From a virus: a stretch of DNA of 38,496 nucleotides. The stretch spans positions 1 to 38,496 of the IMG/VR virus record IMGVR_UViG_3300020473_000063. One strand, written 5' to 3'. The notes under the pieces are model-generated. The model was given only the letters and a program-made list of their open reading frames with translations. It searched no databases and had not been told where the DNA came from. Position numbers and translations under genes: made by a program. Position 1 is the stretch's first letter; every line of letters begins with the position of its first letter. Shown in pieces: positions 1 through 38,496 of this stretch.

Positions 1-73
1 TTTTTTATTTTGTGGTGTCTACACATATAATTCAAAGAGCTGTGATGTCACCAAAGGAGGAATTAGACGTATT

Positions 74-1057
74 ATGGGAACTATATTAAAAAGTAATAGT
101 GAAAATAGAGCACTAGAGGTAGTATCACATGTCAATAACTCTGTTGACAATATTTTGAGAGACAATAGAATCCCAAAAGAAACAGAATCTACTCTTTTTC
201 ACCCTAATCCTGACATTGGAATGTCCGGGCGAGCAGGAAGACTATTATTTAACAGACTTTGCTCTACTGTAGGCACATCTTATTTAGAGGCAGGAACAGC
301 CGGCGGATCGATGTTCTGCTCTGCAGCACACAAAAACGACCACACAAAAAATCAGTTTGTGGGGTTTGATTTATTTCATGATAAGGTTATTTCAAACTGT
401 CGAATAAACTTTACAGAAATGTTTTCAAAAAACTTTAAAGAGTATGTTGGAAATCCTGCAGAAATGCACGGTGTTTATCATGCTCTAAAAGGAAATTACT
501 TTGAAATTGATTTAGTCGATTTTTTTGAAAGAAGAAACCTGCAGAAAGTAAATTTTTATTTTTACGATGCCGATCATACTTTTGAAGCCACATACTATTC
601 TCTAATACACACCATAGATGTGCTAGATGAAGTTTTTATCTATGCAGTTGATGATTGGAATGATCGTAATATTAGAAAAGGCGCATTCAATTCGATAAAA
701 GATCTAGGATTGAAAATTCATGGATACTGGCCATTGCATTCTTTATCTGGTGACATGTGGCTCAATGTGCCGAAAGAGATAAGACTCAAGGATTATGAAA
801 AGTGGTTTGGTGACTATACTAGATTTTATAACGGTATTGGAGTTTTTGTCTTAGAGAAAAATGACAAATCTTTTTTTGAAATAGCAAAAAAAAGAAATTT
901 GAATTATTTATCCATGAAGAACATACCAGAATTTGCATGGAGTGATCCTATCTTAGTAAATCTGTCTAGTCTAAACCTAGTACCAGGCATAGTTTTAGAT
1001 TGGCACAGACAAAATATTAGAAGTACACAAGAAGTTCAAATAAAAGACATTATTTAG
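74..1057 (+). CDS. Class I SAM-dependent methyltransferase-like protein
   Basis: A 327-residue protein with the outline of a class I (Rossmann) methyltransferase of the Methyltransf_24 kind. Seen: a motif I-like glycine loop LEAGTAGGS at residues 71-79, an acidic strand end GFDLFHD some 25 residues later, and the motif FYDADHTF near residues 163-170 (the D-x-D-H signature of this family), then VDDWND about 30 residues on. About 100 residues follow the catalytic core without recognisable motifs. The start follows AAAGGAGG at about 12 bases, slightly long spacing. Substrate is unknown; in phages this family often sits with glycan or small-molecule modification genes, but nothing upstream is visible. 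A second, different family member lies at 29303-30091. The fold call is fairly secure, actual methylation is not shown. Confidence 0.6.
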   Translation: MGTILKSNSENRALEVVSHVNNSVDNILRDNRIPKETESTLFHPNPDIGMSGRAGRLLFNRLCSTVGTSYLEAGTAGGSMFCSAAHKNDHTKNQFVGFDLFHDKVISNCRINFTEMFSKNFKEYVGNPAEMHGVYHALKGNYFEIDLVDFFERRNLQKVNFYFYDADHTFEATYYSLIHTIDVLDEVFIYAVDDWNDRNIRKGAFNSIKDLGLKIHGYWPLHSLSGDMWLNVPKEIRLKDYEKWFGDYTRFYNGIGVFVLEKNDKSFFEIAKKRNLNYLSMKNIPEFAWSDPILVNLSSLNLVPGIVLDWHRQNIRSTQEVQIKDII

Positions 1058-1150
1058 CAGGCAGTATTAGAAGTAAAGATTTCGATTATACTTTGTGATC
1101 TTTATTTTCTCAATGACGCTGATATTGTGAAAACGCTCTCGACATTAGAA

Positions 1151-1156
1151 TATTTA
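1151..1156 (+). promoter_or_regulatory. TATTTA junction element upstream of the Lys/Ala-rich gene
   Basis: The hexamer TATTTA lies 35 bases before the start codon at 1191, in a 133-base gap. The same hexamer recurs at many other gene junctions in the window. It could be the -10-like element of a phage-specific promoter class; no -35 box accompanies it. Confidence 0.3.
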
Positions 1157-1190
1157 GTGACATATGCATTTAGCATAAGGAGATATATAA

Positions 1191-1490
1191 ATGGCAATTT
1201 TTGACAAAAAGAAAAAAACCGAAAAACCTGCAGATACTGCTGCAGTCAAGAAGACAACTGCGAAGAAGAAGGCACCGGCTGCAAAAAAGTCGACCATCGC
1301 AGAAGCGACGTCAACAGGGCGCCTAACCACAGACGAAAAACTAACCCAATTCATCTCTAAGGTCGAGGGCCTTATATCTGATATTTCGCCCGCGTGCGAA
1401 AAAAGTGCGGGATTTGCAGGGACAATTCGCCGCGATCAGCGAAGAAGACTTAAAGCGCTCGCAGAAAAACTTGGCAGTATTTTAGACTAA
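1191..1490 (+). CDS. Small Lys/Ala-rich basic protein, histone H1-like N-terminus
   Basis: A 99-residue protein. Residues 1-35 are a disordered Lys/Ala/Thr-rich arm with KKKKTEK, KKTTAKKKAPAAKK-type repeats, as in histone H1 tails and bacterial H1-like proteins. Residues 45-99 look like a compact helical domain ending in the basic RRDQRRRLKALAEK. The start is well supported by AAGGAG at 1178-1183. It stands alone between a 133-base gap and a terminator, so it is probably its own transcription unit. DNA binding, in the virion or on the replicating genome, is inferred only from composition; a structural scaffold role is an alternative. Confidence 0.6.
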   Translation: MAIFDKKKKTEKPADTAAVKKTTAKKKAPAAKKSTIAEATSTGRLTTDEKLTQFISKVEGLISDISPACEKSAGFAGTIRRDQRRRLKALAEKLGSILD

Positions 1491-1581
1491 TTTTGTCTAT
1501 GCTTTTCGAGCAGTGGGTTCCTAGCAGATTGTAGACATTTGTTTTGAGAGATCGTGTTTTTTATCTATTTCTCTAATATTT

Positions 1582-1615
1582 GGGGCACTTCTTTTTAGCG
1601 GTGCCTCTTTTTTTT
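1582..1615 (+). terminator. Rho-independent terminator after the Lys/Ala-rich gene
   Basis: Stem GGGGCAC (1582-1588) pairs with GTGCCTC (1601-1607), with one G-T pair and a 12-base loop, followed by eight T (1608-1615). It ends transcription of the gene at 1191-1490. The rest of the 188-base gap 1491-1678 shows no gene. Confidence 0.75.
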
Positions 1616-1678
1616 GCTCTTTTGCAATCTAGATCAAAAATTCAAGAAGTCAATAATTAAAAGTACAGTTCTTATATT

Positions 1679-2239
1679 ATGAAAACGAAAAAAAATACCA
1701 CTAGAAGCAAGAGCATTTCAAGGCTGCACAGCTTGGTCAATGAACTAAGCGACAGAGATGACCAGTTAAAAAAAGATATGCGTCTTTTTGAGGAATTTTT
1801 TGAAACTTTTCCTATTCCTGTAACAATGTGGTCCATATCACTGGAAAAAACTATTTTGTCAAAAAGAGGAAACGGGTTTGTAGCACATAAAGCTGACTGC
1901 TTAGAGAATTTATTTCTCTGCTCAGAAGTAAAAAGTTTGTCTATAGATAAACACGAGAAGGCACTTTTAGGAGAAAAAGTTGATTATTTCGCTAAATCTA
2001 AGGGCAGTGTTTTTTATGTCAAGCTTCTTCCTCGGAGAGATGAGGGCGGAAAAGTTTGTGGAGTTACGGGAGTTTCTTGGGATGTCACATCAAACGCGAT
2101 AATACTTTCTTGTCTTGAAGATATTTTTGAAGTAACACAAGACAAAAGAGGTGAATACAAAAAAATCCACCAAAAGGCAGAAAGAGCACTAAGCTCGAGT
2201 AGACTGCGACATTTGTTGCTGGAGAGTGAGGAAGAGTAA
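1679..2239 (+). CDS. PAS-like domain protein
   Basis: A 186-residue protein. Residues 15-40 form a charged helix; then EEFFETFPIPVTMWSIS has the look of a PAS domain beginning, and the stretch to about residue 145 keeps a PAS-like strand pattern, ending with GVTGVSWDVTS, which resembles the last PAS strands. Residues 150-186 form a charged helical tail. No kinase, GGDEF or output domain is attached. The stop overlaps the start of the next gene (TAATG), so the two are translationally coupled. No Shine-Dalgarno precedes ATG 1679, and TATATT abuts it, so the start is uncertain; ATG 1781 is a possible alternative. A PAS module beside structural genes is unusual; its ligand or partner is unknown. 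Confidence 0.55.
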   Translation: MKTKKNTTRSKSISRLHSLVNELSDRDDQLKKDMRLFEEFFETFPIPVTMWSISLEKTILSKRGNGFVAHKADCLENLFLCSEVKSLSIDKHEKALLGEKVDYFAKSKGSVFYVKLLPRRDEGGKVCGVTGVSWDVTSNAIILSCLEDIFEVTQDKRGEYKKIHQKAERALSSSRLRHLLLESEEE

Positions 2240-2565
2240 TGGCAGGTGACCAGCAAAACGGTTGGAATGAATACTCTAGACTGGTATTAAAAGAACTCGA
2301 AACGCTATCAGACGGAATTGAAGGCTTGAAAGATGAGCTGCAAGACGTAAAGCAAGAAATTGCCAAAATGCAAGTTCGAGAAGACAAAGTAGATGAGCTC
2401 AAATCGTGGAAGGAGAAAGTAGACGAAGTGTACTCTCCTAGCCAAATGAAAGACCTTAGAGAGCAAGTTGCTGAATTAGAAAAGTTCAAAACAAAAGCAA
2501 TTACTGTCTTTGCTGTGATTCAGTTTTTGATGGCGACGATACTTTTCATAGAGAAATTCGTTTAG
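2239..2565 (+). CDS. Coiled-coil protein with C-terminal membrane anchor (XhlA-like)
   Basis: A 108-residue protein with a long heptad-like coiled coil (about residues 14-84, rich in E, K, L) and a single hydrophobic C-terminal segment at residues 87-104 (AITVFAVIQFLMATILF). This layout matches small phage proteins of the XhlA/hemolysin-type family that sit in the host inner membrane, some linked with lysis. Here the neighbours are a PAS-like gene, whose stop overlaps this start by one base, and neck genes. A tail or membrane-docking role is equally possible. Topology is clear; function is inference. Confidence 0.6.
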   Translation: MAGDQQNGWNEYSRLVLKELETLSDGIEGLKDELQDVKQEIAKMQVREDKVDELKSWKEKVDEVYSPSQMKDLREQVAELEKFKTKAITVFAVIQFLMATILFIEKFV

Positions 2566-2586
2566 TATAAAAAACATCTTGAAAGA

Positions 2587-2592
2587 TATTTA
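2587..2592 (+). promoter_or_regulatory. TATTTA junction element upstream of the neck genes
   Basis: TATTTA ends 17 bases before the preferred ATG at 2609, just upstream of the GGAG ribosome site. The extended string ATATTTAGTC-AT-GGAG is nearly repeated before the gene at 26871. Candidate phage late promoter core; no -35 box. Confidence 0.3.
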
Positions 2593-2608
2593 GTCATTGG
2601 AGAACTCG

Positions 2609-3778
2609 ATGACTAGCTTTTTGAACACACTCAACCCCACCCCGTTTGGTTTTTTTGACAGCGATAGCGACTTTCAAAAAGAAGCTGATTCGATGGTCAC
2701 GTTTGTCAAGCGAAAACTGGGCGACGATGTTCTAAGTGTTGAGCTGACAAAAAAGCAGATATGGGCATGTTTCGAAGAATCGTTTTGTGAATACGGTTCC
2801 CTCATAAACAAGTACCAAATAAAATCTCAGCTTGCAAACCTTTTAGGGTTTGCCACTGGAAGCCTAGAGGGGTTTGAACAAAGATTCCCTAGGGAAAATT
2901 TGGAATTTATGCTTCGAAGGGCAGAACCTTATGCTATGGAGGCAGGGCTTGGCGGGTCTTACGATGCTGTATCCGGATCAATACAGCTTGTAAAAGACAA
3001 GCAGGACTATGATTTGTACTCTGATCTGGTTGACGGAGACGGAAACACACTGTTTGAGAATGTGCTTAATACGTCGGGAACAAAAATGAAAATTATGGAA
3101 GTTTTCCATTTTTCTGGCCAGGCTGCATATCGATTTTTTGACACGACAAGCGCAATCAATTATTTGAACAATGAGTTCTCGTTTGAGTCTTTTACTCCCG
3201 AGACAGTTTTTTATGTCTTACCTGTTTTTGAAGACATTCTTAGGGGCGGCCAACTTGACATGTCAAATCGTGTGAGAAGATCAAATTACTCATACAAAAT
3301 TATTGGGAAAAATATAAGAATTTTTCCAAAACCCACACAAGATGATCCTAAGAAACTTTGGATAAGAGTTCAATTTAGTCCCGATCCCATGAATCCTGGA
3401 ATTAATGACCCTGGAATTTATGGAGTTTCAAACATGTCCAATGTGCCGTTTGGCAATTTGCAATTTACAAGAGTCAATTCTGTTGGCAGGCAGTGGGTTC
3501 GCCAATACACAGTTGCCCTAGCAAAAGAACTTTTAGGGTTGATTAGAAGTAAGTTTTCTTCTGTTCCAATTCCGGGAGGAGATTTGCAACTTAACGGTGC
3601 AGATCTAATCAGCCAAGGAAGAGAAGAGAAAGAAAATCTAAAGACAAAATTAGCAGAAATGCTTGAAGAATTGACTTACAGTAAGATGCTTGAAGATGAA
3701 GCAGCAGCTGCTGATAGTCTTACAACAATTCTCAAGAAAATTCCCATACCCAACGGCAAAGCAATATTCATTGGGTAA
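2609..3778 (+). CDS. Neck protein, T4 gp13-like
   Basis: A protein of 389 residues, placed first in the neck-sheath-tube gene series, as T4 gp13 precedes gp14, gp15 and gp18. The N-terminal part (about residues 30-75) contains a helical segment with FCEYGSLINKYQIKSQLANLLG, typical of neck proteins of T4-related marine phages. I prefer ATG 2609 because GGAG (2599-2602) lies six bases before it; an upstream TTG at 2597 overlaps that ribosome site. The C-terminus is helical and acidic. The gp13 role (head completion, joining head to tail) is assigned mainly from synteny and general resemblance, not from catalytic motifs. Confidence 0.6.
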   Translation: MTSFLNTLNPTPFGFFDSDSDFQKEADSMVTFVKRKLGDDVLSVELTKKQIWACFEESFCEYGSLINKYQIKSQLANLLGFATGSLEGFEQRFPRENLEFMLRRAEPYAMEAGLGGSYDAVSGSIQLVKDKQDYDLYSDLVDGDGNTLFENVLNTSGTKMKIMEVFHFSGQAAYRFFDTTSAINYLNNEFSFESFTPETVFYVLPVFEDILRGGQLDMSNRVRRSNYSYKIIGKNIRIFPKPTQDDPKKLWIRVQFSPDPMNPGINDPGIYGVSNMSNVPFGNLQFTRVNSVGRQWVRQYTVALAKELLGLIRSKFSSVPIPGGDLQLNGADLISQGREEKENLKTKLAEMLEELTYSKMLEDEAAAADSLTTILKKIPIPNGKAIFIG

Positions 3779-3784
3779 CGAACT

Positions 3785-4453
3785 ATGTCTAGGCTTTTTT
3801 TAACACCAAGAGAAATTGACTTTATAAACGATGTCAACAAAGAGATTATCAAAGATGTCGTAGGGCAAAGGATATACTACTATTCAATTCGAACAGATAT
3901 AACTAAAATACACGATGTGTATGAGGAAGCTCCCGACAAGGTGTTTAATCCTCCGATAGAGATTGAAGCTCGAGTAGAATACCAGCCCGAAGGGATTAGC
4001 ACCGGAAGGTTTGGAACAGAGGGCACATACGACATCAACGTTTATTTGCACAATAGAGATTTGCTTGACAGAAATATCGATGTTCGCATAGGAGACTACT
4101 TTTCTTACGACGCGACTTTTTTCGAAATAGCAACAGTGCAAGTTGAATCAACAGTTTACGGTCAAATTGAGCATGCAATGGGCGTCCAACTTCTTGGAAA
4201 ACAGGCAAGAATGGGACTCATTGATAGAGATCCAAATGGTCCGACTGATGAGAGTTATACAGACCCCGGAGCAGTTCAGGAAACATTTGTGCAACAGAGA
4301 GGGTTCAAAGAGAATCGGCTGGGAGAAACTGCAGACAAAAGAGCGCTACAGGAGAACGGAACACTTGACAAGCCCATATCTGGTCCTGCTGAAGTTTCTC
4401 CTAGAGCAGATGAAAACGAAGGAATCAAATCCTCTTTTTATGATGAGAGCTAA
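3785..4453 (+). CDS. Neck protein, T4 gp14-like
   Basis: A 222-residue protein six bases after the gp13-like gene. The first 140 residues are a compact beta-rich domain containing GQRIYYYSIR, a HDVYEEAP stretch and FNPPIEIEARVEYQPE, features I associate with the gp14 neck family of T4-related phages. The last 75 residues are polar and probably disordered (Asp, Glu, Asn, Arg, Pro rich). By position it should join the portal/head completion ring to the tail. The Shine-Dalgarno is weak, which suggests coupling with the gene before. Assignment rests on resemblance plus synteny. Confidence 0.6.
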   Translation: MSRLFLTPREIDFINDVNKEIIKDVVGQRIYYYSIRTDITKIHDVYEEAPDKVFNPPIEIEARVEYQPEGISTGRFGTEGTYDINVYLHNRDLLDRNIDVRIGDYFSYDATFFEIATVQVESTVYGQIEHAMGVQLLGKQARMGLIDRDPNGPTDESYTDPGAVQETFVQQRGFKENRLGETADKRALQENGTLDKPISGPAEVSPRADENEGIKSSFYDES

Positions 4454-4455
4454 AG

Positions 4456-5793
4456 ATGAGTACTAGAGAGACAACTGAGGCCCTCACACAGGGTTCAATA
4501 CCAACAAGAGAAGATAATACCTCAGATGCATTTCTAGAGCTTCCCAGCTGTACAATTGAAGACATTGACAGGTCAGTTTTTGAGCTTTTTGACAAAGACC
4601 TTCCCATCCACTACAAATACAAAAAGAAAACTCGTCGTGTTCCTGTAGTTTTCGCTGCAGGAGAAAGATTTGCTCTAATTGCAAGAAAGCAACCGCTCAG
4701 GGATAAAAACAACGCACTTATTCTTCCTGTTCTCTCCATAATGAGAACTGATATTGTTGCTTCAAATGACATGGGACTTTCTTCAAACCAATCAGTTCCT
4801 CATGTAATAAAGAAGTCACTTTCTAGAAAAGATCCCAGATATCAAAGAATCATCAATAAGTTGGGACTAAAAAACTCTGATGACATGCCCTCTACAGAAG
4901 CTTTTATTGACACAACAAGCAAGAATAAGCAGGGTGCACTTCCCGGGAGAGTGGCATCAAGAAGAACATCTTCAATGGTTCCTTTGGGTGTCCGAAGAGG
5001 AGATCTTCTTGAGCCTGATCTCAACAGAAACATAACTGAAATTATTGAAATGCCCCCTGTCCAATTTATAACTGCTACATATGAAATTACGGTTTGGGCA
5101 CAGTATGTTCAGCAGATGAATGACATTATCATGGCTGTAATGTCAAACATGCAAAGCTATGGTGGAAGAACTTTTCGACTAGAAACTAAAAAAGGGTACA
5201 GATTTACAGCATTTTTAGATTCTAATTTCAGCGCCGGAAATAATTTTGAAGACTTTACAGAAGATGAAAGAATCATCAGAACCAGCTTTAGCCTAAAAGT
5301 TCCAGGATATTTACTGGGGGAAACTTATCCCGGAGCACCCAATAGACTTAGATCAAAAGCATCCTCACCAGAACTTATGTTTGAGATGAACTTTTTGGCA
5401 GGGGAAGTTGTAAGCGACACAAATATTTCAGGTATACCTAGCAATAACCCAAATGATTACATTCTTGACAACAGATCTATCGAAGCCCCTCTACCTGGGC
5501 AAACTATTGGTGGAGCTGTTTCAAGATCACCAACAGATCCCAGACAGCCCGGTGCTTCAAATATGAAGCAAGAGGACACAGCATTGATTGGCGGTGCGTC
5601 TAACGACATAATTGCCTATCCAACAAATTATGCAAGTGGCTCTGTTGAAAGAGGGGGAAGCGGAACTCCCGTTAGAACATCTGTTGTAAAGACAGAAACA
5701 GATCCTTTTACAGGAAAAATTGTTGAAGAGCGCTCTTATGTAGCGACAAGAACGAGCAGAAATGGTGAAGTTGTCTACAGAGAGATTATTTAG
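4456..5793 (+). CDS. Tail completion / sheath terminator protein, T4 gp15 or gp3-like
   Basis: A 445-residue protein two bases after the gp14-like stop. Seen: an N-terminal domain with PSCTIEDIDRSVFELFDKDLP followed by a basic strand, the segment FALIARKQPLRDKNNALILP, and a central domain VWAQYVQQMNDIIMAVMS ... GGRTFRLETKKGYRFTAF, which is the pattern of gp15/gp3-type proteins that cap the sheath and tube at the head-proximal end. Residues from about 330 on are Gly/Ser/Pro/Thr-rich and probably flexible. T4 gp15 is about 270 residues, so this one is extended. Position just before the sheath genes agrees with the role. Confidence 0.6.
   Translation: MSTRETTEALTQGSIPTREDNTSDAFLELPSCTIEDIDRSVFELFDKDLPIHYKYKKKTRRVPVVFAAGERFALIARKQPLRDKNNALILPVLSIMRTDIVASNDMGLSSNQSVPHVIKKSLSRKDPRYQRIINKLGLKNSDDMPSTEAFIDTTSKNKQGALPGRVASRRTSSMVPLGVRRGDLLEPDLNRNITEIIEMPPVQFITATYEITVWAQYVQQMNDIIMAVMSNMQSYGGRTFRLETKKGYRFTAFLDSNFSAGNNFEDFTEDERIIRTSFSLKVPGYLLGETYPGAPNRLRSKASSPELMFEMNFLAGEVVSDTNISGIPSNNPNDYILDNRSIEAPLPGQTIGGAVSRSPTDPRQPGASNMKQEDTALIGGASNDIIAYPTNYASGSVERGGSGTPVRTSVVKTETDPFTGKIVEERSYVATRTSRNGEVVYREII
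5787..5792 (+). promoter_or_regulatory. TATTTA junction element at the end of the gp15-like gene
   Basis: TATTTA overlaps the last codons and stop of the gp15-like gene and precedes a good ribosome site (AAGGAAAG) for the tiny reading frame at 5810. Part of the recurring junction motif; promoter role is inferred. Confidence 0.3.
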
Positions 5794-5809
5794 AAGGAAA
5801 GAAAACACA

Positions 5810-5878
5810 ATGAAGACTTTAGAAGAACTTAGTAAAGATTTCCGGAGCATTTTGCTTTCTGGCAGATACTTACACTAG
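5810..5878 (+). CDS. Possible 22-residue small protein
   Basis: ATG 5810 follows AAGGAAAG (5794-5801) at eight bases and opens a 22-codon frame beginning MKTLEELSKDFRSIL and ending GRYLH. It fills most of the 115-base gap between the gp15-like and first sheath genes. The peptide would be an amphipathic helix. Support is the ribosome site and the otherwise unexplained gap; there is no known family. It could also be a leader influencing the sheath gene, or chance. Confidence 0.3.
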   Translation: MKTLEELSKDFRSILLSGRYLH

Positions 5879-5908
5879 AGCTTCGTAAGTAAACGAACAG
5901 GAGAAGAC

Positions 5909-8900
5909 ATGGCAGAGCAGACATTTAGATCGCCAGGATTTTTCGATCAGGAGATCGACCTCTCCGGCCGACAGACACAGGCGTCAGGAATTCCGGCAGG
6001 AATTGTTGGAACATCACAAAAAGGGCCTGCGTTTGTTCCGGTTACAGTTGGTTCATTCGCTGATTTTGAGGCAAAGTTTGGTTCCCTAGATCCTAAAAGG
6101 TTCGGACCGTACGCAGCTGAAAAGTGGCTAAAGAATAGATCAGCATGTACATACGTGAGAGTGTTAGGAGCCGGCGCAAACGAGACAACAACCCACATTG
6201 AAAATACTAGATCCGCAGGAATCGTTTCAAATGCAGGATTTAGAGTGTCGGGGTCAGTATCAGCTGACGACGAGGCAATCTTGACAGAGCAAGGTGGTGT
6301 GCAGTTCATTGTTGCAAAGCACAATGCTGTTGAAGATGAGGCTGTAGGATTTCCGGTCTTTACAGACAACGACAGCGTGGGATCAGCAAATGAAGTAAAC
6401 CTGATCAGAGGAATGGTCCTGATGGCATCGGGAACGAGGCTTCTGACGATAGATCACGATGCCAACTGGAGTTCAGCTTCCCCTGATGAGGGGAAAGCAG
6501 TACAGTCAAGGGTCGGTGCAATTGGAGAGTCTGCTCTAAGTACTGCAAAATACTTCAAGCTAATTTTAAGCTCCACAGCCGGCGCAGGATACGGAAATGA
6601 TGAGGCGGCTGGTCTTAGAATTCTTTCTGCGACTCTTGATCCCAACGATGGTGCATACATCGGAAAAATCTTGAACACAGATCCTAGACGATTCCAAACA
6701 GAGCAGCACTTGCTGCTAGCAGATTTTGCTGTTGAGCACGATCTAGCACCTGTAATTGCCGGTGCTGATTTGGAAGGAGTTGAAACTGTAGCAATAATGT
6801 CAGGTAATGACTATGCCTCGAGCGAAAAGGATCCGCTAAGCAACACATTCCTAGAGCTATTTGGAAGGTTTGACACAAGATACACAACACCTAGAACAAC
6901 TTCATTCATTTCGCAGCCATTTGGTAAAGCTGAGTTTGATTTATTTCATTTTGAAACAATAGACGACGGCGCCTACGCAAATGAAAAATTCAAAGTTTCA
7001 ATTGCAGGCCTCAAGGCGTCAACAAACAAAAAGCAGCCGTTTGGATCATTTGAAGTTCAAATTAGATCTTTTGAGGACACCGACGGCAACTCACAGATCT
7101 TAGAAAGGTACCCAAACTGCTCACTTGATCCTAATTCTGATCGATACGTCGCACGACTAGTTGGTGATAAAAAAGTTAGGTTTGACTTTGATCAAGAAGA
7201 TCCGGACGAAAGAAGGCTAGTTGTAACAGGAAAATATCCTAATATTTCTTCTCGAGTTAGAATTGTGATGAACGAACAAGTCACTAAAGAACAGGTTCCA
7301 AAAGAATCTCTTCCGTTTGGCTTTAGGGGAATTCCTGTTATAAAAACAACTGATACGTTGACGGACTCTGATACAACAGTTCTTGCACAGGGAGGAACGA
7401 CATACGGATCAGCCAGAGGAAGATTGGCGCGCCCGCCCTTGGGCAACTCAGGGTCAATCGTTCCCCCGCTTCCGTTTAGAGTTAAAGTGACTCGTGGGCC
7501 AGTAAAGTCTTCTAATACTGAGTTCCTTGGTCATCCTGGCGATGACGAGAGAGTTGACGGAAGGCTTTACTGGGGTGTAAAGACTACACTCCTTCCTGTA
7601 TCTTCTTCGACAGACACCGTCAACGGAATTGCTGCAGCAGCTAGAGATGCAAATAAGGGTTCCGGAGTCAATCCGCTGGTTAGAGCGTACACAAAATTCC
7701 AAGGAATTCAAAAGCTCGATGCACTAGTCACAGGATCGGGCAAAGATGCTTTCAACAATAACAAGTTTACTCTGGCTCGAGTGGCTCTCTATAACACTAC
7801 TACAACATTAGCAGGAGTGACAACAGCCGTAACAGGAACTGCGAAAGAGCACATGGTTCAGGCAGCATATGTTAGAAACGGAGCGCCGAATACAACAACC
7901 TATACGGTTAATGATGGAACCCTGTCTAACAGAATTACTCTCGCCTCGCTCGTCGCGACGTCGTCACAGCTCTTCAATAGATTTACTGGGTTTGCCAAGT
8001 TCACCAATCTATTTTATGGTGGGTTTGACGGAGTAAACATCTTAGACGAAGACCAGTTCTACTTTAGAGATAGGGCACTTTCGGCAGACACAGGCGGAAA
8101 AAATGTGTCAACTGCTAATTCACAGGATATAGGTCTCGCTCTCCAGACGGGAGGCGAAGGCCGAAGAAACAACAATGTCTTTTCAGTGCAAAAAGCAGTT
8201 GAAATTATAACAAATCCCGTGACTTCAAAAATCAACCTTCTTGCGGTCCCGGGAATTAGAGATCCTTACGTTACAGATCATGCAGCACAGTCTGTCAAGG
8301 ACTACGGCATGGCAATGTACGTAATGGATATGCCTGAGTACGACATGGACAACGCTAGACTGTACGATGACTCAGCTAACAGATCGAGCTCGGAAAAAAC
8401 TATTGATAATTTTGAAGGAAGAGCTATTGACAACAACTATGTTGCAACGTACTTCCCGAATGTAGACATCACGGATGATGTCAACAATAGAATAGTTCAG
8501 GTTCCTGCTTCTGTGGCAGCAATCGGTGCTCTTGGTTTCAACGACAGATCAGAAAATGTTTGGTTTGCACCTGCAGGATTTAGCAGGGGCGCACTTGATT
8601 TTGTGACAAATGTCGAAAATAGGCTTTCTTCAAATGATAGAGATGACCTTTATGATGCCAGGATCAATCCAATTGCAACATTCCCACGTGCAGGATTTGT
8701 TATATTCGGTCAAAAGACATTGCAAGTCGCACAAAGTGCTTTAGATAGAATAAATGTTAGAAGAATGCTTCTTGATGTCAAGCGTAGAATTAGCAACATC
8801 GCTAAAAACCTTGTTTTCGAACAAAACAACGCATCGACTCGAAACAGGTTTGTTAGTGATGCTGTCTTGCAGCTGACTGCTGTACAAGCTGGGCAAGGAA

Positions 8901-9058
8901 TTGAGGCATTTAGCGTAGTTTGCGATGATACGAACAATACAACGGCAGATATTGAACAAAATAGAATGAGGGGCACCATAAAGGTTGTGCCGACTCGAGC
9001 CGTTGAATTCATCGCAGTTGATTTCATTATCACGAATAGTGGCGTGAGCTTCGAGTAA
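5909..9058 (+). CDS. Contractile tail sheath protein 1 (T4 gp18-like, enlarged)
   Basis: A 1049-residue sheath protein. Hallmarks: N-terminal FRSPGFFDQEIDLSG and GIPAGIVGTSQKGPAFVPV, typical of myovirus sheaths; a central domain with FKVSIAGLKAS and CSLDPNSDRYVARLVGD; and the conserved C-terminal block FGQKTLQVAQSALDRINVRR ... RGTIKVVPTRAVEFIAVDF, which forms the core that packs on the tube. T4 gp18 has 659 residues, so about 390 extra residues sit in surface domains between the terminal blocks. A clear ribosome site AGGAG precedes the start. The next gene is a paralogue of the same length, 29 bases downstream. The sheath contracts to drive the tube through the envelope. Confidence 0.95.
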   Translation: MAEQTFRSPGFFDQEIDLSGRQTQASGIPAGIVGTSQKGPAFVPVTVGSFADFEAKFGSLDPKRFGPYAAEKWLKNRSACTYVRVLGAGANETTTHIENTRSAGIVSNAGFRVSGSVSADDEAILTEQGGVQFIVAKHNAVEDEAVGFPVFTDNDSVGSANEVNLIRGMVLMASGTRLLTIDHDANWSSASPDEGKAVQSRVGAIGESALSTAKYFKLILSSTAGAGYGNDEAAGLRILSATLDPNDGAYIGKILNTDPRRFQTEQHLLLADFAVEHDLAPVIAGADLEGVETVAIMSGNDYASSEKDPLSNTFLELFGRFDTRYTTPRTTSFISQPFGKAEFDLFHFETIDDGAYANEKFKVSIAGLKASTNKKQPFGSFEVQIRSFEDTDGNSQILERYPNCSLDPNSDRYVARLVGDKKVRFDFDQEDPDERRLVVTGKYPNISSRVRIVMNEQVTKEQVPKESLPFGFRGIPVIKTTDTLTDSDTTVLAQGGTTYGSARGRLARPPLGNSGSIVPPLPFRVKVTRGPVKSSNTEFLGHPGDDERVDGRLYWGVKTTLLPVSSSTDTVNGIAAAARDANKGSGVNPLVRAYTKFQGIQKLDALVTGSGKDAFNNNKFTLARVALYNTTTTLAGVTTAVTGTAKEHMVQAAYVRNGAPNTTTYTVNDGTLSNRITLASLVATSSQLFNRFTGFAKFTNLFYGGFDGVNILDEDQFYFRDRALSADTGGKNVSTANSQDIGLALQTGGEGRRNNNVFSVQKAVEIITNPVTSKINLLAVPGIRDPYVTDHAAQSVKDYGMAMYVMDMPEYDMDNARLYDDSANRSSSEKTIDNFEGRAIDNNYVATYFPNVDITDDVNNRIVQVPASVAAIGALGFNDRSENVWFAPAGFSRGALDFVTNVENRLSSNDRDDLYDARINPIATFPRAGFVIFGQKTLQVAQSALDRINVRRMLLDVKRRISNIAKNLVFEQNNASTRNRFVSDAVLQLTAVQAGQGIEAFSVVCDDTNNTTADIEQNRMRGTIKVVPTRAVEFIAVDFIITNSGVSFE

Positions 9059-9087
9059 ATGATAAGTAGATATAAGCAGGAGAAAAA

Positions 9088-12000
9088 ATGGCAGAGTTAA
9101 CATTTCCAGTTAGCCCCGGGGTGATAACGCGGGAGATAGACCTTTCAGGACCCACTCAAATAGGACCCACCGGTGTTCCAGCTGGTGTTATTGGCACTGC
9201 TGTCAGAGGACCTGCATTTGTGCCTGTGACGGTCGCCACCTTCCAAGACTTCATCTCAGTTTTTGGTAACTCGGACGGGAAAAAATTTGGTCCGATGGCT
9301 ATGAGAGAATGGCTTAGAAACGCAAACGCCGGAACTTTTGTAAGAGTTCTTGGCGTGGGAGACGGAACAGCTAGAAAAGAATCAGGTGACAATGTCGGCC
9401 GCGTAAATAACGCAGGGTTCGTCGTAGGATCAGAGCTCCCAAAAGAAAACGGTCTCTTGGGAAACAACAGCTTTGCCGGAGAACTTAATGAACACTCACC
9501 AGAGGGACGTACCTACGCACTTGTCACACTAATGTCAGAATCAGCTGGCTCTACTGTGTTTACAGATGCAGGTTGTTTCAAAAAGTCGGCTGACGCTGCC
9601 TGGCCTATCTTGAGAGGCGTTTTGATGGCACCCTCGGGAGTTGTGTTAGGTCTTAGTTCGACACTTGAAGGAAACAACACAGCTGTTAGCGCTAACTCCG
9701 CGTTTGGAACGTTCGGAGCTGCAAAGGATGGCGGAGCATCTTACGGAACCATTGACACATCAAACAACCAGTTTGTAGTTTTGGTAAACGGTCTAAAACC
9801 AAGCGACCAGTACGATAATGTCCTGACCGCCTCTATGAACCCTGATGATCCTAACTACTTTGTCAATGTTTTCAACACAGATCCTACAAAAGTTCAAGAT
9901 GCTGGGCACCTCCTGTATGCTCACTATGACATACTGCCTTCGATGGCAGTTGTTACAGGGTCGGGAAGAATCGCGGTATGTGGCACCACAGAGGAAGACG
10001 CAGTCTTTCTAATGAACACTACACAAAATAGAAATGTGGGTACTGTAAATGATGTGCCCAACGATGAAGTAGGTGTTCCTAACTATGAAAACTTTGAAGA
10101 TAGATTTTCATCAGCATTTTCTCCCTATGTTGTGTCACAAAAATTTGGCACCTCCAATACGGATCTTTTCAAGTTCAACACCCTGTCAGATGGGGCTATT
10201 GGCTCCGGAGAGTTCAAGGTAACGATTGAAAACATTAAAGCATCCAACAAGGCCAATAACAAGTACGGCACATTTGATGTGCTGATTCGACGGTTCATGG
10301 ACAACGATCTAAATCCAGAAGTTGTTGAGTCTTTTAGAGGGTGTAGTCTAGACGCAACATCTGATAATTACATCGCCAAAAGAATCGGAGATAGAAACAC
10401 ATTCTATGACTTTGATGCAGCAGCTGGATCACAAAAAATTGTAGTTGAGGGTGACTACCCTAATGTTTCTAACTTTGTTAGAGTTACAATAAGTGATCCA
10501 CTCAAGAACGGATCGGTTGACGCCACAGCATTGCCCACTGGATTTAGAGGTCTTTACCACTTGGTGACATCTGGAACAGCAGACGGTGCGACATCAATCT
10601 TCTCGGGTTCGCACACAGCAATCACAGCCCACGAAAATCACTTGATGGAGCAGGGCTTCCTCAAGAACGTAGTGCAACCTCCTGTTCCGCTTCGAGAATC
10701 TTTATCAACAGGGTTGTCACCCAGGAAAAACTTGCAATCTGCGTTTACGTGGGGCGTCCAGTTTGAACTAAAATCTTCACCAACTGAGCCCAATAAGGAA
10801 GAAAGAATTGACTCTTCGCTGTTGTCTTTCACAAAATTCTTCCCGAGCTTTATGACAAGCATACAAAATGTTTGGCAGGGAGACAATGCTGGCACCGCAA
10901 AACTAGGAGGCGCTGTTCAGGATGCTGACCAGTTCAACAGAAACTTCTTTTCTCTGGAAAGAGTTGAGGTTATTACCAATTCAGCAGACAGACCTGATCC
11001 GGTACAGTGGGCCGCCGCGGCATACCGCCGGGACGGAGTCCAGATCGGAACTCTCACAGACAGAGATGGGACCGCCGGCGTTTCATCACGACTTTTGGAT
11101 CCCACAAAAGACTTTTCGCATGTTCCAACTCAGAAATACCTAAAGTTCACTTTCCCACTAATCGGCGGATTTGACGGTGTCAACATTCTTGATGAAGAAA
11201 AATCAAAAATCAGTGACATTGCTGCTCGTCGTGAAATGGATGATTCGAACCAGGGTGGAAAAGACGGTCCTACAGTTGCTGCCTACAGAAAAGCTGTTGA
11301 CCTTATGGAGGCGAAGCAAGATGTTGATATTCAGCTTCTTGCAATACCCGGATTACGTCATCCAGCAATTACTGACTATGCAATTGAAGCAACAGAGCGA
11401 AGATTTGATGCTCTCTTCATCATGGACATTGAAGAAAAAGATGAAGTCGACGCATTCATTACAGGATCGGTTCAGGTTCCAAGTGTCGTAAACACAATAA
11501 ATAAATTTGCTGGAAGAGCCTTAGACACATCGTTCGCTGCAGCATACTATCCGGACATTGTGATAGCAGACCCGGCAACTCGAACAAACGTTAAGGCACC
11601 ACCCTCAGCTGTTGTTTTGGGTGCATTCTCACTAAATGATGCTGTTGGCTTCCCGTTTTTGGCTCCGGCAGGATTCACGAGAGGGGCTTTGGCCTCCGCG
11701 ATTTATCCGGGTGTTGAGCTGCTTCAGCAGAATAGAGACGATCTTTACACTGCAGACATCAACCCGATCATTGGTGATGTAACAAGATCGTCCGGTGTGA
11801 CAGTGTTCGGACAGAAAACTCTTCTGGCAGCACAAAGTGCTCTTGACAGGGTGAACGTAAGACGTCTTTTGATAGACGTGCGTAGAAAAGTTAGAAATGT
11901 TGCAAGAACTTTCTTGTTCGAGCCTAACCAGGCAGCAACAATTGCAGCATTTCAATCTAGAGTCAGCCCAATTCTAAAGGACATCCAGTCTCAGGGCGGT

Positions 12001-12147
12001 CTAGATCGCTTCAAGGTAATAATCGATACAACCACCACGACACAGGCGGACATCGAGAACAATACGATCCGTGGTCGCATATTCTTGCAGCCGACAAGAT
12101 CAGTTGAATTTGTGTCACTTGACTTTGTTGTTAGTAACAGCATCTAA
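9088..12147 (+). CDS. Contractile tail sheath protein 2 (T4 gp18-like, paralogue)
   Basis: A 1019-residue protein collinear with the preceding one. It shares REIDLSG, GVPAGVIGTAVRGPAFVPV, the central FKVTIENIKAS ... CSLDATSDNYIAKRIGD, GGFDGVNILDE, and the C-terminal FGQKTLLAAQSALDRVNVRR ... QPTRSVEFVSLDFVVSNS. Identity is high in the terminal blocks and low in the middle, as expected if the inner core is conserved and exposed domains diverged. AGGAG lies at good spacing before ATG 9088. Two sheath proteins may co-assemble, alternate, or form different tail zones. It is followed by the tail tube gene, the usual order. Confidence 0.95.
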   Translation: MAELTFPVSPGVITREIDLSGPTQIGPTGVPAGVIGTAVRGPAFVPVTVATFQDFISVFGNSDGKKFGPMAMREWLRNANAGTFVRVLGVGDGTARKESGDNVGRVNNAGFVVGSELPKENGLLGNNSFAGELNEHSPEGRTYALVTLMSESAGSTVFTDAGCFKKSADAAWPILRGVLMAPSGVVLGLSSTLEGNNTAVSANSAFGTFGAAKDGGASYGTIDTSNNQFVVLVNGLKPSDQYDNVLTASMNPDDPNYFVNVFNTDPTKVQDAGHLLYAHYDILPSMAVVTGSGRIAVCGTTEEDAVFLMNTTQNRNVGTVNDVPNDEVGVPNYENFEDRFSSAFSPYVVSQKFGTSNTDLFKFNTLSDGAIGSGEFKVTIENIKASNKANNKYGTFDVLIRRFMDNDLNPEVVESFRGCSLDATSDNYIAKRIGDRNTFYDFDAAAGSQKIVVEGDYPNVSNFVRVTISDPLKNGSVDATALPTGFRGLYHLVTSGTADGATSIFSGSHTAITAHENHLMEQGFLKNVVQPPVPLRESLSTGLSPRKNLQSAFTWGVQFELKSSPTEPNKEERIDSSLLSFTKFFPSFMTSIQNVWQGDNAGTAKLGGAVQDADQFNRNFFSLERVEVITNSADRPDPVQWAAAAYRRDGVQIGTLTDRDGTAGVSSRLLDPTKDFSHVPTQKYLKFTFPLIGGFDGVNILDEEKSKISDIAARREMDDSNQGGKDGPTVAAYRKAVDLMEAKQDVDIQLLAIPGLRHPAITDYAIEATERRFDALFIMDIEEKDEVDAFITGSVQVPSVVNTINKFAGRALDTSFAAAYYPDIVIADPATRTNVKAPPSAVVLGAFSLNDAVGFPFLAPAGFTRGALASAIYPGVELLQQNRDDLYTADINPIIGDVTRSSGVTVFGQKTLLAAQSALDRVNVRRLLIDVRRKVRNVARTFLFEPNQAATIAAFQSRVSPILKDIQSQGGLDRFKVIIDTTTTTQADIENNTIRGRIFLQPTRSVEFVSLDFVVSNSI

Positions 12148-12161
12148 ATTTGATTACTGCA

Positions 12162-12167
12162 TATTTA
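12162..12167 (+). promoter_or_regulatory. TATTTA junction element upstream of the tail tube gene
   Basis: TATTTA lies 23 bases before ATG 12190 inside a near-palindrome (GCATATTTATATGC, 12159-12172). A separate promoter for the tube gene would fit its need for high expression, and a strong terminator follows the gene. Confidence 0.35.
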
Positions 12168-12189
12168 TATGCACAGCTAGGAGATTAAA

Positions 12190-12678
12190 ATGGCAGAAAC
12201 ACTCGCAGTTACAGATATGCTACCCAATAAGTTTGAGCCCAAAAGACAGTTTAGATGGGTTCTGGCTATTGAGGGCATTGACGCTTTTATTATTAAGACG
12301 GCATCACGTCCTAACGTTTCAATTGAAGAGGTTGAGATTCCCTATCTCAATCACAAGAGGTACATTGCTGGAAAAGCTTCTTTTGAAACTCTGTCAGTGA
12401 CACTTCACGATCCGATCGCTCCCTCCGGCGCACAGCAAGTTATGGAGTGGATCAGAACTCATTTTGAGTCTGTTTCGGGACGTGCAGGGTATGCTGACTT
12501 TTACAAAAGAGACATTCAGCTCAAGATGCTTGACCCAATTGGGACTGTTGTTGAGCTTTGGGACATCAAGGGCGGATTTTTGACCGCCGCGGACTTTGGT
12601 TCTCTAGACTATGGAGCTTCCGATCCGTCAGAAATTTCTCTTACAATTCGTTTTGATAACTGCGTCCTGCAGTACTAA
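12190..12678 (+). CDS. Tail tube protein (T4 gp19-like)
   Basis: A 162-residue protein; T4 gp19 has 163. Features typical of the family: N-terminal PNKFEPKRQFRWVLAIEGIDAFIIKTASRPN, then EIPYLNHKRYIAGKASFETLSVTLHDPI, MEWIRTHFE, and the C-terminal SEISLTIRFDNCVLQY. It stacks as hexameric rings to make the inner tube through which DNA passes. The ribosome site AGGAG is at 12179-12183. It sits directly after the two sheath genes and is closed by a strong terminator, so the sheath-tube block forms a defined transcription unit. Confidence 0.95.
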   Translation: MAETLAVTDMLPNKFEPKRQFRWVLAIEGIDAFIIKTASRPNVSIEEVEIPYLNHKRYIAGKASFETLSVTLHDPIAPSGAQQVMEWIRTHFESVSGRAGYADFYKRDIQLKMLDPIGTVVELWDIKGGFLTAADFGSLDYGASDPSEISLTIRFDNCVLQY

Positions 12679-12701
12679 TCAATACAAATAAAAGCTGTGC
12701 G

Positions 12702-12736
12702 AAAAGGGTGGTAAGTTTTTACCACCCTTTTTTTTT
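12702..12736 (+). terminator. Strong Rho-independent terminator after the tail tube gene
   Basis: A perfect 13-base stem, AAAAGGGTGGTAA (12702-12714) with TTACCACCCTTTT (12719-12731), a GTTT loop, and a run of nine T (12728-12736). It separates the sheath/tube unit from the tape-measure/baseplate unit. Confidence 0.92.
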
Positions 12737-12767
12737 ACACTTTCTTGATTAAGACAAACAATAAGAG

Positions 12768-12776
12768 TGATATACG
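12768..12776 (+). promoter_or_regulatory. Possible extended -10 promoter for the tape-measure/baseplate unit
   Basis: TGATATACG at 12768-12776 matches an extended -10 (TGn + TATACG), placed just after the terminator and 26 bases before the TTG start at 12802. No convincing -35 box at 17 bases. Position is the main support. Confidence 0.35.
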
Positions 12777-12801
12777 TATTAGTGTTCAATAGGAGTCTAA
12801 A

Positions 12802-13656
12802 TTGAGTGATAATAGAGATGGCAACGCGGTTTTTACTGCACAGCAAGCAGAAATGAAGGGATTTACAACCCGAAACGTAATGAAAGACGATTTCGGAATG
12901 GAGGTCCCCGTAGAGTCAGTACCCCTTCCTTCTAGAGGGCTTATTTACCCGGTAGACAGTTCGTCTCACAACCGAGAGACAATTGAAATTAAAGCAATGA
13001 CTGCTAGAGAAGAGGACATTCTTACGTCCAGGGCACTCATTAAAAAAGGAACTGTCATCACCCAGCTAATAAAATCATGTATCGTCGATAAGAGCATAAA
13101 CGTAGAAGCTTTGATATCGGGAGATAGAAATGCGCTCATGACAGCGATTCGAATCACAGGGTACGGAGCTGACTATAAAGTTAGCGTAGATTGTCCTGAA
13201 TGTGGTGAAAATGTTGAGCACGAATTTGATTTGTCAAATATGCCTATCAAGGGTCTAAAAATATCTCCGACTGCTCCAGGCGAAAATTCTTTTGAGTTTG
13301 ATCTACCGATCTCAAAAAAGAAAGTTATTTTTCGATTCTTGACAGGTAAAGACGAAAGGCTGATGTCAATAGAGGCAGAAAGAAGAAAAAAGAAGAAGCT
13401 CGGCGGAGACGTGGACAACTTTGTCACCAGTCGTCTTCTCAACAGTATTGTTTCGGTTGACGGCATTGAAGATAAAAATAAAATTGCAACTTTTGTCAAA
13501 AATATGCCTGCACGAGACAGTAGAATGCTTAGAAAGTTCATTGATGATAATGAGCCCGGCATTGACATGAAGGGCTGGCTATCTTGCCCCGCTTGCTATG
13601 AAGAGTCGGAGGTGAGCTTGCCAATTGGCGCTAACTTTTTTTGGCCTGACGCCTAG
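12802..13656 (+). CDS. Tail assembly / baseplate hub protein, T4 gp26-like, zinc ribbon
   Basis: A 284-residue protein starting at TTG with AGGAG six bases upstream. Residues 38-95 (VPLPSRGLIYP ... MTAREEDILTSRALIKKGTV ... SCIVDK) match the pattern of the gp26 family of T4-related phages. Two CxxC pairs, C131-C134 (CPECGE) and C262-C265 (CPACYE), can form a zinc ribbon. A basic stretch RRKKKKLGG lies near residue 195. In T4, gp26 and gp51 are needed for baseplate hub assembly. In many tailed phages the genes between tube and tape measure encode tail assembly chaperones, often joined by frameshift. This gene overlaps the next by 32 bases at a T7 run, which is worth noting. Confidence 0.7.
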   Translation: MSDNRDGNAVFTAQQAEMKGFTTRNVMKDDFGMEVPVESVPLPSRGLIYPVDSSSHNRETIEIKAMTAREEDILTSRALIKKGTVITQLIKSCIVDKSINVEALISGDRNALMTAIRITGYGADYKVSVDCPECGENVEHEFDLSNMPIKGLKISPTAPGENSFEFDLPISKKKVIFRFLTGKDERLMSIEAERRKKKKLGGDVDNFVTSRLLNSIVSVDGIEDKNKIATFVKNMPARDSRMLRKFIDDNEPGIDMKGWLSCPACYEESEVSLPIGANFFWPDA

Positions 13657-13897
13657 CGACAAAGAAATATTTTTAGAGCCCACTTTCTCCCTAATGTACT
13701 ACATGGGTTTTACGTACACAGAGTGCATGAATCTTCCTGTATGGCAAAGAAAGTGGTTTCTTGACCGCATAATACAAGAAATGAAGGCATCAAACGGTGA
13801 GAAGTCTAGAGCAGCACATGCAAATGATGCACAATCTAGAGCTTACTCCGGAAGATCACGAGCAGAAGTTCCTGCTAAATTGAGGCGGTTTACCTAG
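13625..13897 (+). CDS. gp51-like small tail assembly protein (possible frameshift partner)
   Basis: A 90-residue protein in the +1 frame relative to the gp26-like gene and overlapping its end by 32 bases. The core LTPSDKEIFLEPTFSLMYYMGFTYTECMNLPVWQRKWFLDRI follows the pattern of the small gp51/hub-assembly proteins of T4-related phages, which begin with a helix, a short GFxxxxxxxMPVxxRxxxL motif and end disordered. TTG 13625 has GGAGGTGA nine bases upstream, so independent initiation is possible. The frame is open back to 13616, so it could instead be made as a frameshifted extension of the gp26-like protein at the TTTTTTT run 13636-13642. The C-terminus is polar with many Ser, Arg and Ala. 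Confidence 0.65.
   Translation: MALTFFGLTPSDKEIFLEPTFSLMYYMGFTYTECMNLPVWQRKWFLDRIIQEMKASNGEKSRAAHANDAQSRAYSGRSRAEVPAKLRRFT
13636..13642 (+). other. Seven-T run in the gene overlap, candidate recoding site
   Basis: Seven T are read TTT TTT TGG in the gp26-like frame. A +1 (or -2) slip on the second TTT leaves perfect pairing and enters the gp51-like frame directly, giving a single fused protein. This run lies within the only window (13616-13653) where both frames are open. Recoding is not proven; a homopolymer sequencing error is the main alternative. Confidence 0.35.
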
Positions 13898-13910
13898 TTT
13901 GACTTTTAGA

Positions 13911-13916
13911 TATTTA
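13911..13916 (+). promoter_or_regulatory. TATTTA junction element before the tape-measure gene
   Basis: TATTTA lies nine bases before ATG 13925, next to the ribosome site AAAGG. This is too close to act as a normal promoter for the same start codon, so if functional here it would be something else, or chance. Confidence 0.2.
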
Positions 13917-13924
13917 CAAAGGTC

Positions 13925-16900
13925 ATGTCAGATTTATCGCAACAAGTACAGTTACAGCAGCAGCTAAACTCTGCCATCCAAGAAAGAAATGCTCTTTTAG
14001 AGCAGCAAAATAGGCTGCTAACGACCCAGTCAAGTCTGGCAGGTCAGCTCAATACAGCTAACAGTACTGCAAATTCAACACAGGGCATTCGAAACATGAC
14101 GTCTGCCCTGCGTGATAATCGTGATGAGATGCGTGACAGCATCGACGACGTCAACGAAATGAAAGAAGCGCTAGATGAAGCCGCCGACGCAGCTGAAGAC
14201 GCCGCAGGCGCCGGAGGTTTTGGAGGTTTGGGAGGTGCTTTTAGTAAATTTACAAGCATCCTGTCAGGCGGCCTCGGTGTTCTAAAGGGAGTCGGAAGCG
14301 CAGTTCTGGGTATCGGTGCTTCTCTGGCAAAGGCTGCTTTTTCGATCTTTACATTTCCGTTCAAGCTGTTCTCAGGTCTTATTGATTTAGCACAACAGGG
14401 AGGCGGAGGCAGACCTCTAGCTGAGGCATACGAAGAAGTCAGAGATGTGTTCGGTGACATAAAGTCAGGACCGGGCAAACAGATTATCGGCACATTCAAG
14501 GAGATCAGAGCTAAAGGAAGAGACTTAGCCGGAACAGGTCTAAAGATTAAAAGTGTGTTTGGGTACGGTCGCCAGGGCTTGGCAGAAATGCTAAAAGACC
14601 TGAACGAGCTGGGCAAAGAAGCGGGAGACAACTTTGCTCGTCTTGCTGTGCACTTTAAGAAAATGAGAGACAAGGCAATCGTCTTTCAGCGTGGCCTAGG
14701 GCTTTCTAAACAGGAGTTCGGTGAGCTAGCTGCCATTGCGGAATCTCGCGGTCAAGATATTGAAAAATATATGACAAACTTCAGCGCGACTGCAGTTCGC
14801 ACTGCTAAGGCATTTGGGCTAGGTGTAAAAGATGTCGCCAAAGGCATGAAGGAGCTGAATCTAGATGTTGAAAACTTTGGTCACTTAGGGCCTGAAGCAT
14901 TCGCGCCAATTACAGTCTACGCTAGAAAGCTCGGCCTTGAGATAAAAGATATGGCCGGTGTGATGGGCAAGTTTGCAGGATTTGCTGACACGACTGAGGC
15001 TGCATCAAAAATGTCTCAGGCGTTCGGAATGAATGTTGATGCCATGCAGCTAATGGCGGCACAGAATCCGGCAGAAAAGATAGACATTCTCAGAAGCGCT
15101 TTTTACAAGACGGGTAAAGATCTGAAAAGCATGACTTACCAACAGCGTCAGTACTTGGCGACTCTAACAGGCTTGGAGGGTAAGTCACTCGAGGCTGCTT
15201 TTGCGCTGGATAAGCAGGGTGTGGGTTACGCAAACATCAAGAAGAGCGCAGAAAAAGCCAACAAAAAGCAGATGGACCAGAAGAAAGTTCTCAAAGAGCT
15301 TTCTAAGGGAATAAAACGTCTAATTCAGACGATGAGCGCACCCAAGGCAAAAGGTTTCTTCGATGCCTTTGTCCAAGGCTTTGAAAAGGGCGTAATGCGC
15401 TCCAAAGAGTTTAGAGACGTAATGATCCACATTAGATCTGGTCTCCGCCAAATGAGATACTTTGGAATGAGGGTCGGAAAAATGTTCGTCAAGTATTTCC
15501 CGGGCATTAAGAAAATGCTCGAGGGAATTGCTGAGTTCTTGGAGCCCGGAAAGTTTCGAAGATTTATTGATGTTGTTGAGCCGCTATTCAAAACTCTTTT
15601 TGAGACAGGAAATTTTAAGGAATTTGGAAAACAGGCTCTCGCAGCCCTCACCACCACGTTTGAGGGAGACGGGATTGCCAAGGTTTTTGATGGGTTCATG
15701 GAATTCTCAAAGCACATGTCAAAAATTATTGGCTCTGCTTTGGAGTTTCTTTTTAGCTTGATGGCCGAAAAGATTCTGCCCGCAATTAGAAAATTCTTCA
15801 AGAAGGTCAACGATGATGTAAAGAGCGGAGAGTCAAGAACCCACCTGGAGTCATTCCTCAAAAATATCGATGAGGTCTTGAGAACGTCAGACTTCGGAAA
15901 GGCGGTGCTAGACATATTTGCCCCCATTATCAATGCTTTCCAAAGTGAAGATTTTTCAAATATGATCAAGGGATTCGAGAGCACCTGGAAAGAGATGGAA
16001 GATACCGTCATTGAGATCGCTGAAAAAATTGGAGAGGCATTCTTCAAAGGCTTCATGGGCTACATCACCGTTGCCCTCGCGGCGTCATTCGGTCCCGCCC
16101 TCCTAATGGGAGGGATCAAGATGTTTGGCACAGGCATCGCAGCTGCTTTCAAGCCAGGCGGACTAATCTTCAGGGCATTCACCGGTCTCAAGAACATAAT
16201 ATTGGGACTACGTTCAACCATGGTATCTGCGTTCGCGGCCTTCACGATTGCGGGAAGCGGCGTTGCGGGCGCCTGGGGTGCGTTGAAAATAGTCTTAGGC
16301 GGGGTCATAAAGGCTTTCTGGCCTCTTCAAGTGATTATTGGTGCCATCAACGGTTTGATGTTCGCCTTCGACGAAAATGTCAAGGGCGTGGGGCAAACAA
16401 TCGCCGCTTTCGGCCTAGGGTTTTTGGAGACATTCACATTTGGATTAGGGTCCGCAACAGAAGCATTTGACTTCTATTTTGACACAAACGTCACTGGACA
16501 AAAGATTGTCCGAGAGCAACAAGATAACTTCAATAGACACCAGCAGGAATGGCTGGAGGCTAATTCTCACTATTTTGATCAAAACAAGGAGAAGATCGAG
16601 GCATTAGCCGCTACCCTGGCCGGCGCCTCGAACGAAATTGACATGCTGGCTGTAAAGCTGGAGAGTAAACTAGATCCTGCACAAAAGACAGCGCTAACTC
16701 AAAGCGCCAAAATTCTCAAGGAGATGCAGGACGCAACCAAGAAAGAGGCAGCCAAGATCGATGCTGCCAGGGACAAAGCCGCCGCCGCGGGGGGTTTTGC
16801 CAAAAACCTAAGAGACCAGATTGAGGACGCCAAGGGTTGGGCGGCCGACTCGGATGCCAAAGCAATGCTCGAGGGTGCATCACTTGCGCTCAAGAGAGAG

Positions 16901-18547
16901 CTTCAAGCAGAATTTGGAACCGATGCCGTTCAGTTTGAGGGTGATTACATGGTTTTGGACGACGATGTGTACCAGGATAGAATGGGTAAGCTCAATGAAA
17001 TTCTGAACAGACACTCAGATCCTGAAAAAGCCGCGGCAGCTGTGGAGAAACAGACGAAAGCATTTATTGCTGCTCAAAAGGCAAAGCTCAAAGGAATCGA
17101 CATTGAAACTCTCAAGGGAATTAGGCTAAAAGCAGCAAAAGAGGGGCTCACAGGAACAGCAGTTGCTGGAATTGACAAGGCCCTGGAGGCCAGGCTTAGA
17201 ATTACTGCAGAAGAAATGTTCAAAAACTCTGACAAGAGAGAACAAAGAATACAGCATTACGTCGAGCAGCAAATGAAGAAGATAGACAAGCAGGCCAGCG
17301 CAGCCAATACAGAAAAGAAGCTTGATGAGCTCACAGCACAGAAAAGACTCATGGATAGAATGAAGACGCTTACCAAGCTTCCCGAACAAATGAAAAAGAT
17401 TAGAAAGCAATTTGGGAATGTAAGCGTCGAGTCTGTAAAAATTGATGCAAAAGACATTGTCTCAACTGCTAATGCAATCATGGACGGAATATCTGAGGCG
17501 TTCAAAGGCGTCTCAATTAGCGAAATTTCTCAAAAATCCTCCCAATCACTCACACGGCTTAAGGCAGCAGCAGGATTTGTGACCCCTGTTGTTGAATCGA
17601 TGTCTGCGATACAAAAAGGATTGACGACCATAAACGGCATCATAAGTAAGACCAAAAATCTCCACAAAAGAGTACAATCAGGAGCATTTGCAAAATCGCT
17701 GTCAAAGGTCGCCAAAACACTCATGGGAATACCCGGAATTATTGTTGGAGTATTTAACGGGATGAACGGCGATGCAGTCCCACAGTGGGCTAAAGATGCT
17801 GCTTACGGAATGAACGTTCAAAGAGATTTGGGCGTCGAAATGGGTGAACTCTACCGAGAAGACGAGACGGGAAGGTCAGTTTATGATGCAGCAAAGAAAA
17901 GCGTCTCTGAAATGCTGATGACACTTTCAGGCTGGATCTCCCCTATAATGGGAGACATTAATGAGCTTGGGTCTCATATTGGAAAACTGTCGAAGCTGTC
18001 TTCCAGCTTTCCAAAGTTTACAAAGAAAAGCGCTCAAGCGCTGGCTGACAAAGTGGGCAGCGCATCTGGAGCCGTAAACACACTTATCGGTGAACTTACA
18101 GTAAAATCTTCTGTGGGCGGGAACACGTGGATGTCTATAGGCTCAGTCAAGAAAATGCTTCGAACTGTTAATGACAACTTGACCGAAACTGGCAAGGTTT
18201 TAGATACACTTAGGTCTACTTCTAGAAAGGCGGGTAGAATTCGATCGGGCAACATGAAAAGAATGGTCAAGATCGGAAGACAGATTGAGGAATTTACACA
18301 GAGCATGGCCCTAGCAAAATCAGTGATGTCTCAAAATGAGATGTCTGAGGTCAAGCCGATTTTTGATGCGCTGGCTCAAATGGGCGGAGGAAAAGTTACG
18401 ATCGATCACAACTTGCCCGCAACACAGCTGAAGGTAAATGTTTATATCTCAGCCAAAGCGCTCGGAAACGCTGTGTCTAAGGTGGATCTCAAGCCTGGAG
18501 CCGCGAAGAGATACATACAGACCGGTGAAGGAAAGACGAACAAGTAA
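13925..18547 (+). CDS. Tail tape-measure protein
   Basis: The largest gene in the window, 1540 residues, predicted mostly helical. Residues 1-75 are a Gln-rich coiled coil; residues 108-157 are a Gly/Ala-rich hydrophobic zone; another hydrophobic stretch begins near residue 710 (YITVALAASFGPALLMGG) and runs with breaks to about 840; the remainder is long charged helices rich in Ala, Lys and Glu. Such an alternation of coiled coil and hydrophobic patches, plus position after the tube and gp26/gp51-like genes, is typical of tape measures. With the usual rule of about 0.15 nm per residue the tail would be roughly 230 nm long. T4's equivalent gp29 is 590 residues. No peptidase or lysozyme motif was recognised. 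Confidence 0.85.
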   Translation: MSDLSQQVQLQQQLNSAIQERNALLEQQNRLLTTQSSLAGQLNTANSTANSTQGIRNMTSALRDNRDEMRDSIDDVNEMKEALDEAADAAEDAAGAGGFGGLGGAFSKFTSILSGGLGVLKGVGSAVLGIGASLAKAAFSIFTFPFKLFSGLIDLAQQGGGGRPLAEAYEEVRDVFGDIKSGPGKQIIGTFKEIRAKGRDLAGTGLKIKSVFGYGRQGLAEMLKDLNELGKEAGDNFARLAVHFKKMRDKAIVFQRGLGLSKQEFGELAAIAESRGQDIEKYMTNFSATAVRTAKAFGLGVKDVAKGMKELNLDVENFGHLGPEAFAPITVYARKLGLEIKDMAGVMGKFAGFADTTEAASKMSQAFGMNVDAMQLMAAQNPAEKIDILRSAFYKTGKDLKSMTYQQRQYLATLTGLEGKSLEAAFALDKQGVGYANIKKSAEKANKKQMDQKKVLKELSKGIKRLIQTMSAPKAKGFFDAFVQGFEKGVMRSKEFRDVMIHIRSGLRQMRYFGMRVGKMFVKYFPGIKKMLEGIAEFLEPGKFRRFIDVVEPLFKTLFETGNFKEFGKQALAALTTTFEGDGIAKVFDGFMEFSKHMSKIIGSALEFLFSLMAEKILPAIRKFFKKVNDDVKSGESRTHLESFLKNIDEVLRTSDFGKAVLDIFAPIINAFQSEDFSNMIKGFESTWKEMEDTVIEIAEKIGEAFFKGFMGYITVALAASFGPALLMGGIKMFGTGIAAAFKPGGLIFRAFTGLKNIILGLRSTMVSAFAAFTIAGSGVAGAWGALKIVLGGVIKAFWPLQVIIGAINGLMFAFDENVKGVGQTIAAFGLGFLETFTFGLGSATEAFDFYFDTNVTGQKIVREQQDNFNRHQQEWLEANSHYFDQNKEKIEALAATLAGASNEIDMLAVKLESKLDPAQKTALTQSAKILKEMQDATKKEAAKIDAARDKAAAAGGFAKNLRDQIEDAKGWAADSDAKAMLEGASLALKRELQAEFGTDAVQFEGDYMVLDDDVYQDRMGKLNEILNRHSDPEKAAAAVEKQTKAFIAAQKAKLKGIDIETLKGIRLKAAKEGLTGTAVAGIDKALEARLRITAEEMFKNSDKREQRIQHYVEQQMKKIDKQASAANTEKKLDELTAQKRLMDRMKTLTKLPEQMKKIRKQFGNVSVESVKIDAKDIVSTANAIMDGISEAFKGVSISEISQKSSQSLTRLKAAAGFVTPVVESMSAIQKGLTTINGIISKTKNLHKRVQSGAFAKSLSKVAKTLMGIPGIIVGVFNGMNGDAVPQWAKDAAYGMNVQRDLGVEMGELYREDETGRSVYDAAKKSVSEMLMTLSGWISPIMGDINELGSHIGKLSKLSSSFPKFTKKSAQALADKVGSASGAVNTLIGELTVKSSVGGNTWMSIGSVKKMLRTVNDNLTETGKVLDTLRSTSRKAGRIRSGNMKRMVKIGRQIEEFTQSMALAKSVMSQNEMSEVKPIFDALAQMGGGKVTIDHNLPATQLKVNVYISAKALGNAVSKVDLKPGAAKRYIQTGEGKTNK

Positions 18548-18557
18548 GAGGTGCTTG

Positions 18558-18791
18558 ATGACAGAAGAAAAAACCATAAAAAAATTAAAAGAGGTGGGGG
18601 AGAAGCAAACTCCCTCCGGCAGTTCTGCCAGAATGCTTCTTGGAATCATTGAACGAAGCACACCCGACATGAAAAGGCGGCTATTGGCTCAAGTTGGCCC
18701 CGCAATGTCTTTTATTGAGCAGTTTGAGAACGCTTCCAAAGACCCTGAGTTTCTTGAGACGCTCATGAAGATGAAGGGAGCGGGTAAATGA
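18558..18791 (+). CDS. Small protein between tape measure and baseplate genes
   Basis: A 77-residue protein of unknown family. ATG 18558 follows GAGGTG at good spacing; a longer reading in the same frame would run back into the tape-measure gene without a ribosome site. The protein is helical with a Lys/Glu-rich start, a GSSARMLLGIIERSTPDMKRRLL middle and a FLETLMKMKG end. Its last four bases (ATGA) overlap the start of the next gene, so the two are translationally coupled and probably act in the same tail/baseplate complex. No function can be assigned. Confidence 0.7.
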   Translation: MTEEKTIKKLKEVGEKQTPSGSSARMLLGIIERSTPDMKRRLLAQVGPAMSFIEQFENASKDPEFLETLMKMKGAGK

Positions 18792-21700
18792 GTCAAGAGG
18801 GGGTTGACGTCACAGAAGAAGAGCCTGTGGCCAGCGTCGAGACGCTTACTGAGAAGATGCGAAGGCTTCTACCACACCCATCAAAGTGGAGCGACGCGGG
18901 TGAGGCGCAGGGTTTTGACATTGTTGATCTAAGTGCACCCGAAGTGGATATCTCTCCAAAGGCGATATCTGCCGCCAGTTCTTATGTGGACCAAGAAGTG
19001 GGCTCTGGCCCTCACCGGCTAATGGGATACAAACCGCCCAGAAACTTCCTGGACGCGTCCGCAGACCACGAGGCCAACACAATTTTAACGTCTCACGGCG
19101 ACCATGCTTTTTCTGATCAGTCTAAGGATTTGGGTGACAATTTTACGGCTTCTGGGCCGAGTGCCACCATATCGAACTCCGATGGAGAATCAGTCGACTT
19201 AGGGACGACTGTAATTGCACCGTACAATATTACGGGAGGCGTCGGGTCTGGCTTGGGAATAGACGAGGAGGTAGGGCTTCGTGCAAAGTCAGTGGTTGTT
19301 AGCTCTGAGACCAAAAACGGAAAAACAACTGCTGTCACTCCTGGAAAAATGCCGGAGGTCGAGAATGGGGTGGCATCCGCCCCCGGATCAGGAGCCGGCG
19401 CAATCGGAGCTGTGTCTGCCAAAGGCACCGAATTCAAGGTTCCCAAGCCGGGCGAGGCATCAACTTACAAAAGCATCGCAGACGCCATAAAAGACGACCC
19501 CAGCGGAATTTTAAACATCGTCCTCCAGATGTTGGAGGAAAAAAACATCTACACCCCTAGCGACTCTTCTCCTTTTTTCTCTGGGGGTAAAGACCCTGAC
19601 GAGGCAACGCAGGGGCTTTTTACGATACAGCGAGAGCTAGGCCGGTTTCTACCAGATCAAGAGAATGCGTCAAGCCCATCAGGGACTAGAGTCACTTCCG
19701 AAGACATGAGGAGAATTGTCAAGTCTCTTCTCATGCAGGCAACGGGCGATTTTGATGGTGCTGAGGGTGTGCTTAGGGATCCAGATGCCAGCTTAGATGC
19801 AAATCCGCTGGAGCAGATAGGTCTCGCGGGAATTAACCTTTCTAAGCTCCGCCTGAATGCTTTGGGCTCGACGGACGCGACTGGGGAGGAAGTAGGAGAC
19901 TATACAGAAAGAAATGCACCTATTCGCCTCAAGATATTTGGCGCATCAGGCCAAGACGAGTTCATAACTATTGAAAATCACAGGTCGATAGCATTTCGCG
20001 GCTTAGATGGTGAGCCTTACAACGGAACTTCTCACGGGCAGCTAAACAACTACCTGGAGCCGTTTGGGAACGGGGTGCTGTTCGATGCCCTCGGCATGCT
20101 CTTGCTTGCTGTTATTGCCTGTGTGACCATCATTGTCATTGGCTTGACCATACAGGGCATTTGTGAGATGGTTGGAAACACAGCCAAGGATTGGAAGACA
20201 GTCCCGCCAGAAAATTTAGAGTTGGGTCGACACAGAGTGTTTAAGCCGGGTGCCGGACAGAGCGCAATTGACTTTTTCGTGGAGGACTTTATGGGAATTC
20301 CCAACACCGACTACGATTTTGGTGATGCACTTGGCAACGGCATGCCGATGATGATGGGATTTCCTCCAGTAGGAATCGGGGAAATGGAGATGAATTTGGC
20401 TACAGGAGCGGGAATCCTAGACTTTGCCTTTAATTTGTTTTCTTCACCAGGGTACTATGCAAACTATTTGAGAACGATCGTCATGAGCGGCCAACAAGTG
20501 GGTGCAGCTTTCAGTCAAATAGGCGCAGGGTCGGCCACACAAGGATTCGAGAAATTCTTTTCTTCTCTAAAGAAAATTTTTGACTCAAAGGTCGTTCGTT
20601 TTGTGATGATTTCTGCTGGGGTGGGAGATGCTCAACTAAAGTCTGCGTACGGTGCACCCGGTGTGGGCCTCGAGGCCTCTCTCTACCAGCTAAAGGGCGT
20701 AAAGCTTTCTGTGAATCCGGGTGGAAAATCAGTAAAAATAGAATATGACGGTCAAGACGCGGCAAAGCCAAATTCTGGAAAGCTAAAAATCAACTCTGTC
20801 AACTCTTTGCGCGCTGTGGCACAGACTAGAAAAAATGTGTCGAGATGGAAAGGAAACTCTTCAAAAAATCCTCTGTCAATTAGCACGTTTCCGTCGAGCC
20901 AAGTTGCCGACACAAGGCTGTCAAGCTTGTCCTCAAGAAGGCGTCTTGTGGCATCTAAAGAGAATGTGCAGATGATGGAAGAAGCACTTGATGCCGAGTA
21001 CATGCCCTTCTACTTTCACGACTTGCGAACAGATGAGGTTGTCTCATTACCAGCATTTGTCGAATTATACGATGAAAGCTATGCTCCAAATTACAATACG
21101 ACGACCACGTACGGACGACAAGACCCGGTGAGAATATACGCAAGCACAGAAAGGACAATAAACTTGACTTTCAAAGTAGTTGCTTTTAGCGAAGAAGACT
21201 ATACGACGATGTGGTACACAATTAATAAGTTTGTTTCAATGGTGTACCCCCAGGCATCTAAGGGAATTTCTAGAAAGCTAGACTCCGGAGGGAAGAAGAT
21301 AGAGTTCATACAACCTTTTTCTCAAGTCCCGGCGGCGTCTCCGCTGATAAGAATACGATTAGGAGACTTGATGAAGTCTAACTATTCTACCTCTGGTTTG
21401 AAAAACATGTTCGGGTACTCAGCAGATTCGGAGTCGTTCAAAGCCGACGATACACAGACCAGCAAATCAGCACTCAAAAATGAGAAAGTCCTTGCAGAAA
21501 AAATTGACGAACTAAAAAAGAAGAACATGGGCCCTCTTGAACAGAAAGATCTGAACGTCGCCATCCAAAAAGGGCTTAGAAGAGCTGAGTTTTACGTAGG
21601 CTTTCCCATATCGTTCAAGATTGAAGAAAGCGCCCTGGAGGCCCTCGGGGCATTATTCGGCGGAGGCGGCAACGACAATTTGGACAAAGTCGCGACCCTA

Positions 21701-22405
21701 GATTTCACCGAGAAAAAAATAATTCCCAAGCCGTACACAATGTTGATTGCCAAAAAAGGCGGAAGTCTAGACGGTGCCTCCGGGAATTTCAAAGAAGACG
21801 AAGAGTTGAAAGGAGAATTTCAGCTCATTAACATCGCGGGCGACGTAGCCGACATTAAGCTAGAAAGTGTGCCGACAAGCATTTTTGATAAGCCTTCAGT
21901 CGATTTTGGTGCCAAGCACGAAGGCCAGCTGCTCAAGGACGCAAAAGAAGCTGCCGATTTTGAGGGTGTAGGCACAGCCAGCAAAGGATTCGCAGATCAG
22001 GCGACTGCATTTTTCAAAAGCGAAAACAACGCAATCGTTAGATCATTTGAGTCAACCCGAGGAAGAGGCCTCGCCGGGTTTATTGGATCTTTGTCATTTG
22101 ACTATTCCACCTCAACGTGGTCAACAGAGCCCAACAAAAAAGGACCTAAGTCTGTGTCAATATCAATGACCTTCAATCCGGTCCACGACCTCCCGATCGG
22201 CTTAGACTCTGATGGTCGGCTTAGATCACTTGTGTACCCCATGGGAGACATTGTTGACCCGCGTGCTCTTACAGGCCAGTCCTTCGGAGAAGTTTACGAC
22301 ACGCCTCATGAGATCAATGATGCTACGTACGGAGACACTGTGCGCGCGCTTAGAAAATCTCGACTAGGAATAGACGAAGACAAGGGAAGCGGCGGCCCGT
22401 TTTAG
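18788..22405 (+). CDS. Large baseplate/tail structural protein with internal hydrophobic helix
   Basis: A 1205-residue protein. The first 400 residues are Gly/Ser/Asp/Pro-rich and low in recognisable motifs. A strongly hydrophobic stretch (about residues 436-458, LLLAVIACVTIIVIGLTIQGI) could span a membrane. Residues 720-860 contain a segment I associate with virion baseplate proteins (MPFYFHDLRTDEVVSLPAFVELYDESYAPNYN ... STERTINLTFKVVAFSEEDYTTMW), and the C-terminus has SISMTFNPVHDLPIGLDSDGRLRSLVYP. Position after the tape measure and coupling to the small gene before it suggest the hub or the inner baseplate. The exact T4 counterpart is not clear to me. Confidence 0.6.
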   Translation: MSQEGVDVTEEEPVASVETLTEKMRRLLPHPSKWSDAGEAQGFDIVDLSAPEVDISPKAISAASSYVDQEVGSGPHRLMGYKPPRNFLDASADHEANTILTSHGDHAFSDQSKDLGDNFTASGPSATISNSDGESVDLGTTVIAPYNITGGVGSGLGIDEEVGLRAKSVVVSSETKNGKTTAVTPGKMPEVENGVASAPGSGAGAIGAVSAKGTEFKVPKPGEASTYKSIADAIKDDPSGILNIVLQMLEEKNIYTPSDSSPFFSGGKDPDEATQGLFTIQRELGRFLPDQENASSPSGTRVTSEDMRRIVKSLLMQATGDFDGAEGVLRDPDASLDANPLEQIGLAGINLSKLRLNALGSTDATGEEVGDYTERNAPIRLKIFGASGQDEFITIENHRSIAFRGLDGEPYNGTSHGQLNNYLEPFGNGVLFDALGMLLLAVIACVTIIVIGLTIQGICEMVGNTAKDWKTVPPENLELGRHRVFKPGAGQSAIDFFVEDFMGIPNTDYDFGDALGNGMPMMMGFPPVGIGEMEMNLATGAGILDFAFNLFSSPGYYANYLRTIVMSGQQVGAAFSQIGAGSATQGFEKFFSSLKKIFDSKVVRFVMISAGVGDAQLKSAYGAPGVGLEASLYQLKGVKLSVNPGGKSVKIEYDGQDAAKPNSGKLKINSVNSLRAVAQTRKNVSRWKGNSSKNPLSISTFPSSQVADTRLSSLSSRRRLVASKENVQMMEEALDAEYMPFYFHDLRTDEVVSLPAFVELYDESYAPNYNTTTTYGRQDPVRIYASTERTINLTFKVVAFSEEDYTTMWYTINKFVSMVYPQASKGISRKLDSGGKKIEFIQPFSQVPAASPLIRIRLGDLMKSNYSTSGLKNMFGYSADSESFKADDTQTSKSALKNEKVLAEKIDELKKKNMGPLEQKDLNVAIQKGLRRAEFYVGFPISFKIEESALEALGALFGGGGNDNLDKVATLDFTEKKIIPKPYTMLIAKKGGSLDGASGNFKEDEELKGEFQLINIAGDVADIKLESVPTSIFDKPSVDFGAKHEGQLLKDAKEAADFEGVGTASKGFADQATAFFKSENNAIVRSFESTRGRGLAGFIGSLSFDYSTSTWSTEPNKKGPKSVSISMTFNPVHDLPIGLDSDGRLRSLVYPMGDIVDPRALTGQSFGEVYDTPHEINDATYGDTVRALRKSRLGIDEDKGSGGPF

Positions 22406-22421
22406 AAGTGAGGTAAAATAA

Positions 22422-22715
22422 ATGTCAGTCAGTAGATATGATCAAGATCTAACAGTCAGAAACGGAAAGCTCCTGGGAACTAATACGGGAATCACGAGGC
22501 TTAGGGACGCAATTAATGCGGGCGCAGTTAGCACTACTTCGAGAATTTTGGTGTCGTCGGAGCGACTGGACATCGTCGCACACAGACAGTATGGAGATGC
22601 TCGTCTTTGGTGGGTCATCGCCGCCGCTAGCGGTATTGGCTGGTGGCTCCAGGCACCACCGGGAACTAGGCTGGTGATACCTCTAGACATGGCAGAAGTA
22701 GAGGCAGTTCTGTGA
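22422..22715 (+). CDS. LysM-like small baseplate protein (gp53 / tail protein X type)
   Basis: A 97-residue protein whose second half, SERLDIVAHRQYGDARLWWVIAAASGI ... PPGTRLVIPLDM, is the LysM-like signature of small baseplate and tail proteins (D-x-IA-xx-YGD-xx-LWWVIA-xx-N, then PG-x-x-L-x-IP). Such proteins bind at the baseplate or tail tip and may contact peptidoglycan. The N-terminal part (YDQDLTVRNGK) is a short strand-rich lead. The stop overlaps the next start (GTGA). Confident on fold, moderate on exact role. Confidence 0.75.
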   Translation: MSVSRYDQDLTVRNGKLLGTNTGITRLRDAINAGAVSTTSRILVSSERLDIVAHRQYGDARLWWVIAAASGIGWWLQAPPGTRLVIPLDMAEVEAVL

Positions 22716-25705
22716 GTCAGTCTGATCCTCGAAAGGCATACAATGCACTTGCAAAGTATTTTGGAATGCGTGCCAGAGATGCATTTTTAGACCCGCTCAA
22801 ACAGTCTTCAGAGCCTAAGTCCTCTTCTGAATCGACTACCAGCTCTGATCCCATGGGGACAGCAGTAGAGGCAATTTTCAGTCAAGGGTTGAAATATAAA
22901 TCAAACGCTCAGCTCGACGAAGTTATGAAGCAGCTTGATGAAAAAGTGGCAAACAAAACATTTTGCGTGACTACTAGTGATGGGTCTAAGTTTAGTAAAG
23001 TTCAGAATAAAGTAGGCAAGCCGGGAGACCAAGGAAATGGAGTCGCTCCAGGCGATGGCGCCGCCGGAAATTATAAGCTTAAAGACATTATGAACATCCC
23101 AGCAGGAAGTGACGCAAACGGCGAGACTATTGCGATCCAAGTTTTTCCGATTGCAACCGGCTTAGATGTGACAGACACAGAAATTGCCTCTCTCTATCTA
23201 AATTCGCTGTACACGCAGGCAATTTCACAAGCAGTTCCCTATCTAGACGTCAGAGTAATTGGAACCCCTATACTCGCCGACACTGGAAATTTTTCATACA
23301 TGCCCCCAATGTCTTTGGGTAAGTTTTTGTCTAACGGAGGATCTGACACAGCAGGTGAAGGCACTCCCGATGCAATGCTTGCAAGCTTCGTGTCTGACTT
23401 CACGTCAGAAAAAAGAGAAGGCAAAGCTCCGCTATCAGTTGTGGCAGGCATGGAGGTGTTCACAACACCTCAAACTCTAGTCGATGCCAGTGATGTGGAT
23501 TACACACGTGAAACAGGAGGACGAGTCGACGCTTTTCGCCCATTTATGGGAATACAGAGCTTAGAAGTTGCAGACGTTTTTGACGGAGGCGGAACAATTT
23601 CTTATAAAAGTGCTTCGATGAAAATAAAGCTGTTCGACAAGGGGCGGCTCTCAGAGGTGGCAGAGTTTGTGGCCCCTAGAAGAGACCCTAACGTTAAATT
23701 TGAAATTACATACGGGTGGTCCCACCCGGACGGGACAAACTTTTCCAGACCCTCAGACGCAGATGCAGTTACTAGAATCGGAAGAATGATTGACGCGATG
23801 AGGGTGACAGAAGTGTACACTCTTGTGAACAGCTCTTACTCCATTCAAGCAGACGGGACAGTTGATATAGACTTGACGCTCACCATGGATGGAAGGTCAG
23901 CCCTTGCTACAACTTCTATCGACTCGTTGTCGCTGCGCGGCACCGATACAATCGCGGGGGTGACAGTCATCAAGCTCGCAGAGAAGCTCGAGGACATAAA
24001 AAATGCACTCTTAGAGGCAAATTCTGGCGGGTCTACGAGAATAGATCTGCCTTTGTTTGTCCAGTCACCTGACGTCGACAGCATTGTGACAATGGATGCA
24101 GAAGCGCTCAAAAGCATACAGGCCTTTGCCAGCAAGCTTAAAAACAGCAAAGATCGTGATGTTAAAAAAGCAGGAGTTGAACTGTGGACAATTTTCAACA
24201 AGACGGGAAACACACGAGGAAAGCTTCGATCTAGCAGAGATGCTTCTGCAACAAAATTTATAAAAAAGCTTACATCAACTCCAGACCCTTTTATCAGAGG
24301 GGGGAAAGGTGTTACTGATGGGGAAATAAGAGCGGGTGGTGTCAAAGTCGATAAAGCCATAAAAGGCAGAGCAGCTCAAAAATATGTTTCTTACGGTAAG
24401 ATTGTTTCTTTGGTGCTTGGCGAGGCCTTGGCCGGCAAGGGAGACTTGCAGTTAGTTTTTTCTTCCTTTAATCACAATGCTGCAGGTGTCTATGACTATA
24501 ACATTGCGCAGTTTCCCATTCAAGTTGCTGACTTGACGACTGTCTTGAAAGCAGAGATGAAAAAGCGCACTTCTTTTACAGTCGACTCATTTATAAAGTT
24601 CTTGTCGGATAAATTTCTAACTTTTGATGGAGCAGAGGCATTTGGCAGATCTGATCTTGTCAAACCCAACTCTAGAAAAGAGGGACACGCCGTAGCAAAA
24701 AACAATACAATACAGAAATTAGTGGACTCAAAAGACCCGGCGGACCAACTAAAACTCCAGAGAATTGAGCGTGACAATCTAAATCGTCTATACGGCGGGG
24801 GTCGGTCTAACCCCACTTTTACAAAGCCTCGCGTCAACATGCGAATGGTGACAAAAAAGGCCGATGACGACGATTCGAAAACTGTGACCCGTATTTATTT
24901 TCAAGACCAAGCAGCTGGCCGACTTGTTTCTTCTGCAGAAGCTATTATGCAGCTCATCAGAGAGGGATCAATAGAGGCAGATGACTACAAGGGTGTGGAC
25001 AAAAAATATCGAGGGCCCGAACACAATGTTGTGTATCAAAAAAACTTCGGGGGTCTGGAAAAAGAAGAAATTGTGGGCCCAATTCCCGATGAAGTCAAGC
25101 AGGCCATCATGGAAGAAGTCAATAAAGCTAAAAAGAAGCTTCCGAAAGGGGAGGCCGCGAAGATCGAAGCTAAGATTAACAGCTTCAAAGTGCTGAGAAA
25201 GCAGCCGGGCAATCTTCGTAAATTCTTTTTTGAAAATTCTCCGTATCTTCTTCACGGAACAGAGGCCTCAGGAATCATTGAGGCGGGTTTGAATTCTGAA
25301 GCGGATGAAAATTTGACAAATATATTTTTGGCCTCGCGGTATTCCGCAAAAAAAGATGCAAAAGCGCCTACTCCGGCATCAAACCTTCCCTTTCGAGTTC
25401 ACCCAGCGTCTTTATCCTTGGTGACGTATGGATGTCCATTTCTAAACTTGACACAAAAATATTTTATAGACTTTGGGACAAATACGACACTCGATAACTA
25501 CTACGTCTGCACCAGCGTTACCCACACAATAGGCCTCGGAGAGTACAAGACTAGCGTAGAAATGAGACCACAAGACGCATTTGGATCATTTGCTAACATT
25601 TCCAAGATGGCAGACGATATTTTCATAAAGTCATTCCTGGCAGCCAACAAAATACCCCCACCCAAAAAGCGCCGGCGTCGCAAGAAGAAGAAAGCCAAGA
25701 AGTAA
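22712..25705 (+). CDS. Large baseplate structural protein with polybasic C-terminus
   Basis: A 997-residue protein starting at GTG overlapping the previous stop. Residues 140-420 hold a compact domain with FPIATGLDVTDTEIASLYLN, GGRVDAFRPFMGIQSLEVAD, and VKFEITYGWSHPDG, patterns I recall from baseplate proteins of marine myoviruses. A late domain (about 890-970) contains ASLSLVTYGCPFLNLTQKYFIDFGTNTTLDNYYVC and an HTIGLGEYKTSVEMRP strand, possibly a gp27-like barrel. The last 18 residues are almost all basic (PPPKKRRRRKKKKAKK). Synteny supports the baseplate hub. No enzyme motif was found. Confidence 0.6.
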   Translation: MSQSDPRKAYNALAKYFGMRARDAFLDPLKQSSEPKSSSESTTSSDPMGTAVEAIFSQGLKYKSNAQLDEVMKQLDEKVANKTFCVTTSDGSKFSKVQNKVGKPGDQGNGVAPGDGAAGNYKLKDIMNIPAGSDANGETIAIQVFPIATGLDVTDTEIASLYLNSLYTQAISQAVPYLDVRVIGTPILADTGNFSYMPPMSLGKFLSNGGSDTAGEGTPDAMLASFVSDFTSEKREGKAPLSVVAGMEVFTTPQTLVDASDVDYTRETGGRVDAFRPFMGIQSLEVADVFDGGGTISYKSASMKIKLFDKGRLSEVAEFVAPRRDPNVKFEITYGWSHPDGTNFSRPSDADAVTRIGRMIDAMRVTEVYTLVNSSYSIQADGTVDIDLTLTMDGRSALATTSIDSLSLRGTDTIAGVTVIKLAEKLEDIKNALLEANSGGSTRIDLPLFVQSPDVDSIVTMDAEALKSIQAFASKLKNSKDRDVKKAGVELWTIFNKTGNTRGKLRSSRDASATKFIKKLTSTPDPFIRGGKGVTDGEIRAGGVKVDKAIKGRAAQKYVSYGKIVSLVLGEALAGKGDLQLVFSSFNHNAAGVYDYNIAQFPIQVADLTTVLKAEMKKRTSFTVDSFIKFLSDKFLTFDGAEAFGRSDLVKPNSRKEGHAVAKNNTIQKLVDSKDPADQLKLQRIERDNLNRLYGGGRSNPTFTKPRVNMRMVTKKADDDDSKTVTRIYFQDQAAGRLVSSAEAIMQLIREGSIEADDYKGVDKKYRGPEHNVVYQKNFGGLEKEEIVGPIPDEVKQAIMEEVNKAKKKLPKGEAAKIEAKINSFKVLRKQPGNLRKFFFENSPYLLHGTEASGIIEAGLNSEADENLTNIFLASRYSAKKDAKAPTPASNLPFRVHPASLSLVTYGCPFLNLTQKYFIDFGTNTTLDNYYVCTSVTHTIGLGEYKTSVEMRPQDAFGSFANISKMADDIFIKSFLAANKIPPPKKRRRRKKKKAKK

Positions 25706-25751
25706 GTCAATCAAATTCTGAACTATTTGCTTGAAATTACAATAATGACAT

Positions 25752-26855
25752 GTGATTGTGTACCAACAAATAAGAAACACACGTGTCTGTCTTTTTAGAG
25801 TTGAAACCACACCAGATGTGTCTGTTTCCTGGGAAAGTACGTGTGAATTCCTAAAGATCGCATTTGGCAAAGATGTTGATCACATACCGAAGCCCGTCAA
25901 GAACATGTGTGATGCCGTCGGATTAGATGACTGGTCTTTTTGGCCTACTTTGCTTCCTGCGCAAACAAGAGAACAAATAATTGCAGACAGGAAGGCGGAT
26001 CTTCTAAACGCAGTTTCACACACAGGGAACTACATCGAAACTTGGTTGAAAATTAGAAGTTTTCTCGACAACTTAGGAACACCCGACCTTGACGAAAGCA
26101 TGCTCCGACAGGCAGTTCCCAAGAATCACAAAAGCCTGTTTGAAAAAATTAGAAAAGGGGACACAAAACCGAGATACAATACGAGTGGAACTTCTACAGG
26201 ACGTCTAACTATTACCTCGGGACCCAACTTTCTAACGCTGCCCAGAGAATCCAGAAATGCCCTTAGAGCAACTCAAAAGGGATCGTCCATATATTCTATC
26301 GATTTCACGTCTTTGGAACCCAGAGTGGCCCTCTGGATGTCTTCTACGAAACACCCAGAAGAAGATGTATATGCAACTGTCATGGAAATGTGCGACATAT
26401 CCGATCGTGCTGTTGCAAAGCTAGCTACACTGTCTTCTCTTTATGGTGCCGGGGTTCAAAGGTTGTCGGTGACAATCGGAAGTCAAAAAAGAGCAAAACA
26501 GCTAATAGAAAGAGTTTCTAATTTCTTTGAAATTCCAGAATGTGCTAAGCGCCTAGAACATCAAGCAGCTAATGGATGTGTTGTCAACTACTTTGGAAGA
26601 CCTCTGTTTGAGGCAACAAAGCAACCCAGGGTGAGAGTCAATCATTACATACAATCAACCGCAGCAGACTTGGCAAACTTGCTGTTCGCCGAGCTCTGCA
26701 AAAACAACAAAGAGGTCACCCCTCTAGTCTTGATACACGATGCTTTGATCGCAGAAGTACCAGACGAATCAGCAGTCCAATTTTTTGATCATTGTAAGAA
26801 CATTTCTTACGACGGGTTTGACTTTCCAACAAAAATTGAGCGAATGAATATTTAG
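25752..26855 (+). CDS. Family A DNA polymerase, polymerase domain only
   Basis: A 367-residue protein with all core motifs of the Pol I polymerase domain: TGRL at 149-152; motif A DFTSLEPR with catalytic D184 and the steric-gate E189; motif B RxxxKxxxLxxxYG (R219, K223, L227, Y231); QSTAADLANLL at 301-311; motif C IHDAL with H329 and D330. The position of E. coli F762 is Leu here. There is no 3'-5' exonuclease and the thumb region is short; a typical phage Pol A is 550-700 residues. The 5' nuclease is a separate gene at 31329. It starts at GTG 25752 with no obvious ribosome site. It opens the replication module and is the presumed replicative polymerase, unless a larger one lies outside the window. 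Confidence 0.9.
   Translation: MIVYQQIRNTRVCLFRVETTPDVSVSWESTCEFLKIAFGKDVDHIPKPVKNMCDAVGLDDWSFWPTLLPAQTREQIIADRKADLLNAVSHTGNYIETWLKIRSFLDNLGTPDLDESMLRQAVPKNHKSLFEKIRKGDTKPRYNTSGTSTGRLTITSGPNFLTLPRESRNALRATQKGSSIYSIDFTSLEPRVALWMSSTKHPEEDVYATVMEMCDISDRAVAKLATLSSLYGAGVQRLSVTIGSQKRAKQLIERVSNFFEIPECAKRLEHQAANGCVVNYFGRPLFEATKQPRVRVNHYIQSTAADLANLLFAELCKNNKEVTPLVLIHDALIAEVPDESAVQFFDHCKNISYDGFDFPTKIERMNI
26849..26854 (+). promoter_or_regulatory. TATTTA junction element after the polymerase gene
   Basis: TATTTA spans the polymerase stop codon and ends 17 bases before ATG 26871, in the context ATATTTAGTCTATAGGAG, nearly the same as the context at 2586-2602. Candidate promoter core of the recurring junction type. 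Confidence 0.3.
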
Positions 26856-26870
26856 TCTATAGGAGATCTC

Positions 26871-27416
26871 ATGAAACACTCAACGCTTAAGAAAAAAATA
26901 AGACAAACGATTATTGATCTCATTAGAGAGCAAAATGAGCCCAACAAGCCTGAAGAGGCGAAACCTGAAGAGGCAAAACCTGAAGAGGCGAAGCCTGAGA
27001 AAGAAGGCGGATCAAAAATAATCACAAAGGGTGCTTACGGAGGAGGAAGATTCAGTCAAATGTTTAGTGCGACTGAGTCTAGGGCGTCAAAAGACCCGAG
27101 AGGGCTTCTGGACGACTTGGGTATAAAAAATGCCTCCGGAGGAGATGATTTGTCAAAAGCTGAAAGCATCATATCACAGGCAATTGAAGCCAACGAGCTG
27201 ATGGAAAGAGCATTTTCCGAGCCTAGCACTTCTAAGATTGACGGGGTAGAGGCTGTGAGCTTTCAACCGTCTGGAGACCTAACCTCTAGAGACGCAACTA
27301 AGTACATTTATCTGACTCTTCTTGCTGCTGAAAATGCAGGAATGCTCAGCCTCAAAGAGGGAATAAAGTTTTTACCTAGACAAAAAGTAAGTGTTCCGAC
27401 AATAGTTTCTTTGTAA
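26871..27416 (+). CDS. Hypothetical protein with PEEAK repeats
   Basis: A 181-residue protein of unknown function. Residues 1-22 form a basic amphipathic helix (KHSTLKKKIRQTIIDLIREQ). Residues 27-42 are three copies of PEEAK, encoded by a tandem 15-base repeat. Then a Gly-rich segment (GGSKIITKGAYGGGRFSQMF), and from about residue 95 a helical domain with many Ala and Ser. AGGAG before ATG 26871 supports the start. The N-terminal helix plus acidic linker recalls small head-core or scaffold proteins, and the 83-residue gene at 28043 has a similar plan, but this is a weak analogy. Confidence 0.6.
   Translation: MKHSTLKKKIRQTIIDLIREQNEPNKPEEAKPEEAKPEEAKPEKEGGSKIITKGAYGGGRFSQMFSATESRASKDPRGLLDDLGIKNASGGDDLSKAESIISQAIEANELMERAFSEPSTSKIDGVEAVSFQPSGDLTSRDATKYIYLTLLAAENAGMLSLKEGIKFLPRQKVSVPTIVSL
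26949..26993 (+). repeat. Three 15-base tandem repeats (PEEAK coding)
   Basis: The unit CCTGAAGAGGCGAAA occurs at 26949-26963, 26964-26978 and 26979-26993 with one substitution in each later copy, followed by a partial unit. It is in frame and codes for PEEAK; slippage could change copy number without breaking the gene. Confidence 0.9.
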
Positions 27417-27439
27417 ATTCTTGATCATGATTCTATAAT
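27411..27439 (+). promoter_or_regulatory. Sigma-70-type promoter, possible leaderless transcript
   Basis: TTGTAA (27411-27416), a 17-base spacer, and a perfect TATAAT (27434-27439). Transcription would begin near 27446, exactly at the ATG of the next gene, which lacks a ribosome site. Confidence 0.6.
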
Positions 27440-27445
27440 CTGTTT

Positions 27446-28030
27446 ATGGATAATGATGCAAAACAAATTATGAACACTTACGAAAAATACGTTTCTCTCC
27501 TGAGAAAGTTTTTTCCAAATTCTCACAGCGCAATTGAAAAGCTAGAGGCTGACATGGGTGAGAGGCTCGCACTTGCGCCACGTGACACTCATCCAGAAAA
27601 GGGTGGATTTCCGGGCGGGCTGGTCAAATTTGCCCTTATGACAGCAAATCACTGTAAGGCTTTTAGTGCGAATGTTGATGCTAAAAAGTTAGCTAGGGTC
27701 GCGCTAATACACGAGCTTGGACGATTAGGAGATCCAGAGCCCGAAATGGAGCTTTATGTTTCTGAAGAGTCTGATTGGCATCGAGAAAAACTAGGGCGTC
27801 ATTACAAATACAACGAAAATTGTCCTAAAATGTCTGTCGCTCACAGAACTCTGTTCTATATTGCACACTACGGCTTTGAAGTGTCTAAGGACGAGTGGAT
27901 TGCAATTGCAACTTCTGCTGGGTTTCAATATGACGAAAATCGCTTTTATGCAAATGAAATTTTGCCCCTGCCTCAAGCACTGCATACATCAAAAACTTTC
28001 GCTTTGAATGACCTAATGAGTAAGAAGTAG
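27446..28030 (+). CDS. HD-domain-like protein, metal site partly degenerate
   Basis: A 194-residue protein resembling small HD-superfamily proteins found in marine phages: MGERLALAPRDTHP, then GGFPGGLVKFALMTANHC (residues 53-70) where active relatives usually have FPGGLVDHSL, then ALIHELGRLGD (86-96) in place of the canonical HDLGK. Further matches are SDWHREKLGRHYKYNE (109-124) and MSVAHRTLFYIAHYGF (129-144). Here the HD pair is H89-E90 and the first family His is replaced, so hydrolase activity is doubtful. Substrate would be a nucleotide if active. The transcript may be leaderless, as a good promoter ends six bases before ATG. Confidence 0.6.
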   Translation: MDNDAKQIMNTYEKYVSLLRKFFPNSHSAIEKLEADMGERLALAPRDTHPEKGGFPGGLVKFALMTANHCKAFSANVDAKKLARVALIHELGRLGDPEPEMELYVSEESDWHREKLGRHYKYNENCPKMSVAHRTLFYIAHYGFEVSKDEWIAIATSAGFQYDENRFYANEILPLPQALHTSKTFALNDLMSKK

Positions 28031-28031
28031 A

Positions 28032-28037
28032 TATTTA
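28032..28037 (+). promoter_or_regulatory. TATTTA junction element before the acidic small gene
   Basis: TATTTA in the 12-base gap between the HD-like stop and ATG 28043. It is too near the start for a normal promoter of that gene; it is recorded as one more case of the recurring junction motif. Confidence 0.2.
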
Positions 28038-28042
28038 AAAGT

Positions 28043-28294
28043 ATGCGAAGAAGACTTTGGGATTACGTGAGCTGGATGTTGAAAGAGGCATCTTCGAAAG
28101 AAGACGATCTTCTGACAGAGCCTGATCTTTCTGAGGAAGACGAAGAAGAGCAAGAAGAGGTAAGTGCTATCAGCACTGGGGGCGGGGCATTGCAAAGCAC
28201 CGGTGCAATTAGCGGAGTTACTACACCTTTAGGCACCGACGCAACTTATCCTAATTCAAGAGTTGGTCATCGCAAGACTAAAAAGTCAAAGTAA
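28043..28294 (+). CDS. Small acidic protein, unknown
   Basis: An 83-residue protein: a basic amphipathic N-terminal helix (MRRRLWDYVSWMLKEA), a strongly acidic middle (LSEEDEEEQEEV), a Gly/Thr-rich segment (STGGGALQSTGAISGVTTPLGTDATYP) and a basic end (HRKTKKSK). I have a general memory of similar small proteins in marine myoviruses with a GGISGVTTPLG-type motif, but no function. The ribosome site is weak. The gene lies between the HD-like gene and the gp32-like gene. A head-core or adapter role is only a guess. Confidence 0.6.
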   Translation: MRRRLWDYVSWMLKEASSKEDDLLTEPDLSEEDEEEQEEVSAISTGGGALQSTGAISGVTTPLGTDATYPNSRVGHRKTKKSK

Positions 28295-28297
28295 AAT

Positions 28298-28326
28298 TTG
28301 AATATTATCAATTTGTTTTTTATTAT
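28298..28326 (+). promoter_or_regulatory. Sigma-70-type promoter for the gp32-like gene
   Basis: TTGAAT (28298-28303), 17 bases, TATTAT (28321-28326); start near 28333, leaving a leader of about 60 bases. A second pair, TTGCAA (28351-28356) and TACAAT (28374-28379), also at 17 bases, would start inside the ribosome site and is less likely. Strong, separate transcription fits a stoichiometric protein. Confidence 0.5.
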
Positions 28327-28394
28327 TTGTTTGAAATAGCATGTTGCATTTTGCAATTCATGAATTTGCCAATTACAATTTTGGAGGTTAGAAA

Positions 28395-29198
28395 ATGGCA
28401 GTTAATTTAGAAGCGCTTCAAAAGAAGCTAAACCAGCTCAGCGGACAAAACTCTCGAAAGAATGTTATGTGGCGTCCACCTGAAGGTGAAGAGACAGCAA
28501 TTCGAATCATCGCTTTTCCTGACAACGATGGACAACCATTCAAGGAGCGATATTTTTACTACGGCATCGGATCGAACCCGGGTCTTTTGGCACCTTACCA
28601 GTTCGGTAAGCCTGACCCCTTTCAAGATCTTATCAACAAGCTTCGATCTGACGACACAAAAGAATCTTATGAGCTAGCAAAAAAGCTGTATCCTAAGATG
28701 CGATCCTATGCGGCTGTTATTGTCCGCGGAGAAGAAGACAGAGGAGTACGGCTCTGGTCGTTCGGAAAGATGGTCTATCAAGATCTGCTAAAGATTATGC
28801 TAGATTCAGACTACGGAGACATTACAGATGTCAACGAAGGTTTTGATATTAAAGTGAGCTGTCAAAAGCAGCCCGGCCGAAAGTGGGCTGAAACTTCTGT
28901 GCGTCCACGTCCTAAAGCCACAGCACTTTCGTCTGACAAGAAGCAGATCAAAGAGTGGAAGGATAATATTCCCGATCTTGATGAAATGTATTCTTGTAAA
29001 TCCCATGACGAACTTGAAAAAATCATTAATGCGTGGCTGGAAGACCCGAATGACTCTGAAGGGTCTTATCGCGGAACAAGCAGCTCAAACAGCTTTTCAA
29101 ACAGTAGCTCGAATACACAAGGCGAGTCTTCAAGTCAGGGAAGCTCTAGCACCATAAAAGACTTAGATGCAGCATTTGCTGATCTAGAAAATCTATAG
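28395..29198 (+). CDS. Single-stranded DNA-binding protein (T4 gp32-like)
   Basis: A 267-residue gp32-type protein. N-terminus MAVNLEALQKKLNQLSGQNSRKN is like the basic cooperative LAST-type domain; residues 25-200 form the OB-fold core, with MWRPPEGEETAIRIIAFP and ERYFYYGI typical of T4-related gp32. A Ser/Asn/Gly-rich linker (about 225-253) leads to the acidic tip IKDLDAAFADLENL, the docking tail for replication partners. T4 gp32 holds zinc with three Cys and one His; here only two isolated Cys are seen and no zinc ribbon. The gene has its own promoter and terminator, matching its high demand. Its ribosome site GGAGG is strong. Confidence 0.88.
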   Translation: MAVNLEALQKKLNQLSGQNSRKNVMWRPPEGEETAIRIIAFPDNDGQPFKERYFYYGIGSNPGLLAPYQFGKPDPFQDLINKLRSDDTKESYELAKKLYPKMRSYAAVIVRGEEDRGVRLWSFGKMVYQDLLKIMLDSDYGDITDVNEGFDIKVSCQKQPGRKWAETSVRPRPKATALSSDKKQIKEWKDNIPDLDEMYSCKSHDELEKIINAWLEDPNDSEGSYRGTSSSNSFSNSSSNTQGESSSQGSSSTIKDLDAAFADLENL

Positions 29199-29220
29199 TG
29201 CTGTAATTTCTTTATTGAGG

Positions 29221-29257
29221 AAGGGGCAGCACGCAATTGCGTGCTGCCCTTTTTTTT
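29221..29257 (+). terminator. Strong Rho-independent terminator after the gp32-like gene
   Basis: GGGCAGCACGC (29224-29234) and GCGTGCTGCCC (29239-29249) make an 11-base perfect stem with an AATT loop, followed by eight T (29250-29257). It isolates the gp32-like gene as a single-gene unit. Confidence 0.95.
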
Positions 29258-29284
29258 GTTTATTAGATAACACATCTCTATAAT
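29256..29284 (+). promoter_or_regulatory. Sigma-70-type promoter for the recombination/replication unit
   Basis: TTGTTT (29256-29261), overlapping the terminator T tract, then 17 bases, then TATAAT (29279-29284). Start near 29291, directly at the ribosome site AAGGAG (29291-29296), giving a very short leader before GTG 29303. Confidence 0.5.
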
Positions 29285-29302
29285 TCAAAAAAGGAGTAAA
29301 AA

Positions 29303-30091
29303 GTGTCATATCTAGGTTACGCAGGAGTGATAAGCGCGTATTGCTCAATGATAAAAGATCCCTGTATTTTAGAGATTGGGGTCGACAGAGGACAGACATT
29401 GCTGCCATTAGTGCGCAATGTAGGTCTATTGAGTCGTAATTTCAAGTATGTGGGCATAGATGTTAGACAAGACACAACCCTGATGGAACAGCTCCATGCG
29501 ATGAAAATACCACTTTATCGAGACACAGAAGAGGCCAAGCAGAGCAAGATGTCTTTGCGCGAAACGTCAGAGTGGAACATCGCTTACATCATTAACAACA
29601 GCCTCACTGTTTTGCCTGTGCTTGAGGGGCTAAAGTTTGATGTGATTATGATCGACGGAGATCACAACTATGTTACTGTTTCGAAAGAGTTGAAGTATGT
29701 CGAAAAGCTTTGCTATGATTCTACAATTATAGTCATTGACGACTATAGCGGAAAATACTCAGAATACGACATGTCGTATTCTGAGAGAGAGACGCACGAA
29801 GGCAATGATTTTCTAGAAAAAACTGGCGACATCAAGGGAAAAACTGGAGTCAAAACTGCAGTTGATGATTGGCTAAAAGAGTCACCTCACTGGAAAATGC
29901 TTACAATACCGGAACATGAACCTGCAATTTTGACAAAAAGCCATGTAAATCTATCTCTAAAAACAAATTCACCTTGGCTTTACGATAGCGGATTATACTA
30001 TGAGTCACAGCTAGGGTTAGGTCGGTTTGTAGAAGATGCCGCAACACCTCTGTCGCAAGGAAAAACCTTAGCGGTCGATTTTATCCCTTAG
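29303..30091 (+). CDS. Class I SAM-dependent methyltransferase-like protein
   Basis: A 262-residue Rossmann methyltransferase of the Methyltransf_24 type: motif I ILEIGVDRGQT (22-32), motif II VGIDVR (50-55), FDVIMIDGDHNY (about 112-123, the D-x-D-H element), and IIVIDDYSG (about 145-153). It starts at GTG with AAGGAG seven bases upstream. It lies between the gp32-like and RecA-like genes, which does not tell its substrate. It differs from the 74-1057 protein outside the shared motifs. Possible targets are a sugar, a small molecule or a protein; DNA methylation is unlikely since no DPPY/NPPF-type motif is present. Confidence 0.7.
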   Translation: MSYLGYAGVISAYCSMIKDPCILEIGVDRGQTLLPLVRNVGLLSRNFKYVGIDVRQDTTLMEQLHAMKIPLYRDTEEAKQSKMSLRETSEWNIAYIINNSLTVLPVLEGLKFDVIMIDGDHNYVTVSKELKYVEKLCYDSTIIVIDDYSGKYSEYDMSYSERETHEGNDFLEKTGDIKGKTGVKTAVDDWLKESPHWKMLTIPEHEPAILTKSHVNLSLKTNSPWLYDSGLYYESQLGLGRFVEDAATPLSQGKTLAVDFIP

Positions 30092-30137
30092 TAGTCGGCC
30101 TCTAACAGAAAAAGCATAGCCGAAACGGAGAATGTAT

Positions 30138-31328
30138 ATGCCAAAAAAGAACGAAAACCCTATGGATGACTTTACAGAAGATCTCATAAAGTCAATTAAC
30201 AAAGATCATGGATCAAAAATTGCTTACAACTTAGAGCATGATGTTTCACCTACACATGTAAGCAGATGGATAAGTACAGGATCTAGACAGCTAGACTATA
30301 TTATCGCAAACAGAAGAGATGGCGGACTTCCAGAAGGGAGAATTGTAGAAATATTTGGCCCACCATCGATTGGCAAATCACACATTGCAATTCAGATTGC
30401 GAGATCAACTCAAAAAATGGGTGGGATCGTTGTCTATATTGATACTGAGAATGCGACCAGCGTGGAAAATCTTTCTTTGCTAGGCGTCGACATTAGTAAA
30501 AGATTTGTGTATGTCGACACTCACTGCACTGAAGAAGTGCTGTCGATCGCTGAATCAACTATTATGAAAGCGAAGGCAATGGACAAAAACATACCTGTGA
30601 CCATTGTTTGGGACTCAGTTGCAGCATCTTCTCCCAAGGCAGAACTAATAGGAGATTATGACAAGGATTCTATCGGACTCCAGGCTCGAGCAATATCTAA
30701 AGGAATGCGAAAGATTACGGGTGTCATCGCCAATCAAAACGTTTTGTTGATATGTCTGAACCAGATAAGAACTAAAATTGGAGTTATGTACGGAGATCCT
30801 ACTACTACTCCCGGAGGAAAGGCAATCCCATTCCACTCATCTGTAAGAATTAAGCTAGGTGCTGGCCAGAGAATTGAAAACAAAGACAAAGAAGTCGTAG
30901 GCATTCATGTCTCTGCAAAGACAATTAAAAATAAAGTTGCAGCGCCCTTTAGAACATGTAATTTTGAGATTCACTTTGGAATAGGCATCAAAGAGCATGA
31001 GCAGTTGTTCGATGTTCTTCGAAAGCATGGAGCAGCAACTGTAAACGGAAAAGTAATATGCATTTCAGGTACGGGTGCATGGAAAAATCTTGCTGTGTCT
31101 GATGCAAAGACAGGTGAAGTGATATTAGAAAAGAAGTTCTATAAATCAGATTTTGACGATGTGCTAAAAGACTCACAATACAATCAGTATCTTGAAGATC
31201 TAATTGAAGATGCATTTATCAAAAAAATGTCTCCCGAGGGCACAATTGATATCGATGAAGAGTCTTACGAAGAGGTTAGAGCAGTTTCTCTAGAGCTAGA
31301 AGAATCATTAGCAGACCTAGAGGGATAA
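30138..31328 (+). CDS. RecA-type recombinase (UvsX role)
   Basis: A 396-residue recombinase. Features: GGLPEGRIVEIFGPPSIGKS with Walker A GPPSIGKS (74-81 from this start), TIVWDSVAAS with Walker B D159, and LNQIRTKIGVMYGDPTTTPGGKAIPFHSSVRIKL, which covers loop regions L1/L2-like and is closer to bacterial RecA than to T4 UvsX. I chose ATG 30138 because GGAG (30127-30130) is seven bases away; ATG 30132 is only one base from it. The C-terminus is acidic as in RecA. It should drive strand exchange and recombination-dependent replication. It overlaps nothing but is directly followed by the flap exonuclease. Confidence 0.93.
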   Translation: MPKKNENPMDDFTEDLIKSINKDHGSKIAYNLEHDVSPTHVSRWISTGSRQLDYIIANRRDGGLPEGRIVEIFGPPSIGKSHIAIQIARSTQKMGGIVVYIDTENATSVENLSLLGVDISKRFVYVDTHCTEEVLSIAESTIMKAKAMDKNIPVTIVWDSVAASSPKAELIGDYDKDSIGLQARAISKGMRKITGVIANQNVLLICLNQIRTKIGVMYGDPTTTPGGKAIPFHSSVRIKLGAGQRIENKDKEVVGIHVSAKTIKNKVAAPFRTCNFEIHFGIGIKEHEQLFDVLRKHGAATVNGKVICISGTGAWKNLAVSDAKTGEVILEKKFYKSDFDDVLKDSQYNQYLEDLIEDAFIKKMSPEGTIDIDEESYEEVRAVSLELEESLADLEG

Positions 31329-32294
31329 ATGCCAGACAACCCTGTTATTATCGTCGACGGCCTGAACGTGTTTATGCGCCACTTTTGTGCTAATCCGTCC
31401 ATGTCTGACAATGGAGATCATGCAGGTGGCTTTGTCGGATTTTTGGGTGGCTTAGGCAGCTTGTGCGAGAAGTTCAGCCCTAAGAAAGTAATTGTCGTGT
31501 GGGAGTCTGGAGGAAGTCTAAGAAAAAGAGCAATCTCAAGCAGTTACAAGTCGGGAAGGAGGCCTGCAGCCCTCAACAGATACTATGAAGATGACATTCC
31601 TTCAACAACTAAAAATCACATGGATCAAGTGTCTCTTCTTGTAAGTGCACTCGGAAATTTGCCGGTTACTCAAATCTATGTTAGAGGGTGTGAGGCAGAT
31701 GATGTAATTGGATACCTAGCTAGATACACACACAGTGATGATAAAATTATCATAGTGTCGTCTGACAAAGATCTGTATCAGCTTGTGGATGATCGAGTTG
31801 TTCAATGGTCTCCCGGGCAAAAAAAGACAATAGATAAAAGCTATATTTTTCAAAAATTTGGAATTTCATCTGAGAATTTTATTACTGCTAGGTGTTTTGT
31901 AGGTGACTCTAGCGACAACATTCCAGGAGTAAAAGGTGCGGGATTCAAAACACTTTCAAAGTGGTTTCCCGCGCTCGCAGAAAGCAAATTTATTTCTCAT
32001 AACGACTTGGTTGACATGGCAAAAGATCTTCTCGCGACAAAAAAGGGAAAGACAATACAGCAAATATCTGAAGCTAGAAGTCTTGTGTCAAAAAACTGGA
32101 AGTTGATGTACTTAGATACTTCTAGACTTGCAGCAGATCAAATTCAAAAAATTTGCGGACAACTTGAAAATATGGGAAAAACCAATAAAATGTCTTTACT
32201 GCGTCTAATGGCACAGAATGGCATGAAAAACTTTGACATTAATCGACACTTTGTCGCAATAAATTCAGTGAGGTATCGTGGCTATCAAGAATGA
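31329..32294 (+). CDS. 5'-3' exonuclease / flap endonuclease (RNase H type)
   Basis: A 321-residue FEN-superfamily nuclease. Metal-site residues: D10 in VDGLN; E59 in VVWES (relatives have Asp); E122, D124, D125 in CEADDVIG; D146 and D148 in SSDKDLY; D193 and D196 in GDSSDNIPGVKGAG, which also carries the helix-hairpin-helix-like H3TH element. The basic YKSGRRP at 73-79 fits the helical arch. It removes RNA primers and flaps of Okazaki fragments, supplying the 5' nuclease that the short polymerase at 25752 lacks. It begins directly after the RecA-like stop, and its end overlaps the helicase start by 17 bases. Confidence 0.9.
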   Translation: MPDNPVIIVDGLNVFMRHFCANPSMSDNGDHAGGFVGFLGGLGSLCEKFSPKKVIVVWESGGSLRKRAISSSYKSGRRPAALNRYYEDDIPSTTKNHMDQVSLLVSALGNLPVTQIYVRGCEADDVIGYLARYTHSDDKIIIVSSDKDLYQLVDDRVVQWSPGQKKTIDKSYIFQKFGISSENFITARCFVGDSSDNIPGVKGAGFKTLSKWFPALAESKFISHNDLVDMAKDLLATKKGKTIQQISEARSLVSKNWKLMYLDTSRLAADQIQKICGQLENMGKTNKMSLLRLMAQNGMKNFDINRHFVAINSVRYRGYQE

Positions 32295-33702
32295 GTTCAT
32301 GAGAGAGATTATAGAGAATACTGATGGAGTTCATCACTTTTCTCACCACGGAAAAAGCTTTCAGGAGAAAATATTCCAAGGCTTAGTATCAGATAATCAG
32401 TGGGCGAGTCAAATGGTGGAAGTTATGCGCCCAAACTTTTTTGACATTGATTATTTGAGATTTTTAACAGAAAAGTATTTTGCCTACTATAACAAGTATC
32501 GGTGCTTTCCAACCCTCGGTCTGCTAGTAAACGTTATCAAAGAAGAGCTGACAGACGGCACTGACGATGTTCTTCGCGACCAAATTATTGAATTTCTACT
32601 TCGTGTTCGGGCCAACCCAAATCCGGGTGATATTGGGTACGTAAAAGATAAAACTTTAGACTTTTGCAAAAGGCAGGCTTTCAAGGGCGCTCTAGAAAAG
32701 TCTGTTGACCTAATTGAAGGTGAAAACTTTGAAGAAGTTATTGACTTGATGAAAAACGCAGTCTCAGTTGGAATGCAAAATTCAAGCGGTCATGACTTTT
32801 TTGAAGACATAGAAGCACGCTTTGTAAAGATCAACAGAAATGCTGTTCCAACTGGTTTTGATAGACTGGACAAGAAAGATATTTTCAAAGGCGGGCTGGG
32901 ACGAGGTGAAATTGGAGTTGTCACTGCTAATACTGGGGTTGGAAAGTCACACTGGCTCGTAGCACTAGGTGCTAATGCAATGCGCGCCGGAAAAAATGTC
33001 CTCCACTATACATTTGAGCTGACAGAAACAGCCGTAGGAATCAGATATGACAGCAATCTGTGTGGAATCCCTAGCAACGATGTGCAAGATAGAAAAGATC
33101 TAGTTCATGGTGTGTACAAAGACAAGGAATTGGGTCGTCTAATCATCAAGGAGTATCCTACAGGCAGTGCATCAGTAGTCACTCTGAGGAATCACATAGA
33201 AAAGCTGACACTGAAAGGTTTCAAGCCTAACTTGATTATAATTGACTACGCAGACATTATGAAGTCCACACGGTCTTATGACAGTCTTCGGCATGAATTG
33301 AAGCTAGTTTATGAAGAGCTTCGTAATCTTGCAATGGAGCTGGACATTCCAGTGTGGACAGCATCCCAGGCAAACAGAGACAGCGCACAGTCAGATATTG
33401 TAGGACTGGAAAATATGTCCGAAGCGTATGGAAAAGCAATGGTCGCAGATGTGGTCGTGAGCCTTTCAAGAAAAGCCGCAGAAAAATCTACAGGGTTTGG
33501 CAGGCTCTTTATTGCAAAAAACAGAGCAGGAAAAGACGGAATTGTGTTTCCTATTTCAATTGACACATCAATGTCTCTGTTTAGCATTCTGGACGAGAAT
33601 TCAATGTCACTTAGCGAAGCAACTGCCGCTTCTAACAGCGAGGCAAAAGCCGCTCTTTTAAAGAAGTGGAGAGAAGTAAAAGGTAACGAAGAAGAAGGCT
33701 AG
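32278..33702 (+). CDS. Replicative DNA helicase (DnaB / T4 gp41 type)
   Basis: A 474-residue hexameric helicase. The N-terminal domain (1-160) is helical; residues 191-230 contain PTGFDRLD ... GGLGRGEIGVVTANTGVGKSHW with Walker A ANTGVGKS (217-224); Walker B NLIIIDYADIM with D324; then a Gln-containing WTASQANRDS and RLFIAKNRAGKDG sensor/arginine-finger-like region. It unwinds the fork 5'-3' and loads with the primase (not seen in the window). The GTG start at 32278 follows GTGAGG closely and overlaps the exonuclease stop, indicating coupling. The end is rich in Glu and Lys. Confidence 0.92.
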   Translation: MAIKNEFMREIIENTDGVHHFSHHGKSFQEKIFQGLVSDNQWASQMVEVMRPNFFDIDYLRFLTEKYFAYYNKYRCFPTLGLLVNVIKEELTDGTDDVLRDQIIEFLLRVRANPNPGDIGYVKDKTLDFCKRQAFKGALEKSVDLIEGENFEEVIDLMKNAVSVGMQNSSGHDFFEDIEARFVKINRNAVPTGFDRLDKKDIFKGGLGRGEIGVVTANTGVGKSHWLVALGANAMRAGKNVLHYTFELTETAVGIRYDSNLCGIPSNDVQDRKDLVHGVYKDKELGRLIIKEYPTGSASVVTLRNHIEKLTLKGFKPNLIIIDYADIMKSTRSYDSLRHELKLVYEELRNLAMELDIPVWTASQANRDSAQSDIVGLENMSEAYGKAMVADVVVSLSRKAAEKSTGFGRLFIAKNRAGKDGIVFPISIDTSMSLFSILDENSMSLSEATAASNSEAKAALLKKWREVKGNEEEG

Positions 33703-33785
33703 CACCCATTATGAGAAAAGACTTTGTAGAAAGTAACATTTTCAATTCACAATTTTGCGGTCTAATTCTAGAATCTAAAATGACG

Positions 33786-33794
33786 TGTTATAAA
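33786..33794 (+). promoter_or_regulatory. Possible extended -10 promoter for the ribonucleotide reductase unit
   Basis: TGTTATAAA is an extended -10 (TGn + TATAAA), also close to the T4 late element TATAAATA, placed 16 bases before ATG 33810 in a 107-base gap. A perfect palindrome ATTCTAGAAT lies at 33765-33774, about 12 bases upstream. No clear -35 box. Confidence 0.4.
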
Positions 33795-33809
33795 TGTTGA
33801 GGAAGATAA

Positions 33810-36299
33810 ATGTCGACGTATGATGAAGCATATAAGAAAAGTTTAGAGTATTTTGGCGGGGATGAATTAGCAGCCAATGTCTTTATTACAAAATACGCCC
33901 TCACTGATAAATCGGGCGAAATACATGAGCAAACACCGGATGAAATGCATCGCAGAATGTCCCGAGAGTTCGCAAGAATAGAGTCAAACTATCCAAACCC
34001 AATGACAGAAGATGAGATCTATGACCTCCTAGCTCACTTCAAGCATGTTGTTCCTCAAGGTTCACCAATGTCAGGAATTGGAAACCCACACCAGATTCAG
34101 TCACTTTCTAACTGTTTTGTAATTGAATCCCCGTATGACTCTTACGGAGGAATTCTTAAGACAGATCAAGAACTAGTTCAAATAGCAAAAAGAAGGGGCG
34201 GAGTCGGGTTTGATTTGAGTACAATTAGACCTAAGGGGCTGTCAACAGGTAATTGTGCCAGGACAACTGACGGCATCGAAGTCTTTATGGACAGGTTTTC
34301 AAATTCATGTCGAGAAGTAGCACAAGGCGGCCGGCGAGGAGCCTTAATGTTGACTATTTCTGTGCATCACCCCCAGATTCAGGATTTTGTAAAAATAAAG
34401 AGAGACTTGACAAGAGTAACAGGCGCCAATATTTCAATTCGTCTTACAGATGAATTTTTAGATGCTGTCAAAAATGAGTCAAGTTTTCAGTTAAGATTTC
34501 CTGTGGAAAAAGATGCAGATCACCAAGTTACACATAGTGTTGATGCTCGAGACTTGTGGACAGAAATTATTGAAAGCGCACACGCGTCTGCTGAGCCCGG
34601 GCTTTTGTTTTGGGACACAGCAAAAAAAATGACACCGTCAGACATTTACGCAGATGAAGGGTTTGGATCTTCTTCAACTAATCCGTGCGGTGAGATTATC
34701 TTGAGCCCATATGATAGTTGCCGCCTAATATTAGTGAATCTTTTATCGTTTGTTGAGAACCCGTTTACACATGAGGCTTCTTTCAACTATGAGCTCATGT
34801 CCGACGTGACTCAAAAAGCGCAGCGATTGATGGACGATATGATTGATCTAGAGATTGAACAGGTGGAAAGAATACTTGATAAAATTGAAAGTGATCCCGA
34901 GCCTGATGCTGTAAAACAAATTGAAAAAGACTTGTGGGAAAACATAAAGACACAAGCAACTCTAGGTAGAAGAACTGGCTTAGGAGTGACAGCAGTTGGT
35001 GACACTCTAGCTGCTCTAGGACTAAAGTACGGGTCTGAAGAATCAGTCACCACCGTCGAAGAGTTTTACAAAACTTTGGCAACTAGTGCCTATCGCTCTT
35101 CCTGTGTTATGGCAAAAGAGAGAGGAGCGTTTAAAGCTCACAACCACGACAAAGAAAGAGGACATCCTTTCTTAGAGCGAATTTGGGAAGAAGCACCTGA
35201 TGTCTATGAAATGAGCAAGAAGTACGGCCGTCGTAATATAGCGCTAACCACTACAGCGCCTGCAGGATCTGTATCAGTTCTGACACAGACAACTTCTGGA
35301 ATAGAGCCTGCTTTTATGCTTCACTACACGAGGCGCAAAAAACTTACTGAGAATGATGTCGATGGCCGTGTTGATTTTATCGATGACAGTGGCGACCGAT
35401 GGCAAGAATACAGCGTTTATCATCATGGCTTTAAGAAGTGGATGAATACTTTGTCTGTCGACCAAGTCGAAACGATAAGCAACGAGAAGCTCGTTGAGAT
35501 GAGTCCATATAATGGTGCAACTGCAAACGAAATTGACTGGGTGCAAAAAGTAAAAATGCAAGCTGCAGCTCAAAAGTGGGTTTGCCATGCAATTTCTAAC
35601 ACAACCAATCTACCTGCTGACATTGACATTGAAACTGTAAAAGATGTGTATATGACTGGGTGGGAGCTAGGGTGCAAGGGAGTAACAGTTTACAGAGACG
35701 GATCTCGTGCAGGTGTTCTAGTAGCTTCAGACAAAAGTGATGAGGTAAAATTCAAAACCCACTCAGCTCCACCGCGCCCTGATCAACTAAAATGTCACAT
35801 TCATCATGCAACCATTAAAGGTGAAGCTTGGACAATTCTTGTAGGTCTACTTGATGGTAGACCTTATGAGGTAATGGGAGGCCTCCAGAAGTACATAGAG
35901 ATTCCCAAGAAATATAAAAAAGGAACAATCATAAAGCATCACTACAAGTCAAAAAACTCTCGCTATGATCTTGTTATTGGAAAGAATGGAGACACTCTAA
36001 TCATAAAAGATCTTGTTGACGTGTTCGACAATCCTAATCATGCTGGGTTTACAAGGACAATTTCACTAGCTTTAAGACATGGTGCTGCTATCAACTATGT
36101 TGTCGAGCAGCTGCAAAAAGATAGAGAAATGGACATGTTTTCATTCTCTAAGGTGATTGCTAGAGTTTTGAAAAACTATATCAAAGATGGAACAGTGCCT
36201 GGAAAGACTGTTTGTGAAAATTGCGGGGCTGAAAACTCTTTGACTTATCAAGAGGGGTGTGTCACGTGTACAGCATGTGGATCAAGTAAGTGTAGCTAG
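33810..36299 (+). CDS. nrdJ: Class II (adenosylcobalamin-dependent) ribonucleotide reductase
   Basis: An 829-residue reductase that converts ribonucleotides to deoxyribonucleotides. Active-site elements: C102 in LSNCFVI, N291-C293-E295 in NPCGE, C304 in SPYDSC, and LTTTAPAGSVS as the phosphate-binding segment. The last 180 residues hold a TSCPD-like domain (PPRPDQLKCHIHHATIKGEAWTI ...) and a Cys cluster C802-x2-C805, C817-x2-C820-x2-C823, C828, seen in NrdJ proteins. No nrdB-like small subunit is adjacent, in keeping with class II, which uses B12 and needs no oxygen. It ends just before a small unknown gene. The host must supply cobalamin or the phage must depend on an existing pool. Confidence 0.92.
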   Translation: MSTYDEAYKKSLEYFGGDELAANVFITKYALTDKSGEIHEQTPDEMHRRMSREFARIESNYPNPMTEDEIYDLLAHFKHVVPQGSPMSGIGNPHQIQSLSNCFVIESPYDSYGGILKTDQELVQIAKRRGGVGFDLSTIRPKGLSTGNCARTTDGIEVFMDRFSNSCREVAQGGRRGALMLTISVHHPQIQDFVKIKRDLTRVTGANISIRLTDEFLDAVKNESSFQLRFPVEKDADHQVTHSVDARDLWTEIIESAHASAEPGLLFWDTAKKMTPSDIYADEGFGSSSTNPCGEIILSPYDSCRLILVNLLSFVENPFTHEASFNYELMSDVTQKAQRLMDDMIDLEIEQVERILDKIESDPEPDAVKQIEKDLWENIKTQATLGRRTGLGVTAVGDTLAALGLKYGSEESVTTVEEFYKTLATSAYRSSCVMAKERGAFKAHNHDKERGHPFLERIWEEAPDVYEMSKKYGRRNIALTTTAPAGSVSVLTQTTSGIEPAFMLHYTRRKKLTENDVDGRVDFIDDSGDRWQEYSVYHHGFKKWMNTLSVDQVETISNEKLVEMSPYNGATANEIDWVQKVKMQAAAQKWVCHAISNTTNLPADIDIETVKDVYMTGWELGCKGVTVYRDGSRAGVLVASDKSDEVKFKTHSAPPRPDQLKCHIHHATIKGEAWTILVGLLDGRPYEVMGGLQKYIEIPKKYKKGTIIKHHYKSKNSRYDLVIGKNGDTLIIKDLVDVFDNPNHAGFTRTISLALRHGAAINYVVEQLQKDREMDMFSFSKVIARVLKNYIKDGTVPGKTVCENCGAENSLTYQEGCVTCTACGSSKCS

Positions 36300-36300
36300 T

Positions 36301-36306
36301 TATTTA
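36301..36306 (+). promoter_or_regulatory. TATTTA junction element after the reductase gene
   Basis: TATTTATAGG directly precedes the run ATGATGATG of the next gene. It repeats the TATTTATA string seen before the tail tube gene. The distance is short, so its role is unclear. Confidence 0.2.
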
Positions 36307-36311
36307 TAGGA

Positions 36312-36605
36312 ATGATGATGTACACAACTAAGTTGATTTGGCATAAAAAAAGTGACAAGAGAGAAGATGACATTCTTTTGGTGTATTCTTGGCCTAACTT
36401 TCGAGAGCTTTTGCAGCTAAGAAGATTGGCACAGGACAAAAAAAATCAAAAGTGGTATGTAAGAAGCTGTTCAATTGACGATAACGACACTTGTGAAGTT
36501 TTTGGTGACAAGTGGTATTACGAAACATTGCACGGATTTGACACTGTGAGAGAATTTTGCAATTGGCTGGAGGAAAAGGTTTATGTTGACAAAAGTAGCT
36601 GTTAG
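36312..36605 (+). CDS. Small hypothetical protein upstream of ClpP-like gene
   Basis: A 97-residue protein of no recognised family. It starts at one of three in-frame ATG codons (36312, 36315, 36318); TAGG at 36307 best fits the third. It is rich in Trp, Tyr and charged residues (LIWHKKSDKREDDILLVYSWPNFRELLQLRR ... WYVRSCSIDD ... FCNWLEEKVYVDK), suggesting a compact soluble domain. Its last 23 bases overlap the ClpP-like start, so the two are coupled and might act together, for example as adaptor and protease; that is only an inference from the overlap. Confidence 0.65.
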   Translation: MMMYTTKLIWHKKSDKREDDILLVYSWPNFRELLQLRRLAQDKKNQKWYVRSCSIDDNDTCEVFGDKWYYETLHGFDTVREFCNWLEEKVYVDKSSC

Positions 36606-37185
36606 TAGTCTAATCAAGGAAGTAGAGCTAAGAAAAAATCCTGTAGTGATCAGAGTCAATAAATTTGACGAAGAGAGCGCTGAAAAGTTTATAAAGCTAA
36701 TGAGCCAGGCACACAACACAGGGCAACCTGTGATTCCAATCATTATTGATTCTTACGGTGGTCAAGTATATTCACTGATGGCCATGATTGCAGCAATAAA
36801 AAATTCTGAACTTCCTGTTGCCACAATTGTACAGGGAAAGGCAATGTCTTGTGGTGCAGTCTTAACAACGTTTGGCGAAGAGGGTAGAAGATTTGCTGAC
36901 CCTAACGCAACTATCATGATTCATGACGTGTCTTCTATGGAGTGGGGGAAGGTTGAAGAGCTCAAAGCTAGCGCAAAAGAAGCTGATAGACTGAATGACA
37001 CTATCTACAAGATGATGGCACAAAATTGCGGCAAGAAGGACGATTATTTCTTAAAGATCGTTGACAAGAAGAAGCACGCAGATTGGTTCATTGATGCTGA
37101 AGAAGCAAAAAAACACAACATTATTAATCATATGCGCGTTCCAAAAATGAATATCAACGTGAGCGTGGATATTGACTTTGAATAG
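36583..37185 (+). CDS. ClpP-type serine protease
   Basis: A 200-residue ClpP homologue (E. coli ClpP is about 193 mature residues). The triad is intact: S89 in QGKAMSCGAVL, H114 in TIMIHDVSS, and D167 in HADWFIDAEEA, at the expected spacings. The IIIDSYGGQVYSLMAMIAAI segment (53-71) matches the ClpP handle-side strand-helix. No Clp ATPase lies in the window, so it would use host ClpX/A or act alone. GGAGG nine bases before ATG supports the start. Head maturation is less likely since the head genes are not nearby; protein turnover or host takeover is possible. Confidence 0.88.
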   Translation: MLTKVAVSSLIKEVELRKNPVVIRVNKFDEESAEKFIKLMSQAHNTGQPVIPIIIDSYGGQVYSLMAMIAAIKNSELPVATIVQGKAMSCGAVLTTFGEEGRRFADPNATIMIHDVSSMEWGKVEELKASAKEADRLNDTIYKMMAQNCGKKDDYFLKIVDKKKHADWFIDAEEAKKHNIINHMRVPKMNINVSVDIDFE

Positions 37186-37194
37186 GAGAAAAAA

Positions 37195-38268
37195 TTGTCA
37201 CATAACAACACTGTGCTTGTCGTAGGAACAGGTACGATCGGGGAGCCTCTAATTGGGCTTCTTTGTCGCCTAAAGAAAAAGCTTAAAATTGATGAAATAA
37301 TATTTCACAAGAGAACACCTCTTGTTGACGAGATAGCAAAAGTTGAAAGCTTGGTTTCTATGGGAGCCAAATTAGCAGTAAACAAAGGGTGCGAAGAAAA
37401 ATTTGCAGAATTTGGTCATAAAGTTTCGTATACGTGGGAGAAAGCGCTCAAGCGGTCAAAAGTAGTCATTGACTGCACACCTGCGGGAAACGAGAATAAA
37501 GAAAAGTTCTATCAAAAATACAAAGACAAACTTTTTATAGCCCAAGGAAGCGAAAAGGGGTTTGGAGTTCCTTATGCTCTAGGATTGACAGACACAAAAG
37601 TTATGGAAAAAGAAGAAGGGTATGTGCAAGTAGTGAGCTGTAATACTCACGCGATAGCCCGTCTAATCAGCGCAGTGTCAGAAAATAGTCCTGCATCAGT
37701 ATCGTTTGGAGATTTTACATGTATTAGGCGATCTAATGATGTAAGTCAAGACAGCGGCTTCTCGCCCTCGACTTCAGCTGGCAAGCACAGCGATTCTGAG
37801 TTTGGAACTCACCACGCCAAAGATGTAAATGATTTGTTTGACCACGCACTTCCTATGCCAATTTTTTCAAGTGCTCTCAAGACAAATACACAGTACATGC
37901 ATGCAATTAGATTTTCCATAAAGCTTCCTGAGTCGCTTACAAGAGAAAGTGTCCTTCAGCGACTTCGAGAAGATGAGTTTGTTTGCATGACAAAAAAAAT
38001 GTCTGCAAATCAAATTTTTTCTTTTGGGAGAGATCACGGATTCTACGGTAGAATTTATTCACAAACTGTTGTGTGTGAAGACTCAGTCGAGGTTTTCCAC
38101 TCAGAACCTTATGTTTCAAACATAGTGGGTGTAGCATTTACACCACAGGATGGCAACTCTTTGATGTCATCAGTTGCGATGTGTTTGTACGGTCTTCACG
38201 GTAGTGAGGCTCTTCATGAAAGCACTTATATTCCGCTTTTGAAAGATATGATGTTACAGAACGTGTAA
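37195..38268 (+). CDS. Type II (archaeal-type) glyceraldehyde-3-phosphate dehydrogenase homologue
   Basis: A 357-residue protein, close to the ~340 of archaeal GAPDH. Seen: Rossmann GTGTIG (11-16); VIDCTPAG (91-98); IAQGSEK (115-121); the catalytic VSCNT with C149; CIRRSNDV (176-183), equivalent to the RRGADP substrate segment; and FGTHHAKDV (203-211), matching the conserved HHGPDV block with its catalytic His. It should oxidise or form glyceraldehyde-3-phosphate with NAD(P). Some substitutions (Asn-Asp-Val for Ala-Asp-Pro, shortened PINA segment) leave the substrate open. The TTG start has AGGAG at good spacing. The gene is part of the unit after the reductase and protease. Confidence 0.82.
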   Translation: MSHNNTVLVVGTGTIGEPLIGLLCRLKKKLKIDEIIFHKRTPLVDEIAKVESLVSMGAKLAVNKGCEEKFAEFGHKVSYTWEKALKRSKVVIDCTPAGNENKEKFYQKYKDKLFIAQGSEKGFGVPYALGLTDTKVMEKEEGYVQVVSCNTHAIARLISAVSENSPASVSFGDFTCIRRSNDVSQDSGFSPSTSAGKHSDSEFGTHHAKDVNDLFDHALPMPIFSSALKTNTQYMHAIRFSIKLPESLTRESVLQRLREDEFVCMTKKMSANQIFSFGRDHGFYGRIYSQTVVCEDSVEVFHSEPYVSNIVGVAFTPQDGNSLMSSVAMCLYGLHGSEALHESTYIPLLKDMMLQNV

Positions 38269-38282
38269 TAAGTCAGAAAACA

Positions 38283-38308
38283 TGATATTATTACCTTCTA
38301 GGAGGTAA
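38283..38308 (+). promoter_or_regulatory. Extended -10 promoter next to an RBS-masking hairpin
   Basis: TGATATTAT (38283-38291) is an extended -10; a start near 38298 is predicted. The stem TTACCTT (38291-38297) pairs with GAGGTAA (38302-38308) around a CTAG loop, hiding the ribosome site AGGAGG in read-through RNA. RNA started at 38298 lacks the left arm, so its ribosome site is free. Confidence 0.45.
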
Positions 38309-38311
38309 AAC

Positions 38312-38496
38312 ATGTGGCAACCACCAAAGTCTCCTGTAGGCTTAATTCAGGAAGAATTGTGGCCTGACGAGTGGAAGATTCTAATTTCTTGTCTGATGCT
38401 GAACCAGACAACAAGAAAGCAAGTCGACAAAGTAATTTGGAAATTTTTTGACAAATGGCCAGATCCACATAGTTTAATGTCTGCAAACGTAAAAGA
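38312..38496 (+). CDS. MBD4-like thymine/uracil DNA glycosylase, N-terminal part (cut by window end)
   Basis: Sixty-one codons are visible before the window ends. The sequence PPKSPVGLIQEELWPDEWKI, then LISCLMLNQTTRKQVDKVIWKFFDKWPDPHSLMSANV, matches the start of the HhH-GPD glycosylase domain of MBD4 (P-S-P-x-x-L-x-Q-E-x-L-xx-D-xW-K-x-L-I-xx-x-x-LN-x-T). In MBD4 this enzyme removes T or U from mismatches with G. The helix-hairpin-helix and the catalytic Asp lie beyond the window. AGGAGG before ATG gives a good start. It is not a fragment of a normal endonuclease III start; the PPKSP lead is typical of the MBD4 branch. Confidence 0.75.
   Translation, partial: MWQPPKSPVGLIQEELWPDEWKILISCLMLNQTTRKQVDKVIWKFFDKWPDPHSLMSANVK

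Follow-up and report, generated by a model that had tools for sequence, protein, structure and literature searches.

As far as can be judged from sequence, the nearest known families of the dehydrogenase described here are the type II GAPDHs, represented in archaea by the models TIGR01546 and NF003251 and the structures 1cf2, 1b7g, 2czc, and 2yyy. The fold, the nucleotide-binding motif, the catalytic cysteine, the equivalent of His219, the paired arginines, the paired histidines, and the K33-P36 segment are shared with these enzymes, although identity to them is about 20%. A parallel to the proposed function is offered by GapB of Bacillus, a gluconeogenic NADP-dependent type I GAPDH. An anabolic NADP(H) enzyme beside a glycolytic one is the role proposed here, but GapB belongs to the type I subfamily and has no close sequence relationship to the phage protein.

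Among phages, an aceBA operon has been reported in TARA_ERS478052_N000008 (PMC5332604), and aceAB have been found in viromes (PMC4053976). The former is a large T4-like phage genome with aceB-aceA, as are found in three contigs considered below, but GAPDH is not mentioned in the text of the paper (PMC5332604) and there is no aceA in the 38.5 kb window, by which is meant the whole stretch of DNA analysed here. The cyanophage genes talC, zwf, gnd, and cp12 are likewise believed to divert the flow of central carbon and of NADPH. Cyanophage CP12 is thought to inhibit the host GAPDH (PMC5082946), whereas here the phage itself encodes a GAPDH-like enzyme. The literature searched, which mostly did not extend to subscription journals, yielded no description of a type II GAPDH from a phage.

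The preferred reading, given a probability of about 0.5, is that the product is a phosphorylating aldehyde dehydrogenase, catalytically active and with the GAPDH fold, sister to the archaeal type II enzymes, which would probably prefer NADP(H) and act mainly in the anabolic direction; here we infer the substrate, cofactor, direction, and role in infection.

The gene on its phage contig

The window is an IMG/VR virus record with T4-like tail and replication genes; it has two tail-sheath genes and genes for a gp32-like single-strand binding protein, UvsX/RecA, a 5'-3' exonuclease, a DnaB-type helicase, NrdJ, and ClpP, followed by the GAPDH-like ORF and a cut HhH-GPD gene. The GAPDH-like gene, at 37195..38268 on the + strand, encodes 357 aa from a TTG start with no internal stop, and a likely ribosome-binding site, aggaga, can be read directly at 37184..37189 (+), with 5 bases between its end and the TTG. 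On the same strand, 5' of the gene, are nrdJ (33810..36299), encoding an adenosylcobalamin-dependent ribonucleotide reductase (TIGR02504, 480 bits against a cut-off of 400), a 97 aa ORF without a family match, and clpP (36583..37185), encoding a ClpP-family protease (PF00574, E=4e-27). The HhH-GPD repair protein gene 3' of it, at 38312..38494 (+), is truncated by the contig end, and its ORF start resembles that of L004:11122-11544 (PF00730, E=1.6e-8). The initial annotation had placed the gene in a phage unit after ribonucleotide reductase and ClpP, which is indeed its position.

Host contamination is rejected, since the contig itself bears phage genes and the gene recurs on many phage contigs. 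As would be expected of an auxiliary metabolic gene, this metabolic gene shares one contig with genes for tail sheath, UvsX, helicase, and NrdJ, and it has bacterial homologues. Among the close phage copies compared, dN/dS is 0.03-0.13, indicating purifying selection. Elsewhere in the window, 5909-9058 and 9088-12147 encode adjacent, very large tail-sheath-like proteins of 1049 and 1019 aa that are 33% identical to each other, and the short ORF at 25752-26855 (367 aa) encodes a family A DNA polymerase in which the match is limited to the polymerase domain.

Family placement and active site

The window protein matches NF003251 (E=1e-28, 100.3 bits) and TIGR01546 (E=6e-21, 75 bits), as do 80/80 sampled members of its branch, and in the PDB its sequence matches four structures, the archaeal type II GAPDHs 1cf2, 1b7g, 2czc, and 2yyy, with chains at E=3e-13 to 1e-8. 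The resemblance is far from a chance one. The curated cut-offs are 185 bits for NF003251 and 232.9 bits for TIGR01546; the window protein and seven other members scored singly all fall far below both, with 77-103 bits on NF003251, which makes this a sister branch of type II GAPDH and not the canonical enzyme. Searches of Pfam and PHROG with the window protein returned no family match. It is not a member of type I GAPDH either, having no match to PF00044/PF02800 and being missed by TIGR01534, a model that matches 18 of the 80 members weakly. Rejected as the family were asd, type I GAPDH, and E4PDH, which matched few of the 80 members and much more weakly, so that no dehydrogenase family closer than type II GAPDH was found. 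The initial annotation, which had called the protein a type II GAPDH homologue, was therefore right in its observation and, at the superfamily level, in its family call; the homology stands, but membership among the canonical enzymes does not.

An AlphaFold model built from an 80-row alignment (pLDDT 93.9, pTM 0.92) leads to the same relatives. The first six matches in a search of the PDB are all archaeal GAPDH chains, headed by 2czc and 2yyy, and the TM score against 2yyy reaches 0.79/0.82, showing a GAPDH fold. The viral BFVD structure library holds nothing comparable, with no convincing match to the model.

Residue conservation was counted over 80 members, with 1b7g and 1cf2 as the archaeal references, and all of the features given below are on the + strand. 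The type II hallmarks listed in the initial annotation, GTGTIG (aa 11-16), VIDCTPAG (aa 91-98), VSCNT (aa 147-151, including C149), and HHAKDV (aa 206-211), are all present in the ORF. In GTGTIG, the nucleotide-binding glycine motif (37225..37242), G11, G13, T14, and G16 are invariant (80/80). The catalytic Cys149 codon (37639..37641, in SCNTH) is also invariant and aligns to C139 of 1b7g and C140 of 1cf2, as are Arg178-Arg179 (37726..37731), aligned to R166/R167. His206-His207 (37810..37815), to which the initial annotation had looked for the active site, are conserved (80/80 and 79/80) and match His192/193, but the equivalent of archaeal His219, which we take to be the catalytic base, is by alignment His236 (37900..37902; 80/80), and this is thus the probable base here. 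K39-R40-T41-P42 (37309..37320) aligns with archaeal K33..P36, in which K33 presumably contacts NADP, and is a probable contact for the NADP 2'-phosphate (K39 80/80, P42 78/80). Strand 2 ends without an acidic residue, so that NADP-type features are found and the acceptance of NADP suggested at the outset would be consistent with them.

In the mechanism proposed, 1,3-bisphosphoglycerate and glyceraldehyde-3-phosphate would most probably be interconverted via a thioester on Cys149; His236 would serve as the base, and phosphate would be bound by Arg178/179 and His206/207. The pocket is, however, consistently altered compared to the archaeal enzymes, with T142 replaced by H152, A169 by N181 in most members, and an FG insertion, and the substrate may therefore not be glyceraldehyde-3-phosphate. 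The archaeal SCNTT and RRAAD are SCNTH and RRAND in this branch, which adds the FG insertion and a C-terminal FTPQDGN, the latter and His152 being its signatures. The changed RRGADP-like segment that had been remarked upon is thus real, and a different aldehyde may be the substrate. On this alternative, a GAPDH-fold enzyme would oxidise another phosphorylated aldehyde, or reduce another acyl-phosphate, in an unrecognised pathway. It would account for the failure of all eight singly scored members to come near the curated cut-offs, for the very long branch to archaeal GAPDH, and for the family-invariant H152, H198, F123-G124, and Q318-N321, all missing from the archaeal sequences compared. The residues with which GAPDH binds phosphate and carries out catalysis are nevertheless retained, and this explanation is considered rather unlikely.

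Distribution and phylogeny

By profile search, the gene is found at 77 viral loci, some of them fragments, with 43-73% identity to the window protein, and homologues are present in at least 546 bacterial genome stretches, the best 80 of which are about 50% identical. It is present in 39 of 100 Acidimicrobiia and about 60 of 100 Marinimicrobia surveyed, so the initial description as typical of archaea and few bacteria does not fit this branch, which is common in bacteria. In the class survey, the gene is kept by all 22 Acidimicrobiia whose genomes are near 1 Mb, streamlined genomes that are probably Actinomarinales. No isolate phage matches convincingly, the sole match in a set of 50,697 phage records, isolate or deposited, being a weak one to a 4 kb fecal record. 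The branch is separate and little described, and numerous phages and bacteria that have not been cultured share it. Of the 36 viral records looked at, 9 contain a capsid gene of the T4 gp23 type.

In a carefully built tree with 67 rows, 20 phage sequences, including the window, form one clade (support 99/93). A single clade of all the viral sequences is rejected (AU p=0.003), and at least two viral acquisitions are therefore likely. L063 falls inside the Marinimicrobia, grouping with one of them at 100/98; the positions of L060/L062/L064, L057, and L068 are at other points among the bacterial sequences. Recent theft from a host is rejected for the main clade, where the 20 sampled rows make up one phage branch, and the gene is old within it. 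The streamlined Acidimicrobiia are the sister branch to this clade (100/97), but on a long branch, which makes this a tentative hint about the phage hosts. In a separate tree, archaeal GAPDH, represented by partial sequences from PDB alignments, is on a very long branch. L063 (IMGVR_UViG_3300045738_002037) is a phage contig of 157 kb that also encodes a gp23 capsid protein, and the nesting of its GAPDH-like gene suggests a Marinimicrobia host.

Gene neighbourhoods and possible role

Type I GAPDH is also present in 36/36 bacterial genomes with the gene, and in 36/37 such Acidimicrobiia; the branch is thus not simply its replacement but has a job of its own, retained even at a genome size of about 1 Mb. 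In the Acidimicrobiia of about 1 Mb, PPDK adjoins the gene in 13/13 loci examined, followed in L193, L196, and L197 by aceA-aceB, and in many larger Acidimicrobiia aceB-aceA, sometimes with glpX, are directly upstream. These neighbours belong to the glyoxylate shunt and to gluconeogenesis, a gluconeogenic setting, and in bacteria the gene seems to be the anabolic partner to the separate type I GAPDH. Against this reading, such neighbours were seen in the Acidimicrobiia only, those in Krumholzibacteriota, Acidobacteriota, and Marinimicrobia being unrelated. Neighbours without relation to glycolysis in most phyla would favour a different substrate; on the other side stand the gluconeogenic neighbours in the Acidimicrobiia and the aceBA genes of the sister phages.

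In streamlined Acidimicrobiia there is a tandem type I GAPDH pair (L189:2460-3470, L192:1906-2907), the first copy of which has FGSNTAN or LGSNTAN in place of SNASCTTN; it lacks the catalytic Cys and is therefore probably a pseudoenzyme. The tandem type I copy in an Eisenbacteria genome (L190:2075-3079) retains it. GAPDHs often moonlight, and non-catalytic GAPDHs exist in these bacteria, so that the phage protein might instead bind host GAPDH, nucleic acid, or metabolites, with catalysis secondary. The invariance of Cys149 and His236 in 80/80 members would be unexpected if catalysis were dispensable, and this possibility is regarded as very remote. A glutamate-cysteine ligase family 2 (GCS2) gene near the GAPDH-like gene in streamlined Acidimicrobiia and Marinimicrobia (L193:4486-5622, L230:6756-7883, L236:8827-9957) was rejected as a functional neighbour, being too sporadic in these two phyla.

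In the clade of the window, with L002 and L003, the order is nrdJ-clpP-gene-HhH-topoisomerase. It had been suggested that the enzyme supplies NADPH to the reductase, and a catabolic role, in which glyceraldehyde-3-phosphate is oxidised with NADP+ during infection and the NADPH formed goes to ribonucleotide reductase and the making of dNTPs, would fit this position directly after nrdJ and clpP as well as the alignment of K39/P42 with the archaeal NADP-binding segment. Of 36 viral records that carry the gene, 12 have ribonucleotide reductase barrel domains scoring above the cut-off, among them every one of the six longer than 170 kb, and a different route by which cyanophages would raise NADPH for dNTPs has been proposed (PMC5082946). 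However, the nrdJ-clpP-gene order is limited to the window's own small clade, one member of which, L004, has a different reductase, and the suggestion is weak. In most phages the gene is near PhoH, with a small ORF and a protease-like gene also nearby in the largest group; ribonucleotide reductase is common in large phages anyway, and the bacterial context, where informative, is gluconeogenic. A catabolic role is thus considered rather unlikely. The reductase of L004 (6346-8733) is much different from the window NrdJ (33810-36299), with 702 versus 298 bits for the Pfam barrel, and clpP and the GAPDH-like gene are retained there despite this change.

The sister clade to that of the window in the tree, L014, L015, and L016, has aceB-aceA, for malate synthase and isocitrate lyase, at a distance of 3.3-6.8 kb on the downstream side of the GAPDH-like gene. 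L014 is clearly phage, with UvsX-exonuclease-helicase-NrdJ-ClpP ordered as in the window. As a general phage partner of the gene aceBA is rejected, since the gene is absent from 47/47 other aceA-bearing viral records. Of 51 viral records that carry the gene, just 3 have aceA, and both counts speak against the anabolic reading.

On the preferred reading of an anabolic, probably NADP(H)-linked enzyme, C3 carbon would be drawn up during infection to the phosphates of hexoses and pentoses, to be used in making nucleotides and glycans, and in the sister phages with aceBA C2 carbon would be drawn the same way. During infection the gene probably helps to direct the flow of carbon and NADP(H). If so, at least two phage lineages carry the reversible redox step of lower glycolysis, in the form of a widespread, unnamed bacterial enzyme that is present beside the normal GAPDH even in streamlined 1 Mb genomes, and the phage strategy would be to build sugar phosphates from C2/C3 carbon, unlike the pentose-phosphate flux for NADPH proposed for cyanophages. 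More tentatively, and somewhat doubtfully, this could be an undescribed second class of bacterial GAPDH-like enzyme, sister to archaeal type II, NADP-linked, and gluconeogenic, that was taken up by at least two virus lineages and, in the sister phages with aceBA, would be part of a phage-encoded route from acetyl-CoA towards sugar phosphates, by which some phages would push gluconeogenesis.

The aceB-aceA genes (L014:13565-17233, L016:11406-15114, and those of L015) are preceded by a gene partly matching eukaryotic-type phosphomannomutase, and the L014 contig also has genes for GroEL and IMP dehydrogenase.
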